This document shows, one piece after another, positions 1-64,000 of a DNA stretch of 64,000 nucleotides. Position 1 is the first letter of the stretch, and every line of letters begins with the position of its first letter. The notes under the pieces are model-generated. The model was not told the DNA's origin, made no database searches, and saw only the letters and a program-made list of their open reading frames with translations. The translations under genes were made by a program, and so were the position numbers. The DNA is from Xenophilus azovorans DSM 13620 (GTDB lineage Bacteria > Pseudomonadota > Gammaproteobacteria > Burkholderiales > Burkholderiaceae_C): NCBI RefSeq assembly GCF_000745855.1, contig NZ_JQKD01000023.1, positions 1 to 64,000 of the forward strand, in the 5' to 3' direction.

Positions 1-125
1 CCGCAGCGGCCCTCGACATCCAGTTCCATCAGGCGCTGGGCCATGAACTGCACCATCTGGCGCAGCACGTCGATGTCGGCTCCCTTCTCGGCAAGCTCGG
101 TCAATGCCATAGTGGCGTTGGTCAT
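1..125 (-). CDS. IS256-family transposase, N-terminal fragment
   Basis: Only the first 41 or so codons are in the window. The minus-strand frame from ATG at 125 reads MTNATMALTELAEKGADIDV and continues to DVLRQMVQFMAQRLMELDVE. I recognise this as the usual opening of IS256-family (mutator-type DDE) transposases. The catalytic DDE domain lies off the left edge, so intactness cannot be judged. The start could also be the second Met (MALTELAEKG). The gene belongs to the element that interrupts the adjacent exporter. Confidence 0.85.
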   Translation of the reverse strand, partial: MTNATMALTELAEKGADIDVLRQMVQFMAQRLMELDVEGRC

Positions 126-212
126 CGTGATTTCCTTCGAGGACAGGTTTGGTGGGTCGCACCTCAAACCTTATCCGGACCTCACGATGGCCACCCCGAA
201 CAGGAGCGCCGC

Positions 213-265
213 CGCTGGGCGGCAAGCCGCTTCGGGCTACGCCCTACGCGCCTTGCCGCCCAGCG
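213..265. repeat. 14-bp inverted repeat in the IS leader
   Basis: CGCTGGGCGGCAAG at 213-226 is matched by its exact reverse complement at 252-265, with a 25-base spacer. It lies between the element end and the transposase start, so any transcript entering the element from the exporter gene would fold into a strong hairpin just before the transposase start. Such leader hairpins can limit read-through expression of transposases. That role is inferred here. Confidence 0.7.
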
Positions 266-298
266 AGTGAAAGAAGACTTACACCACTTCCTGGGACA

Positions 299-1843
<1,545 letters not shown>

Positions 1844-1951
1844 GTCAGATATTGTCAAAAATTATTACATGATGATCGCCCTTTGGGAATGGCTGTCCAC
1901 ATCCTTCCAGCCGTCGAGCCGGAACAGGGCGGAATCGGGGATCATTTCGCC

Positions 1952-3064
1952 ATGTGTTCGACGCATGGCCTTGTCACCTCCGACCGCCCGCTGCCCGGCC
2001 GCCGCCGGGTGCTCGGCCTGCTGGCGGCGCTGGCCGGCGGCGCCTGGCGGCCGGCCAGCGCCCTGCCGCCGCGCACGCTGGCCTTCCCGCACGACCACGG
2101 CAGCCACCCGGACCTGCGCACCGAATGGTGGTACGTCACCGGCCATGCGCAGGCCGCTCAGGGCGGCCGGCGCTTCGGCTTCCAGATCACCTTCTTCCGC
2201 TCGCGCGTCGATGCGGCACAGGGCCTGCGCTCGGCCTTCGCGGCGCGGCAGCTGGTGTTCGCGCATGCGGCGGTGACCGACCTGCAGGGCCGGCGCCTGC
2301 TGCACGACCAGCGCATCGCCCGCGCCGGCTTCGGCATCGCGCAGGCCGGCGAGGCCGACACCGACGTGCGGCTGCGCGACTGGTCGCTGGTGCGCAATGC
2401 CGCCGACGGCAGCTACCGCGCCGAGGCGCCCGGCGAAGGCTTCGCGCTGTCGCTGCGCTTCGCGCCCACCCAGCCCGTGCTGCTGCAGGGCGATGCGGGG
2501 CTCTCGCGCAAGGGCCCGGAGGCCGCGCAGGCCAGCCACTACTACAGCCAGCCGCAGCTCGAGGCAGCGGGCCGCATCGTGATCGAGGGCCAGGGCCGCT
2601 TCGAGGTGCGCGGCTGCGCCTGGCTGGACCACGAGTGGAGCGAAGCCCTGATGCACCCCGAGGCCGTGGGCTGGGACTGGATCGGCATGAACCTGGACAA
2701 CGGCGCGGCGCTCACCGCTTTCCGCCTGCGCCGCGCCGCCGGCAGCGCGCTGTGGGCCGGCGGCTCATGGCGCGCTGCGGGCGAGGCGACGCGCACCTTC
2801 TCCGCGGAAGAGGTGCGCTTCGAGCCGATGCGCACCTGGACCAGCCCGCGCTCCTCGGCGCGCTACCCGGTGCAGTGGACGGTCGACACGCCCGCCGGCC
2901 GCTTCGCCGTGCAGGCGCTGCTGGACGACCAGGAACTGGACAGCCGCGGCTCGACCGGCGCCATCTACTGGGAAGGGCTGAGCGATCTGCTCGATGCGCA
3001 GGGCCGCCGCGTCGGCAGCGGCTACCTGGAGATGACGGGCTACGCCGCGCGCCTCAGGCTCTGA
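1952..3064 (+). CDS. Secreted AttH/CrtC-like lipocalin-fold protein
   Basis: About 370 residues, with an Arg-rich start and a hydrophobic stretch (GRRRVLGLLAALAGGA) that looks like a Tat-type or Sec export signal. The body carries motifs I associate with the AttH/carotenoid 1,2-hydratase-like family: RTEWWYVTGH near the N-terminus, FGFQITFFRSR, a central CAWLDHEWSE, WDWIGMNLDNG, and IYWEGLSDL near the end. These are two-domain lipocalin-like proteins, often annotated as predicted secreted hydrolases; the substrate here is unknown. The ATG at 1952 gives a proper signal peptide, and an upstream in-frame start at 1883 is less likely. It is divergent from the truncated exporter and ends 20 bp from the convergent livM. 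Confidence 0.75.
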   Translation: MCSTHGLVTSDRPLPGRRRVLGLLAALAGGAWRPASALPPRTLAFPHDHGSHPDLRTEWWYVTGHAQAAQGGRRFGFQITFFRSRVDAAQGLRSAFAARQLVFAHAAVTDLQGRRLLHDQRIARAGFGIAQAGEADTDVRLRDWSLVRNAADGSYRAEAPGEGFALSLRFAPTQPVLLQGDAGLSRKGPEAAQASHYYSQPQLEAAGRIVIEGQGRFEVRGCAWLDHEWSEALMHPEAVGWDWIGMNLDNGAALTAFRLRRAAGSALWAGGSWRAAGEATRTFSAEEVRFEPMRTWTSPRSSARYPVQWTVDTPAGRFAVQALLDDQELDSRGSTGAIYWEGLSDLLDAQGRRVGSGYLEMTGYAARLRL

Positions 3065-3084
3065 AGGCGGGCACGCCACGAGGA

Positions 3085-4083
3085 TCAGTGGCCGCCGCCC
3101 GCCTGAGCGCGCTTGCCGCCGCGCCCGAGCAGCGCGATGGCCTCGCCCATGATGCCGCGGCGGAAGGCCAGCACGCACACCACGAAGATCAGCCCGGTGA
3201 CGATGGTGACCGACTCGCCCAGGGTGTTGAACCACTCCACCCGCGTGATGCTGGCCAGCAGGTGGCCCAGCTCGCCGATCTTGTTCTCCAGCGCCACCAC
3301 CACCGCCGCGCCCACCAGCGGGCCCGACAGCGTGCCCAGCCCGCCCAGCAGCGTCATCAGGATCACCGAGCCGGAGGAGGACCAGTGCACGTCGGTGAGC
3401 GTGGCGAAGCCCAGCACCAGCGTCTTGAGCGAGCCGGCCAGCCCCGACAGCGCCGCCGAGATGACGAAGGCCAGCAGCTTGAAGCGCCCCACGTCGTAGC
3501 CCAGCGAAACGGCGCGCGGCTCGTTCTCCTTGATGCCCTTGAGCACCTGCCCGAAGGGCGAGTGGATGGTGCGCACGATCAGCAGGAAGGCCGCCGCCAC
3601 GATCACCAGCGCCACGTAGTACATGGTCAGGTCGTCCTTCAGGTCCAGCACGCCGAACAGCTTGCCGCGCGGCACCGCCTGCAGGCCGTCCTCGCCGCCG
3701 GTGAAGGGCGCCTGCAGCGCGATGAAGAACACCATCTGCGCCAGCGCCAGCGTGATCATGGCGAAGTAGATGCCCTGGCGCCGGATGGCCAGCACGCCGA
3801 ACAGCCAGCCCAGCAGCGCGCCGGTGGCGGTGCCCAGGACGAGGCCGATCTCGGGCGTGACGCCCCAGACCTTCATCGCATGCCCGGCCACGTAGGCCGA
3901 GCCGCCCAGGAAGGCCGCATGGCCGAAGGACAGCAGCCCGGTGTAGCCCAGCAGCAGGTTGAAGGCGGCGGCGAACAGGGCGAAGCACATCAGCTTCATC
4001 ATGAACACCGGGTAGGCGCCGACGAAGGGGGCGGCCAGCAGCGCCGCGAACAGCAGGCCGTAGCCGATGAAGGACTTGTTCAT
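3085..4083 (-). CDS. livM: Branched-chain amino acid-type ABC transporter permease LivM
   Basis: Inner-membrane permease of 332 residues with about nine or ten hydrophobic segments. It carries LivM-family sequences such as FNLLLGYTGLLSFGHAAFLG near residue 45 and GIKENEPRAVSLGYDVGRFK in the cytoplasmic loop that contacts the ATPases. Length and ATG start are normal. It is the last gene of the six-gene importer operon, 16 bp after livH. The substrate could be branched-chain amino acids, but members of this family also take up amides, urea or aromatic acids, and nothing here decides it. Confidence 0.9.
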   Translation of the reverse strand: MNKSFIGYGLLFAALLAAPFVGAYPVFMMKLMCFALFAAAFNLLLGYTGLLSFGHAAFLGGSAYVAGHAMKVWGVTPEIGLVLGTATGALLGWLFGVLAIRRQGIYFAMITLALAQMVFFIALQAPFTGGEDGLQAVPRGKLFGVLDLKDDLTMYYVALVIVAAAFLLIVRTIHSPFGQVLKGIKENEPRAVSLGYDVGRFKLLAFVISAALSGLAGSLKTLVLGFATLTDVHWSSSGSVILMTLLGGLGTLSGPLVGAAVVVALENKIGELGHLLASITRVEWFNTLGESVTIVTGLIFVVCVLAFRRGIMGEAIALLGRGGKRAQAGGGH

Positions 4084-4099
4084 GGTGGCGGTCCCGCTC

Positions 4100-4975
4100 T
4101 CACTTTTCCTTGCCGAACAGGCCCGCGGGCCGGATCAGCAGCACGATCACCATGATCACGAACACCACGGTGGAAGACGCCTCGGGGTAGAACACCTTGG
4201 TCAGCCCCTCGATCACGCCCAGGCCCAGGCCGGTGAGGATGGCGCCCATGATGGAGCCCATGCCGCCGATCACGACCACGGCGAACACCACGATGATCAG
4301 GTTCTGCCCCATCAGCGGCGAGACCTGGATCACCGGCGCGGCCAGCACGCCGGCGAAGGCCGCCAGCGCCACGCCGAAGCCGTAGGTCAGCGTGATCATC
4401 AGCGGCACGTTCACGCCGAAGGCCTCCACCAGGCGCGGGTTCTCGGTGCCGGCGCGCAGGTAGGCGCCGATGCGCGTCTTCTCGATCAGGAACCAGGTGA
4501 CGAAGCACACCACCAGCGAGGCCAACACCACCCAGGCGCGGTACTTGGGCAGGATCATGAAGCCGAGGTTGAAGGCGCCCGAGAGCGCGTCGGGCGTGTC
4601 GTAGGCCAGGCCCGAGACGCCGTAGGCGGAGCGGAAGATGCCCTCGATCAGCAGCGTCAGGCCCAACGTCAGCAGCAGTCCGTACAGGTGGTCCAGCTTG
4701 TAGATCCAGCGCAGCAGCAGCCGCTCGATCAGGATGCCGAACGCGCCCACCACCACCGGCGCCACCAGCAGCATCACCCAGTAGTTGACGCCCAGGTAGT
4801 TCATCGCCATCCACGTGAGCACGGCGCCCATCATGAACAGGGCACCGTGCGCGAAGTTGATGACGTTCAGCAGTCCGAAGATCACCGCCAGCCCCAGGCT
4901 GAGCATCGCGTAGAAGGAGCCGTTGACCAGCCCAAGGAGGAGCTGGCTCAGCAGGGCGGGGAGCGAGACGGACAT
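4100..4975 (-). CDS. livH: Branched-chain amino acid-type ABC transporter permease LivH
   Basis: Inner-membrane permease of 291 residues with about eight membrane segments. The LivH hallmark is near the N-terminus: NGSFYAMLSLGLAVIFGLLN followed by VINFAHGALFMMGA. The stretch GTENPRLVEAFGVNVPLMI is the cytoplasmic coupling loop. It would pair with LivM to form the channel, energised by LivG and LivF. It follows the second binding-protein gene after 57 bp. No odd features. Confidence 0.9.
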   Translation of the reverse strand: MSVSLPALLSQLLLGLVNGSFYAMLSLGLAVIFGLLNVINFAHGALFMMGAVLTWMAMNYLGVNYWVMLLVAPVVVGAFGILIERLLLRWIYKLDHLYGLLLTLGLTLLIEGIFRSAYGVSGLAYDTPDALSGAFNLGFMILPKYRAWVVLASLVVCFVTWFLIEKTRIGAYLRAGTENPRLVEAFGVNVPLMITLTYGFGVALAAFAGVLAAPVIQVSPLMGQNLIIVVFAVVVIGGMGSIMGAILTGLGLGVIEGLTKVFYPEASSTVVFVIMVIVLLIRPAGLFGKEK

Positions 4976-5032
4976 GGATCGGCTGGGCGGCGGACGTTGG
5001 GTTGCTCGGTCAGGGCAGCGGCGAGGCGTCGC

Positions 5033-6229
5033 TCACTTCCACAGGGCGCACTTGGACTCGGCCTTGGTGGTGAACACCTGGTCGCCGGGCAGCTTGGCCA
5101 CCACCTTGTAGTAGTCCCAGGGCTGCTTGGACTCGGCGGGCGACTTCACCTGCATCAGGTACATGTCGTGCACCATGCGTCCGTCGGCGCGGATGAAGCC
5201 CTTGGCGTAGAAGTCGTCGATCTTCATGCTCTTGAGCTGCGCCATCACCTTGTCGGCGTCGGTGGTCTTGGCCGCCTCCACCGCCTTCAGGTAGGTCATG
5301 GTGGCCGAGTAGTCGGCCGCCTGCAGGTCGGTGGGCATGCGCTGGGTCTTGTCGAAGAACTTCTTGCCGAAGGCGCGCGTCTTGTCGTCGAGGTTCCAGT
5401 CCCAGCTGGTGGTCAGCAGCAGGCCCTCGGTGTTCTTCAGGCCCAGGCTGTGGATGTCCGACACGAAGACCAGCAGCCCGGCGAGCTTCATGGTCTTGTT
5501 GATGCCGAATTCCTTGGCCGCCTTGATCGCGTTGATGGTGTCGCCGCCCGCATTGGCCAGGCCCAGGATCTGCGCCTTGGAGTTCTGCGCCTGCAGCAGG
5601 AAGGAGGAGAAGTCGGACGCGTTCAGCGGGTGCCGGACGCTGCCCACCACGGTGCCGCCCTTGTCCTTGACGACCTTGCTGGTGTCGGCCTCCAGCGCGT
5701 GGCCGAAGGCGTAGTCGGCCGTCAGGAAGTACCAGCTCTTGCCGCCCTGGTCGACCACCGCGCCGCCCGTGCCCTTGGCCAGGGCCACGGTGTCGTAGGC
5801 GTAGTGCACGGTGTACGGGCTGCACTGCTCGTTGGTCAGCGCCGAGGTGCCGGCGCCGTTGACGATGAAGACGCGCTTCTTCTCCTGCGCCACCTTGGCC
5901 ATCGCCAGGCCGGTGCTGGAGGTGGTGCCGCCGAAGAGCATCGTCAGGTTCTGCGTGTCGATCCACTCGCGCGCCTTGGAGGCGGCGATGTCCGCCTTGT
6001 TCTGGTGGTCGGCGGTGAGCAGTTCGATCGGCATGCCCAGCACCTTGCCGCCGAAGTCGTCGATGGCCATCTGGATGGCCGTGGCGCCCCCCTTGCCCTC
6101 GACGTCGGAGTACAGGCTCGACATGTCGGTGATGAAGCCGATGCGGACCTTGTCCTGCGCCTGCGCGGCGCCGGCCGCCAGGGCCAGCCCGCAGGCCAGC
6201 GCGATCGGGGTGATCCAGTGCTTTTTCAT
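5033..6229 (-). CDS. Periplasmic substrate-binding protein, type I (LivK-like), copy 1
   Basis: 398 residues with a clear Sec signal peptide (MKKHWITPIALACGLALAAG, cleavage after AQA near residue 24) and a Peripla_BP_6 body. It delivers ligand to the LivHM permease. It is strongly similar along its whole length to the neighbour at 6270-7466; for example LNASDFSSFLLQAQNSKAQ is identical in both, and both end in an LWK tail. The pair therefore looks like a tandem duplication kept in one operon, perhaps to widen substrate range. No ligand can be named from sequence. Confidence 0.88.
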   Translation of the reverse strand: MKKHWITPIALACGLALAAGAAQAQDKVRIGFITDMSSLYSDVEGKGGATAIQMAIDDFGGKVLGMPIELLTADHQNKADIAASKAREWIDTQNLTMLFGGTTSSTGLAMAKVAQEKKRVFIVNGAGTSALTNEQCSPYTVHYAYDTVALAKGTGGAVVDQGGKSWYFLTADYAFGHALEADTSKVVKDKGGTVVGSVRHPLNASDFSSFLLQAQNSKAQILGLANAGGDTINAIKAAKEFGINKTMKLAGLLVFVSDIHSLGLKNTEGLLLTTSWDWNLDDKTRAFGKKFFDKTQRMPTDLQAADYSATMTYLKAVEAAKTTDADKVMAQLKSMKIDDFYAKGFIRADGRMVHDMYLMQVKSPAESKQPWDYYKVVAKLPGDQVFTTKAESKCALWK

Positions 6230-6269
6230 GGTGTTCTCCGGAACTCTCGGGACAGGGGGTTTCAGGCGC

Positions 6270-7466
6270 TCACTTCCAGAGCTTGCAGGTGCTCTCTTCC
6301 TTGGTCGTGTAGACCTGGTCGCCGGGCACCTTCTTGACGATCTTCAGCAGGTCCCAGGGGCCCTTCGATTCGGACGGCGCCTTCACCTGCGCCAGCAGCA
6401 TGTCGTGCACCATCCGGCCGTCGGGGCGGATCACGCCCTTGGCATAGAAGTCGTCGATCGGCGTCTTCTTCATGTACGCCATCACCTTGTCGGCGTCGGT
6501 GGTCTTGACCGCCTCCACCGCCTTCAGGTACGCCATGGTGGCCGAGTAGTCGGCCGCCTGGATGTCGGTCGGCTTGTTCTTGGTCTTGGCCTCGTAGCGG
6601 GCCGCCCATTTGCGCGATGCGTCGTCGCTGTCCCAGTACCAGCTCGTGGTGTGCAGCAGGCCCTGCGTGGCGGCCAGGCCCAGGCTCTTGACGTCGGTGA
6701 GGAACACCAGCAGGCCGGCGACCTTCATCGACTTGTCGATGCCGAATTCCTTGGCGGCCTTCATGGAGTTGACGAAGTCGCCGCCCGCATTGGCCAGCCC
6801 CAGCACCTGCGCCTTCGAGTTCTGCGCCTGCAGCAGGAAGGAGGAGAAGTCCGATGCGTTCAGCGGCGCCCTGACGCCACCGACCACCGTGCCGCCCTTG
6901 GCCTTGACCACCTTGGCGGTGTCGGCCTCCAGGGCGTGGCCGAAGGCGTAGTCCGCGGTCAGGAAGAACCAGCTCTTGCCGCCGGTGTCGACCACCGCGC
7001 CGCCGGTGCTCTTGGCCAGCGCGACGGTGTCGTAGGCGTAGTGGATGGTGTAGGGGCTGCACGCGGCGTTGGTCAGCGCCGAGGTGGCCGCGCCGTTGGT
7101 GATGAACACGCGCTTCTTCTCTTCCGCGACCTTGGCCGTGGCCAGCGCGACGCCGGAGTTGGTGCCCGCGAAGATCAGCGTGGCGCCGGCCGTGTCGATC
7201 CACTCGCGCGCCTTGGCGGCGGCGATGTCGGGCTTGTTCTGGTGGTCGACCGCCAGGATCTCGACCGGCTGCCCCAGCACCTTGCCGCCCATGTCGTCGA
7301 TGGCCATCTGGATCGCCGCCTGGCCGCCCTTGCCTTCCAGGTCCGCGTACAGGCCGGAGAGATCGCTGATGTAGCCGATCACCACCTTCTCCTGCGCCAC
7401 GGCGGCGTGACTCGCCAGACCGGCCACGCCCAGCGCGACCGCCATCAGCTTGAGGTTGGATTTCAT
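6270..7466 (-). CDS. Periplasmic substrate-binding protein, type I (LivK-like), copy 2
   Basis: 398 residues when started at the ATG at 7466, which has a good AAGGAG ribosome site just upstream. A longer in-frame start at 7526 lacks this and would hide the signal peptide. Signal peptide MKSNLKLMAVALGVAGLASH ends at AVA-QE. The mature protein is a type I periplasmic binding protein closely related to the next gene (5033-6229). Differences cluster in the second half, for example around the TTSWYWDSDD versus TTSWDWNLDD region. Co-expression with the single permease pair suggests two receptors sharing one channel. Confidence 0.88.
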   Translation of the reverse strand: MKSNLKLMAVALGVAGLASHAAVAQEKVVIGYISDLSGLYADLEGKGGQAAIQMAIDDMGGKVLGQPVEILAVDHQNKPDIAAAKAREWIDTAGATLIFAGTNSGVALATAKVAEEKKRVFITNGAATSALTNAACSPYTIHYAYDTVALAKSTGGAVVDTGGKSWFFLTADYAFGHALEADTAKVVKAKGGTVVGGVRAPLNASDFSSFLLQAQNSKAQVLGLANAGGDFVNSMKAAKEFGIDKSMKVAGLLVFLTDVKSLGLAATQGLLHTTSWYWDSDDASRKWAARYEAKTKNKPTDIQAADYSATMAYLKAVEAVKTTDADKVMAYMKKTPIDDFYAKGVIRPDGRMVHDMLLAQVKAPSESKGPWDLLKIVKKVPGDQVYTTKEESTCKLWK

Positions 7467-7542
7467 GGGTTCTCCTTGGGTTGAAACGGACGTGCGAACG
7501 AACAGGGTGATGGCAGCGCGAGACACGAACCCCGGCGCCTGC

Positions 7543-8253
7543 TCACACGCCCAGCAGCTCGTTGAGGACGGGCATCTTGGCCTGCAGCTCGGCCGCGCCG
7601 AAGCGCTCCACGATGCGGCCGTGCTCCATCACGTAGAAGCGGTCGGCCAGCGGCGCGGCGAAACGGAAGTTCTGCTCCACCATCACGATCGTGTAGCCCT
7701 TGGCCCGCAGCGTGGTGATCATGCGCGCCAGCGCCTGCACGATCACCGGCGCCAGGCCCTCGGAGATCTCGTCCAGCAGCAGCAGGCGCGCGCCGGTGCG
7801 CAGGATGCGCGCCACCGCCAGCATCTGCTGCTCGCCGCCCGACAGCCGCGTGCCCTGGCTGGCGCGACGCTCGGCCAGGTTGGGGAACATCGCGTAGATC
7901 TCCTGGACCGACATGCCCGGCTCGCTGCCCTTCAGCGGCGGCGGCAGCAGCAGGTTCTCCTCGGCCGACAGGCTGGCGAAGATGCCGCGCTCCTCCGGGC
8001 AGTAGCCGATGCCGTAGTGCGCGATCTTGTAGGTGGGCAGGCCGATGGTCTCGTGGCCGTTGACCCGGATGCTGCCCTTGCGCGTGCCGGTCAGCCCCAT
8101 GATGGCGCGCAGCGTGGTGGTGCGCCCGGCCCCGTTGCGCCCCAGCAGCGTGACCACCTCGCCCGGCTGCACCACCATGTCCACGCCGTGCAGCACGTGC
8201 GATTCGCCGTACCAGGCCTGCAGGTCCTTGATTTCCAGTGCCGGACTTGCCAT
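7543..8253 (-). CDS. livF: ABC transporter ATPase LivF with Walker A Lys-to-Arg
   Basis: 236-residue cytoplasmic ATPase of the LivF type. The Walker A loop reads GRNGAGRTT at residues 38-46. The invariant Lys is Arg 44, encoded by CGC at 8124-8122. The signature LSGGEQQ and Walker B LLLLDEISEGL are normal, as is the MVEQN H-loop region. Arg in place of the P-loop Lys usually impairs ATP hydrolysis, so LivG may do most of the hydrolysis in the heterodimer; that is inference. I have the impression that other betaproteobacterial LivF proteins share this variant. The start codon lies one base after the livG stop, so translation is probably coupled. Confidence 0.9.
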   Translation of the reverse strand: MASPALEIKDLQAWYGESHVLHGVDMVVQPGEVVTLLGRNGAGRTTTLRAIMGLTGTRKGSIRVNGHETIGLPTYKIAHYGIGYCPEERGIFASLSAEENLLLPPPLKGSEPGMSVQEIYAMFPNLAERRASQGTRLSGGEQQMLAVARILRTGARLLLLDEISEGLAPVIVQALARMITTLRAKGYTIVMVEQNFRFAAPLADRFYVMEHGRIVERFGAAELQAKMPVLNELLGV

Positions 8254-8254
8254 G

Positions 8255-9025
8255 TCAGTGGGCCCCCTGGAGCTGGCCGTCGGTCGTGCCCATGTAGGCC
8301 TCCATCACCTGCGGGTTCTTCGACACCTCGCCGTACGGCCCCTCGGCCAGCACGGCGCCGCGCTGCAGCACGGTGATCACGTCGGCGATGGTGGAGACCA
8401 CGCTCATGTTGTGCTCCACCATCAGGATGGTGCGCCCGGCCGACACGCGCTTGATCAGCTCGGCCACGCGGTGCACGTCCTCGTGGCCCATGCCCTGGGT
8501 GGGCTCGTCCAGCAGCATCAGCTCGGGCTCCATCGCCAGCGTGGTGGCGATCTCCAGCGCGCGCTTGCGGCCGTAGGGCAGGTTCACGGTCAACTCGTCG
8601 GCCAGGTCCTGAAGGCCCACCTCGGCCAGCAGCTCGCGGGCGCGGGTGTTCAGCGGCAGCAGGCTCTTCTCGCTCTTCCAGAAGTGGAAGCTCGTGCCCA
8701 GCGCGCGCTGCAGGCCCAGACGCACGTTCTCCAGCACCGTCAGGTGCGGGAACACGGCCGAGATCTGGAAGGAGCGGATGATGCCGCGCCGGGCGATCTG
8801 CGCCGGGCGCTCGCCGGTGATGTCCACGCCGTTGAAGAGGATGGTGCCGGAGGTCGGCTCCAGGAACTTCGTCAGCAGGTTGAAGCAGGTGGTCTTGCCC
8901 GCGCCGTTCGGGCCGATCAGTGCATGGATGGAGCCGCGCCGCACCTTCAGGTCGACCTGGCTGACCGCGGTGAATCCCTTGAATTCCTTCGTGAGTTGGC
9001 GCGTCTCGAGAATGATGTCGCTCAT
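8255..9025 (-). CDS. livG: ABC transporter ATPase LivG
   Basis: 256-residue ATPase, first gene of the importer operon. Walker A is GPNGAGKTT, Walker B LMLLDEPTQGM, and the H-loop region MVEHNMSVV. The signature is the divergent LPYGRKRALEIA in place of LSYGQ-type sequences. The start at 9025 (MSDIILETRQL) is preceded by a GGAG ribosome site; the upstream in-frame ATG at 9124 would add 33 non-homologous residues. The 236-bp gap upstream, between this gene and emrB, should hold the operon promoter, but I could not pick out convincing -35/-10 boxes. Confidence 0.88.
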   Translation of the reverse strand: MSDIILETRQLTKEFKGFTAVSQVDLKVRRGSIHALIGPNGAGKTTCFNLLTKFLEPTSGTILFNGVDITGERPAQIARRGIIRSFQISAVFPHLTVLENVRLGLQRALGTSFHFWKSEKSLLPLNTRARELLAEVGLQDLADELTVNLPYGRKRALEIATTLAMEPELMLLDEPTQGMGHEDVHRVAELIKRVSAGRTILMVEHNMSVVSTIADVITVLQRGAVLAEGPYGEVSKNPQVMEAYMGTTDGQLQGAH

Positions 9026-9210
9026 TTCGCTCCGGCGCCCGGGTGCTGGCGGGAAAGGTCGGTCATGCGGTCCGCTGGTGTGCGTTGCTGAATGAAGCGC
9101 TTCGGGGTGGTGAAGCGAATCCATTCATTGTTGGCACGTCCCCTGGCATTGCGTACTGGGGCAAATGCGGATGCTGCGGTGCAATGCGCCGGCAGGCGGG
9201 AAGCACCAAG

Positions 9211-9233
9211 AAAAAGGCCCGCATCGCGGGCCT
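9211..9233 (-). terminator. Rho-independent terminator of the efflux operon
   Basis: AGGCCCGC at 9215-9222 and GCGGGCCT at 9226-9233 form an 8-bp stem with a 3-base loop. On the minus strand it is followed by TTTT (complement of 9211-9214). It lies 28 bp downstream of the emrB stop and separates the operon from livG. Confidence 0.85.
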
Positions 9234-9260
9234 GGAAGAACATGCCGTGCAGCCGTGCCG

Positions 9261-10823
9261 CTAGTGCGCGCCCGCTGCCGCATCGGCGCCCGCGCCGCCG
9301 CGCACCGGCCGCGCCAGCCAGATCACCGGCACCAGCAGCAGGAACAGCAGCGCCGAGCCGTAGAACAGGTCGGCGGTGGCGAGCATGAAGGCCTGCTGGT
9401 CCACCAGCCGGTTGATCTGCGCGAGCACCTGCTCGGGGCTGAAGCCGGCGCCGGCCAGTACGCCCATGGTGTGGCTGGCCGCATGGCTGCCCTGGTTCAC
9501 CGCCTCGGCCAGCTGCACGTGGTGCAGCGTCGCGCGATCCTCCCACAGCGTGGTGGCGATGGAGGTGCCCATCGCGCCGGCGGTGATGCGCGCGAAGTTC
9601 GACAGGCCCGAGGCCGCGGGGATGCGGTCGGGCGTGAGGCCCGAGAGCGTGATCGTCACCAGCGGGATGAAGAAGAAGGCCATCGCGACGCCCTGGATCA
9701 GCGTCGGGATCATGATGGTGGTGAAGTCGGTCTGCGTGTTGAAGCGCGAGCGCATCCACAGGATCAGCGCGAACACCACGAAGGACAGCGTGGCGTAGCG
9801 GCGCGGGTCCACCCTGCCGACCGTCAGGCCCACCATGGGCGAGAGCACGATCGCCAGCAGGCCCACCGGCGCCAGCACCATGCCTGCCTGGGTGGCGGTG
9901 TAGCCCATGAACTGCTGCAGCCACAGCGGCAGGATCACCACGTTGCCGAAGAACAGGCCGTAGCCCACCGCCGTGGCCAGCGTGCCCGACCAGAAGTTGC
10001 GGCGCCTGAACAGCGACAGGTCCACCACCGGATGCTTCTCGGTCAGCTCCCACACCAGGAAGAAGGCGAAGCCGACCACCGCCACCACGGCCAGCGTGAT
10101 GATCTGCGCCGAGTGGAACCAGTCCAGCTCCTTGCCCTTGTCGAGCATGAGTTGCAGCGAGCCCACCCACAGCACCAGCAGCGCCAGGCCGATGGTGTCG
10201 ATGGGCACCTTGCGCGTGGGGCTCTCGCGCTTGCGGTAGATGCCCAGCGTGAGGCCGGCGGCCATCAGCCCGACCGGGATGTTGATGTAGAAGATCCAGG
10301 GCCAGGAGATGTTGTCGGTGATCCAGCCGCCCAGCAGCGGCCCCATCACCGGCGCGACGAGCGTGGTCATCGACCACATGGCCATCGCCAGCCCAGCCTT
10401 GGCGCGCGGGTAGCTCGACAGCAGCAGCGTCTGCGACAGCGGGATCATCGGCCCGGCGACGAAGCCCTGCAGCGCGCGGAAGGCGATCAGCATCGTCATG
10501 TTGGGCGCCAGCCCGCACAGCCAGGAGCTGATGACGAACAGGATGATGCTGGCCATGAACAGGCGCACCTGGCCGATGCGCTGCGTCAGGAAGCCGGTGA
10601 GCGGCACGGCGATGGCGTTGGCCACGCCGAAGCTGGTGATGACCCAGGTGCCCTGCGTCGGGCTCACGCCCAGGTCGCCGGAGATGGCGGGCAGCGACAC
10701 GTTCGCGATCGACGAGTCGAGCACGTTCATGAAGGTCGCGGCCGACAGCGCGAGGGTGCCCCACACCCGCGCCGCGCCTTCGAGCGGCGCCGGCGGGACG
10801 TAGGGTGTCGATGGACTGGACAT
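9261..10823 (-). CDS. emrB: DHA2-family MFS multidrug efflux permease, EmrB-like
   Basis: 520 residues with about 14 membrane segments, typical of the DHA2 (EmrB/QacA) drug:proton antiporters. The stretch LSAATFMNVLDSSIANVSLP in the first segment and the following GTWVITSFGVANAIAVPLTG are diagnostic for EmrB-type proteins. It would pump hydrophobic toxins or acids from the inner membrane into the EmrA channel. It follows emrA by 13 bp and is the last gene before a hairpin terminator. Substrates are unknown; control is most simply by the MarR gene at the head of the operon. Confidence 0.92.
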   Translation of the reverse strand: MSSPSTPYVPPAPLEGAARVWGTLALSAATFMNVLDSSIANVSLPAISGDLGVSPTQGTWVITSFGVANAIAVPLTGFLTQRIGQVRLFMASIILFVISSWLCGLAPNMTMLIAFRALQGFVAGPMIPLSQTLLLSSYPRAKAGLAMAMWSMTTLVAPVMGPLLGGWITDNISWPWIFYINIPVGLMAAGLTLGIYRKRESPTRKVPIDTIGLALLVLWVGSLQLMLDKGKELDWFHSAQIITLAVVAVVGFAFFLVWELTEKHPVVDLSLFRRRNFWSGTLATAVGYGLFFGNVVILPLWLQQFMGYTATQAGMVLAPVGLLAIVLSPMVGLTVGRVDPRRYATLSFVVFALILWMRSRFNTQTDFTTIMIPTLIQGVAMAFFFIPLVTITLSGLTPDRIPAASGLSNFARITAGAMGTSIATTLWEDRATLHHVQLAEAVNQGSHAASHTMGVLAGAGFSPEQVLAQINRLVDQQAFMLATADLFYGSALLFLLLVPVIWLARPVRGGAGADAAAGAH

Positions 10824-10836
10824 GCAGCAGCGCCGT

Positions 10837-12159
10837 TCAGGCCGCCTTGCCGCCCAGCGCCAGGTGGGCGCCGCCCGGCACCGGCGCCGGGCCGTGCGGC
10901 TCGCGCTTCGCGGCCGGCTGCACCTCGCGGCCCAGGTTGGCCTCGATGATGCGGCGCACCTCGGCCTCGGCGCCCTTGTCGAGCGCGCTGTAGACCTGGG
11001 TCTGCGCCACGGGCTCGCGGCGCGGCGCCTCGGCCAGCATGCGGCCGCCGCGCTCGCGCACGTCGACCTCGGCGTCCATCGACAGGCCCACGCGCAGCGG
11101 GTTGGCCTTGACCTGCTCGGCGTCCAGCGAGATGCGCACCGGCACGCGCTGCACCACCTTGATCCAGTTGCCGGTGGCGTTCTGCGCCGGCAGCAGCGCG
11201 AAGGCGGCGCCGGTGCCGATGCCCAGGCCCTCGACCTTGCCGTCGTAGGCGACCTTCTTGCCGTACAGGTCGGCGGTGAGCTTCACCGGCTGGCCGATGC
11301 GGATGTTGCGCAGCTGCACTTCCTTGAAGTTCGCGTCGACCCAGACCTGGCCCAGCGGCACCACCGACATCAGCGGCGTGCCGGGGCTCACGCGCTGGCC
11401 GAGCTGCACGGTGCGCCGGGCGACGTAGCCGTCCACCGGCGCCGGCATGGCCACGCGCTGGGTGGCGAGGTACGCCTCGCGCAGCCTGGCGGCGGCGGCC
11501 TGCACGCTCGGGTGCTCTTCCACGCGGGTGCCGTCGGTCAGCGAACGGTTGCTCGCCAGGCTCTCGCGGGCGGCCACCACGCCGGCCTGCGCCGCGGCCA
11601 CCGCGCTGCGGGCATTGGCCACCGCGGTCTCGGCGTGGTTCAGCTCTTCCTTCGATACGGCGCCGTTGCCCGAGAGCGCCTTGCGGCGCTGCAGGTCGTC
11701 CTGCGCGCGCGCCAGCTCGCTCCTGGCCTTGACCACGTCGGCCTCGCGCAGTTGCACCTGCGCGGCCAGCGAGCCGTTGTTGGCGTAGAGCGTGCGTGCC
11801 TGGCGCACGGCCTGGCCCAGCGCCGCCTCGGCCTGCTCCAGCGCCACGCGGGCGTCGGCCGGGTCGAGCTGCACCAGCGGCTGGCCGGCCTTCACGAAGT
11901 CGGTGTCGTCGGCGCCGATGGCCATCACGGTGCCGGCGATCTGCGGCGTGATCTGGATGACGTTGCCCTGCACGTAGGCGTTGTCGGTGCCCTCGTAGTG
12001 GCTGGCCACCAGCCATTCGTAGGCGGCCCAGCCGGCGCCAGCCAGCACGACGATCGCCGCCAGGGTGCCCAGCGCGCGGCGGCGCTTGCCGTTGCCGGCC
12101 GCTTCGGGGACCGATGGGCCGGCCTGCGCGGCCGGGGTGGAGGTGTTGTTCTCGCTCAT
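10837..12159 (-). CDS. emrA: Periplasmic adaptor subunit, EmrA/HlyD family
   Basis: 440 residues. There is a single N-terminal membrane anchor (LGTLAAIVVLAGAGWAAYEW, about residues 28-47), then a barrel/lipoyl half motif (YEGTDNAYVQGNVIQITPQI), a long alpha-helical hairpin rich in Ala, Glu and Gln between about residues 100 and 200, and a second half (VAMPAPVDGYVARRTVQLGQ). It joins EmrB to the outer-membrane factor encoded just upstream. The start at 12159 (MSENNTSTPAAQ) matches family length. An open frame continues upstream through the preceding gene only because of high GC. Confidence 0.92.
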   Translation of the reverse strand: MSENNTSTPAAQAGPSVPEAAGNGKRRRALGTLAAIVVLAGAGWAAYEWLVASHYEGTDNAYVQGNVIQITPQIAGTVMAIGADDTDFVKAGQPLVQLDPADARVALEQAEAALGQAVRQARTLYANNGSLAAQVQLREADVVKARSELARAQDDLQRRKALSGNGAVSKEELNHAETAVANARSAVAAAQAGVVAARESLASNRSLTDGTRVEEHPSVQAAAARLREAYLATQRVAMPAPVDGYVARRTVQLGQRVSPGTPLMSVVPLGQVWVDANFKEVQLRNIRIGQPVKLTADLYGKKVAYDGKVEGLGIGTGAAFALLPAQNATGNWIKVVQRVPVRISLDAEQVKANPLRVGLSMDAEVDVRERGGRMLAEAPRREPVAQTQVYSALDKGAEAEVRRIIEANLGREVQPAAKREPHGPAPVPGGAHLALGGKAA

Positions 12160-12197
12160 GGTGTGGTTCTCGCGCGCGATGCGGCGTTTCTGCTGAG

Positions 12198-13742
12198 TCA
12201 ATGAGAGGAGGTGGCGGCGGCGGCCGCCTGCCGGTCGCCGGCTTCGCCCTGCCAGCCGCCGCCCAGCGCGCGCGCCAGCGCGACCTGGGTGTCGAGCGCA
12301 CGCGCGGCCAGGTCGACCGCCTGGCGGCGCTGGGCCAGCACGGCGGTCTCGGCCGCCAGCACGTTCAGGTAGTTGCCCAGGCCGGCGCCGTAGCGCTGCA
12401 CGGCGATCTCGTAGGCGCCCTCGGCGGCGGTCTGTGCCTGGCGCTGCTGCACCTGCTGGCGGGCGATGGACCGGATGCTGCTGACCTGGTCCGCCACGTC
12501 GCGCACCGCGTCGAACACGGCGGCGTTGTAGCTTTCGATCGCGGCATCGCGGTCGGCGGCCTTGGCGCGCAGGTTGGCGCGCAGGCGGCCGCCTTCGAAG
12601 ATCGGCAGGCTGACGGCCGGGCCCACGCCCCACTGCGCGCTGCCCGACTTGAGCAGGTTGTCCAGCCCCAGCGACTGCAGGCCGACGAAGGCGGTGAGGT
12701 TGACGTTGGGGTAGAACTGCTTGCGCGCGTAGTCGACGTCGTGCGTGGCCGCCTCGGCACGCCAGCGCGCGGCCGCGATGTCGGCGCGGCGGCCCAGCAG
12801 GTCGGCCGGCAGCACCGGCTGCAGCGGGATCGGCTGCAGCGCCGCCAGCGCCGGCGCCGTCATCGATTCGGCCAGGGCCGGGCGGGCCGCCAGCGCGTCG
12901 ATGGCGTGCTGCGCGATGGCGATCTGCTCGTCCAGCGCCTCGATCTGCTGGCGCGCCTCGGGCAGGCCGCCCTCGCTCTGGCGCAGCTCCAGCCGCGTGT
13001 CCAGGCCGGCCGAGACGCGGTCGCGCACCAGGCGCAGGGTCTCCTCGCGCTGGGCCAGCGTGCGCTCGGCCACGGCGCGCTGCGCCGCCAGCCGGGCCCA
13101 TTGCAGGTAGCTGCGCGCCACGTTGCTGGCCAGCAGCACCTGCGCGGCCTCGGCGTCGGCCTGCGCGGCGCGGGCGTTGCCCACAGCGGCCTCGATGGCG
13201 GCGCGGTTCTTGCCGAAGAAGTCCAGCTCCCAGCTCGCCCCGAGCTGCAGCAGCCCGGTGTTCTGGATCGAACCGCCGAGCGGGTCGGGATAGATGTAGT
13301 TCTCGGAGTACAGCGAGCGGCTGACCTGCAGGTCGCCCTTGACCTGCGGCAGCTCGGCCGCGCGCGTGGCGCTCACCGCGGCCCGGGCCTTCTCCAGTCG
13401 CGCACGCGCCACCTGCAGGTTGGGGTTGCCCTGCAGCGCCTGCTCGACCAGGCGGTCGAGTTGCGGGTCGCCGAAGGCGCGCCACCACTGCCGATCGACG
13501 GCGGCGACGGGTGCCGCGTCGGCGGCCGGCAGGCCGGCCTCGGTGGCGCCGACGGATGGCGCCGGCGCGTCGACGCGGCCCATGTCGGCGCAGCCGGCGA
13601 GCGCTGCAACGACGGCGATGGCAGCCACGGAACAGGCCATGCGGGAACATCCGCGGAACTGGCTTTGCCAGGCCGCAGGATGTGCCCCCTTGAGGGGGTT
13701 GGCGAAGCGGAACGAAGTCCGCGAAGACTGGGGGTGACTCAT
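12198..13742 (-). CDS. Outer-membrane efflux lipoprotein, NodT/OprM-like
   Basis: Trimeric outer-membrane exit duct of the tripartite pump: an export signal with lipobox LAGC (Met at residue 35: MACSVAAIAVVAALAGC), then two OEP repeats, with YLQWARLAAQRAVAERTLAQ and VGPAVSLPIFEGGRLRAN typical of the NodT family. The start is unsettled. ATG at 13742 overlaps the marR stop as ATGA. However, the first 34 residues translate an intergenic repeat and would give an unusually long signal N-region, so Met35 at 13640 may be the real start. It sits first after marR and before emrA. Confidence 0.85.
   Translation of the reverse strand: MSHPQSSRTSFRFANPLKGAHPAAWQSQFRGCSRMACSVAAIAVVAALAGCADMGRVDAPAPSVGATEAGLPAADAAPVAAVDRQWWRAFGDPQLDRLVEQALQGNPNLQVARARLEKARAAVSATRAAELPQVKGDLQVSRSLYSENYIYPDPLGGSIQNTGLLQLGASWELDFFGKNRAAIEAAVGNARAAQADAEAAQVLLASNVARSYLQWARLAAQRAVAERTLAQREETLRLVRDRVSAGLDTRLELRQSEGGLPEARQQIEALDEQIAIAQHAIDALAARPALAESMTAPALAALQPIPLQPVLPADLLGRRADIAAARWRAEAATHDVDYARKQFYPNVNLTAFVGLQSLGLDNLLKSGSAQWGVGPAVSLPIFEGGRLRANLRAKAADRDAAIESYNAAVFDAVRDVADQVSSIRSIARQQVQQRQAQTAAEGAYEIAVQRYGAGLGNYLNVLAAETAVLAQRRQAVDLAARALDTQVALARALGGGWQGEAGDRQAAAAATSSH
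13677..13735. repeat. Dispersed GC-rich intergenic repeat, copy 1
   Basis: The plus strand reads CCCCCTTGAGGGGGTTGGCG followed by GAAGCGG, a short CCCCCTTGAGGGGG palindrome next to a GCGAAGCGG block. A related unit (CCTCCCCCTCAGGGGGTGGCG ... GCGAAGCGGCGG) lies at 60545-60600. Repeats of this type are common between Comamonadaceae genes. Here it falls inside the proposed N-terminus of the efflux lipoprotein, which bears on its start. Confidence 0.55.
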
Positions 13743-14266
13743 GATTTCCGGGCGGCGCAGGCCGTCGTCGCGTTGTCGAGGATGCGGCGCAGGTAGCTCT
13801 TGAGCTGCTGCCACTCCTCCTGGCTGAAGCCGGAGAGGAATTCGTTCTGCACCCGGCACAGCACGTGCGGCACGCGCTGCGCGTGGGCAGCGCCCTCCTC
13901 GGTCAGTTCGATGTGCACGACCCGGCGGTCGGCGACGGAGCGCACCCGGCGCACCAGCCCCTTGGCCTCCAGCCGGTCGAGCAGGCGCGTCATGGCACCG
14001 GTGTCGAGTTCGCACACGCGCGCCAGCTCGGCCACGGTGGTGGCAGGGCCGGTGTGCATGTGCAGTTTGTGCAGCGGGATCCACTGCGGATAGGTCGGCC
14101 CGCCGGGCTCCACCAGTTCGGCCTCCACCGACTGGCTGACGGCGGTGATGATGCGCCGCATCATCAGGCCGATGCTCTCGTCGGCGGAGTAGTTGTCGGG
14201 CCGGTAGAAGCAGCCGTCGCCGGACGCGCCGGTGGCCGGGGCAGACGGGCAGTCGTCGGAATCCAT
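13739..14266 (-). CDS. MarR-family transcriptional regulator of the efflux operon
   Basis: 175 residues with a winged helix-turn-helix at about residues 75-145: TTVAELARVCELDTGAMTRL as the recognition region, then LEAKGLVRRVRSVADRRVVH as the wing with the DxR motif seen in MarR proteins. MarR-type regulators usually repress the adjacent efflux genes and release DNA on binding phenolic or lipophilic ligands. The gene is first in the emr-type operon, its stop overlaps the next start, and a palindrome lies between its own promoter boxes, so autorepression is likely. The N-terminal 35 residues are not conserved-looking. Confidence 0.9.
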   Translation of the reverse strand: MDSDDCPSAPATGASGDGCFYRPDNYSADESIGLMMRRIITAVSQSVEAELVEPGGPTYPQWIPLHKLHMHTGPATTVAELARVCELDTGAMTRLLDRLEAKGLVRRVRSVADRRVVHIELTEEGAAHAQRVPHVLCRVQNEFLSGFSQEEWQQLKSYLRRILDNATTACAARKS

Positions 14267-14274
14267 GGAACGGA

Positions 14275-14303
14275 ATGATATTTGCCATGGCAGTAATTGT
14301 CAA
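14275..14303 (-). promoter_or_regulatory. Sigma70 promoter of the marR-emr efflux operon
   Basis: On the minus strand TTGACA (complement of 14298-14303) is followed after exactly 17 bases by TATCAT (complement of 14275-14280). The marR ATG is at 14266, so the transcript would start at or within a few bases of the gene start, giving an almost leaderless mRNA. Confidence 0.75.
14283..14292. promoter_or_regulatory. Candidate MarR operator
   Basis: TGCCATGGCA is a perfect 10-bp palindrome lying wholly within the 17-bp spacer of the marR promoter. A repressor bound here would block RNA polymerase, and could also affect the divergent exporter promoter 40 bp away. The assignment is by position and symmetry only. 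Confidence 0.55.
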
Positions 14304-14331
14304 GGCTGAGTTTGAGCAGACAGCGGATCGG

Positions 14332-14337
14332 TAGAAT
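14332..14337 (+). promoter_or_regulatory. Probable -10 box of the divergent exporter gene
   Basis: TAGAAT at 14332-14337 lies 9 bases before the ATG at 14347. No good -35 box is present at 16-18 bases: TTGAGC at 14312 is only 14 bases away. If this box is used, the mRNA begins within a few bases of the start codon. Confidence 0.4.
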
Positions 14338-14346
14338 CCGGCCCCT

Positions 14347-16122
14347 ATGTCCCGCCCCACGCCCGCCAAGGGATCGCCGCGCTCGCTGTCCGGGTTGGCG
14401 CCCTTTCTCCGGCCCTACCGCCTCCAGATCGCACTGGCGGGCCTGTTCCTGGTGATGGCGGCGGTGACGACGCTGCTGTTCCCCGTGGCGCTGGGCGGCC
14501 TGATCGACAACGGCCTGGTGCCGGCCGACCGCGGCCAGCAGATGCTGGCGCTGCGCCACCACTTCTTCGAGCTGTTCGGCGTGGCGGTGGCGCTGGGCCT
14601 GTTCTCGGCCGCGCGCTTCTACACGGTGAGCTGGCTGGGCGAGCGCATCACGGCCGACCTGCGCAACGCCGTCTACGGCCACGTGCTGCGCCAGAGCCCG
14701 CAGTTCTTCGAGACCACGCAGACCGGCGAGGTCCTCTCGCGCCTGACGGCCGACACCACGCTGGTGCAGACGGTGGTGGGCTCCTCGTTGAGCATGGGGC
14801 TGCGCAACGCCGTGATGGGCGTCGGCGCGCTGGTGATGCTGGTGTGGACCAACCCCTACGTGATGGCGCAGGTGCTGCTGATCCTGGTGCTGGTGGTGGT
14901 GCCGAGCATGGTGTTCGGCCGCCGGGTGCGCAAGCTCTCGCGCGCCAGCCAGGACCGCGTGGCCGACGCCAGCGCGATCGCCGCCGAGGTGCTCAACGCG
15001 ATCCCCGTGGTGCAGAGCTACACCGCCGAGTCGCGCGAGTCGGCCCGCTTCTCGGCCTCGACGCAGGACGCCTTCCGCACCGCCGTGCGGCGCACCAAGG
15101 CGCGCTCGGTGCTGGTCGCCTTCATCATCATCGCCACCTCGGCGGCGCTGCTGTGGGGCCTGTACGCCGGCACGCAGGCGGTGCTGCGCGGCGACATCAC
15201 GGCGGGCCACCTGGGCCAGACCGTGGTGTACGTGATCATCCTGGCCAGCGCCTTCGCGGTGCTGGGCGAGGTCTATGGCGACCTGCTGCGCGCCGCCGGT
15301 GCCACCGAGCGGCTGATGGAGCTGCTGCATGCTCGCTCGGCCATCGAGTCGCCAGCCGCCCCCGCCGCGCTGCCGGCGCCCGCGGCCGGCAGCGCCGTGG
15401 CCTTCGAGGCGGTGCGCTTCCACTACCCCTCGCGCCCGGCCACGCCGGCGCTGGCCGACTTCAGCCTGGCCGTGGCGCCCGGCGAGACGGTGGCCCTGGT
15501 GGGCGAGAGCGGCGCCGGCAAGAGCACCGTGTTCCAGCTGCTGCTGCGCTACTACGACCCGCAGGCCGGACGCATCGCGCTGGACGGCGCCGACCTGCCC
15601 TCGGTGGCGCTGGCCGATCTGCGCCACCGCATCGCGCTGGTGCCGCAGGAGCCGGTGATCTTCTCGGCCAGCGCGCTGGAGAACATCCGCTACGGCCGCC
15701 CCGACGCCAGCGACGAGGAGGTGCGCGCCGCCGCGCGCGCCGCCCATGCGGACGGCTTCCTCGCGGCGCTGCCCGAAGGCTACGACACCTTCCTGGGCGA
15801 GCGCGGCGTGCGCCTGTCGGGCGGGCAGCGCCAGCGCATCGCCATCGCGCGCGCCATGCTCAAGAACGCGCCGCTGCTGCTGCTGGACGAGGCCACCAGC
15901 GCGCTGGACGCGGAAAGCGAGCGCATGGTGCAGGCAGCGCTGGAATCGGCCATGCAGGGCCGCACGACGCTGGTGATCGCCCACCGCCTGGCGACGGTGC
16001 AGCAGGCCGACCGCATCGTCGTGCTGGAGCACGGGCGCATCGTCGAGCAGGGCACGCACGCCGAGCTGGTGGCGCGCGGCGGGGTGTACGCGAAGCTGGC
16101 GGCGCTGCAGTTCACGGCATGA
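14347..16122 (+). CDS. MsbA/ABCB-type half ABC exporter
   Basis: 591 residues: six membrane segments in roughly residues 25-310 (exporter fold), then an ATPase domain. Walker [10 protein letters not shown] is at about residues 385-393, signature LSGGQRQR at about 489-496, Walker [13 protein letters not shown] at about 512-523, and H-loop VIAHRLATV after that. It works as a homodimer. Similar proteins flip lipid A or export lipids and drugs, and this one is not clearly the essential MsbA. It is transcribed divergently from marR with only 80 bp between them, so the regulator could affect both. Confidence 0.85.
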
Positions 16123-16143
16123 GGCCGCGCCGCAGGCCCGGGT

Positions 16144-16590
16144 TTACTGCAGGGTGTCCTTGAGCGCCGCCGGGATCGGCAGCGGCATGACGGCGATGCC
16201 CTCTTCCAGCAGCGCCTCGGTCTGCTCGCGGGTGGCCTGGCCGCGGATGCCGCGCTCCTCGGCCTCGCCGTAGTGCATGCGGCGCGCTTCCTCGGCGAAG
16301 CGCTCGCCCACATCCTCGGTCTTGGCCAGCACCTCGCGCACGGCGCGCATCCAGCGGCCTTCCGGCGTGTCGGCCGCGGGGCCTGCCACCACGGGCTGCG
16401 TCTCGGCGCTGCTCTCGCGGCCGGCGCCGAGGTTCAGGCGCGGCGCGCTCAGGCCCTTGGCGATGGCGGTGTCGCCGCACATCGGGCATTCGACGAGGCC
16501 CTGCCCCAGCTGCTTCTCGAAATCCTGGTCGGAGCCGAACCAGCCTTCGAAAGCATGGCCGTGGGCGCAGCGCAGGTTCAGGACTTTCAT
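16144..16590 (-). CDS. DUF1178 family protein
   Basis: 148 residues of unknown function. The N-terminus MKVLNLRCAHGHAFEGWFGS with a later CPMCGD pair looks like a small zinc-ribbon (Cys8, Cys36, Cys39 region), and the C-terminal half has YGEAEERGIRGQATREQTEA, typical of DUF1178. The start overlaps the NUDIX stop as ATGA, so the two are translationally coupled. It is the last gene of the long nuo transcription unit and ends 21 bp from the convergent exporter. Family membership is clear, function is not. Confidence 0.85.
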   Translation of the reverse strand: MKVLNLRCAHGHAFEGWFGSDQDFEKQLGQGLVECPMCGDTAIAKGLSAPRLNLGAGRESSAETQPVVAGPAADTPEGRWMRAVREVLAKTEDVGERFAEEARRMHYGEAEERGIRGQATREQTEALLEEGIAVMPLPIPAALKDTLQ

Positions 16591-17192
16591 GGCCCCCGAT
16601 TATCGGCAGCCTCCGGCGGCGGCGCCGGCTGCCAGTCCAGCGGCCACACGCCCGAGAGGACGTTCTGCAGCCAGAGCGCGCAGCTCAGCGTCTTGGCGTC
16701 GGTCACGCGGCCGTCCCGGCACCAGGCGAGCAGTTCTTCAGGCCGCGCCGCGAAGACGTCGAGGAACTCGCCCTGGTCGAGCTGGCGCGCGCCCGCCTCC
16801 AGGCCGCGGGCGAAGTAGACGTGGATGATCTCGGTCGAGTAGGCCACCGCCAGGTGCATGGCGCCGGCGAGCGCCCATTCGCGTGCGCGGTAGCCCGTTT
16901 CCTCGATCAGCTCGCGCTGGCCGCAGATCAGCGGGTCCTCGCCCGGATCGAGCTTGCCGGCCGGGAACTCGATCATCACCTGCTCCACCGGGTAGCGGTA
17001 CTGGCGCTCGAGCACGACGCGCCCATCGTCCAGCAGCGGGACGACCACCACCGCGCCCGGATGGATGACGTACTCGCGCGTGGCGCTGCGGCCGTCCGGC
17101 AGGCGTACGGTGTCGCGCCGCGCGTTCAGGAAGCGCCCTTCGAACAGCAATTCGGAGCCGGTGCGTTCTTCCTTGAGGTGCAGGTCGGTCAT
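16587..17192 (-). CDS. NUDIX hydrolase, ADP-ribose pyrophosphatase type
   Basis: 201 residues. The NUDIX box reads G-x5-E-x7-REL-x-EE-x-G (AGKLDPGEDPLICGQRELIE followed by ETGY) near residue 90, with the glutamates that bind Mg. The preceding VVLERQYRYPVEQVMIEFPA is typical of the ADP-ribose/nucleoside-diphosphate-sugar branch (NudF-like), which hydrolyses ADP-ribose to AMP and ribose-5-phosphate. Placement after complex I genes might link it to clearing breakdown products of NAD(H); that is inference. It lies 4 bp downstream of the DUF2818 gene. Confidence 0.88.
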   Translation of the reverse strand: MTDLHLKEERTGSELLFEGRFLNARRDTVRLPDGRSATREYVIHPGAVVVVPLLDDGRVVLERQYRYPVEQVMIEFPAGKLDPGEDPLICGQRELIEETGYRAREWALAGAMHLAVAYSTEIIHVYFARGLEAGARQLDQGEFLDVFAARPEELLAWCRDGRVTDAKTLSCALWLQNVLSGVWPLDWQPAPPPEAADNRGP

Positions 17193-17196
17193 GAGG

Positions 17197-17520
17197 TCAG
17201 CTCTTGCGGTGCTTGAGAAGGTAGCGCCAGGTGAAGCCGGGAAAGGCCAGCACCAGGAACAGCGCCGCCGTCACCGCATAGAACTCCCAGCCCTGCGGCG
17301 CGATCTGCCCGAGCCGCTGCTCGAACAGCAGGCCGACGCCGCCGACCGCGAAGTACAGCAGCACCAGTTCGGCCAGGCGCACGGCGAGGTTCTTGCGCTT
17401 CGTGCCGCCCGGCAGCGGCAGTACGGCGAGCAGGCGCTCGTTGACGAAGGGCAGGTTGGCGGCCAGCAGGGCGACCAGCAGCACCAGCCAGACCGAAGCG
17501 CTCTGCGACAGGCCGCCCAT
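17197..17520 (-). CDS. DUF2818 family small membrane protein
   Basis: 107 residues with three hydrophobic segments (SVWLVLLVALLAANLPFV, VLLYFAVGGVGLLF, FYAVTAALFLVLAFPGF) and a basic C-terminus RYLLKHRKS. DUF2818 proteins are characteristically found just after nuoN in betaproteobacteria, and the same holds here (31 bp after nuoN). A role in complex I assembly or stability is possible but unproven. The ATG at 17520 is chosen over an in-frame TTG at 17538. Confidence 0.85.
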   Translation of the reverse strand: MGGLSQSASVWLVLLVALLAANLPFVNERLLAVLPLPGGTKRKNLAVRLAELVLLYFAVGGVGLLFEQRLGQIAPQGWEFYAVTAALFLVLAFPGFTWRYLLKHRKS

Positions 17521-17551
17521 CAGCGCGGGGGAGGGCAAGTGCAGGCCGGCA

Positions 17552-19039
17552 TCAGCCGGCCAGGGTGGCCACGATGGCCTGGGCGCACAGCGCCATCAAG
17601 CCGCCGGGCAGGATGCCCAGCACCAGGATGAGGGCGCCGTTGAGCGTGAGCACGGCGCGCACGTCGCGCGGCGCGGCGACCGTGGTGGCCGTGAGCGGCT
17701 CGTCGAAGTACATGACCTTCACCACGCGCAGGTAGTAGAAGGCGCCGATCAGCGAGGTGATCACCGCGAACACCGCCAGGGCGATGTACAGCGCCTGGCC
17801 GGTGGCCACCAGCGCCTGCAGCACGACAAGCTTGGCGTAGAAGCCCACCATCGGCGGGATGCCCGCCAGCGAGAACATCGCGATGGCCATCACGGCGGCG
17901 TACAGCGGACTGCGCTGGTTCAGGCCGGCCAGGTCGGCGATCTCGTCGCTCTCGAAGCCGCCGCGCGCCAGCAGCAGGATGATGCCGAAGCTCACCAGCG
18001 TGGTCATCACGTAGGTCACGATGTAGAACATCGACGCGCTGTAGGCGAACTGGGCGTTGTAGCTGTTGCCGTTGACCACGCCCGCCACCATGCCCAGCAG
18101 CATGAAGCCCGTGTGCGCGATGGTCGAATAGGCCAGCATGCGCTTGAGGTTGGTCTGCGCGATGGCGGCCAGGTTGCCCACCAGCAGCGAGGCGATGGCC
18201 AGCAGCGCCAGCATCTGCTGCCAGTCGAAGGCCAGCGGCAGCATGCCTTCCACCAGCAGGCGGATGAGGATGGCGAAGGCCGCCAGCTCGGGCGCCGAGC
18301 CGATCAGCAGCGTGACCGCGGTGGGTGCGCCGTGGTAGACGTCGGGCAGCCACATGTGGAAGGGCACCGCCCCCAGCTTGAAAGCCAGGCCGGCGACGAT
18401 GAACACCAGCCCGAAGACCAGCACCTGGTGGTTCACCTGGCGGCTGGCGATGGCCTTGAACACCTCGTTGACGTCCAGCGAGCCGGTGGCGCCGTACATC
18501 ATCGACAGGCCGTACAGCAGGAAGCCGCTGGCCATGGCGCCGAGCACGAAGTACTTCATCGCCGCCTCGCTGGCCACCGCGTGGTCGCGCCGCAGCGCCA
18601 CCAGGGCGTAGCTGGAGAGCGTGAGCAGTTCCAGGCCCAGGTAGATCAGCAGGAAGTTGCTGCCCGAGATCATCACGAACATGCCCAGCAGCGCCAGCAT
18701 GCTCAGGGTGAACAGTTCGCCGCCGCGCAGCATGTCGCGGTCGCCGGCGTAGGGGCGGCCGTAGACCAGCGCCGCCATCAGCACCACCGAGGAGAAGCAC
18801 TTGAGCCAGTTGCCCATCGGGTCGCTGACCACCATGCCGCCGAAGCCGTAGATCGTCTGGGCATTGACGGCCTGCATGCCGGCGAGCACCGCCACCACGG
18901 CCAGCGTCAGCAGCGTGAGCACGTAGGTCGCCGTGCGGCGCGCGCTGACCACCGACAGGTCGGCCAGCGCGATGATGCAGGCCATCACGAGCAGCACGAT
19001 CTCGGGGTAGATCGCGATCCAGCTGAGTTTGTCAATCAT
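17552..19039 (-). CDS. nuoN: NADH-quinone oxidoreductase subunit N
   Basis: 495 residues with about 14 membrane segments, one of the three antiporter-like proton-pumping subunits of complex I. The core PF00361 region includes [20 protein letters not shown] near residue 165 and [20 protein letters not shown] near residue 225, containing the channel Lys and His residues. It is the last of the 14 nuo genes, 31 bp after nuoM. Length is normal for betaproteobacteria. Confidence 0.96.
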
Positions 19040-19070
19040 CTTGTTCTCTTCGACGCGCGTTCACGGGCTA

Positions 19071-20546
19071 TCAAGGCAGCTTGGACTGCGCGACGTGCTT
19101 GAGCAGGTCGGCCACGGAGGCGTCCATCACGTCGGTGAAGGGCTTGGGATCCAGGCCCATCCACAGCACGGCCAGGGCCAGCAGCGTGAGCATGAGGAAT
19201 TCGCGGCCGTTGATGTCCGTCAGTTCCTCCACGTGCCTGTTGCCCGGTGCGCCGAGGTACACGCGCTTGTACATCCAGAGGGTGTAGGCGGCGCCCAGGA
19301 TCAGCGCGACGGCGGCCAGCAGGCCGATCCAGAAGTTGGCCTTGACGGCGGCCAGGATCACCATCCACTCGCCGACGAAGCCGGCGGTGGCCGGCAGGCC
19401 GCAGTTGGCCATGGCGAACAGCAGCGCGAAGGCCGCGAACTTGGGCATGGTGTTGACCACGCCGCCGTAGTCGGCGATCTGGCGCGAGTGCACGCGGTCG
19501 TACAGCACGCCGATGCACAGGAACATGGCGCCCGAGACGAAGCCGTGCGCGATCATCTGCACGATGCCGCCGGCCACGCCCAGGTCGTTGAAGATGAAGA
19601 AGCCCAGCGTGACGAAGCCCATGTGCGCCACCGACGAGTAGGCCACCAGCTTCTTCATGTCCTTCTGCACGATCGCCACCAGGCCCACGTAGATCACCGC
19701 GATCAGCGACAGCGCGATCATCAGCCAGGCCCATTCGCGCGAGGCGTCGGGCACGATGGGCAGCGAGAAGCGCAGGAAGCCGTAGGCGCCGAGCTTCAGC
19801 ATGATGGCCGCCAGCACCGCCGAACCGCCGGTGGGCGCCTCCACGTGCACGTCCGGCAGCCAGGTGTGGACCGGCCACATCGGCACCTTCACCGCGAAGG
19901 CGGCGAAGAAGGCGAAGAACAGCAGCGTCTGCGCCGTGCCCGCCAGCGGCAGCCTGTGCCAGGCGGCGATGTCGAAGCTGCCGCCCGCGGCGTTGTACAG
20001 GTAGATGAACGCCACCAGCATCAGCAGCGAGCCGAGCAGCGTGTACAGGAAGAACTTGAAGGCCGCGTAGATCTTGTTGGGGCCGCCCCAGATGCCGATG
20101 ATCAGGTACATCGGGATCAGCGTGGCCTCGAAGAACACGTAGAACAGCATGCCGTCGAGCGCGCAGAACACGCCGATCATCAGGCCCGAGAGGATCAGGA
20201 ACGCGCCCATGTACTGGTTCACGCGCTCGGTGATCACCTCCCAGGCCGAGATCACGACGATCACGGTGATGAAGGCCGTCAGCAGCACGAACCACATCGA
20301 CAGCCCGTCCACGCCCAGGTGGTAGTGGACGTTGAAGCGCTCGATCCAGGGGCTCTTCTCGACGAACTGCATGGCCGAGGTGCCGTTGTCGAAGCGCGTC
20401 CAGACCGGCAGCGTCACCAGGAAGCTGACGATCGAACCCGCGAGGGCGATCCAGCGCACGCCCCGTGCCCACGCGTCGCGGCCGAAGGCCAGCAGCACCA
20501 CGCCCACGGCGATCGGCAGCCAGATGGCAAGGCTCAGCAAACCCAT
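19071..20546 (-). CDS. nuoM: NADH-quinone oxidoreductase subunit M
   Basis: 491 residues, antiporter-like membrane subunit of complex I. Seen are NVHYHLGVDGLSMWFVLLTA near residue 80, the key-Glu segment FFEATLIPMYLIIGIWGG near residue 145, and KVPMWPVHTWLPDVHVEAPT near residue 235, all typical of NuoM. It is 25 bp after nuoL and 31 bp before nuoN. Nothing unusual. Confidence 0.96.
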   Translation of the reverse strand: MGLLSLAIWLPIAVGVVLLAFGRDAWARGVRWIALAGSIVSFLVTLPVWTRFDNGTSAMQFVEKSPWIERFNVHYHLGVDGLSMWFVLLTAFITVIVVISAWEVITERVNQYMGAFLILSGLMIGVFCALDGMLFYVFFEATLIPMYLIIGIWGGPNKIYAAFKFFLYTLLGSLLMLVAFIYLYNAAGGSFDIAAWHRLPLAGTAQTLLFFAFFAAFAVKVPMWPVHTWLPDVHVEAPTGGSAVLAAIMLKLGAYGFLRFSLPIVPDASREWAWLMIALSLIAVIYVGLVAIVQKDMKKLVAYSSVAHMGFVTLGFFIFNDLGVAGGIVQMIAHGFVSGAMFLCIGVLYDRVHSRQIADYGGVVNTMPKFAAFALLFAMANCGLPATAGFVGEWMVILAAVKANFWIGLLAAVALILGAAYTLWMYKRVYLGAPGNRHVEELTDINGREFLMLTLLALAVLWMGLDPKPFTDVMDASVADLLKHVAQSKLP

Positions 20547-20571
20547 TTTTCTTGTTCTCCAGCGGCGCCGT

Positions 20572-22608
20572 TCAACGCTTGAACCAGACGAAGTACGTCA
20601 TCAGGATGAAGATGCCCAGCAGCATCGCGAGGGCGTAGTGGTAGATGTAGCCGGACTGGAACCAGCGGATCACGCCGGCCAGCCGCCCCACCACCTTCCA
20701 CGAGCCGTTGACCACGGCGCCGTCGATCAGCGCCTGGTCGCCGCCCTTCCACAGGCCGGTGCCCAGCGCGCGCGCGCCGCGGGCCAGCACGTTCTCGTTG
20801 AACCAGTCCATGTAGTACTTGTTCTCGAGCAGGCGGTACACCGGGCCGAAGGCGCGCTTGATCGCGGCCGGCAGCGCCGGGTTGACCATGTACATGTACC
20901 AGGACAGCACCACGCCGGCCAGCGCCAGGTACAGCGGCAGCGTGTGGATGGAATGCAGTGCCATCGCCACGGGGCCGTGGATCATCTCGCGCAGTTCCCC
21001 CATGGCGGGGTGGCGCGCCAGGTCGACGACGATGGAGTCCTTGAAGAAGTCGCCGAACAGCATCGGCATCAGCGTGAAGAAGCCGATGATCACCGACGGG
21101 ATCATGAGCAGCACCAGCGGCAGCGTCACGACCCAGGGCGACTCGTGCGGCTTGTGGTCGCCCTGGCCATGATGGCCGTGGTCGTCGTGCGCGTGGTGGT
21201 CGTCGTGGTGCGCCTCCGGGTTCTGGTCGTAGCGCTCCTGGCCGTGGAAGACCAGGAAGTACAGCCGGAACGAATAGAAGGCCGTGACGAACACGCCCGC
21301 CAGCACCGCGAAGGAGGCGAAGCCGGCCGCCGGCAGGTGGCTGGCGTGCACCGCCTCGATGATCGCGTCCTTCGAGTAGAAGCCCGAGAAGAAGGGCGTG
21401 CCGATCAGCGCCAGAGAGGCCAGCAGGAAGGTGATCCAGGTGATGGGCATGTACTTGCGCACGTTGCCCATCCAGCGGATGTCCTGGTTGTGGTGCATGC
21501 CGATGATCACCGAGCCCGCGCCCAGGAACAGCAGCGCCTTGAAGAAGGCGTGCGTCATCAGGTGGAACACCGCCACCGAGTAGGCCGAGGCGCCCAGCGC
21601 GACCGTCATGTAGCCCAGCTGCGAGAGCGTCGAATAGGCCACCACGCGCTTGATGTCGTTCTGGATGATGCCCAGGAAGCCCATGAACAGCGCCGTGATC
21701 GCGCCGATGACGAGGATGAAATTCAGCGCCGTGTCCGACAGCTCGAACAGGGGCGACATGCGGCTGACCATGAAGATGCCGGCCGTCACCATCGTCGCCG
21801 CGTGGATCAGCGCGGAGATCGGCGTCGGGCCTTCCATCGAGTCGGGCAGCCACACGTGCAGCGGGAACTGCGCGCTCTTGCCCATGGCGCCGATGAAGAG
21901 GCAAATGCAGATGACGGTGATCAGCAGCCAGTCGGTGCCCGGGAAGCCGATGGCGCCGAGTTCGTCCGCCTTGGCGAAGACCTCGCCGTAGTTCAGCGTG
22001 CCGGCGTAGGCGGCGATCAGGCCGATGCCGAGGATGAAGCCGAAGTCGCCGACCCGGTTGACCAGGAAGGCCTTCATGTTGGCGAAGATGGCCGTCGGCC
22101 TGTTGTACCAGAAGCCGATCAGCAGGTAGGACACCAGGCCCACCGCCTCCCAGCCGAAGAACAGCTGCAGCAGGTTGTTGCTCATGACCAGCATGAGCAT
22201 CGAGAAGGTGAAGAGGGAGATGTACGCGAAGAAGCGGTTGTAGCCCTCGTCCTCCTCCATGTAGCCGATGGTGTAGATGTGCACCATCAGCGACACGAAG
22301 GTCACGACGCACATCATCATGGCGGTGAGGCCGTCGATCAGGAAGCCGACTTCCATCTTCAGGCCGCCGACGACCATCCATTCGTAGATCGTCTCGTTGA
22401 AGCGCGCGCCGTCGAGGGCGACGCTCCTGAGCGTCATCGCCGAGATCACGAAGGCGATGAACACGCCCAGGATGGTCAGCGAGTGCGAGGCCCTGCGGCC
22501 CAGCAGGTTGCCGCCGAGCTTGGTGCCGAAGATGCCGGCCAGCACCGAGCCCGCCAGGGGGGCGAGCGGCACGGCCAGCAGGGTGGATGCGGACAGGGTG
22601 GTACTCAT
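20572..22608 (-). CDS. nuoL: NADH-quinone oxidoreductase subunit L, with a His-rich loop
   Basis: 678 residues. The largest antiporter-like subunit: a proton channel core (KSAQFPLHVWLPDSMEGPTP near residue 240), and a C-terminal lateral helix and anchor (YIYHYALAMLLGIFILMTYF). An odd feature is a charged His/Asp-rich loop at about residues 464-490 (reading HHDDHHAHDDHGHHGQGD, coded at 21141-21216), between membrane segments late in the protein. This may bind metal or may simply be a low-complexity linker. The gene follows nuoK by 10 bp. Confidence 0.96.
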   Translation of the reverse strand: MSTTLSASTLLAVPLAPLAGSVLAGIFGTKLGGNLLGRRASHSLTILGVFIAFVISAMTLRSVALDGARFNETIYEWMVVGGLKMEVGFLIDGLTAMMMCVVTFVSLMVHIYTIGYMEEDEGYNRFFAYISLFTFSMLMLVMSNNLLQLFFGWEAVGLVSYLLIGFWYNRPTAIFANMKAFLVNRVGDFGFILGIGLIAAYAGTLNYGEVFAKADELGAIGFPGTDWLLITVICICLFIGAMGKSAQFPLHVWLPDSMEGPTPISALIHAATMVTAGIFMVSRMSPLFELSDTALNFILVIGAITALFMGFLGIIQNDIKRVVAYSTLSQLGYMTVALGASAYSVAVFHLMTHAFFKALLFLGAGSVIIGMHHNQDIRWMGNVRKYMPITWITFLLASLALIGTPFFSGFYSKDAIIEAVHASHLPAAGFASFAVLAGVFVTAFYSFRLYFLVFHGQERYDQNPEAHHDDHHAHDDHGHHGQGDHKPHESPWVVTLPLVLLMIPSVIIGFFTLMPMLFGDFFKDSIVVDLARHPAMGELREMIHGPVAMALHSIHTLPLYLALAGVVLSWYMYMVNPALPAAIKRAFGPVYRLLENKYYMDWFNENVLARGARALGTGLWKGGDQALIDGAVVNGSWKVVGRLAGVIRWFQSGYIYHYALAMLLGIFILMTYFVWFKR

Positions 22609-22618
22609 GATCGGGCGC

Positions 22619-22927
22619 TCACCCCTTCAGTTCGTCGAGCTGCTCGACGTCGATGCTGGACTTGTTGCGGAACAGCAGCACGAGCAGCGCCAGGCCGATC
22701 GCCGACTCGGCCGCGGCCACGGTGAGGATGAAGAACACGAAGATCTGGCCGTGCATGTCGCCCAGGTAGTGCGAGAAGGCGACGAAGTTCATGTTGACCG
22801 CCAGCAGCATCAGCTCGATGCACATCAGCAGCACGATCAGGTTCTTGCGGTTGAGGAAGATGCCGATCACCGCCAGCGCGAACAGGATCGCGCCGAGCGA
22901 CAGGTAGTGGCCGAGGGTGAGGGTCAT
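22619..22927 (-). CDS. nuoK: NADH-quinone oxidoreductase subunit K
   Basis: 102 residues, three membrane helices. The conserved buried glutamates of the proton path are in [20 protein letters not shown] (Glu near 38) and [19 protein letters not shown] (Glu near 74). Its start overlaps the nuoJ stop as ATGA, so NuoJ and NuoK are likely made by coupled translation. Length is standard. Confidence 0.95.
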
Positions 22928-23577
22928 GCTTTCTTCTCCGCTTCGGCCGGCTGCTCCGGCGCGGGCGGCGGCGCCGCACGGGTGACGTCCACCTTGACCA
23001 CCGCCAGGCGGTCCTCGGCGCGCACGCGCACCTGGTCCTTGACGTCGATGAACTTGCTGTCCTTGCGGCGGCGCAGGGTCAGGGCGATGGCGGCGATCAT
23101 CGCCACCACCAGGATCACGGCCGCCACCTGCACCGGATAGACGTATTCGCTGTAGAGCAGCAGGCCCAGCGCCTTGCTGTTCGAGCCGCCCGCCGCCGCG
23201 GCCTGCAGGGCCGGATCGGGCACGATGCCCTGGCCGCGGAAGCCGCCCATCAGCACCCAGGCCATCTCCAGCGCGATCACCGTGCCGACCAGCGCCGCCA
23301 TCGGGAAGTGCCTCCAGAAGCCCTGGCGCAGGCTGTCGACGTTGAGGTCCAGCATCATCACCACGAACAGGAACAGCACCATCACCGCGCCCAGGTACAC
23401 CAGCACCAGCACGATGGCGAGGAACTCGGCCTTGAGCAGCAGCCACACGGCCGCCGCCTGCGAGAAAGCCAGCATGAGATAGAGCACGGCGTGCACGGGG
23501 TTGCGTGCCGTGACGACCCGGAAGGCCGCGAACAGCAGCACCGCCGAGAAGAGGTAGAAGAAGCCGGTCTGGGCCAT
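22924..23577 (-). CDS. nuoJ: NADH-quinone oxidoreductase subunit J
   Basis: 217 residues, five membrane helices. The motif [20 protein letters not shown] in helix 3 is the pi-bulge helix region of NuoJ. After the last helix there is a cytoplasmic or periplasmic tail of about 45 residues ([20 protein letters not shown] ... [15 protein letters not shown]) that is longer and more Pro/Ala-rich than in enteric NuoJ. The start ATG is at 23577. Confidence 0.94.
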
Positions 23578-23609
23578 GGGATGTTCTTGTCGTGTGCGGG
23601 GCCGGCGGA

Positions 23610-24122
23610 TCAGCGATAGGGGGCGTCGGCCGCCTTGCTGGCCGCGATCTCTTTCTCGTAGCGGTCGCCCACCGCGAGCAGCATGTCCTTGGTGAAGTAC
23701 AGGTCGCCGCGCTTCTCGCCGTGGTATTCGAGGATGTGGGTCTCGACGATCGAGTCGACCGGACAGCTTTCCTCGCAGAAGCCGCAGAAGATGCACTTGG
23801 TCAGGTCGATGTCGTAGCGCGTGGTGCGGCGCGAGCCGTCGTCGCGCACGGCCGACTCGATGGTGATGGCCACGGCCGGGCACACCGCCTCGCACAGCTT
23901 GCAGGCGATGCAGCGCTCTTCGCCGTTCTCGTAGCGGCGCAGCGCGTGCAGGCCGCGGAAGCGCGGCGACAGCGGCGTCTTCTCTTCCGGGAACTGCACG
24001 GTGACCTTGCGGCGCAATGCATAGCGGCCGGTGAGCGCCATGCCCTTGAAGAGCTCCACCAGCATGAAGCTCTTGAAGAAGTCCTTGATCGAAAAGCCGG
24101 CGGGGGCAGCCACTGCTGTCAT
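23610..24122 (-). CDS. nuoI: NADH-quinone oxidoreductase subunit I (two 4Fe-4S)
   Basis: 170 residues. It carries clusters N6a and N6b in two ferredoxin motifs, [12 protein letters not shown] and [12 protein letters not shown], near residues 70 and 109. It passes electrons from NuoG to the N2 cluster in NuoB. An amphipathic N-terminus ([20 protein letters not shown]) sits on the membrane. It is 14 bp after nuoH. Confidence 0.96.
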
Positions 24123-24136
24123 GACGGTTTTCTCCC

Positions 24137-25213
24137 TTATTTCCAGATGTTCCAGGGCGTCTGCATCCAGCCCCCGACCACCAGCAGCCACACCAGGGTG
24201 ACCGGGATGAAGATCTTCCAGCCCAGACGCATGATCTGGTCGTAGCGGAAGCGCGGGAAGGTGCCGCGGATCCAGATGAAGAGCGACACCACGAAGCAGG
24301 TCTTCAGGCCCAGCCAGATCCAGCCGGGGATGAAGTCCAGGAAGCCCACCGGCGGCAGCCAGCCGCCCAGGAACATGAGCGCGGCCAGGATGGACACCAG
24401 CCACATGCTGGCGTACTCGGCCAGGAAGAAGATGGCGAAGCCCATGCCCGAGTACTCGACCATGTGGCCGGCCACGATCTCGGCCTCGCCCTCCACCACG
24501 TCGAAGGGGTGGCGGTTGGTCTCGGCCACGCCGGAGATCAGGTAGACCAGGAAGATGGGCAGGAGCGGCAGCCAGTTCCACGAGAGGAAGTCCAGCCCCA
24601 TGTTCGCGCCCATGCCCCTGCCCTGCGCGGCGACCACCTCGCCCAGCTGCAGGCTGCCCGAGACCATGATGACGACCACGAAGCAGAAGCCCATGGCGAT
24701 CTCGTAGCTGACCATCTGCGCCGAGGCGCGCAGCGCGCCCAGGAAGGCGTACTTCGAGTTGGAGGCCCAGCCGGCGATGATCACGCCGTACACCTCGATC
24801 GAGGTGATCGCCATGATCAGCAGCAGGCCGGCGTTGACGTTGGCGATGACCGCCTCCGGCCCGAAGGGGATGGCGACCCAGGCGGCCAGCGCCGGCATGA
24901 TGGCCATGATGGGCCCGAGCCGGAACAGCCCCTTGTTGGCGGCGGTGGGGTTGATCAGCTCCTTGGTCAGCAGCTTCAGCGCATCGGCGATGGGCTGCAG
25001 CAGGCCGAAGGGGCCGACCCGGTTGGGGCCGTGGCGCACCTGGATCCAGCCGAGGAACTTGCGCTCCCACAGCGTCAGGTAGGCCACTGCGCCCAGCAGG
25101 GGCAGCAGCACCGCGACGATCTTGATGAGGGACCAGACCACCGGCCAGCCGGCGCCGGTCCACCAGGCGGCGTCGCTCAGCCCGAGGCCGGCGTTGTACA
25201 GCGCGTCGATCAT
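24137..25213 (-). CDS. nuoH: NADH-quinone oxidoreductase subunit H
   Basis: 358 residues, eight membrane helices. It forms the quinone-access chamber with NuoB and NuoD. The conserved loops [20 protein letters not shown] near residue 48 and [20 protein letters not shown] near residue 230 line the quinone channel. Its ATG overlaps the nuoG stop (ATGA at 25213-25210). The longer open frame upstream of 25213 is only GC-rich shadow. Confidence 0.96.
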
Positions 25214-27378
25214 GCCGACACCTCCTCGGCCACGGCGTCGCGCGCCTGGCGGGCGTCGGCCGTCAGTTGCAGCGACGGCGCACGGCGCACCAGGCCGTCG
25301 AGCTGGTAGATCGAGGCCACCGCGGGCGCCGCCGTGCCGGCAGCCGCCGGCGGGGTCGACAGGTCCACGCCTTCCACGGCGTTGCTCAGGCGCTCGGCCG
25401 GCAGGTGGGTGGCGTCGGCGGGCAGCGCGCCGCGCACCCGGGCCAGCACGTCCTGCGCCGTCTCGTCGTCGAAGCCGCCCAGGCCCAGCATGTTGCCGAG
25501 CACGCGCAGCACCTTCCAGGCGGGGCGCGCCTCGCCGCGCGGGCGCACGACGGCATGGAAGCTCTGAATGCGGCCCTCGGCGTTGACGAAGGTGCCGGGC
25601 GTCTCGCTGAACGGTGCGATGGGCAGCAGCACGTCGCTGAACTCCAGGTTCGCCTTGAAGGCGTTGAGCGAGACGACCATCTGGGCTTTGCCCAGCGCAT
25701 CGGCGGCAGCGCGGCCGGCGGCGGAATCGAACACCGGCTCGGTGCCCAGCAGCAGCACGGCCTGCAGGCCGCCGGCGAGCATCTGGCCGGCGTTCAGGCC
25801 GCCCTCGCGCGGCTCGGCGCCGACCCACTGCGCGCCCACGGTGTTGGCGGCCTCGGTGAGGTAGCCGACGCTGGCACCGGTCTGTTCGCCGATCCATTGC
25901 GCCCAGGCCAGCAGTTGCGGCGCGCGGGCATGGTGCGCGGCGGCGTTGCCCAGCAGCACGGCCTTGCGTTCGCCGCCCAGCAGCGACTTCGCCATGGCGC
26001 GGGCGCCGTCGGTGGCTTCACGGGCCTGCGGCGCCGCGATGCCTTTCTCCGCGGCGATGGCCGACGCCAGCACGGCCAGTTCGTCTTCCCAGGCCTCGAA
26101 GCCGGCCGTGCGCACATGCGCCAGCGGCATGGCCCAGGCTTCGGGCGAGTGCAGCTCGCGGCCGGACACGACGGCGCTCACCTGCGCGCCCTTGCGCACC
26201 GACTGGCGGATGCGCTGCGCGAACAGGGGATGGTCCTTGCGCAGGTTGGAGCCGATCACCAGCATGCGCTGCAGGTCCGACAGCGAGGCGATGGAGGTGC
26301 CCAGCCAGCGCACGCCCGGGGCGGCGCCGAACTCGGCACGGCGCAGCCGGTGGTCGATGTTCTCGCTGCCCAGGCCGCGCACCAGGGCGCCGGCCAGGGC
26401 CAGTTCCTCCAGCGTGCTGTGCGGGCTGACCAGCGCCCCGATGGACGAGGCGCCGTGCTCGGCCTGGATCTGCTTGAAGCCGCTGGCCACGTACTCCAGC
26501 GCGGTCTGCCAGTCCACGGCCTGCCACTGGCCGCCCTGCTTGATCATCGGCTGCGTCAGGCGCTCGTCGCCGTTCAGCGCCTCGTACGAGAAGCGGTCGC
26601 GGTCGGCGATCCAGCACTCGTTGACGTCCTCGTTCTCCAGCGGAACGACGCGCATCACCTGGTTGCTCTTGACCTGGACGATCAGGTTGGCACCGGCCGA
26701 GTCGTGCGGGCTGACCGACTTGCGGCGCGACAGCTCCCAGGTGCGGGCGCTGTAGCGGAAGGGCTTGCTGGTGAGCGCGCCGACCGGGCAGATGTCGATC
26801 ATGTTGCCCGACAGCTCCGAGTCGACGGTGTCGCCCACCACGGTGGTGATCTCGGAGTGCTCGCCCCGGTTGACCATGCCCAGCTCCATGATGCCGGCCA
26901 CTTCCTGGCCGAAGCGCACGCAGCGGGTGCAGTGGATGCAGCGGCTCATCTCCTCCATGGAGATCAGAGGCCCGACGTCCTTGTGGAAGACGACGCGCTT
27001 TTCTTCCTCGTAGCGCGAGGCGGAGGCGCCGTAGCCGACGGCCAGGTCCTGCAGCTGGCACTCGCCGCCCTGGTCGCAGATGGGGCAGTCCAGCGGGTGG
27101 TTGATCAGCAGGAACTCCATCACCGACTTCTGCGCCTTGACGGCCTTGTCGGAATGGGTGCGCACGATCATGCCCTGCGTGACGGGCGTGGCGCAGGCCG
27201 GCATCGGCTTGGGCGCCTTCTCCACGTCCACCAGGCACATGCGGCAGTTGGCGGCGATGGAGAGCTTCTTGTGATAGCAGAAGTGCGGGATGTAGGTGCC
27301 TGCCTTGTCGGCCGCATGCATGACCATGCTGCCTTCGGCGACTTCGACCTTCTTGCCGTCGATCTCGATTTCAACCAT
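25210..27378 (-). CDS. nuoG: NADH-quinone oxidoreductase subunit G
   Basis: 722 residues. The N-terminus holds a 2Fe-2S cluster (HFCYHKK ... ANCRMCLVD) and two 4Fe-4S sites ([18 protein letters not shown] and [10 protein letters not shown]). The remainder is a molybdopterin-oxidoreductase-like domain that has lost its cofactor role and is less conserved here. It is shorter than the roughly 900-residue enteric NuoG, as is usual in betaproteobacteria. It belongs to the NADH-oxidising arm with NuoE and NuoF and is 12 bp after nuoF. Confidence 0.96.
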
Positions 27379-27390
27379 GTCTCGTCCCGA

Positions 27391-28734
27391 TCAGGCCTTG
27401 GCCGCCGCGCCGGTGGCGCTTTGCGCCGGGATCAGCGCCTCGAACTCGTGGCGGAAGTGCTTGATCATGGCGCGCACCGGCATGGCCGCCGCGTCGCCCA
27501 GCGCGCAGATGGTGCGCCCCATGATGTTGTTGGCCACCGAATCCAGCAGCTCCATGTCGCTGGGCCGGCCCTGGCCCGCGTGGATGCGGTCCACCAGGCG
27601 CCACAGCCAGCCCGTGCCCTCGCGGCAGGGGGTGCACTGGCCACAGGACTCGTGCATGTAGAAGTACGACAGCCGCTTGAGCGACTCGACCATGCTGCGC
27701 GAGTCGTCCATCACGATGACGGCGCCCGAGCCCAGCATCGAGCCGGCCTTGGCGATGGCGTCGTAGTCCATCGTGCACTCCATCATGATGGCCGCCGGCA
27801 GCACCGGCGCGGACGAGCCGCCCGGGATCACCGCCTTGAGCTGGCGCCCCTTGCGCACGCCGCCCGCCAGCTCCAGCAGCTTGGAAAAAGGCGTGCCGAG
27901 CGGGATCTCGTAGTTGCCCGGCTGCTCCACGTCGCCGCTGACCGAGAAGATCTTGGTGCCGCCGTTGTTCGGCTTGCCGCACTCCAGGTAGGCCTGGCCG
28001 CCGTTGCGGATGATCCAGGGCACCGCCGCGAAGGTCTCGGTGTTGTTGATGGTGGTCGGCTTGCCGTACAGGCCGAAGCTGGCCGGGAACGGCGGCTTGA
28101 AGCGCGGCTGGCCCTTCTTGCCTTCCAGCGACTCGAGCAGCGCGGTTTCCTCGCCGCAGATGTAGGCACCGAAGCCATGGTGCGCATGCAGCTGGAAGCT
28201 GTAGCCGCTGCCCAGGATGTTGTCGCCCAGGTAGCCCGCCACCCTCGCCTCTTCCAGGGCCGCCTCGAAGCGCTCGTACACCTCGAAGATCTCGCCGTGG
28301 ATGTAGTTGTAGCCGACGCTGATGCCCATGGCGAACGCCGCGATCGCCATGCCCTCGATGACGATGTGCGGGTTGTACATGAGGATGTCGCGGTCCTTGC
28401 AGGTGCCCGGCTCGCCCTCGTCGGAGTTGCACACCAGGTACTTCTGGCCCGGGAACTGGCGCGGCATGAAGCTCCACTTCAGGCCGGTGGGGAAGCCCGC
28501 GCCGCCGCGGCCGCGCAGGCCGGAGGCCTTGACCTCGGCGATCACCTGGTCGGGCGTCAGTCCCTCGGTGAGGATCTTGCGCAGCGCCTGGTAGCCGCCG
28601 CGCGCCTCGTAGTCCTTGATCGACCAGTTGGTGCCGTCCAGCCCGGCATAGATCTGGGGCGTGACGTGGCGGCCGTGGAAGCAGGTCTGCACGCCGGTGG
28701 CGGCAAACTGCGAGAGGACTTGGTCGGGGGTCAT
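27391..28734 (-). CDS. nuoF: NADH-quinone oxidoreductase subunit F (NADH/FMN site)
   Basis: 447 residues. It binds NADH and FMN: the nucleotide loop [20 protein letters not shown] near residue 68 and [20 protein letters not shown] are typical. The N3 4Fe-4S cluster uses [12 protein letters not shown] near residue 352 and the later Cys in TICALGDAA. The start at 28734 shares one base with the nuoE stop (TGATG), which suggests coupled translation. Confidence 0.96.
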
Positions 28735-29279
28735 CAGCGCTTCTCCCCTTCCGCGCCGGCGGCGCGCAGGCCATCCACCAGCTGGTCGAGCTTCTCGTCG
28801 CTCATGAAGCTGCACATGGTGCGGTCGTTGACCAGCATCACCGGCGAATCGGCACAGGCGCCCAGGCACTCGCTCTGCTGCAGCGTGAACAGGCCGTCGG
28901 GCGTGGTCTCGCCCATCTTGATGCCCAGCTTCTTCTCCAGGTGCACCAGGGCGCGCACGCCGTCGCGCAGCTGGCACGGCAGGTTGGTGCAGACGTTGAG
29001 CTTGTACCTGCCCACCGGCTGCTGGTTGTACATGTTGTAGAAGGTCGTCACCTCGCGCACGGCGATGTGCGGCATGCCCAGGAAGGCCGCCACGGCGGCC
29101 TCGTTCTCGTCGCTGATCCAGCCATGCACCTGCTGCACGATGGCCAGGCAGGCCATCACGGCCGACTGGCGGCCGGCGTCGTTGTCGGGGTACTTGGCGG
29201 TCTCGCGCGCGAAGCGGTCGAGCACCTCCTGCGGCAGCGCCGCGGGCGCCACCGGCGGGGTGTTGAGGGAGTCGCTCAT
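28734..29279 (-). CDS. nuoE: NADH-quinone oxidoreductase subunit E (2Fe-2S)
   Basis: 181 residues with a thioredoxin-like fold. The N1a cluster cysteines are in CTNLPC near residue 98 and [11 protein letters not shown] near residue 140. The helical N-terminal part contains [20 protein letters not shown] and [16 protein letters not shown], both typical. It forms the flavoprotein arm with NuoF. Its ATG overlaps the nuoD stop (ATGA). Confidence 0.95.
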
Positions 29280-30529
29280 CGGTCGATCTCTCCGAAAACG
29301 ATGTCCAGCGTGCCGATGATGGCGACGGTGTCGGCCAGCATGTGGCCGCGCGCCATCTCGTCGAGCGCGGCCAGGTGCACGAAGCCCGGCGGACGGATCT
29401 TCAGGCGGTAGGGCTTGTTGGCGCCGTCGCTCACCAGGTAGATGCCGAACTCGCCCTTCGGGTGCTCGACGGCGGCATACGCCTCGCCCTCGGGCACGCG
29501 GAAGCCCTCGGTGAAGAGCTTGAAGTGGTGGATCAGCTCTTCCATGTTGGCCTTCATGGCCTCGCGCCTCGGTGCCGCGACCTTGTGGTTGTCGGTGATC
29601 ACCGGGCCGGGGTTGGCCTTGAGCCACTTCACGCACTGCTGGATGATGCGGTTGGACTGCGCCATCTCCTCCATGCGCACCAGGTAGCGGTCGTAGCAGT
29701 CGCCCGTCTTGCCCACCGGGATGTCGAAGTCGACCTGGTCGTAGACGTCGTAGGGCTGCTTCTTGCGCAGGTCCCAGGCGATGCCGGAGCCGCGCAGCAT
29801 GGGACCGGTGAGGCCCAGGTTGAGCGCGCGCTCGGGCGTCATCACGCCGATGCCCACCGTGCGCTGCTTCCAGATGCGGTTGTCGGTCAGGAGCGTGTGG
29901 TATTCGCCCAGGTAGACCTCGAAGCGCTTCGTGAAGTCCTCCAGGAAGTCCAGCAGCGAACCCTGGCGGTTCTCGTTCATGCGAGCGAGCGCCTTGGCGT
30001 TCTTGATCTTGCTGTGCTTGTACTGCGGCATGCTGTCCGGCAGGTCGCGGTAGACGCCGCCCGGACGGAAGTAGGCCGCGTGCATGCGCGCGCCCGAGAC
30101 GGCCTCGTAGGCGTCGAACAGGTCCTCGCGCTCGCGGAAGGCGTAGATCAGGATGGTCGAGCTGCCGCAGTCGTTGCCGTGCGAGCCCAGCCACATCAGG
30201 TGGTTCAGCAGCCGCGTGATCTCCGCGAACATGACGCGGATGTACTGCGCGCGGATCGGCACTTCCAGGCCCAGCAGCTTCTCGATGGCCAGGCAGTACG
30301 CATGCTCGTTGCACATCATCGACACGTAGTCGAGACGGTCCATGTACGGCAGCGACTGGATGAAGGTCTTGTGCTCGGCCAGCTTCTCGGTGGCGCGGTG
30401 CAGCAGGCCGATGTGCGGGTCGGCGCGCTGCACGACCTCGCCGTCGAGTTCGAGCACCAGGCGCAGCACGCCATGCGCGGCCGGGTGCTGGGGCCCGAAG
30501 TTGAGCGTGTAGTTCTTGATTTCAGCCAT
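29276..30529 (-). CDS. nuoD: NADH-quinone oxidoreductase subunit D
   Basis: 417 residues, the 49-kDa-type subunit that forms the quinone-binding site with NuoB and NuoH. The N-terminal loop [20 protein letters not shown] near residue 12 carries the conserved quinone-site His. The stretch [20 protein letters not shown] and the C-terminal DIVFGEIDR are standard. It is 29 bp after nuoC, which here is a separate gene, unlike the nuoCD fusion of enteric bacteria. Confidence 0.96.
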
Positions 30530-30558
30530 GTTCGGTCACGAAGGTCGCGCGGCGCGCC

Positions 30559-31167
30559 TCAGTGCAGGCCTCCGTAGTTGTCCTCGCGGATCACGCGCGG
30601 CGTGACCTCGCGCGGCTCGATGGTCACCGGCTGGTAGATCACCCGCTGCAGCGATTCGTCGTAGCGCATCTCGACGTGGCCCGAGAGCGGGAAATCCTTG
30701 CGGAACGGATGGCCGATGAAGCCGTAGTCGGTCAGGATGCGGCGCAGGTCGGGGTGCCCCTCGAACACGATGCCGTACAGGTCGAAGGCCTCGCGCTCGA
30801 ACCAGTTGGCCCCGGCCCACAGGTCGTTGACCGAGGCCAGCACCGGCAGGTCGTCGTCGGGGCAGAACACGCGCACGCGCAGGCGCTGATTGAGGCTCAC
30901 CGACAGCAGGTGCGAGACGGCCGCGAAGCGCGGGCCTTCCCACACCTCGTCGCGCCAGCTGTGGTAGTCCATGCCGCACAGGTCGATCAGCTGCTCGAAC
31001 CTGCAGGTGGGCTCGTCGCGCAGGATGCGCATGGCCTCGAGGTAGTGGGCGTGGTGCAGCACCACGGTCACCTCGCCCAGCGCGATGTCGATGGACTTGA
31101 TCTTGTCGCCCAGGGCCGCCACGACGGCATCCTGGATGGCTTGCGGTTCGACGGCAAACGATGTCAT
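30559..31167 (-). CDS. nuoC: NADH-quinone oxidoreductase subunit C
   Basis: 202 residues, the 30-kDa-type peripheral subunit. The signature [20 protein letters not shown] followed by [20 protein letters not shown] near residues 120-160 is the PS00542 region. The C-terminus contains [17 protein letters not shown]. It acts structurally next to NuoD. The start at 31167 gives the family length; the longer open frame upstream runs antisense to nothing and lies over nuoB in another frame. Confidence 0.95.
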
Positions 31168-31190
31168 GGATGTTCTTCCGAAGCGCCCGC

Positions 31191-31673
31191 TCAGGCCCGC
31201 GCGATGCTGTGGGTGCGGCGCACCTTCTGCTGCAGCTGGATGATCCCGTAGATCAGCGCCTCGGCCGTGGGCGGGCAGCCGGGCACGTACACATCCACCG
31301 GCACGATGCGGTCGCAGCCGCGCACGACGGAGTAGCTGTAGTGGTAGTAGCCGCCGCCGTTGGCGCAGGAGCCCATCGAGAGCACCCAGCGCGGCTCGGC
31401 CATCTGGTCGTAGACCTTGCGAAGCGCCGGCGCCATCTTGTTGCACAGCGTGCCGGCCACGATCATCAGATCGGACTGGCGCGGGCTGGCGCGGAACACC
31501 TCGGCGCCGAAGCGGCCGATGTCGTAGCGCGCCGCGGCGGCGTGCATCATCTCGACCGCGCAACAGGCGAGGCCGAACGTCATGGGCCACAGCGAGCCCG
31601 TCTTCGCCCAGTTCACCACCGCGTCGTAGGACGTGGTGATGAAGCCTTCCTTGAACACACCTTCAATGGCCAT
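31191..31673 (-). CDS. nuoB: NADH-quinone oxidoreductase subunit B (cluster N2)
   Basis: 160 residues. It holds the terminal 4Fe-4S cluster N2 with the adjacent Cys pair in [11 protein letters not shown] near residue 37 and later Cys in [20 protein letters not shown] and [11 protein letters not shown]. The ATG at 31673 ([10 protein letters not shown]) has an AGGAAGG ribosome site seven bases upstream, so it is preferred to the GTG two codons earlier. It is 36 bp after nuoA. Confidence 0.96.
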
Positions 31674-31709
31674 GGCCACACCTTCCTGTCGGTTTGAGCC
31701 CGAGCAACG

Positions 31710-32069
31710 TCATTCCCAGTCCAGGGCGCCCTTCTTCCACTCGTAGGCAAAGCCGACCACCAGGATGGCCAGGAACACCACGGCGGCCCAGAAGCCCAGC
31801 GGCCCCACGTCCTTGAAGGCCACGGCCCACGGGAAGAGGAAGGCGATTTCCAGGTCGAAGAGGATGAAGAGGATGGCCACCAGGTAGTAGCGGACATCGA
31901 ACTGCATGCGGGCGTTCTCGAAGGCCTCGAAACCGCACTCGTAGGGGGAGTTCTTGGCCGCGTCGGGCCGGTTGGGGCCCAGGATGAAGCCCAGGACCTG
32001 GGGCAGGATCCCTATCGCGATACCGACCAGGATGAACAGCAGGACGGGCAGGTAGGAATCGAGGTTCAT
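31710..32069 (-). CDS. nuoA: NADH-quinone oxidoreductase subunit A
   Basis: 119 residues, three membrane helices. It contains [20 protein letters not shown] near residue 40 (the loop that contacts NuoB/D) and [19 protein letters not shown]. It is first in the complex I series. There is no obvious promoter between the tRNA-Leu gene and this start (62 bp), only a stem-loop, so it is probably read from the secG/tpiA transcript. The ribosome site is weak. Confidence 0.95.
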
Positions 32070-32086
32070 CGGGAGCTTTGACCGCT

Positions 32087-32128
32087 TGCAGCCGCGGCAA
32101 GGCGCCAGGCGGGCCTCCCTCGGCTGCA
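32087..32128 (-). other. Stem-loop between tRNA-Leu and nuoA
   Basis: TGCAGCCG at 32087-32094 pairs perfectly with CGGCTGCA at 32121-32128, only three bases downstream of the tRNA 3' end. There is no T-tract, so it does not look like a terminator. It could cap the 5' end of the nuo mRNA after tRNA processing. Confidence 0.5.
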
Positions 32129-32131
32129 GAT

Positions 32132-32216
32132 TGGTGCCGTCGGCGAGACTCGAACTCGCACAGCTTTCGCCACTACCCCCTCAAGATAGCGTGTCTACCA
32201 ATTCCACCACGACGGC
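32132..32216 (-). tRNA. leuU: tRNA-Leu (anticodon GAG)
   Basis: On the minus strand the 5' acceptor GCCGTCG (ending at 32216) pairs with CGACGGC, followed by discriminator A and an encoded CCA (32132-32134). The anticodon stem CTATC/GGTAG encloses the loop TTGAGGG with anticodon GAG, which reads CUC/CUU. A long variable arm (class II tRNA) and a TTCGAGT T-loop are present. The position directly after secG matches the secG-leuU order known in Escherichia coli. Confidence 0.96.
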
Positions 32217-32226
32217 TAATTACGCG

Positions 32227-32281
32227 CTGCCTGGATGGCATGAGGAACTTCTCGTGAAGAAGTTGTTGGCTTTCCAGGCAG
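32227..32281. repeat. Nested inverted repeats upstream of tRNA-Leu
   Basis: Outer arms CTGCCTGGA at 32227-32235 and TCCAGGCAG at 32273-32281 (9 bp) enclose inner arms AACTTCT at 32246-32252 and AGAAGTT at 32258-32264 with loop CGTGA. The whole precursor would fold into a long two-tier hairpin 11 bases before the mature tRNA 5' end. A possible role is in RNase processing of the secG-tRNA-nuo transcript. Confidence 0.6.
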
Positions 32282-32291
32282 CCTTGTAGTT

Positions 32292-32320
32292 TACCCTGAA
32301 ATCCGATGTGAATCAGGGTA
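32292..32320. repeat. 8-bp inverted repeat after secG
   Basis: TACCCTGA at 32292-32299 and TCAGGGTA at 32313-32320 with a 13-base loop. It lies 32 bp downstream of the secG stop. No T-tract follows on either strand, so a full terminator is unlikely. It may weaken read-through or stabilise the tpiA-secG mRNA end. A GC-rich repeat CGCCGGC/GCCGGCG (32328-32347) lies beside it. Confidence 0.5.
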
Positions 32321-32352
32321 TGGAGTGCGCCGGCATGCACGCCGGCGACGCT

Positions 32353-32745
32353 TCACTTGCCCGGGATCTGCGCCGGGTTCGACGCCGGGGCCTCGGGCGC
32401 CGGCGTGGCGGGCGTGCCCGAGGGGATCTGCGAGGCCGGTGCCGGGGCGGCCGGCGCAGGCGCCGTGACCGGCGCGCGCTCCAGCAGGCTGTCGCCGCCG
32501 GTCGGGCGGCCGTGGCTGAGGTAGGCCAGCAGCAGCGTGCACACGAAGAACACGACGGCCAGCGCCGCGGTGGTGCGCGAGAGGAAGTTCGCGCTGCCGC
32601 TGGCGCCGAACAGGCTGCCGGCGCTGCCGCTGCCGAAGGCGGCGCCCATGTCGGCGCCCTTGCCGTGCTGGATGAGGATGAGGCCGACCATCGCGATCGC
32701 GGACAGCATCTGGACGGCCACCAGAATGTTCAGCATGACGTTCAT
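32353..32745 (-). CDS. secG: Protein translocase subunit SecG
   Basis: 130 residues. Two membrane segments (ILVAVQMLSAIAMVGLILIQ and TTAALAVVFFVCTLLLAYLS) flank the conserved HGKGADMGAAFGSGSAGSLF-GASGSANFL loop. After the second helix is an Ala/Pro-rich tail of about 45 residues ([20 protein letters not shown]...), a low-complexity extension typical of this group. SecG assists SecYE in protein export. The start ATG is at 32745, 29 bp after tpiA. Confidence 0.94.
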   Translation of the reverse strand: MNVMLNILVAVQMLSAIAMVGLILIQHGKGADMGAAFGSGSAGSLFGASGSANFLSRTTAALAVVFFVCTLLLAYLSHGRPTGGDSLLERAPVTAPAPAAPAPASQIPSGTPATPAPEAPASNPAQIPGK

Positions 32746-32774
32746 TCGTTCAACTCCTAGAGCGGGGCGCGCCT

Positions 32775-33530
<756 letters not shown>

Positions 33531-33544
33531 CTCGGGTCTGTCCG

Positions 33545-34531
33545 TCACCAGGTCAGCACGATCTTGCCGATGTGCTGGTTGGATTCCATGAGCCGGTGCG
33601 CGTCGGCCGCCTGCGCGGCCGGCAGCGTCGAATGGATCACCGGCCGCACCGTGCCGGCCGCCAGCAGCGGCCACACGTGCTCGCGCAGCGAGCGGGCGAT
33701 GCCGCCCTTGAAGGCGATGGGGCGCGGACGCAGCGTCGAGCCGGTGATCGCGAGGCGCCGGCGCAGCACCAGGCCCGCGTTGAACTCGGCGCGCGTGCCG
33801 CCCTGCACCGCGATGATGACCAGCCGGCCGTCCTCGGCCAGGCACTCGACCTCGCGCTTGACGTAGTCGCCGGCCACCATGTCCAGGATCACGTCCACGC
33901 CGCGCCCTTCGGTGCGGCGCCTGGCCTCCTCGGCGAAGTCGGCCGTGCGGTAGTTGACCGCATGGTCGGCGCCCAGCTTCAGGCAGGCGGCACATTTCTC
34001 TTCGCTGCCGGCGGTGGCGATCACGGTCGCGCCGAAGGCCTTGCCCAGCTGGATGGCGGTGACGCCGATGCCGCTGGTGCCACCCTGCACGAGCAGGACC
34101 TCGCCGCGCTGCAGGCGGCCCCGGTCGAAGACGTTGCTCCAGACGGTGAAGAAGGTCTCGGGCAGCGAGGCGGCCTCGACGTCGCTCAGGCCCTGCGGCA
34201 CCGGCAGGCATTGCGCCACCGGCGCCACGCACAGCTCGGCGTAGCCGCCGCCGGCCACCAGCGCGCAGACGCGGTCGCCCACGCGCAGGCCCGCCTCGGC
34301 CAGGGCCTGCTCGTCGCCTGCGACGATCTCGCCCGCCACCTCCAGGCCCGGCAGGTCGGAGGCGCCGGGCGGCACCGGGTAGTTGCCGGTACGCTGCAGC
34401 ACGTCGGGCCGGTTGACTCCGCTGGCACGCACGCGGATGAGCAGTTCGCCCGCGCCGGGCGCCGGATCGGGACGCTCGGCCAGGCGCAGCACCTCCGGCG
34501 CACCATAGGAAGCGATTTCAATGGCTTTCAT
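33545..34531 (-). CDS. Zinc-free NAD(P)H-quinone oxidoreductase (QOR family)
   Basis: 328 residues, medium-chain dehydrogenase/reductase fold. The N-terminal GroES-like domain has [20 protein letters not shown]. The Rossmann domain has the nucleotide loop [20 protein letters not shown] near residue 145. No structural zinc cysteines are seen, as in QOR/PIG3-type enzymes that reduce quinones with NADPH. It sits between pnp (60 bp downstream of its stop) and tpiA. The exact substrate is unknown. Confidence 0.88.
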
Positions 34532-34591
34532 GGTCTTTTCCGCCTGATGGATGGCCGCCCGCGTCCCGCCGGGACGCGGAGCCGGCCGGGT

Positions 34592-36925
<2,334 letters not shown>

Positions 36926-36995
36926 GTTTGCTCCTTGATGAATAGCAGGCCGCGCAGGGCCCGCGGGCGTTGGAGCGCAATCCGGAACACGATGC

Positions 36996-37032
36996 CATTC
37001 CAGCGGAGCCCGTCACGGGCGCCCTTGGAATG
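36996..37032 (-). promoter_or_regulatory. Stem-loop in the pnp leader
   Basis: Outer arms CATTCCA (36996-37002) and TGGAATG (37026-37032) and inner arms GCCCG (37008-37012) and CGGGC (37016-37020) form an interrupted hairpin about 70 bases upstream of the pnp start. In Escherichia coli the pnp leader hairpin is cut by RNase III and mediates PNPase autocontrol. A similar role is inferred from position alone. Confidence 0.5.
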
Positions 37033-37066
37033 ACACAGCTTCGATCCGTCTCGCGGGCTCCGAAGT

Positions 37067-37102
37067 GAAAAACGCCTGAGCTAGCAGGCTAACTCAGGCG
37101 TT
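37067..37102 (-). terminator. Rho-independent terminator after rpsO
   Basis: AACGCCTGAG (37071-37080) and CTCAGGCGTT (37093-37102) form a perfect 10-bp stem with a 12-base loop. On the minus strand it runs straight into TTTTT. It lies 19 bp after the rpsO stop and should separate rpsO from pnp, at least partly. Confidence 0.9.
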
Positions 37103-37120
37103 CTTGCAATGGAATTCGGC

Positions 37121-37387
37121 TTACTTGCGCAGGCCCAGCTTGGCGATCAGCGCCGTGTAGCGGTCGGCGTCCTTGGCCTTCAGGTAGTCCAGCAGCTTGC
37201 GGCGGCGGCTCACCATGCGCAGCAGGCCGCGGCGGCCGTGGTGGTCCTTGGCGTGCGTCTTGAAGTGCGGGGTGAGTTCGTTGATGCGGGCGGTCAGGAT
37301 GGCGACCTGGACTTCCGGGCTGCCGGTGTCGTTGGCCGCGCGGGCGTTGTCCTTGACGATTTCCGCCTTCTTGTCGGATGCGATCAT
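37121..37387 (-). CDS. rpsO: 30S ribosomal protein S15
   Basis: 88 residues. It has the S15 sequences [40 protein letters not shown] and [20 protein letters not shown]. It binds 16S rRNA early in small-subunit assembly. The rpsO-pnp pairing is conserved across proteobacteria. Its own promoter and terminator are visible on either side. Confidence 0.97.
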
Positions 37388-37476
37388 GTGAAATTTCCCG
37401 TTCCAAAGATGTTTGACTTGCGGCGCGCGCTGGAACTGAACGCGCCGTGCGTGTCTGCGAAAAGCAGAGCCCGGGG

Positions 37477-37482
37477 ATTATA
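37477..37482 (-). promoter_or_regulatory. rpsO promoter -10 box
   Basis: A perfect TATAAT lies on the minus strand (complement of 37477-37482) and overlaps the TAA stop of the upstream aminotransferase gene (37478-37480). The -35 region is poor. Transcription would begin near 37470, giving a leader of about 80 bases with a small hairpin TCTGC-TTTTC-GCAGA. Confidence 0.6.
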
Positions 37483-38644
37483 TGCCGGGTTGCCCGTCCA
37501 GCCAGTGGCGCAGCCGCCGCACGCCTTCTGCCAGCCGCCGGGGCTCCTTCGAGGCGAAGCACCAGCGCAACCAGCCCTGCGCCTCCGGCGCGAAGGCGTT
37601 GCCGGGCGCCAGGCCCAGGCCGGCTTCGGTCACCAGGCGCTTGGCGACGTCGAGCGAATCGGGAAAACCGTCCAGCTGGAAGAAGGCGTACATGCCGCCG
37701 CGCGGCGGCTGCACGCGCACGCCGGGCACCTCGGCCAGCAGGGGCAGCAGGGTGTCGCGGCAGGCCTTCAGGTGGGCGACGACCCGGGGCGTGATCTCGG
37801 ACGCGTGCGCCAGGGCCGCCAGCCCGGCGCGCTGGGTGAACACGCTGGTGCAGGAGGTGTTGAACTCGATCAGCTTGCCCATGGCGTCGACGCAGTGCGG
37901 TGGCAGCACCAGCCAGCCCAGCCGCCAGCCGGTCATCAGGAAGCTCTTGGAGAAGCTGTGCGCGACCACCAGCCGGTCCTGCGGCGTGGCGATGTCGAGG
38001 AAGCTCGGCGCGCAGGCCTTCGGCGTCGGCTCGAAGTACAGGCGCTCGTACACCTCGTCGGCCAGGATCCAGGTGCCGGTGGCGCGGCAGTGGTCGAGGA
38101 TGGCCTGCTGTTCCTCGCGCGCGAGCGTCCAGCCGGTCGGGTTGTTGGGCGCGTTGAGGATCAGCAGGCGCGTGCGCTGCGTCACCGCGGCGCGCAGCGC
38201 GTCCAAGTCGAGCGACCAGGCGCCCTGCTCCGCCCGCAGCGGCACGGTGCGCACCGCGGCGCCCAGGATGGCCGGCTGCGCCGTGAGGTTGGGCCACACG
38301 GGCGTGACGGCCACCACCTCGTCGCCCGCATCCACCAGCAGTTGCACCGCCAGCATCAGCGCGCTGACGCCGCCGGAGGTGACGGCGATGCGCTCGGCGC
38401 CGACCTGCGGGTGCAGCCCCGAAAGGTAGTCCGCGATGGCCTCGCGCAACTCGGGCAGGCCCAGGTTGTGGGCGTAGAAGGTCTCGCCGCGCTCGATGGA
38501 TTCCACGGCGGCGCGGCGGATCGGCTCGGGCGTGACCTCGTCGCTCTCGCCGAACCAGAAGGCCAGCACGTCATCGCGGCCGAGGCCGGCGTTGGCGACT
38601 TCGCGGATCCTGGAGGCTTCGAGCTGTTCGACGGCGTGGCGCAT
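37478..38644 (-). CDS. PLP-dependent aminotransferase, class I/II
   Basis: 388 residues, fold type I. The PLP-binding Lys is in VVAHSFSKSFLMTGWRLGWL near residue 235, the Asp/Tyr region in ILADEVYERLYFEP, and the substrate-carboxylate Arg in RWCFASKEPRRLAEG near the end. NAPNNPTGWTL is typical. The substrate is not clear; the family includes aspartate and aromatic aminotransferases. It is read toward rpsO. Upstream, 29 bp away, is the Tat-exported binding protein gene. Confidence 0.88.
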   Translation of the reverse strand: MRHAVEQLEASRIREVANAGLGRDDVLAFWFGESDEVTPEPIRRAAVESIERGETFYAHNLGLPELREAIADYLSGLHPQVGAERIAVTSGGVSALMLAVQLLVDAGDEVVAVTPVWPNLTAQPAILGAAVRTVPLRAEQGAWSLDLDALRAAVTQRTRLLILNAPNNPTGWTLAREEQQAILDHCRATGTWILADEVYERLYFEPTPKACAPSFLDIATPQDRLVVAHSFSKSFLMTGWRLGWLVLPPHCVDAMGKLIEFNTSCTSVFTQRAGLAALAHASEITPRVVAHLKACRDTLLPLLAEVPGVRVQPPRGGMYAFFQLDGFPDSLDVAKRLVTEAGLGLAPGNAFAPEAQGWLRWCFASKEPRRLAEGVRRLRHWLDGQPGI

Positions 38645-38673
38645 GGGTGGAAGAAAAAAGATGTGATGAATCG

Positions 38674-39969
38674 TCAGCCCGGCCGCACCATGCGGCAGGT
38701 GGTGGGCATCTGCGCCTGTTCCGCTGCGATCTCCTTCACGACGCGGAAGCCGTAGCCCGAGCCCTCGACGTCGAAGGCCACGCCCGGCGCGCCCTGGCGT
38801 TCCATCATGCCCACCACCAGCGGCTGCTGGAACTGGTGGTCTTCCGCGCGCATCCAGCCGCTGCGGCCGGCCAGGCTCACGCGGGCATGCTCCATCGCGG
38901 CAGCCACCGGCCGCGCCTCGGCCGCACCGGCGCGCTCCAGCGACTGGGCCAGCGCCTCGATCATCAACTGCATGCGCATGTGCACGTAGTCCTCCGCCGG
39001 GCTGGGGAAGCGCTGGCGGAAGGCGCGGTAGAAGGCCGCCGACTCGGGCGTTTGCACGTTGGGCAGCCAGTCGGCCACCGCGATCACCTTGCCGACGCCG
39101 GCATCGCCCAGCGCGGCGGGCGCGCCCAGGGCGTTGCCGTAGAAGGTGTAGAACTTGCCGTCGAAGCCGACCTCGCGCGCCGCCTTGACCAGCAGCGTCA
39201 GGTCGTTGCCCCAGTTGCCGGTGACCACCGCCTGCGCGCCGCTGGCCTTGATCTTCACCGCGTAGGGCGCGAAGTCCTTCACCCGGCCGAGCGGGTGCAG
39301 TTCCTCGCCGACGATCTGCACGTCGGGCCGCAGGCGGGCGATCTCCTTGCGGCTTTCACGCAGCACGGCCTGGCCGAAGCTGTAGTCCTGCCCGATCAGG
39401 TAGGCGCGCTGCACGCCGCGGTCGTCCTTGAGCACGTCCATCAGCGCCGCCACGCGCATGTCGGCATGGGCGTCGAAGCGGAAGTGCCAGAAGCTGCAGC
39501 GCTCGTTGGTGAGCATCGGATCCACCGCCGAGTAGTTGAGGAACAGCACCTGGCGGCGCGCATCGCGCTCGTTGTGCTTGTCCACGCCGTCGAGTAGCGC
39601 CGCTGCGGTGGCCGACGAGTTGCCCTGCAGCACCGCCAGCACGCCGTCGTCGATGGCCGAGCGCAGCGCCGACAGCGCCTCCTCGTTCTGGCCCTTGCTG
39701 TCGTAGCGGGTGAGCAGCAGCGGCCGGGCGCCGCCGGCCATCGGAACGCCGCCGCGCTGATTGACGCGCTCCACCGCCCACAGCAGGTTGCGGTGGACGG
39801 CTTCGCCGGTGTTGGCGAAGGGGCCGCTCAGGCTCTCGACCAGGGCGATGCGGATGGGGTTGCCGTTCGGGCGGGACTGCGCGTGGGAGCCCAGGGCGAA
39901 CGTCGACGCGCCTAGCGCCGCAGCGCCGTTTTTCAAGAGGGAACGGCGCGAAATAAAGCGGAGGTTCAT
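38674..39969 (-). CDS. ABC substrate-binding protein (LivK-like) with a Tat signal
   Basis: 431 residues. The N-terminus ISRRSLLKNGAAALGASTFA has a twin-arginine motif (SRRSLLK) and ends at SHAQ, so export is probably by Tat. The body is a Peripla_BP_6 domain (IRIALVESLSGPFANTGEAV). No permease or ATPase genes lie beside it, so it either serves a transporter encoded elsewhere or acts as a sensor. It is not close to the paired proteins at 5033-7466. A sigma32-like promoter for the divergent hsp20 starts four bases from its ATG. Confidence 0.85.
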   Translation of the reverse strand: MNLRFISRRSLLKNGAAALGASTFALGSHAQSRPNGNPIRIALVESLSGPFANTGEAVHRNLLWAVERVNQRGGVPMAGGARPLLLTRYDSKGQNEEALSALRSAIDDGVLAVLQGNSSATAAALLDGVDKHNERDARRQVLFLNYSAVDPMLTNERCSFWHFRFDAHADMRVAALMDVLKDDRGVQRAYLIGQDYSFGQAVLRESRKEIARLRPDVQIVGEELHPLGRVKDFAPYAVKIKASGAQAVVTGNWGNDLTLLVKAAREVGFDGKFYTFYGNALGAPAALGDAGVGKVIAVADWLPNVQTPESAAFYRAFRQRFPSPAEDYVHMRMQLMIEALAQSLERAGAAEARPVAAAMEHARVSLAGRSGWMRAEDHQFQQPLVVGMMERQGAPGVAFDVEGSGYGFRVVKEIAAEQAQMPTTCRMVRPG

Positions 39970-39972
39970 TGC

Positions 39973-40001
39973 CTTGAAAGGCTGCGCCGCGCGCCCAGAT
40001 G
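39973..40001 (+). promoter_or_regulatory. Candidate sigma32 heat-shock promoter of hsp20
   Basis: CTTGAAA at 39973-39979, then 14 bases, then CCCAGATG at 39994-40001. The first box matches the sigma32 -35 (CTTGAAA) exactly and the second resembles the -10 (CCCCATnT) loosely. Transcription would begin near 40008, leaving an 80-base leader before hsp20. Confidence 0.55.
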
Positions 40002-40089
40002 GGTGCCATGCGGCGCTCGCTGGATGAAGGGCCGCGCAGTGTAAGGGACGCACCGATCCTGTCCCGCCCATCGCAAGGAGATCCGCATC

Positions 40090-40467
40090 ATGTTCTTCGC
40101 CCCCGCTCTTCGCAGCCGTTCCTTCGTGTCCGCCCCGCGTACCTTCGACCGCGGCTTCGAGCGCTTCGTCAACGATGCCTTCGCCGGCTACCACCGTTCG
40201 CTGGACGTCCAGCAGGACGACACCCACTGGACGCTGCGGCTCGACCTGCCCGGCATCGGCCGCGAAGACCTGAACGTCTCGGTGGAAGGCGCCGTGGTGC
40301 GCATCGAGACGCGCGCCGAGGCCGCGCGCCAGTTCAAGGCCGCCTACGAACTGCCGCAGGACATCGATGCCTCGGCCACCGAAGCCCGCCTGGAAAACGG
40401 CGTGCTGACCCTGCGCCTGGGCAAGCTCGCGCCGGCCAGCAAGGCCGTGACGGTTTCGGTCCGGTAA
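40090..40467 (+). CDS. Hsp20/alpha-crystallin small heat-shock protein
   Basis: 125 residues. The alpha-crystallin domain spans about residues 36-125: SLDVQQDDTHWTLRLDLPGI, then GIGREDLNVSVEGAVVRIET, and the conserved C-terminal strand ATEARLENGVLTLRLGKL. It is a holdase that keeps denatured proteins soluble. It is short and lacks an obvious C-terminal IXI motif. An AAGGAG ribosome site lies at 40075-40080. A hairpin terminator follows. Confidence 0.92.
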   Translation: MFFAPALRSRSFVSAPRTFDRGFERFVNDAFAGYHRSLDVQQDDTHWTLRLDLPGIGREDLNVSVEGAVVRIETRAEAARQFKAAYELPQDIDASATEARLENGVLTLRLGKLAPASKAVTVSVR

Positions 40468-40506
40468 AGCTCGCGCGCCGGCGCGTCTCCGGCCTCTTCC
40501 CTCCTC

Positions 40507-40547
40507 GTCCCGCCCGGGCTGCAAGGCCTCGGCGGGACAACTTTTTT
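40507..40547 (+). terminator. Rho-independent terminator of hsp20
   Basis: GTCCCGCC (40507-40514) pairs with GGCGGGAC (40531-40538) and is followed within three bases by six T (40542-40547). It lies 40 bp after the hsp20 stop and separates it from the hydrolase gene. Confidence 0.85.
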
Positions 40548-40719
40548 CTTCAGATTCCGTAACACGCTGTTTCCTGCACTTCTGTTTCCTGAACACAAAA
40601 TCCGTGTGAAATATTTACGCCTTTGGATGCGGTTAACGCTCCAGAGAAGCACGTACGGTGTTCGGAAGCGGTGTTTCCGGGCGCCCCGAGCAAAAGCAAT
40701 CGTCCTAGTCGGGAAACAC

Positions 40720-41454
40720 ATGGAAACACACCTGAAAACCACCCGGAGCGACGGAACGCGCTCCGATGTGCTGCTGATCTTTCTGCCGGGCGCCTTCCTC
40801 GCGCCGGATGAGTTCGAGCGCGAAGGCTTCATCAGCGCCATGACGGAGCGCGACGTCGCGGCCGACGTGATGCTGGTGGACGCCAACGTCTCCTACTACT
40901 ACGACCAGACTTTCACCACCCACCTGCAGCAGGATGTGCTCGATCCGGCGCGCGCGCTGGGCTACCGCTCGATCTGGCTGGTGGGCATTTCCATCGGCGG
41001 CTTCGGCGCGCTGATCCACCAGTTGGCGCAGCCGGGCTCGGTGCAGGGCATCGTGGCGCTGGCGCCCTACCTGGGCCGGCGTCCGCTGGCGGCCGAGATC
41101 CGCAAGGCCGGCGGCCTGCGCGCCTGGAAGGCGCCCGACGGCCCGCTGCCCGACGAGGAAGTGGACCGGCGCCTGTGGCCCTGGCTGCAGCAGTACGCCG
41201 ACGAGATGCCGACCAAGGAATTGCCGCCGCTGTACCTGGGCTTCGGCCTGGCGGACCGCTTCGCCGCCAACCATGCGCTGCTGGCCGAGGTGCTGCCCGA
41301 GGACCGCGTCTTCACCACCGAGGGCGGCCACGACTGGCCGCAGTGGTCGCGCCTGTGGCGGCGCATGCTGGAGGTGCTGCCGCTGCCCTCGCGGTCGCCG
41401 TCCGCGCCGGCGTTCAGGACACCGGCAGCGCGTCCAAGGGCCATCGCGGCCTGA
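40720..41454 (+). CDS. Alpha/beta-hydrolase fold protein
   Basis: 244 residues. A GISIGG nucleophile elbow puts the Ser near residue 91. A probable acid is Asp near 178 (LGFGLADRF) and a His near 204 ([10 protein letters not shown]), consistent with an alpha/beta hydrolase. [14 protein letters not shown] near the start would form the oxyanion loop. No signal peptide is seen, so it is probably cytoplasmic. The substrate is unknown. The ATG at 40720 is chosen; a GTG at 40606 would add 38 basic residues. Its 3' end overlaps the convergent tsaD by 41 bp. Confidence 0.75.
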
Positions 41455-42451
41455 CGTCGAAGGCATAGCGCGTGGTCGGCGCTTCCAGCCCGGCCTCCAG
41501 GCGCATCGCGGCGGCCATGGCGATCATGGCGCCGTTGTCGGTGCACAGGGCCAGCTCCGGATAGTGAACGCGCACGCCGCGGCGCCGGCAGGCGGCGTCG
41601 AGCTGCGCGCGCAGCAGCCGGTTGGCGCCGACGCCGCCGGCGACCACCAGGCGCTTCATGCCGGTCTGGTCCAGCGCGGCAAGCGATTTGCGCAGCAGCA
41701 CCTCGACGATGGCGGCCTGCGTGGCGGCAGCGAGGTCGGCCTTGCGCGATGCCAGCGCATCGCCCAGCTTCTTGGCCTGCGTCAGCACCGCGGTCTTCAG
41801 GCCGGCGAAGGAGAAGTCCAGGTCGCCGCTGTGCAGCAGCGGGCGCGGCAGGCGGAAGGCCTCCGGGTCGCCGCCCTCGGCCAGCTTCGACAGCCACGGC
41901 CCGCCGGGGTACGGCAGCCCCATGAGCTTGGCGCTCTTGTCGAAGGCCTCGCCGGCCGCGTCGTCGATGGTCTCGCCGAGGATCTCGTAGCGCCCCACGC
42001 CCTCGACGCGCATCAACTGCGTATGGCCGCCCGAGACCAGCAGGGCGACGAAGGGGAACTCTGGCGGATCGGCGCCGAGGAAGGGCGAGAGCAGATGCCC
42101 TTCGAGGTGGTGCACGCCCAGCACCGGCCGCCCCAGCGCCGCGCCCAGCGCACAGGCCACGCCGGCGCCCACCAGCAGCGCGCCGGCCAGGCCGGGGCCG
42201 CGCGTGTAGGCCACCACGTCGATGGCGTCGCGTTCGACGCCCGCCTCGGCCAGCACCGCCCGCGTGAGCGGGAGCACGCGCCGGATGTGGTCGCGGCTGG
42301 CCAGCTCCGGCACCACGCCGCCGTAGGCCTGGTGCATGTCGATCTGGCTGTGTAGCGCATGCGCCAGCAGGCGCGGCACGCCGGCGCCGCGCGCCTCGAC
42401 CAGCGCCACGCCGGTTTCGTCGCAGGAGGATTCGATGCCCAGGACTCGCAT
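41414..42451 (-). CDS. tsaD: tRNA N6-adenosine threonylcarbamoyltransferase TsaD
   Basis: 345 residues, ASKHA fold. The start [20 protein letters not shown] is diagnostic. The metal-binding His pair is in [14 protein letters not shown] near residue 112, followed by VSGGHTQLM and the nucleotide-site [16 protein letters not shown] near residue 270. It makes t6A37 in ANN-decoding tRNAs with TsaB and TsaE, which are not in this window. It is 47 bp after the GT2 gene and may be read from the polysaccharide operon. Confidence 0.95.
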
Positions 42452-42498
42452 GGGCCGCGAGTCTACGGGGCGCGGCGCGGGCGTGCCGGCGGCGGGGT

Positions 42499-43386
42499 TC
42501 AGGGCAGGTGCAGCACCCGTTCGGGCACGGCGCTTCCCTTCAGCGTGTCCAGCAGCGCCATGGCGTTGCCGGCGAGCCGGCCCCTGCGGTCCACCCAGGG
42601 CTCGGGCACCGGGCTGCGCAAGACGTTGGCGAGCAGGTTCCTGCCGACGTGGGCCAGGGCCTTGCCCCAGGCCATGGTGCCCTTGCGGGCCAGGTACAGC
42701 GGGTTGGCGACCTGCGAGTAGCCCAGGCGCCGGCCCGAGGTGCGGCCCGCGCGCTTGGTGCCCAGGTGCACACCCCGCAGGCGCGTGGCGCAGACGACGT
42801 CGCCATGCAGTGCGAGCTGGCGCGAGAAGTCCACGTCCTCCAGCCAGGCGTACAGCGGCAGGCGCTCGTCGAACCGGATGCGGTGCGCGTGCGCGGGCGC
42901 CATCCGCACGGCCATGTTGCATCCATAGCCGTTGTAGGTGGGCGAGATGCGTCCCGGCTCCGTCCCGGGCGGCGATTGCGCGAGGAGCCGGGCCCCCTCG
43001 TCGAATTCGATGCCCGGCCCCAGGATGCCGTCGGCCAGCACCTTGCCCGTCGCCACGACGATCCCCGGATGGCACAGGAACAGGCGCTCGGCCTCGGCCA
43101 GGTAGTCGTCGGCGGGAAGGAAGTCGTCATCGAAGAAGACCACGATGTCCGCATCGGTGGCATCGAGCAGCGCGTTGCGCTGCGCCGACGAGCCGACCGG
43201 CCCGGACACGATCCGTGCGGGGGCCGGGAAGTCCTGCAGGCACGCGGCGTCGAAGTCGCCGGAGCGCGCGGGGCAGATCAGCAGTTCGTCGGGCTGGCGC
43301 AACTGGCGCCGGAGATGGCCCACGGTGTCGGCGCTGATCTTGGGGCGACCCGCGGTCGCGATGGCAACGGCAATCTTCAGGCACAT
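42499..43386 (-). CDS. Family 2-type glycosyltransferase
   Basis: 295 residues, GT-A fold, probably cytoplasmic or membrane-associated. The nucleotide-sugar site shows [20 protein letters not shown] then [13 protein letters not shown] near residue 85 (the DxD motif). A later [14 protein letters not shown] is the usual ED region before the catalytic base. It would add one sugar to the lipid-linked repeat unit. The ATG at 43386 ([13 protein letters not shown]) is preferred to one at 43434. It is the last glycan gene before tsaD. Confidence 0.82.
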
Positions 43387-43487
43387 GGGGAACAGGAAAG
43401 CGATGGCGGGAGCGGTCGTCCCCACAGGGGGCACGCCGCTCCAGGGTCATTGAAACGGGGGGCGAGGATGGGCCGGCGAGACGCCGG

Positions 43488-44666
43488 CTAGGGTCCGGCG
43501 TTCGGTTTGCCGAGCGCGCGGCTGGCGCCGAGCACCGACGGACCCCGCGCGGCAGCGGACCACGAGGGCTGCGCCGCGGCGATCTCGAGCAGCCGGCGTG
43601 CCGCCCGCTCCCAGGTGAAGAGCGCGGCGCGGCGCGCACCCCGCTCCCGCAGCGATCCGGCCAGGGCCGGGTCGTCGCGCAGCCGCAGGATCTGCGCCTC
43701 CCACGCCTGGGCGTCGTGCGGATCGGCCCACAGCGCCGCCTTGGCGCACACCTCGGGCAGCGCACCGCAGGGCGCCGCGATGACGGGGCAGCCGAGCGCC
43801 ATCGCCTCCAGCGGTGGCAGGCCGAAGCCTTCGGTCAGCGAGGGGAAGGCCAGCGCCGCGGCCCTGCGCAGCAGGCCGGCGAGCTGCTCGTCGCTGATGC
43901 GGCCCAGGAACCTCACGTTCGGCGGAACCTCGTGCCCCTGGCGCTCGAAGTCCTCGCGCGTCGCCGCCCCGAACAGCGCCAGGGTCATGTCGCCCAGCCG
44001 GCCGGACCGGAAGGCCTTCAGCAGCAGGCCGATGTTCTTGTGCACCTGGGTGTTCGCCAGCGCGACGACGAAGCGGCCGTCGGCCAGGCCGAAGGCGCGC
44101 GCCGCGTCCTCGTCGGGCACCAGCCGCAGGACGTGATCGCAGCCGTTGTGGACCACCAGGCTGCGCGCCGCATCGGCCACGCCGTACTGGTCGAGTTGGG
44201 CGCGGGAATACTGCGAGACGGTGAGGATCCCCCGGTTGCGCCGGCCCAGCCGCGGCTGCACCAGCCGGTACCACGCACGGAAGCCGCGCGAGTACGACGC
44301 CGGCGAACTGTGGACCTGCGCGTCATGGATCATCGTGAACGCATCGCGGTGCAGCACCGGCCCGAGGTTGCAGAAGTTCAGCAGCGTCGCGCCCCGCGCC
44401 TGCCACGGCAGCACCAGTTGCTCCCAGGGGATGCCCTTGAGTGCGGCGCTCCTCCGGCCGACGCTGTGCATGCGGATGTGGGAGAAGGCGATGTCCGGGA
44501 GCCAGTCTCCCGGCACCAGCAGGCGGCACGGATGGGCCCGCGCCAGTGCCGCGTCGCGGGCCAGCACGGCGTCCAGGGCCAGGACCAGCTCGTAGGCGAC
44601 GCGATGGACGCCCGAGCGGCTGGCCGATCGCTGGAGAAACTTGCCGTTGATCACTAACTCGGTCAT
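43488..44666 (-). CDS. Family 4-type glycosyltransferase
   Basis: 392 residues, GT-B fold. The C-terminal sugar-nucleotide domain has VVALANTQVHKNIGLLLKAF near residue 205 and the EX7E motif in FPSLTEGFGLPPLEAMALG near residue 290. It retains anomeric configuration. It opens with TELVINGKFLQRSASRSGVH, a start seen in mannosyltransferase-like GT4 proteins; the sugar is not determinable. It is 52 bp after the flippase gene. Confidence 0.85.
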   Translation of the reverse strand: MTELVINGKFLQRSASRSGVHRVAYELVLALDAVLARDAALARAHPCRLLVPGDWLPDIAFSHIRMHSVGRRSAALKGIPWEQLVLPWQARGATLLNFCNLGPVLHRDAFTMIHDAQVHSSPASYSRGFRAWYRLVQPRLGRRNRGILTVSQYSRAQLDQYGVADAARSLVVHNGCDHVLRLVPDEDAARAFGLADGRFVVALANTQVHKNIGLLLKAFRSGRLGDMTLALFGAATREDFERQGHEVPPNVRFLGRISDEQLAGLLRRAAALAFPSLTEGFGLPPLEAMALGCPVIAAPCGALPEVCAKAALWADPHDAQAWEAQILRLRDDPALAGSLRERGARRAALFTWERAARRLLEIAAAQPSWSAAARGPSVLGASRALGKPNAGP

Positions 44667-44718
44667 GGGGCAGAAAAGCAGGCGGTGGTGTTGTGGTGAA
44701 AAGGTTGGCGGCGGCGCC

Positions 44719-46251
44719 TCAGCGCCCCGGTCCGCTGGCCGCGGGCGATTCGCCCGGCGCGGCGCGGTGGCGCCGGTACCGCGCGAGCCAGGCGGCAGCG
44801 GTCTCGAAGGCATGCTGCTCGAACCCGGCGGGCCGTCCCGTCCATCGCCAGACGATCCACACGCACAGGCCGTAGACCAGCAGATAAAGCAGGAAGATCG
44901 GCAGGCCGAGGGCGACCAGGCCGAACACGTTGGCAGCGCCCGAGACGGCGGGCTGCGTGGCCCACAGGAGCGCGCCGGCCGGCAGCACGGCGATGAAGGG
45001 GATGCGCAGCATGCCCAGTTGCGCGCGCACGCTGGCGCCGGACAGGTGGCGGACGATGAGGAACGACACCGCGGTGGTCGCCAGGGAACTCACGGCACTG
45101 GCGGCGATGACCCCCGGAATGCCGTGGTGCGCAGCGCCCCACCACACCAGCGGCACCCGGATCAGCAGGTCGATCACGGTGCGCCGCGCCAGCCAGTGGG
45201 TGCGGTCCAGCATCTGCGTCAGCGCGCCCATGAGCAGCGCCGGCATGCCGAGCAGCGACGCGGCGCTGATCCACTGCAGCCATTGCGCCGCCGAGAGCCA
45301 GTTGGGGCCCAGCGCCACCCGGATCAGCGCCTCGGGCCATAGCACCGGCACCGTCATCGCGGGCACCATGACCACCAGCATGGCGCGCGAAAGCTGCACA
45401 TAGCGCGCGCCGGCAGTGGGACCGGCGGAGGCGAGCGCCGTCATCGCCGGACGCAGCAGCGGCACCGCCAGCGCCTGGATGGGTATCTCCGAGATCTGCT
45501 TGGCGATCGAGTACTGGCCGAACGCCGCGATGGGCGTCAGGCGCGACAGCAGCAGCCGGTCGATCTGCCAGTTCAGCGCCGAACAGAACTGGGCCACGAA
45601 GTTCCAGCCGAGGAAGTTCGAGAAGCGATGCCACTCGGACAGGCTCAGGCGGGGCCGGAACGGCGCGACCACGTACGACGCCAGCGTGCCGAGCACGGGC
45701 GAGCAGATCGTGGCGGCAGCGATGGCCCAGTAGCTGCCCGTCGCGGCCGCCAGCGCGACGGAGACGACGAAGGCGAGCACCTTGCCGGACAGTTCCACCA
45801 CCGCGTCGGGCTGGAAATTGAATGCACGCGCGTACTCCACCATGCGCGGGCTGCTCATCCCCCGCGCGGCCGGCGCCAGCGCCAGCACGGACAGCAGCAC
45901 CGCCAGCCGCGGCTCGTTGTTGAACCACGCGAGCGGCCAGGCCAGCGCCAGCAGCAGCACGCCGATGGCGAAGCCGCGCAGCAGGCCCAGCGTGAACGCC
46001 GTGTTCAGCATCGCGCGCGTGACGCTCGGCCCGCGCAGCAGCGCCACCGAAGTCGGCAGATCCAGCAGCGCCTCGACCACGAAGACGACGGCCATCGCCA
46101 TCGCGACCAGGCCGAAGTCCGCCGGCCCGAGGAAGCGGGCCAGGCAGAACAGCATGGCCAGGTCGATCAGCTTGGCCGACAGCCGCGCGCCCACCGTCCA
46201 TGCGCCCGCCGCCGCGACGCGACGGGCCAGGTCCTTCTGGTCAGGCGCCAT
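44719..46251 (-). CDS. Wzx-type polysaccharide flippase (MOP superfamily)
   Basis: 510 residues with about 12-14 membrane segments. The N-terminus VGARLSAKLIDLAMLFCLAR followed by FLGPADFGLVAMAMAVVF is typical of the polysaccharide_synt branch of MOP flippases. It would move the undecaprenyl-linked repeat across the inner membrane for polymerisation. The ATG at 46251 overlaps the upstream gene by 11 bp. The cytoplasmic C-terminal tail (ARYRRHRAAPGESPAASGPGR) is unremarkable. Confidence 0.87.
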   Translation of the reverse strand: MAPDQKDLARRVAAAGAWTVGARLSAKLIDLAMLFCLARFLGPADFGLVAMAMAVVFVVEALLDLPTSVALLRGPSVTRAMLNTAFTLGLLRGFAIGVLLLALAWPLAWFNNEPRLAVLLSVLALAPAARGMSSPRMVEYARAFNFQPDAVVELSGKVLAFVVSVALAAATGSYWAIAAATICSPVLGTLASYVVAPFRPRLSLSEWHRFSNFLGWNFVAQFCSALNWQIDRLLLSRLTPIAAFGQYSIAKQISEIPIQALAVPLLRPAMTALASAGPTAGARYVQLSRAMLVVMVPAMTVPVLWPEALIRVALGPNWLSAAQWLQWISAASLLGMPALLMGALTQMLDRTHWLARRTVIDLLIRVPLVWWGAAHHGIPGVIAASAVSSLATTAVSFLIVRHLSGASVRAQLGMLRIPFIAVLPAGALLWATQPAVSGAANVFGLVALGLPIFLLYLLVYGLCVWIVWRWTGRPAGFEQHAFETAAAWLARYRRHRAAPGESPAASGPGR

Positions 46252-47689
46252 GTGCGTTGCGCGCAGCGGAGAACGGCGACGATGCTGCGCTGACCTGGGC
46301 CCGGAAGGAGGATGCAGCACTGGTGGCCGCCATCGCGAAGCCGTAGAGGAACGCGTTGAAGAGGCCGAAATCCGGCGACGTCCCGATCACCAGGCTGGAC
46401 ACGAAGGGGGCCGCATAGGCCCAGCGGATGCCCACCAGCAGCGCCTGGCCCTGCACGTCGAACGGCGCGGCCCGCCGCAACGCGAGGCACTGGACCACGA
46501 AGGCGAGGTAGCACAGCGTGGCGAGCACCCCCGCGTTGCTGGCCAGGGCCACGAGCAGGTTGGAGGCGCGCGTTCCCCCGAGGCCCACGCCCAGGCCGTA
46601 GGTGGCCGCCACCGCGTCCCACGCCACCTGCGTCCACATGTTGCGCTCCTCGAAGGAGCTGCTGGCCGCCTTCTGCAGGACCCAGGTGTCGATGCGCTCC
46701 GTTACGGGCGCGAGCAGTTGCGGGAACGCCACCACCAGCAGCAGCAGGGTGGTCAGCACGCCCAGGCCGATCATGAATTCGCGCAGCAGCCCGCGGTGCA
46801 GGTAGGGGTTGCGGCGCGCCCCGACCGCGCGCCATCCCCACTCCGCGACCGCTGCGCAGGCGAACACGCCGAAGCCCAGGTAGGCCGCCGACGACGTCGA
46901 CAGCCACAGCAGCAGCACCAGCATCACCAGCAGCACGGGCACGATGCGGTCGCGCAGCAGGCCGGCCGGCATGGCGCGGCGCAGGAAGTACAGCGCCACC
47001 AGGAAGCTCAGCGTCAGGTAGCCGAAGGTGGACGCCTCCGGCATCAGGCCCACGACGCGCTTGCCGTCCACCACCTCGATGCTGGTGAGCAGCGCGTAGG
47101 TGGCGGTGCGGAACGGCTCCAGCAGGCCCTCCAGCGGCAGGAACAGCGTCCCGAAGTCCAGCAGGCCGGTGAACACGGCCATGGCCGCGCCGAGGCACAG
47201 CGCCGCCAGCACGTGGCGGCGCATGGCGGTGGTGCGCAGCATCCTCGTGAAGACGAACACCATCGCCACCGAGATGCTGAGGTAGAGCAGCTGCGACAGG
47301 TTCTGCAGCGACGGCGCCAGCGGGCCGGCACCGATGTCGTCCTGGCGCAGCGGCACCACGACCACCTCGCCGGCGAACAGGCGGGGCATGAACAGCGTGG
47401 TGATGCAGGCGAAAGCCCAGAACAGGAAGAGCCACGCCAGGCGGCTGGGGCGTGTCGCCATCCCGAGGGCGTAGGCGAGTTCGTCCTTGCCGATGAAGTG
47501 CCGGACGATCAGCAGCACGGCCACGATCGGGGCCGGCGTGAGCGTGAGGCCGGCCAGCAAGGCAGGGGGCACCACGGCGAAGGAGCCGAAGGACATCGCC
47601 CCGAAGAACAGGTACACGAGCCGGTGGCTGCGCCCCACGAAGGCCCAGGCGGCCAGGCACCAGAAGACGGCGATCGGGATCAGGTCCAT
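46241..47689 (-). CDS. O-antigen ligase/polymerase-like membrane protein (Wzy-type)
   Basis: 482 residues with about 12 membrane segments and a larger periplasmic loop near residues 310-350 (PVTERIDTWVLQKAASSSFE). Topology, the motif EASTFGYLTLSFLVALYFL near residue 215 and its place next to a flippase suggest the polymerase of a Wzx/Wzy system. These proteins diverge quickly, so an O-antigen ligase (WaaL) role cannot be excluded. It overlaps both neighbours by about 10 bp. Confidence 0.72.
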   Translation of the reverse strand: MDLIPIAVFWCLAAWAFVGRSHRLVYLFFGAMSFGSFAVVPPALLAGLTLTPAPIVAVLLIVRHFIGKDELAYALGMATRPSRLAWLFLFWAFACITTLFMPRLFAGEVVVVPLRQDDIGAGPLAPSLQNLSQLLYLSISVAMVFVFTRMLRTTAMRRHVLAALCLGAAMAVFTGLLDFGTLFLPLEGLLEPFRTATYALLTSIEVVDGKRVVGLMPEASTFGYLTLSFLVALYFLRRAMPAGLLRDRIVPVLLVMLVLLLWLSTSSAAYLGFGVFACAAVAEWGWRAVGARRNPYLHRGLLREFMIGLGVLTTLLLLVVAFPQLLAPVTERIDTWVLQKAASSSFEERNMWTQVAWDAVAATYGLGVGLGGTRASNLLVALASNAGVLATLCYLAFVVQCLALRRAAPFDVQGQALLVGIRWAYAAPFVSSLVIGTSPDFGLFNAFLYGFAMAATSAASSFRAQVSAASSPFSAARNAHGA

Positions 47690-48894
47690 GCCGACGCCTC
47701 CCTGGCCGGTGCAGGATCAGGCCGGGTGCTCAGCCGGCCGATCAGCTCGGCCATCCGCGCCCGGAAGACGGCCGTGTCGAACGAACGGGCGTGCGTCCGG
47801 AGCGCCTGGGCGTCGAAGGACGGCTCGGCCGCCTCGAAGCGCCGGATGGCGTCGACCATCGACTCGGTCGTCTGCTCATGGAAGAGCAGCCCCGTGCGGC
47901 CGTCCACCACCGTTTCGAGGGCGCCGCCGCGCGCATAGGCGATCACCGGCCGACCGCTGGCCATGACCTCCAGCGGGACGATGCCGAAGTCCTCCACGCC
48001 GGGGAACAGCAGCGCCCTGCAGCCGGCGAAGCTGCGCACCATCTCCTCGTCCGTCACCGGCCCGAGGAATTCCACCGTGGGTCCGGCCAGCCGCTTCAGC
48101 GCCGCGTTGGCGCCGGAGCCGATGACCCGCAGCCGCCGGCCCAGGCGCGTGCAGGCCTCCACCGCGATCTCGATCTTCTTGTAGGGCGTGATCTGCCCCG
48201 CGCACAGGTAGTACTCGCCCGGCGCCGCCGAGGCCGGCGCTGCGAAGCGCGACAGGTCCACGGGGGGATGGACGACCAGCGCATCGCGCCGGTAGTACTT
48301 CTCGATGCGGCGCGCCACGTAGGCCGAGTTGGCGATGAAGTGGTCCACGCGGTGCGCGGTGCTCACGTCCCACTGGCGCAGCAGCGGCGCCGCCAGCGAC
48401 ATCATGGTGCGCGTCACGGCGCCCGAGGCGGCGCGGTACTGGGGATACAGGTCCCAGATGTAGCGCATGGGCGAGTGGCAGTAGCAGATGTGCGTGGCGT
48501 CGGGCCCCGGCACGATGCCCTTGGCCGGGCCGGCCTCGCTGGAGATGATCAGGTCGTAGCCCGTCAGGTCGAACGACTCCAGCGCGAAGGGCATCAGCGG
48601 CAGCATCTTCTGGTAGTGCCGCACACCGCCGATCTTCTGCAGGAAGGAGGTGTGGATGCGATGGCGCCGCAGCCGGGGCGAGATGGCCGCCGGGTCGCAC
48701 ACCAGCGTGAAGATGTCGGCGTCGGGATACAGGTCGCTCAGGACCTCCAGCACCTTCTCGCCGCCGCGCATGCCGACCAGCCAGTAGTGGACCAGCGCCA
48801 CCCGCATCCGCCGGTTCGCCGCGGCAGCCGTCTGCACGGCGCCGCCGCCGTGGTCGTCGTCGGCATACCGGAGCAGGGCGGCGCTAGTACGCAT
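47680..48894 (-). CDS. Family 4-type glycosyltransferase (WbaZ-like)
   Basis: 404 residues if started at 48894, or 375 from the ATG at 48807 (MRVALVHYWLVGMRGGEKVL). The second start looks like the true enzyme N-terminus, but the first follows the 10-11 bp overlap pattern of this operon. GT-B fold: HICYCHSPMRYIWDLYPQYR near residue 140, and the EX7E motif in FPGVEDFGIVPLEVMASGRP near residue 310. WbaZ-like enzymes are often mannosyltransferases; that is family knowledge, not shown here. Confidence 0.85.
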   Translation of the reverse strand: MRTSAALLRYADDDHGGGAVQTAAAANRRMRVALVHYWLVGMRGGEKVLEVLSDLYPDADIFTLVCDPAAISPRLRRHRIHTSFLQKIGGVRHYQKMLPLMPFALESFDLTGYDLIISSEAGPAKGIVPGPDATHICYCHSPMRYIWDLYPQYRAASGAVTRTMMSLAAPLLRQWDVSTAHRVDHFIANSAYVARRIEKYYRRDALVVHPPVDLSRFAAPASAAPGEYYLCAGQITPYKKIEIAVEACTRLGRRLRVIGSGANAALKRLAGPTVEFLGPVTDEEMVRSFAGCRALLFPGVEDFGIVPLEVMASGRPVIAYARGGALETVVDGRTGLLFHEQTTESMVDAIRRFEAAEPSFDAQALRTHARSFDTAVFRARMAELIGRLSTRPDPAPAREASAWT

Positions 48895-50305
48895 TCTTGT
48901 GGACGAACCCTTTGAACAGGGTCAGGAAGATGATCCAGAGATCGAAGCCCAGCGACCAGTTCTGGATGTAGAAGATGTCGCACTCGATGCGCTTGGCCAG
49001 GTCGGTCGAGCCGCGCCAGCCGTTGATCTGGGCCCATCCGGTGATGCCGGCCTTGACCATGTGCTTCTTCATGTAGGCCGGGATCTCGTTCTTGAACTTC
49101 TCGACGAACACCGGCCGCTCGGGACGCGGCCCGACGATGGACATGTCGCCCATCAGCACATTGATGAACTGCGGCAGCTCGTCCAGGCTGGTCTTGCGCA
49201 GGAAGGCACCCACCCGCGTGGCGCGCTGCTCGCCCGCCTTGGCCCACACGGCGCCGCTGCGCTGCTCCGCATCGACCGGCATGGAGCGGAACTTGAGCAT
49301 CTGGAAGCGCTGGTTGTTCCAGCTCACGCGCTCCTGCCGGTAGAACACCGGCCCGGGCGAGCTGAGCTTGACGGCGACGGCGATCAGCAGCATCAGCGGC
49401 GAGATGAGCAGCAGGATCAGGAAGGCCAGCAGCCGGTCCTCGACCGCCTTGACGATGCGCGAGACGCCCTGCAGCGGCGTCTGCTGCAGCGTGATCACCG
49501 GCAGGCCCGCCACCTCCTCGACCGAGTGGTTCAGCAGGTGGATGCCGAAGAGATCGGGCACCAGCCGGATGTCGGCCGTGCAGTGCCGCAACTGGCTGAC
49601 GGCCGCCGCGATCTGCGCCTGCTCCTGCAGCGGCATCGCCAGCCAGACCTGAGCGATCTGGTGCGACTCCACGTACTCGCCCAGGCGCTCCAGCGACCCG
49701 AGCATCGGTGCGCCGGTCAACTGGCTGCGGTCCGCATCGGTCGCGAACCAGCCGCACACCTCGATGCCGGCCCACTTGTTGCGCCGGAGCACGTCGACCA
49801 GCCGCTGCGCGTCCGGATTGGCGCCGACCACGACGGCCGAACGCGCGTCCATGCCCTGCGCCCGCACCCAGTTGGCCGCCCCGCGGACCACCGCGCGGAA
49901 GACCACCGCGCCGCCCAGGCCCAGCACGAACCACCCGAACCACCACAGGCGCGACAGGTCGTGCCCCACCTTGAACGCCAGCACGTACACCGCCAGCAGG
50001 CAGAAGATGATCATCCACATGGCGGCCAGCTGCATGGCCTCGCTGGCGACGCTGTGCCCGCGCCAGCTGCGGTACACCGAGCCGCCGTTGAGCACGATCA
50101 TGGCCAGCAGCACGCCGTGGCTGATCACCTGCGCGTAGTCGGCTTCCACCGACACATGGCCGAAGCGCAGCGCGAATGCCAGGACGCCCGCCGCGCCGAA
50201 GATCATGACGTCGCCGACGCGCAACGCCAGCCCCAGCATGGCATTCATGCTGCCGGCGGCCAGAATGGGTGCTTTGGTCCCGTCGTTGACGGACGCGAAC
50301 AGCAT
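48884..50305 (-). CDS. wcaJ: Undecaprenyl-phosphate sugar phosphotransferase, WcaJ-type
   Basis: 473 residues. Four or five N-terminal membrane segments, a soluble CoA-binding-like middle domain ([20 protein letters not shown] near residue 140), and a C-terminal bacterial sugar transferase domain with [40 protein letters not shown] and VGPRPERP. It starts the glycan by moving a sugar-1-phosphate (glucose in WcaJ itself) to undecaprenyl phosphate. It is the first gene of the polysaccharide operon, preceded by the regulatory region at 50331-50515. Confidence 0.9.
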
Positions 50306-50330
50306 GGACGTTCCCCTGAGCCGTTACACC

Positions 50331-50345
50331 TGGATAAGTTATCCA
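50331..50345. promoter_or_regulatory. Palindrome upstream of wcaJ
   Basis: TGGATAAGTTATCCA is a perfect 7+1+7 palindrome 26 bp before the wcaJ start. TTGAAC (complement of 50356-50361) 15-17 bases further upstream could be a -35, which would place the palindrome over the -10 and start site. A repressor or activator site is plausible. Confidence 0.5.
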
Positions 50346-50477
50346 GTAATAAGAAGGTTCAAATATTACACAGCCATCGGGCGCCCGCGCGATAGCACGG
50401 ACGGCCGCCGAGGCCCTTCCGATCGGCCAATGGAGGCTGTGTGAAGCCGAAGATCGCTCCTCGGCCAGGGGGCAACT

Positions 50478-50515
50478 GTACTACTTACAGGTTATTTGTA
50501 CTACTTCCAGTTTAA
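50478..50515. repeat. Tandem 19-bp direct repeat upstream of the polysaccharide operon
   Basis: TGTACTACTTACAGGTTAT (50478-50496) is followed directly by TGTACTACTTCCAGTTTAA (50497-50515), with 16 of 19 positions identical. The pair lies about 175 bp upstream of wcaJ in a locally AT-rich stretch. Two adjacent copies with near two-turn spacing suggest cooperative protein binding. The rest of 50306-50599 holds the palindrome at 50331, a spaced inverted repeat ACACAGCC/GGCTGTGT (50368-50442) and the hisF terminator. Confidence 0.6.
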
Positions 50516-50542
50516 TTTTCTGGACGAAATCAGGAAGTAAAT

Positions 50543-50587
50543 ACAAAAGTGCATGCATCGCCGCACGCGGTGCGGGCGCGAGCATGC
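50543..50587 (-). terminator. Terminator of the histidine operon
   Basis: Two-tier hairpin: outer GCATGC (50551-50556 with 50582-50587) and inner CCGCAC (50561-50566) with GTGCGG (50570-50575). On the minus strand it is followed by ACTTTTGTATTT. It lies 12 bp after the hisF stop. Confidence 0.7.
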
Positions 50588-50599
50588 GGCTGCGACTTG

Positions 50600-51379
50600 T
50601 TACAGCCGGACGGGGATGCCGCGCTCGGCCATGCGGGCTTTGGCCTCGCCCACGGTGTGCTCGCCGTAGTGGAAGATGCTGGCGGCCAGCACCGCATCGG
50701 CGCCGCCCTGCTGGACGCCGTCGGCCAGATGGTCGAGGCTGCCGACGCCGCCGGAGGCGATCACCGGCACGCTCACCGCGTCGGCCACGGCGCGGGTGAG
50801 CGCGAGGTCGAAGCCGCTCTTCGTGCCGTCGCGGTCCATGCTGGTCAGCAGGATCTCGCCGGCGCCGCGGCGCGCCATCTCCACCGCCCACTGCACGGCG
50901 TCCAGGCCGGTGTTGCGGCGCCCGCCGTGGCTGTAGACGTCCCAGCCCGGGCCGCGCACGGCCTCCTCCTCGGGGGTGCGGCGCTTGGCGTCGATGGCGA
51001 CGACGATGCACTGCGCGCCGTACTTGTCCGAGGCGTCCTGGATGACCTGGGGGTTGGCGATGGCGGCGGAATTGAAGCTGGTCTTGTCGGCCCCGGCGTT
51101 GAGCAGGCGGCGCACGTCGTCCACCGTGCGCACCCCGCCGCCCACCGTGAGCGGAATGAACACCTGCGAGGCCACCGCCTCGATCAGGTGCAGGATCAGG
51201 TCGCGCTCGTCGCTGGTGGCGGTGATGTCCAGGAAGGTCAGTTCGTCGGCGCCCTGCGCGTTGTAGCGCGCCGCGATCTCGACCGGGTCGCCCGCGTCGC
51301 GCAGTTCCACGAAGTTGACGCCCTTGACGACGCGGCCGCCGGTGACGTCGAGGCAGGGGATGATGCGTTTGGCCAGCAT
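50600..51379 (-). CDS. hisF: Imidazole glycerol phosphate synthase subunit HisF
   Basis: 259 residues, TIM barrel. The catalytic Asp residues are in [20 protein letters not shown] near residue 11 and [13 protein letters not shown] near residue 131. With HisH it converts PRFAR and ammonia to imidazole glycerol phosphate and AICAR. It is the last his gene here. A terminator follows, where hisI and hisE would be expected in related genomes. It is separated from hisA by a mutarotase gene. Confidence 0.96.
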
Positions 51380-51410
51380 GGCGGTCGGATGAAACAGAGG
51401 GAAGAAGTAG

Positions 51411-52238
51411 TCAAGAGAGCGCGGCGAGTTCCTGCCACGCCGTCCAGCGGGCGCCGGGCGCCAGCACGACGGGCGCGTCGATGCAGGCCGCCTCCACGCA
51501 CAGCATGTGGCGCCAGCCGTCGTCGGGCAGGTCGGCCAGGCGGGCGCCGAGCTCGGGGCCGGGATTCCACACCACCGTCTCGGTGCAGGTCGCGCTCTGC
51601 GTGATCGCCAGGCGCGTGCCGCCGCCGGCCAGGTGCAGCGGCCGGGCCGGGGCCGCATAGACGCTGTCGAATTCCTCGCCGAAGCGCAGGGCCGGAGCCG
51701 GCTCGGAGAAGCGCCGGTCGCGCACCGCATCCCAGCGGGCGGCGCCCTGCAGGCCTTCGAGGCTGGCCGCGGCCGCGTCGTCCACCCGCAGGTAGGTGTG
51801 CAGCGCCGCGGTGAAGGACCAGGGCGTGTCGCCGGTGTTGTGCGCTTCCAGCGTCAGGCGCAGCCGGCCGGGCGCGAGCCCGACCTGCAGCCGCAGCGCG
51901 AAGCGCTCGGGCCAGAAGGCCTGCGTCGCCGGCCCGTCATGCAGCGTCAACGCCAGCACGTCGCCTTCTTTCGCCTGCCACGGCAGGTTGCGCGCGAAGC
52001 CGTGCTTGGGCAGCGGCCCGCGCTGGTTGAACTGCGGAAAACATACCGGCACGCCGCCGCGGATGGCGCCGTGCCCGTCGAACAGCGCCCGCGGGCTCAG
52101 GTACAGGCGCTCGATGCCGTCGGCCGTGCGCCAGGACAGCACGTGGCCTCCATGCAGGGCGACCATCACGCAGTCGCCTTCGGGCAGGGTCTGGCGCAGC
52201 GCCGGCTGGCCGTTGAACTCGACGCGTTCGATGCTCAT
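51411..52238 (-). CDS. D-hexose-6-phosphate mutarotase (aldose 1-epimerase family)
   Basis: 275 residues, YeaD-like beta-sandwich. Typical sequences are [40 protein letters not shown] and [10 protein letters not shown]; a later HTYLRVDD His and a C-terminal Glu in [13 protein letters not shown] complete the active site. It equilibrates anomers of hexose-6-phosphates. Its place between hisA and hisF is unusual for a his operon, and it may have been inserted. Upstream is a GC hairpin at 52270-52301. Confidence 0.88.
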
Positions 52239-52269
52239 TGGATAACCTTCGCACTTCGTGCTGCGGTGC

Positions 52270-52301
52270 GAGCCCCCTTCGGAGCGGCCGGGCGGGGGCT
52301 C
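52270..52301. repeat. GC-rich hairpin between hisA and the mutarotase gene
   Basis: GAGCCCCC (52270-52277) and GGGGGCTC (52294-52301) form an 8-bp stem. No T-tract follows on the minus strand, so transcription probably continues. It may be a remnant of the family of dispersed GC-rich intergenic repeats and marks the edge of a possible insertion. Confidence 0.5.
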
Positions 52302-52332
52302 ATGCGGCTCGGCAAGCGCGGGGCAGGCGGCC

Positions 52333-53076
52333 TCAGGCGCCGGCCAGTTCGTCCGCGCGCGCCTGCGCGGCGGCGAAGTCGAGGTCGCCCGAGTAGATGG
52401 CACGCCCGCAGATCACGCCCTCGACGCCCTCGCCCTCCACCGCGCACAGCTTCTCGATGTCGGCGATGTTGGACAGCCCGCCCGAGGCGATGACGGGGAT
52501 GGTGAGGGACTGCGCGAGCTTGACGGTGGCGTCGATGTTGATGCCCGAGAGCATGCCGTCGCGGCCGATGTCGGTGTAGATGATGGACTCGACGCCGTAG
52601 TCCTCGAACTTCTTGCCCAGGTCGACCACCTCGTGGCCGGTGAGCTTGCTCCAGCCGTCGGTGGCGACCTTGCCGTCCTTGGCGTCGAGGCCGACGATGA
52701 TGTGGCCGCCGAAGGCGCTGCAGGCGTCCTTGAGGAAGCCGGGGTTCTTCACCGCCGCGGTGCCGATGATCACGTAGCGCAGGCCGTCGTCGATGTAGCG
52801 CTCGATGGTGTCCAGGTCGCGGATGCCGCCGCCGAGCTGCACGGGGATCTCGTCGCCCACGGCGCGCAGGATGGACTTGATGGCCGCATGGTTCTGCGGC
52901 TTGCCGGCGAAGGCGCCGTTCAGGTCCACCAGGTGCAGCCGGCGCGCGCCGGCCTCGACCCATTGCAGGGCCATGGCGGCCGGGTCTTCGCTGAACACGG
53001 TCGATTGGTCCATGTCGCCCTGCTTGAGGCGAACGCAGTGGCCATCCTTGAGGTCGATCGCGGGAATGAGAAGCAT
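52333..53076 (-). CDS. hisA: ProFAR isomerase HisA
   Basis: 247 residues, TIM barrel related to HisF. The catalytic Asp is in [20 protein letters not shown] near residue 8, the second in [14 protein letters not shown] near residue 131. It performs the Amadori rearrangement of ProFAR to PRFAR, the step before HisHF. It is 129 bp after hisH, and this gap shows no recognisable feature. Confidence 0.96.
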
Positions 53077-53205
53077 GGTGTCGCGAGGTGCGGCAGGTGG
53101 AAGAAACGGCGCGGAGAAAGAAAGAAGGCAGGCGGGCCTGTCAGCCAGGCATCTGGCGCGCGGCGGGAAGGCCCGACGCGCCGGGCACTCGGAGAAGGGT
53201 CGGCT

Positions 53206-53853
53206 TCAGGGATTCCAGTGGAGGAAGTTGCGGTACAGCTGCAACCCGTGGTCCGCACTCTTCTCGGGGTGGAACTGGGTCGCAAAAATGTTATCGCGGG
53301 CCACGGCAGCGGTAAAGCGCGCGCCGTACTCGGCCTCTCCCACGCTGTGGGCGCAGTCGCGGGGCCGGGCATAGAAGCTGTGGACGAAATAGAAGTGCGT
53401 GCCGTCGGGCACGCCGGCCCACAGCGCGTGCGGGCGGGCCTGCATCACCTGGTTCCAGCCCATCTGGGGCACCTTGTAGAGGCTGCCGTCGGGCTGGCGC
53501 TGGCCCTCGAGCCGGAAGCGCAGGACCTCGCCGGGGATCAGGCCCAGCCCCTCGGAAGGGCCCTCCTCGCTGCGCGAGAGCAGCATCTGCATGCCCACGC
53601 ACACGCCGAACAGCGGCTTGGAGGCGGCCGCCTCCAGCACCGATTCGAGCAGGCCCGACTCGCGCAGCTCGCGCATGCAGTCGGGCATGGCGCCCTGCCC
53701 CGGCAGCACCACGCGCGTGGCGCGGCGCACCACGTCGGGGTCGGCGGTGACGAGCACCTCGACCCCGGCCTGGTCGGCCGCATGGCGCACGGCCTGCGAG
53801 ACGGACCAGAGGTTGCCCATGCCGTAGTCGACGACGGCGACGGAATTCGTCAT
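53206..53853 (-). CDS. hisH: Imidazole glycerol phosphate synthase subunit HisH
   Basis: 215 residues, class I glutamine amidotransferase. The nucleophile Cys is in [12 protein letters not shown] near residue 86, the catalytic His/Glu in [10 protein letters not shown] near residue 197. It supplies ammonia to HisF. It starts 34 bp after hisB. Confidence 0.95.
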
Positions 53854-53887
53854 GGCGGACTGAAAGGGTGGGATCTGTCGGGAAGGG

Positions 53888-54529
53888 CTACAGCGTGCCC
53901 TTGGTCGAGGGGATGACGCCGGCCGAGCGCGGGTCCCGCTCCAGCGCGGCGCGCACGGCGCGGGCGAAGGCCTTGAACACCGTCTCGCACTGGTGGTGCG
54001 CGTTCACGCCCTTGAGATTGTCGATATGCAGCGTGACCAGCGCGTGGTTGGCGAAGCCCTGGAAGAATTCGAAGGCCAGTTGGGTGTCGAAGCCACCGAT
54101 CATGCCGCTGGTGAAGGGCACGTCCATGTGCAGGCCGGGGCGGCCGGAAAAATCGATCACCACGCGCGACAGCGCCTCGTCCAGCGGCACGTAGGCATGG
54201 CCGTAGCGGCGGATGCCCTTCTTGTCGCCCACCGCCTTCGCCACCGCCTGGCCGAGCGTGATGCCCACGTCCTCCACCGTGTGGTGGCCGTCGATGTGCA
54301 GGTCGCCCTGGCACTCGACGTCCAGGTCGATCAGGCCGTGGCGGGCGATCTGGTCCAGCATGTGGTCGAAGAAGCCGATGCCGGTGGCGAGCGTCGCGCG
54401 GCCGGTGCCGTCGAGATCGACGCGCACGCGGATCTTCGTCTCGGCGGTGTCGCGGGTGACTTCCGCCACGCGCGCGGGAGCGTTGCCGCTGGCGGCGACG
54501 ATGGCGTCGGGGGCCGTGGGGGTATTCAT
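53888..54529 (-). CDS. hisB: Imidazoleglycerol-phosphate dehydratase HisB
   Basis: 213 residues, monofunctional (no phosphatase domain). Metal-binding His motifs are in [16 protein letters not shown] near residue 52, [15 protein letters not shown] near residue 78, and [19 protein letters not shown] near residue 180. It dehydrates IGP to imidazole acetol phosphate. An N-terminal extension of about 18 residues is not conserved-looking. The ATG overlaps the hisC stop (ATGA). Confidence 0.96.
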
Positions 54530-55638
54530 AAGGAGGCTTCCAGCGCGGCGAGCATGCGCGCGTTCTCGTCGGCCGTGCCGACGGTCAGGCGCAGGCAGTT
54601 CGCCAGCAACGGGTGCATTCTAGAAACGTTCTTCACCAGCACCCCGTGTGCCTTCATGCCGGCGAAGGTCTTGTCGGCGTCGGCGACGCGCAGCAGCACC
54701 ATGTTGGCGTCGCTGGGCCAGACCCTCACGCCCGGCAGCCGGCCGAGCGCCTCGACCAACACCGCGCGGTCGCGCCGGATGGCCTCGGCCTGCTGCACGA
54801 ACACGTCGGCGTGCTCCAGCGCGAAGAGCGCGCATTCGCAGTTCAGCACGCTGATGTTGTAGGGCGGGCGGACCTTGTCGAGTTCGGCCACCAGTGCCTG
54901 CGGGCCGATCAGGTAGCCCAGCCGCACGCCGGCCAGGCCGAACTTGCTGAGCGTGCGCATCAGCAGCACGTGGCCGTGCCGCGCCGGTTCGCGGCGGATG
55001 GCGTCGAGCCAGGTGCGGCCGGCGAAGGGCTGGTAGGCCTCGTCGACCACCACCAGGCCGCCGTGCGCGCCCTGGGCGTCGATCAGGCGCTGCACCACGG
55101 CCGTGTCCCACAGGTTGGCGGTGGGGTTGTTGGGATAGGCCAGGTAGAGGATGACCGGGCGCTCGCGCTCGATGGCGGCGAGCATGGCGGCCTCGTCGAG
55201 CGCGAAGTCGGCGGTCAGCGGCACGCCGGTGAACTCCAGGCCCTGCAGCTGCGCGCTGATGGCGTACATGACGAAGCCCGGCAGCGGCGCCAGGATGCCG
55301 GCGCCCGGCAGGTCGCAGGCCATGGCGATCAGCGAGATCAGCTCGTCGGAGCCGTTGCCCAGCATGAGCGCGTGGCCCTCGGGCACGCCGGCGTGGGCGG
55401 CCAGCGCGCGCTTCAGGTCCTCGCCGCGCTCGCCGGGGTAGCGGTTCAGCGCCAGCGCGCCCAGGCGCTCGCCCAGCGCCTGCTGCAGCTCGGGCGGCAG
55501 GCGGTAGGGGTTCTCCATCGCGTCCAGCTTGAGCAGCCCGCGCGCGTCCTGCACGGCATAGGCGTGCATGTCGCGCACGTCGGGGCGCAGGCGCGCCAGG
55601 GCGCGGACGGTGAGGTCGGTCGAGGAAGAGGACGGCAT
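54526..55638 (-). CDS. hisC: Histidinol-phosphate aminotransferase HisC
   Basis: 370 residues, PLP fold type I. The PLP Lys is in [20 protein letters not shown] near residue 232, with [11 protein letters not shown] and [11 protein letters not shown] before it. It converts imidazole acetol phosphate to histidinol phosphate. It lies 12 bp after the small periplasmic protein gene, so it is still in the operon. Confidence 0.95.
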
Positions 55639-55650
55639 GTCGGTTCGGGT

Positions 55651-56007
55651 TCAGGGGGCGCAGCGGTAGGCGTTCTGCAGCGCGGCGGACATCACCAGCT
55701 GCACGGGCATATCGGCTTCGTACTGGTCGGCGTGGCGGGCGAGTTCGCCCTGGTAGAGGGAGCGGGCCATGGCGGGCTCGAGCCGGCGGCCATTGACGCA
55801 GAAGAGCGGCCTGCCGCCCGCCCGCTGCGCTGCATCGGATGCCTCGCGCAGCCCTTCGAGCACGCCGACGAGGTAGTAGCTCGCATAGGCGCTGCCGTCC
55901 TTCTCGCTGGCCTCCAGGGTGCGCATCTCACGGATGCTCATGGCCTGCGCGGCCGCAGCGGCGCCGAGCGCGAGCACGATGCAGGGCACGCGGCGCAGCC
56001 ATGTCAT
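55651..56007 (-). CDS. Small secreted protein, possible Rap1a/Tai-like fold
   Basis: 118 residues with a signal peptide (MTWLRRVPCIVLALGAAAAA, cleavage near AQA). The mature protein has Cys in PLFCVNGRRLEP near residue 71 and at the very end (NAYRCAP), and a pattern SAYASYYLVGVLEGLREASD that recalls Rap1a/Tai-type periplasmic immunity proteins. This is a weak resemblance. Its ATG overlaps the lipoprotein stop (ATGA), so the two are expressed together. Their presence between hisD and hisC is unexplained. Confidence 0.6.
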   Translation of the reverse strand: MTWLRRVPCIVLALGAAAAAQAMSIREMRTLEASEKDGSAYASYYLVGVLEGLREASDAAQRAGGRPLFCVNGRRLEPAMARSLYQGELARHADQYEADMPVQLVMSAALQNAYRCAP

Positions 56008-56840
56008 CGGGACGGCCCGTAGCGCGGCGGCGGCGCGAAGGACGACGGCTCGTCCGCCGGGAAGGCGCGCGACCTGCCCGCGCCGATGCGCGGCGGGGGC
56101 CGCTGCCCCGGCACCTCCAGCTCGAACAGCGCGGTGCCGATGACGCCGATGTTGCGCGCATCGCCGGCCGGCGTGTTGGCCGCGTAGGCGCGGCCCGGCG
56201 CGGCGAAGCGGAAGGCGGCGACCTCGTCCCGGCTCTTGCGGAAACCCTCGATGCGCAGCAGCCCCTGCGGCTGGAGCACGTAGCCGGCGCGGCTCAGGCT
56301 GCCGGGCTGGCCGCTGAGCACGTCCAGCCCGTCGACGGTGGCGACGACTTCGTAGCTGCGGTCGCTCAGGTTGCGCAGCACCAGCACGTAGCGCGCACCC
56401 TCCGTGCCCGCGACCTGCAGCGTGCCGCCGCCGCGCGCCTGCTGCAGCGGCAGCGGGCGGTCGTTCTCGTCGCGGATCGACCATTCGACGTCGCCCTGCG
56501 CCAGCGGCACGTTGAGCTGGCGCTGCGGATCGCGCCCCACCGCGGCCCGCACGCCGGATGCGCCGGCATAGCCGACGGTGAGCACGTCGTCCGGGCGTTC
56601 CGGATTCAGCCGGCGCGCTTCCACGCTGCGCACGCGCGACTCGCGGCCCTCGCCCCATTGCGTGCCGAGCCGCGCCGCGGCGGGCGCGGGAGCGGCCTCG
56701 GCCGCGCGGGCCGACGCGGCGGCCGGCGGCGCCTCGCGGGGCTGCGTGCTGCAGCCGGCCGCGAGCACGGCCAGCGCCACGGCCAGCCAGCCCGCGAGGC
56801 GGCCCGGGCCGGACCGAAGCAGTTGCTCAAGCGATGTCAT
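56004..56840 (-). CDS. Uncharacterised lipoprotein
   Basis: 278 residues. The start MTSLEQLLRSGPGRLAGWLA leads to lipobox LAAGCS near residue 30, so it is probably lipid-anchored. After an Ala/Pro-rich linker (about residues 35-55), the rest is predicted mostly beta (DVLTVGYAGASGVRAAVGRD ... EGARYVLVLRNLSDRSYEVV), perhaps two beta-sandwich domains. I do not recognise a family. Unusual location inside the his operon, 51 bp after hisD and coupled to the next small gene. Confidence 0.65.
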   Translation of the reverse strand: MTSLEQLLRSGPGRLAGWLAVALAVLAAGCSTQPREAPPAAASARAAEAAPAPAAARLGTQWGEGRESRVRSVEARRLNPERPDDVLTVGYAGASGVRAAVGRDPQRQLNVPLAQGDVEWSIRDENDRPLPLQQARGGGTLQVAGTEGARYVLVLRNLSDRSYEVVATVDGLDVLSGQPGSLSRAGYVLQPQGLLRIEGFRKSRDEVAAFRFAAPGRAYAANTPAGDARNIGVIGTALFELEVPGQRPPPRIGAGRSRAFPADEPSSFAPPPRYGPSR

Positions 56841-56891
56841 GGTCTTTCTCCCTTTCGTCGTGATCGGGTCGCCGCCGCGCTTGGCGCGCAC

Positions 56892-58283
56892 CTAGGAGGC
56901 GGGCCGCTCCTCGCCGCTGCGCGCCAGGCGCATCTCGGCCGCCCGCGCATGCGCCTGCAGGCCTTCGCCGTAGGCCAGTTCGGCGGCGATCGGGCCCAGC
57001 GCCTGCGCGCCCTGCTCGCTCACCTCGATCAGGCTGCTGCGCTTCTGGAAGTCGTACACGCCCAGGGGCGAGGAGAAGCGCGCGGTGCCGCTGGTGGGCA
57101 GCACGTGGTTGGGGCCGGCGCAGTAGTCGCCCAGCGATTCGCTGGTGAAGGCGCCCAGGAAGATCGCGCCGGCGTGGCGCAGCAGCGGCTCCCACCTGTG
57201 CGGCTCGCGGCTGCTCACCTCCAGGTGCTCGGGGGCGATGCGGTTGCTGATGGCGCAGGCCTCCTCCATGTCGCGGGTGTGGATCAGCGCGCCGCGGCCC
57301 GTCAGGCTGGCAGCGATGATCTGCGCGCGCGGCATGTCCGGCAGCAGCCGGTCGATCTCGCGCTGCACGGCGTCGATGTAGGCGGCGTCGGGGCTGAGCA
57401 GGATGCTCTGCGCCAGCTCGTCGTGCTCGGCCTGGCTGAACAGGTCCATCGCCACCCAGTCGGGCGGCGTGCTGCCGTCGGCCAGCACCAGGATCTCGCT
57501 CGGGCCGGCGATCATGTCGATGCCCACGGTGCCGAACACGCGCCGCTTGGCGGCCGCCACGTAGGCGTTGCCGGGGCCGGTGATCTTGTCGACCGCCGGC
57601 ACGGTGGCGGTGCCGTAGGCCAGCGCCGCCACGGCCTGGGCGCCGCCGATGGTGAAGGCGCGGGTGACGCCGGCGACGTGGGCCGCGGCCAGCACCAGCA
57701 CGTTGCGCTCGCCCTGCGCGGCGGGCTCGGTACCGCTGCCGCCGGTGGCCACGCTGCCCTTGGCGGGCGTGGGCACGACCATGATGATTTCCTGCACGCC
57801 GGCCACGTGGGCGGGGATGGCGTTCATCAGCAGGCTCGACGGATAGGCCGCCTTGCCGCCCGGCACGTAGATGCCGACGCGGTCCAGCGGCGTGACCTTC
57901 TGGCCGAGCAGCGTGCCGTCGGCGTCGCGGTACGTCCAGCTCTCGCCGCTGGCCTTCTTCTGCGCCTCGTGGTAGCTGCGCACCCGCTCGGCTGCGCTGC
58001 GCAGGGCATCGCGCTGGGCGGCGGGAAGCGACTCGAAGGCCGCCCGGAAGTCGGCCTGCGTCAGTTCGAGCTGCGCCATCGACCCGGCGGCCAGCCCGTC
58101 GAAGCGGCGGGTGTACTCCAGCACCGCCGCGTCGCCGCGCCGCTGCACGTCGGCCAGGATGTCCGCGACACGCTGCTCGATGGCCGCGTCCGTGTCGGCC
58201 GACCAGTGCAGCCGCGCCTTGAAGTCGGCCTCGAAGCTGGCCGATGCGGTGGACAGGCGGGCGGGAGCGGCTTTCAGGCTCAT
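56892..58283 (-). CDS. hisD: Histidinol dehydrogenase HisD
   Basis: 463 residues. It oxidises histidinol to histidine in two NAD-linked steps. Seen are the signature [20 protein letters not shown] near residue 210, [13 protein letters not shown] near residue 260, and Zn-binding residues in [14 protein letters not shown] and at [20 protein letters not shown]. It starts 4 bp after hisG. Length is slightly longer than enteric HisD. Confidence 0.96.
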
Positions 58284-58287
58284 GGGG

Positions 58288-58929
58288 CTAAGTTTTCGGG
58301 ATGGCCGACGCGAAGGCGTCGATGATGCGGCGGATGGGCTCGCGCTTGAGCTTGAGCGCGGCCTGGTTGACGACCAGGCGGGCGCTGATGTCCATGATGC
58401 GCTCCACCTCGACGAGGTGGTTGGCCTTGAGCGTGTTGCCGGTGGACACGAGGTCGACGATGGCGTCGGCCAGGCCGGTCAGCGGCGCCAGCTCCATGCT
58501 GCCGTAGAGCTTGATCAGGTCCACGTGCACGCCCTTGCGGGCGAAGAACTCGCGCGACAGGCCGACGTACTTGGTCGCCACCGCGAGGCGCGCGCCCTGC
58601 TTCACGGCGCTGGCGTAGTCGTAGTCGGCGCGCACCGCCACCGACAGGCGGCAGGCGGCGATGCGCAGGTCCAGCGGCTGGTACAGGCCCTGGTTGCCGT
58701 GTTCGAGCAGCACGTCCAGCCCGGTCACGCCGAGGTCGGCGCCGCCGTACTGCACGTAGGTGGGCACGTCGGAGGCGCGCACCAGCACCACGCGCACGTC
58801 GGGCCGCGTGGTCGGCAGGATGAGCTTGCGCGACTTCTCCGGGTCTTCGGTGACCTCGATGCCGGCCGCGGCCAGCAGGGGCATCGTCTCCTCGAAGATA
58901 CGGCCCTTGGACAAGGCGAGGGTGATCAC
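58288..58929 (-). CDS. hisG: ATP phosphoribosyltransferase, short form HisG
   Basis: 213 residues from a GTG at 58929 that overlaps the murA stop as GTGA. The catalytic domain shows [35 protein letters not shown] and the PRPP loop [18 protein letters not shown] near residue 155. It lacks the C-terminal regulatory domain, so it is the short form that requires HisZ, not in this window. First committed step of histidine synthesis. Confidence 0.95.
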
Positions 58930-60203
58930 GCGCGGGCTCCCGGAACGCGTTCGATGTCGGCGCCCAGGGCGCGCAGCTTCGCTTCCATGCGGTCGTAGCC
59001 GCGGTCCAGGTGGTAGATGCGGTCCACCAGCGTCTCGCCCTCGGCCACCAGGCCGGCGATGACCAGGCTGGCGGAGGCGCGCAGGTCGGTCGCCATCACC
59101 GTCGCGCCCGAGAGCTGCGGCACGCCCTCGATCACCGCCACCTTGCCGTCGGTCTGGATGCGCGCGCCCAGGCGCAGCAGCTCGTTGACGTGCATGAAGC
59201 GGTTCTCGAAGATCGTCTCGGCGACCGTGGCGGTGCCTTCGGCGATCACGTTCAGCGCCATGAACTGCGCCTGCATGTCGGTCGGGAAGCCCGGGTACTC
59301 GGTGGTGCGGAAGCTCTGGGCCTTCAGCCGGCCGGCGGCCTCGATGCGCAGGCCGCCGGGCACCTCGGCCACGGTGGCGCCGGCGTCGCGCAGCTTGTCG
59401 GTCACCGCATCCAGGTGCTCGGCCCGGGCGCCCAGCAGCAGCACGCTGCCGCCGGCCGCCGCCACCGCGCACAGGAAGGTGCCGGCCTCGATGCGGTCAG
59501 CCACCACCGTGTGCTCGCAGCCGTGCAGGCGCTCCACGCCCTGGATGCGGATGCGGCTGGTGCCGTGGCCTTCGATCTTCGCGCCCATCTTGATGAGCAT
59601 CTCGGCCAGGTCGGGGATCTCGGGCTCCTGCGCGGCGTTCTCCAGGATCGTCTCGCCCTCGGCCAGCGCCGCGGCCATGAGGAAGTTCTCGGTGCCCGTC
59701 ACCGTCACCATGTCGGTGGTGATGCGCGCGCCGCGCAGGCGCTTGAGGCCCGGCTGCAGGCCGGCCACCATGTAGCCGTGCTCCACGCGGATCTCGGCGC
59801 CCATCGCCGTGAGGCCCTTGATGTGCTGGTCCACCGGCCGCGAACCGATGGCGCAGCCGCCCGGCAGCGAGACCCTGGCGTGGCCGAAGCGCGCCACCAG
59901 CGGGCCCAGCGCCAGCACCGAGGCGCGCATGGTCTTCACCAACTCGTAGGGGGCCTCGGGGTTGGTCAGGTCGGCGGCGTCCAGGCGCACGGTGCCGTTG
60001 TCGTCGCGCTCGGCCGTGACGCCCATGTTGCGCACCAGCTTGAGCATGGTGGCCACGTCCTGCAGGCGCGGCACGTTGTGCAGCACCACCGGCTCGTCGG
60101 TCAGCAGGGCGGCGCACAGCTCGGGCAGGGCTGCGTTCTTGGCGCCGGAAATGCGCACCTCGCCGACCAGCCGGCGGCCGCCGCGGATGAGGAGTTTGTC
60201 CAT
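58926..60203 (-). CDS. murA: UDP-N-acetylglucosamine enolpyruvyl transferase MurA
   Basis: 425 residues. The N-terminus [20 protein letters not shown] is typical. The PEP-reactive Cys lies in [20 protein letters not shown] near residue 115 (the site attacked by fosfomycin). First committed step of peptidoglycan synthesis. It is placed after ibaG as in the mla-ibaG-murA order of many proteobacteria and before hisG, with overlapping stop/start codons. Confidence 0.96.
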
Positions 60204-60253
60204 CAGAGAAAAGTCCTTGGGACGGCGGCACCCGCCGTCCGGTCAGGGGAGGT

Positions 60254-60496
60254 TCAGGCCTGCAGCCGGGCCCACTCGGCGGGCGTGTACGTCTTCATCG
60301 ACAGCGCATGCACCTCGTCGGTGTGCATTTTCGCACCCAGGGTGGCGTACACCCGCTGGTGCCGCTGGATCGGGCGCTTGCCCTCGAACTCGGGCGAGAC
60401 AATGGTGGCGAACCAGTGGCGCCCGTCGCCCTCGAGCTGGATGTGCTCGCAGGACAGGCCGGCCTGGATGATGGACTGGAGTTCTTCGGCGGTCAT
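60254..60496 (-). CDS. ibaG: BolA family protein IbaG
   Basis: 80 residues. The BolA helix-turn region GLSCEHIQLEGDGRHWFATI and RPIQRHQRVYATLGAKMHTD with the conserved His and the ending VHALSMKTYTP mark a BolA-like protein. IbaG of Escherichia coli is next to murA and works with monothiol glutaredoxin in Fe-S handling. The ATG at 60496 fits; the longer in-frame start adds unlike sequence. Confidence 0.9.
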   Translation of the reverse strand: MTAEELQSIIQAGLSCEHIQLEGDGRHWFATIVSPEFEGKRPIQRHQRVYATLGAKMHTDEVHALSMKTYTPAEWARLQA

Positions 60497-60529
60497 GGTG
60501 AGCGAAGCGAACGAATGCGGCCGGGCGCC

Positions 60530-60610
60530 GGGCCGCCCCAAGCCGGCCGCGCCTCCCCCTCAGGGGGTGGCGACCCACGCCGCGAAGCGGCGGGCGGAGC
60601 TGGAGGGCAG
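60530..60610. repeat. Dispersed GC-rich intergenic repeat, copy 2
   Basis: It contains CCTCCCCCTCAGGGGGTGGC and then CGCCGCGAAGCGGCG, the same two blocks as the copy at 13677-13735. It fills most of the gap between the ABC-2 permease gene and ibaG. The CCCCCTCAGGGGG part could form a small hairpin. Confidence 0.55.
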
Positions 60611-60616
60611 ATCATC

Positions 60617-61402
60617 TCATCCGCGGATCTTGTAGCCGATGCGAAGCAGGTGCACGGCCACCGCGCTCACCACCAGCCAGGCGCTGCCGACGATGCCCAG
60701 GCTGATCCAGGGCGACACGTCGGAGACGCCGAAGAAGCCGTGGCGGAAGCCGTCGATCATGTAGAAGAACGGGTTCGCGTGGCTCACCTGCTGCCAGAAG
60801 GCGGGAAGCGAATGGATGGAATAGAACACGCCCGAGAGGAAGGTCATGGGCATGATCAGGAAGTTCTGGAACACCGCCATCTGGTCGAACTTCTCGGCCC
60901 ACAGGCCGGCGATCAGGCCCAGCGTGCCCAGCAGGGCCGCACCGAGAAAGGCGAAGACGAGGATCCACAGCGGCTGCGCGAAGGGCGGCACGGCGAAGAA
61001 CAGCGTGACCAGCAGCACGCCCACCCCCACGATCAGCCCGCGCAGCACCGATGAACCCACGTAGGCGAAGAACCAGCCCCAGTGCGACAGCGGCGTGAGC
61101 AGCACGAACACCAGGCTGCCCATGATCTTGCTCTGGATGATCGAGGACGAGCTGTTGGCGAAGGCGTTCTGCAGCACGCTCATCATCACCAGGCCGGGCA
61201 CCAGGAAGGCGGTGTAGCTGACCGTGCCGTAGACCTTGACGTGGTCCTCCAGCACGTGGCCGAAGACCATCAGGTACAGCACCGCGGTGAGCACCGGCGC
61301 GCCGATGGTCTGGGCCGCGACCTTCCAGAAGCGCAGCACCTCCTTGTAGAGCAGCGCGCGCCAGCCCAGGGGAGCGAAGCGTGCGGTCGTCGCGTCGCTC
61401 AT
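60617..61402 (-). CDS. ABC-2 type transporter permease
   Basis: 261 residues with six membrane segments. Typical ABC2_membrane features are ANSSSSIIQSKIMGSLVFVL and LTPLSHWGWFFAYVGSSVLR near residues 80-115, and FLSGVFYSIHSLPAFWQQVS near residue 185. It resembles YadH of Escherichia coli and NodJ. It pairs with the ATPase whose stop overlaps its start (ATGA). The exported substrate is unknown; the context suggests an envelope component. Confidence 0.88.
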   Translation of the reverse strand: MSDATTARFAPLGWRALLYKEVLRFWKVAAQTIGAPVLTAVLYLMVFGHVLEDHVKVYGTVSYTAFLVPGLVMMSVLQNAFANSSSSIIQSKIMGSLVFVLLTPLSHWGWFFAYVGSSVLRGLIVGVGVLLVTLFFAVPPFAQPLWILVFAFLGAALLGTLGLIAGLWAEKFDQMAVFQNFLIMPMTFLSGVFYSIHSLPAFWQQVSHANPFFYMIDGFRHGFFGVSDVSPWISLGIVGSAWLVVSAVAVHLLRIGYKIRG

Positions 61403-62331
61403 CGGCTCACCTCCAGCGGCGTCTGCTCGCCGGCCATCAGGTCGATGAACACGTCCTCCAGGTCGGCCTTGCGCATCTCCACGTCCTCGACCGCCACGCC
61501 CGCCTCGCGCAACTGGGCCAGCACCTGCTCGACCTCGCGCGCGTCCTGCGCCGGCAACTGCACCACGCGGCCGGTGATGCGCGCGTGCTGCGCCAGCGAC
61601 CACGGCAGGTTGGCGTCGGTCTTGAAGCGCAGCACGTTGCTGGCCGCCGACCGGAGCAGTTCGCTGGTGCGGTCCAGCGCGATCACCCGGCCCCTCTTGA
61701 GCATGGCGATGCGGTTGCACAGCGCCTCGGCCTCCTCCAGGTAGTGGGTGGTCAGCAGCACGGTGCTGCCCTGCTTGTTCAGCCGGGCGACGAACTGCCA
61801 CAGCGTCTGGCGCAGTTCCACGTCCACGCCGGCGGTGGGCTCGTCCAGCACGATGACGGGCGGCTTGTGCACCAGCGCCTGCGCCACCAGCACACGGCGC
61901 TTCATGCCGCCGGAGAGCTGGCGCATGTTGGCCTCGGCCTTGTCGGCCAGGCCCAGGCTCTGCAGCAGCTCGTCGATCCAGTCGTCGTTGCGGGCGATGC
62001 CGAAGTAGCCGGACTGGATGCGCAGCGTCTCGCGCACGTTGAAGAAGGGGTCGAACACCAGCTCCTGCGGCACGATGCCGAGCTGGCGGCGGGCGTCGGC
62101 GAAGTGCGTCTGCACGTCGAAGCCATGCACGCTCACCTGGCCGGCCGTGGCCCGTGAAAGCCCTGCCAGGATGCTGATCAGCGTGGTCTTGCCCGCGCCG
62201 TTGGGGCCGAGCAGGCCGAAGAATTCGCCCTCCTCGATGTCGAAGCTGACATCATCCAGCGCGCGGAACGCACCCTGGTCGTGAGGCAAGGCATAGGTCT
62301 TGGAGACCGACTGGAAGCGGATCGCGGGCAT
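61399..62331 (-). CDS. ABC transporter ATPase (YadG/NodI-like)
   Basis: 310 residues. Walker A is GPNGAGKTT near residue 45, signature LSGGMKRRV near residue 142, Walker B VIVLDEPTAGVD near residue 163, and H-loop LLTTHYLEEAE. After the ATPase core is a C-terminal extension (DANLPWSLAQHARITGRVVQ) as in the NodI/CcmA group. It drives the ABC-2 permease encoded next. The gene is conserved at this place between mlaB and ibaG in Burkholderiales. Confidence 0.9.
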   Translation of the reverse strand: MPAIRFQSVSKTYALPHDQGAFRALDDVSFDIEEGEFFGLLGPNGAGKTTLISILAGLSRATAGQVSVHGFDVQTHFADARRQLGIVPQELVFDPFFNVRETLRIQSGYFGIARNDDWIDELLQSLGLADKAEANMRQLSGGMKRRVLVAQALVHKPPVIVLDEPTAGVDVELRQTLWQFVARLNKQGSTVLLTTHYLEEAEALCNRIAMLKRGRVIALDRTSELLRSAASNVLRFKTDANLPWSLAQHARITGRVVQLPAQDAREVEQVLAQLREAGVAVEDVEMRKADLEDVFIDLMAGEQTPLEVSR

Positions 62332-62393
62332 GGGGCCGCGATTGTAGGAAAGCCCCTGGCCCCGCGCCGCCCGCGGGGCTTTGGCGAGCCGGC

Positions 62394-62687
62394 CTAGGGC
62401 GCCGCCGGCAGCAGCCCGGCGATGCCGTAGAGCGTGGCCAGTTCGCGCAGCCGCTGCGGCAGGCCCTTGACGGCGAAGCCCCGGCCCAGGGCGCTGGCCT
62501 CGCGGCGGCACTCGAGCAGCACCGCCAGCGCCGAGGAGTCGAACTGCGCCAGCGCGCTCGCATCCACGACGGCCGACGAACTGTTCTGGCCCGCCAGGCC
62601 CTGCTGCAGCATGCGCATGCACGCAGGCGCCTCCTCCTGCGTCAGACGCACGGGCAGCACCAGCATCAAGGCGTCGGTCTCGGCCAT
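62394..62687 (-). CDS. mlaB: STAS-domain protein MlaB
   Basis: 97 residues with a STAS fold. The central AVVDASALAQFDSSALAVLL near residue 40 carries the conserved Ser/Asp region. MlaB binds the MlaF ATPase and is needed for activity of the MlaFEDB phospholipid transporter. The other core genes (mlaF, mlaE, mlaD) are not in the window and probably lie to the right. It lies 7 bp after mlaC and 62 bp before the ATPase gene. Confidence 0.85.
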   Translation of the reverse strand: MAETDALMLVLPVRLTQEEAPACMRMLQQGLAGQNSSSAVVDASALAQFDSSALAVLLECRREASALGRGFAVKGLPQRLRELATLYGIAGLLPAAP

Positions 62688-62694
62688 GTCGGGA

Positions 62695-63351
62695 TCAGGA
62701 CTTGGCGCCCGACTTGTTGCGCTCCGCCAGGGTGGCGATCAGGCCGTCGATGCCCTTGCTGTTGATCTCCTGCGCGAACTGCGTGCGGTAGGTGTCGACC
62801 AGCCACACGCCCATCACGTTCAGGTTGTAGACCTTCCAGCCGTAGCCCTGGCCAGGCGTCTTTTCCAGCCGGTAGTCGAGCTGCACCGGCTCGCCGCGGC
62901 CGCGCACCTCGGTGCGCACCAGCACTTCCTGGTCGGTGGGCGAGCCGCGGAAGGGCTTGATCACCACCGTCTGGTCGCTCACCTGGTCGAGCGCGCCGGC
63001 GTAGGTACGGACCAGCAGTTGCTTGAACTCGTCCTGCAGGCGCTGCTTCTGCTCGGGCGTGGCCTGGCGCCAGGCCGGACCGACGGTGGCGGCCGTCATG
63101 CGCTGGAAATTCACGTTCGGCATGATCTTGGAATCGACCAGCTGCATGATCCTGCCGACGTCGCCCGCCTTGATGGAGGCGTCGGCCTTGATGGTGTCCA
63201 GCACCTCGGTGGACAGGCGCTTGACCAGCGCGTCGGGCGCCTCGTCGGCCGCCAGCGCCGGCCGCACCAGGCCCGTGGAGGCGCTGAGCGCCAGGGCGGC
63301 AGCGGCGGTCCACCGGCCCAGGTCGCGGCGAAGCAGAGCGTTTTTCATCAT
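62695..63351 (-). CDS. mlaC: Phospholipid-binding protein MlaC
   Basis: 218 residues with a Sec signal peptide (WTAAAALALSASTGLVRPAL ending at ALA-ADE, near residue 34). The mature protein has the Tol_Tol_Ttg2 pattern: PNVNFQRMTAATVGPAWRQA, then EFKQLLVRTYAGALDQVSDQ and WKVYNLNVMGVWLVDTYRTQ. It shuttles lipids between MlaA in the outer membrane and the inner-membrane complex. The 120-bp gap to mlaA holds no clear site. Confidence 0.93.
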   Translation of the reverse strand: MMKNALLRRDLGRWTAAAALALSASTGLVRPALAADEAPDALVKRLSTEVLDTIKADASIKAGDVGRIMQLVDSKIMPNVNFQRMTAATVGPAWRQATPEQKQRLQDEFKQLLVRTYAGALDQVSDQTVVIKPFRGSPTDQEVLVRTEVRGRGEPVQLDYRLEKTPGQGYGWKVYNLNVMGVWLVDTYRTQFAQEINSKGIDGLIATLAERNKSGAKS

Positions 63352-63471
63352 CCTGTGGTCCTTCCTTGTGGCGTTCTGTCGTTGCGTGCTCGCACCGTGC
63401 CTGTGATCCGATGCATCGGCGGGGGTTCCGCCGCCGCCGGCCGGGGATGCAACGAGGTGCAGCCGCGGGCC

Positions 63472-64000
63472 TTACTCCTCGTCGCCCGGTATCTGGCCGT
63501 CGTGCACCTCGCTGAGGCGCCGCTGCAGGTAGGCGTCGCGCATGAAGGCATAGGGATCGAGCGCGGCATCGTCCAGCAGCCGCGTGGCGCGCAGCAGGCC
63601 GGCCCGGCGCTCCACCACCCGCAGCGCGCTCAGCGAGTTGCGGGCCGGGATGTCGTGCACGTGCCCCAGGGCATCGCCCTGGAAGTCCACCGGCAGGGCC
63701 GCGGTGTCGCGCACCGTCGACGGTCCCAGCAGCGGCAGCATCAGGAAGGGGCCGGAAGGCACGCCCCAGTAGCCCAGCGTCTGGCCGAAGTCCTCATTGT
63801 GGCGCTCGATGCCTGCCTCGGAGGCGATGTCCAGCAACCCGCCCAGGCCGAAGACGGTGTTGACGTTCAGGCGCATGAAGGTCTCGGCGCTGCCCTGCAG
63901 CTTGAACTGCAGCACGTTGTTGGCCAGGTTCCAGACGTCGCCCAGGTTGTTGAAGAAGTTGGTCACGCCGGTGCGCGCGAACTGCGGCACCACGTCCTGG
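63472..64000 (-). CDS. mlaA: Outer-membrane lipoprotein MlaA/VacJ (C-terminal part)
   Basis: The gene runs off the right edge; about 176 codons are present. The MlaA core VPQFARTGVTNFFNNLGDVW, FGLGGLLDIASEAGIERHNE, FGQTLGYWGVPSGPFLMLPL and LLGPSTVRD is unmistakable. MlaA removes misplaced phospholipids from the outer leaflet. The N-terminal lipoprotein signal lies outside the window. The C-terminal tail after residue DDAALDPYAFMRDAYLQRR is normal. Confidence 0.94.
   Translation of the reverse strand, partial: QDVVPQFARTGVTNFFNNLGDVWNLANNVLQFKLQGSAETFMRLNVNTVFGLGGLLDIASEAGIERHNEDFGQTLGYWGVPSGPFLMLPLLGPSTVRDTAALPVDFQGDALGHVHDIPARNSLSALRVVERRAGLLRATRLLDDAALDPYAFMRDAYLQRRLSEVHDGQIPGDEE

Follow-up and report, generated by a model that had tools for sequence, protein, structure and literature searches.

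The window analysed here comprises the first 64,000 nt of contig NZ_JQKD01000023.1 from Xenophilus azovorans DSM 13620 (GCF_000745855.1; labelled G000). On its minus strand, six tightly packed genes at positions 42499-50305 lie 3′ of hisF and end 47 bp short of tsaD. The initial annotation read them as a glycan operon in the orientation of hisF, and the profile searches agree.

A six-gene glycan operon follows hisF

The operon starts with a WcaJ-type undecaprenyl-phosphate hexose-1-phosphate transferase, the initiator (48884-50305, 473 aa; TIGR03023, PF02397 and PF13727), which scores 509.8 bits against the TIGR03023 profile (cut-off 410.75). It is followed by a GT4a glycosyltransferase (47680-48894; PF00534, 2.8e-21), a Wzy-like polymerase (46241-47689, 482 aa) and a Wzx flippase (44719-46251; PF13440, 1.4e-46 in a scan using the longer start at 46320). 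The last two genes, for which the scans used the longer starts at 44813 and 43434 respectively, encode a GT4b glycosyltransferase (43488-44666; PF00534, 4e-25) and a GT2 glycosyltransferase (42499-43386; PF00535, 1.1e-05). Overlaps of 10-11 bp are found at initiator/GT4a, GT4a/Wzy and Wzy/Wzx.

Among the defining components of a Wzx/Wzy-dependent pathway, the operon holds a polyprenyl-phosphate hexose-1-phosphate initiator above the TIGR03023 cut-off and a PST-type Wzx flippase by its PF13440 match. Profile searches of the six genes found no wza or wzc (OPX, PCP) and no sugar-nucleotide genes, in line with what had been reported from the sequence.

The Wzy-like protein matches no Pfam or NCBIfam family, and we assign it as Wzy-like based on gene position and homologues. 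Its alignment with six homologues, which sit amid polysaccharide genes, has 41 invariant columns; one of the six has a weak PF04932 match. A single-sequence AlphaFold model reached a mean pLDDT of only 44.7, and a search of PDB chains with the seven-protein profile gave no match.

The base composition of the operon (GC 0.67-0.73, GC3 0.93-0.96) is the same as that of its flanks, while its relative codon adaptation (0.60-0.70) is below that of the 57 other window genes (0.755 ± 0.062). In the comparison of GC and codon use that had been suggested as a check, the codon use of the operon is thus only mildly unusual.

The spacer between hisF and wcaJ (50306-50599, minus strand) contains several copies of the GTAGTACA motif as well as a weak hairpin resembling a terminator. 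Its best match among the compared loci has an E of 0.63. The terminator previously placed 3′ of hisF is best described as weak: two overlapping consensus matches are found at 50549-50568 compared to 0.6 ± 1.0 expected. Aiming to link the operon to wza loci, we looked for the AAGTAGTACA motif that lies upstream of wcaJ; across the window, L032-L051 and the compared loci numbered L140 or higher, and with one mismatch allowed, the tandem pair was found only at 50477 and 50497.

The his operon is broken and two junctions are exchanged

Upstream of the glycan operon, the genes are ordered hisC-B-H-A-epimerase-hisF. hisF (50600-51379, minus strand; TIGR00735, 370.5 bits) now ends a truncated his operon, the remainder of which (hisC, hisB, hisH, hisA and an aldose-epimerase-like gene) lies at 51411-55638 on the same strand. 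The new downstream neighbour is tsaD (41414-42451, minus strand; TIGR03723, 423.5 bits).

The single copy of hisI (PF01502) in this genome is found on a separate contig, C23. Adjacent genes, which by recognition we take to be hisE, a DUF4870-like gene, HIT and tatABC, lie beside it; both hisI and hisE are thus placed elsewhere, as the initial annotation had anticipated. On C23, hisI is 68 bp from a nitrate-sensing NIT-ANTAR regulator, and this regulator adjoins tsaD in all 14 same-genus relatives. Because of these two adjacencies, we conclude from gene order that the hisF/hisI and regulator/tsaD junctions are exchanged, with the glycan operon at one of the new junctions.

Following a wider hisF search, we searched for hisI and hisF across the genus. 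The two genes are contiguous (138-466 bp) in half of the 14 relatives, with no polysaccharide locus between them. In the other seven they are 8.4-25.1 kb apart and separated by polysaccharide genes. Six of these seven carry only an export half (wza, wzc, wzb, yjbH) at the joint, and the seventh, G003, has a 25-kb locus with both export and assembly halves. In G001, G008 and G011, the export genes are at hisF and the initiator is at a distant locus. The window genome groups with the clade in which hisF-hisI is intact (tree support 73). More broadly, hisF and hisI lie within 500 bp of each other in 63 of 80 named loci, unlike in the window genome.

It had been proposed that this is a variable locus, placed in a conserved operon by insertion or by rearrangement; the joint, contiguous in half of the relatives and split in this genome, bears this out. 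The 14 relatives do not share a hisF-glycan order with hisIE always elsewhere. Between the two options, the data point to an exchange with the regulator/tsaD locus rather than to plain insertion.

The GT2-tsaD spacer (42452-42498, minus strand) contains TAGACT; the corresponding hexamer before tsaD is TACACT in all 14 relatives, at a distance from the start codon that differs by about 2 bp. At the C23 junction, a box that is conserved between regulator and tsaD is retained on the regulator side. We found no direct repeats of at least 9 bp between 42380-42520 and 50290-50620, and one 9-bp inverted match. No recombinase was recognised among the genes at the junctions, and the sole tRNA of the window is at 32132-32216. 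The integrase, flanking repeats and tRNA target of an integrative mobile island are accordingly absent from the junctions.

Candidate export genes are encoded elsewhere in the genome

The initial annotation held that the operon must rely on functions encoded elsewhere. Such a dependence would be served by two Poly_export (wza) genes outside the operon, compared to one in each of the 14 relatives. OPX and PCP are encoded on contigs C19 and C47. On C19, an orphan wza-wzc pair (PF02563 and Wzz/GNVR domains) is arranged as hemY-wza-wzc-rne with no glycan genes. A larger cluster is found at the equivalent site in the five relatives checked, and in G007, G009 and G013 9-10 kb of glycan genes separate wzc and rne (G014 lies outside this hemY-rne comparison). 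Loci L175, L177, L179 and L180 were compared by tblastn only. C47 holds an apparently complete polysaccharide locus with a PF02563 match and a wzc identified by tblastn and blastp. The export genes wza, wzc, wzb and yjbH, which relatives carry next to hisF, have their window-genome counterpart on C47 as well.

The GT4a-wzy-wzx-GT4b-GT2 block is collinear with plasmid CP099606 of Comamonadaceae bacterium OTU4NAUVB1, with the five genes in the same order and orientation and 55-77% protein identity (77% for GT4a, locus L182). The counterpart differs in being on a plasmid and in having no adjoining his genes. Its upstream genes encode another initiator along with Wzc-type and pyruvyl transferase proteins. 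The plasmid block lies 4.4 kb downstream of the wzc-type kinase gene, and wza is absent from this plasmid. We also considered a tidy complement between the operon and the C19 export pair. This idea is weakened and not favoured by sequence, since the Wzc of the plasmid resembles that of C47 (58.7%) more than that of C19 (45.2%).

Based on this collinearity, the glycan genes were probably acquired horizontally. The source appears thinly sampled, since matches to the Wzy-like protein occur in just 7 of the 398 further genomes sampled in the family and in 17 plasmid records.

A probable split Wzx/Wzy-dependent pathway

Taken together, the operon is likely to be the assembly half of a split Wzx/Wzy-dependent exopolysaccharide pathway, horizontally acquired and located at a chromosome rearrangement. 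In this scheme, the WcaJ-type enzyme would start the repeat unit by attaching its first sugar to undecaprenyl phosphate, and three glycosyltransferases would lengthen it; the unit would then be flipped by Wzx and polymerised by the Wzy-like protein. Chain-length control and export by Wzc and Wza may be provided from elsewhere in the genome, by the C19 pair or the C47 locus. The five genes from GT4a to GT2 probably arrived from a high-GC source akin to the Comamonadaceae plasmid type, and a rearrangement with breaks in spacers would have joined hisF to tsaD and the nitrate-sensing regulator to hisI. The gene content, the two new junctions, the gene order in relatives and the collinearity with the plasmid are observed; we infer the direction of transfer, the order of events, the reliance on distant export genes and the nature of the product.

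The product itself could be of another kind. An LPS O-antigen, or a glycan destined for attachment to proteins, would require Wzx, Wzy and a ligase but neither Wza nor Wzc, and in that case the export genes would not really be missing. The six-gene content fits this reading, as does a separate PF04932 protein on C31, a candidate ligase. In addition, the neighbourhood of the wzy homologue lacks a Poly_export gene in four of six family relatives (G195, G140, G294, G396), though the contigs of three of these are only 27-34 kb. Nonetheless, wzy homologues are near wzc-type genes in G303, G363 and CP099606, and near OPX as well in G303 and G363. Those of G195, G140 and G396 are near tyrosine kinases (best match EpsG, below cut-off), with an exosortase also near that of G140. 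We therefore regard such a product as rather unlikely. A non-functional relic of a formerly complete hisF-linked locus, such as the one retained at this joint in G003, is improbable: none of the six reading frames is interrupted, the genes are tightly packed, and the counterpart of the hisF-linked export genes sits on C47.

The rearrangement could likewise be two unrelated events, in which the glycan operon reached hisF (or replaced an older locus) and hisI moved independently. Seven relatives do carry polysaccharide genes at the joint with hisI kept on the far side, and the junctions are free of repeat, integrase and tRNA. Furthermore, G003 and G004 have both loci on one contig, separated by about 471 and 511 kb and sharing an orientation, and a single inversion of this order does not yield the window arrangement; other ancestral orders are possible. 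Independent moves nevertheless do not predict new junctions exactly reciprocal to hisF/hisI and regulator/tsaD, and we likewise regard this history as rather unlikely. That the assembly fused unrelated contigs of a draft genome (132 contigs) is very improbable, as both reciprocal junctions are within contigs of 100 and 90 kb, at least 19 kb from an end, with no shift in base composition at the join in the window.

Beyond the preferred reading of a split pathway at a rearrangement, we tentatively raise the possibility that the hisF/hisI joint is a recurrent docking and break site at which the genus trades interchangeable pathway halves, with assembly and export modules swapped separately. Export halves would then be found in one clade, the assembly half in the window genome and the whole locus in a third lineage.

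Comparison with known systems

This locus is a clear-cut natural example of an ancient biosynthetic operon that was interrupted where its conserved hisBHAF core ends. It may also exemplify a polysaccharide pathway whose genes fall into separable halves for assembly and export. The relatives with the reverse arrangement offer a test of interchangeability between Wzx/Wzy assembly and Wza/Wzc export modules.

In enterobacteria, the galF-gnd O-antigen/colanic region lies beside the end of the his operon, after hisI. Both systems adjoin the his operon, whereas here the polysaccharide genes separate hisF from hisI. A recurrent polysaccharide site at the his operon was not reported in the literature searched.

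Split Wzx/Wzy loci are already known. In Myxococcus xanthus, Wzx, Wzy, Wza and Wzc of a single pathway (EPS, MASC or BPS) are encoded at two or more separated loci; these loci are contiguous in other species, and the split is attributed to large insertions within the clusters (PMC7310880). The window genome would share this division across separate chromosomal loci and differs in that its putative assembly half sits within an operon for amino-acid synthesis and its matching export half is only a candidate. PMC11340318 describes a pair of clusters that both carry a wza of their own. For the sanxan genes of Sphingomonas sanxanigenens NX02, which are dispersed, a cluster-scatter-cluster cycle has been proposed (PMC5399355). 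Polysaccharide genes are likewise dispersed in the window genome; compared to sanxan as described there, this genome keeps two compact sets, and its relatives carry export halves at the same site.

Organization of the glycan operon

Six glycan genes lie on the minus strand between hisF and tsaD (42499-50305), and the operon claimed there by the initial annotation is real. Going from hisF, they encode a WcaJ-type initiator (48884-50305), the transferase GT4a (47680-48894), a Wzy-like protein (46241-47689), the flippase Wzx (44719-46251) and the transferases GT4b (43488-44666) and GT2 (42499-43386); tsaD, also on the minus strand (41414-42451), begins 47 bp past the end of GT2. Neighbors among the first four overlap by 10-11 bp, an arrangement suggestive of one transcription unit. 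The Wzy-like protein, which matched no Pfam or NCBIfam model in a profile search, is named by its position and homologues. What stands of the terminator claimed after hisF is a hairpin weakly matching the consensus. The AT-rich spacer upstream of wcaJ (50440-50545) holds two direct repeats CTG(G/T)AAGTAGTACA, 20 bp apart; together with an inverted partner they look similar to tandem sites for a regulator.

On our best reading, this operon would be the assembly half of a Wzx/Wzy pathway, gained by horizontal transfer and standing at an exchanged junction, and its export functions would be encoded at another place.

Variation at the hisF-hisI joint

We compared hisF-hisI continuity in a genus sample of 15 genomes including that of the window, using match coordinates. 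Among the 14 relatives, the genes are contiguous in seven and separated by polysaccharide genes in seven. The contiguous spacing is 138-139 bp in G002, G007, G009, G012, G013 and G014 and 466 bp in G004, where a VanZ-like reading frame (locus L036, 7997-8371; 29.7 bits, just below the Pfam cut-off of 30.1) is possibly the scar of a lost polysaccharide locus. The spacing is 8.43-8.47 kb in G001, G005, G006, G008, G010 and G011, all of which carry wza oriented like the his genes, with wzc, yjbH and the gene for a wzb-type phosphatase on the opposite strand (genes read in G001 and G005; wza, wzc and yjbH families checked in G001). In G003 the gap is 25.1 kb, and the same wza and wzc-wzb-yjbH bracket surrounds what we take, by recognition, to be sugar-nucleotide, flippase and transferase genes, of which many have a GC content of 39-51%.

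Among the best 80 named hisF loci of the matches listed, hisI lies at most 500 bp away in 63 and 627-802 bp away in 6; none was seen after hisF in 11, three of these having less than 500 bp of downstream sequence. By recognition, rsmD- and/or coaD-like genes presumably follow hisF in six Rubrivivax/Roseateles-type or other Burkholderiales records (L089, L093, L095, L097, L099, L106), and other genes do so in a Rhodoferax record. The joint is thus a repeated break point, lying at the border of the hisBHAF core that sections of PMC10138114 describe. A further position of export genes is seen in Variovorax sp. Root411 (L061, 18287-20776), in which a gene like those of nucleotide-sugar dehydrogenases and wza come after pdxA-mscL, about 7.5 kb from hisF.

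An aldose-1-epimerase-like gene between hisA and hisF (51411-52238) is common to all 14 relatives and three Variovorax loci. G007, G009, G013 and G014 have an extra 3.7-4 kb between hisA and this gene; in G007 this stretch presumably holds, by recognition, genes for a dicarboxylate-carrier-like transporter and for a binding protein, and one of AAA type.

A tree of eleven concatenated proteins from 22 taxa (tsaD and the regulator described below for 15, hisC for 17, hisA, hisB and hisH for 20) joins the window genome to the clade of six relatives having 138-139 bp spacers, at a support of just 73. One clade (support 100) unites the six export-bearing genomes and another (100) G003 and G004, the two being sisters (94). 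Either polysaccharide genes therefore arrived at the joint on two or more occasions, or they disappeared from it repeatedly.

Exchange of junctions

hisI, sought elsewhere in the genome, was found on contig C23. It is single copy (at 19473) and is followed by genes that we take, by recognition, to be hisE, a DUF4870-like gene, HIT, tatA, tatB and tatC. On its other side, 68 bp off and divergent, is a gene with NIT and ANTAR domains, hence a nitrate-sensing regulator. Regulator and tsaD are divergent neighbors in all 14 relatives (6 and 8 in two gene comparisons); two new junctions, reciprocal to each other, are hence present in the window genome, hisF-glycan operon-tsaD and regulator-hisI.

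The regulator side retains the box GCAAATTCC(A/G)TGCCCC, ending about 35 bp before hisI and found in 6 of 7 aligned relatives, G004 departing at two bases. At the tsaD side the window has TAGACT, with a spacing about 2 bp longer, and 14 of 14 relatives have TACACT right before the start codon. From these sequences, the breaks appear to fall in spacers, sparing the genes. No integrase was recognized at the junctions, no tRNA lies near them within the window, and no direct repeat of 9 bp or more was found flanking the glycan operon. In G003 and G004 the hisF-hisI and regulator-tsaD loci share a contig and orientation, with about 471 and 511 kb between them; one inversion alone would not turn this order into the window order.

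Export genes and a possible partner

Poly_export (Wza) genes number one per genome in the 14 relatives and two in the window genome; its export genes, sought beyond the operon, were located on contigs C19 and C47. C19 carries hemY-wza-wzc-rne (hem and rne presumably so named, by recognition, at loci of this type), without wzb or glycan genes. At the equivalent site in G007, G009 and G013, wza-wzb-wzc is present and glycan genes take up 9-10 kb ahead of rne; G002 and G012 have the same wza-wzb-wzc, with rne matched only partly. Identity to the proteins of these loci is 66-74% for the Wza and Wzc of C19. C47 carries an apparently complete locus (yjbH-wzb-wzc ... initiator-wza), with export genes of the same type as those at hisF in relatives; its Wzy-like protein matches PF04932 below the cut-off, and its flippase-like protein matched no Pfam model. 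Genome layout points to C19 as a candidate export partner of the glycan operon, but the Wzc of plasmid CP099606, described below, is closer to that of C47. Alternatively, the operon may have an O-antigen role.

An export partner at a distance would have parallels. In three of the six relatives with export genes at hisF, those whose other locus was read (G001, G008 and G011), the initiator adjoins a gene for class I fumarase, its family checked in G001. Flippase and transferase genes of low GC come after the initiator in G001 and G008. At least in these relatives, then, export and assembly are likewise split between sites.

Origin of the operon and known counterparts

The Wzy-like protein was matched in the window genome only within the genus (1 of 15), in 8 of 399 genomes of the family sample, the window's own included, and in 17 plasmid records (best 57%). 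Plasmid CP099606 (leaf Comamonadaceae) carries GT4a (77%), wzy (55%), wzx (59%), GT4b (63%) and GT2 (62%) in the same order, with a different initiator and a wzc-type kinase gene 4.4 kb upstream whose product is closer to the C47 than to the C19 Wzc. This plasmid-borne assembly block with wzc occupies 82584-107930 (L182). At the DNA level it matches the window's block with 72.7% identity over 71% of the latter, and none of 300 matching plasmid records covers 80% of that block. Since the plasmid lacks any Poly_export gene over its full 159 kb, Wza would have to be borrowed for its block as well. In G303 and G363, both of the family sample, the homologue shares its locus with OPX and Wzc-type genes. 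Three of the other four lie near kinases best matching EpsG, below its cut-off; the OPX genes of these four are on other contigs (G140, G294, G396) or about 99 kb away (G195), three of the four homologues being on short contigs. Compared with the host, the window's block has equal GC and somewhat lower codon adaptation, a composition that would fit a high-GC donor.

Among the publications listed in a literature search, none dealt with polysaccharide loci within a his operon. Myxococcus has split Wzx/Wzy loci, according to portions of PMC7310880, and Sphingomonas has a scattered pathway, according to portions of PMC5399355.
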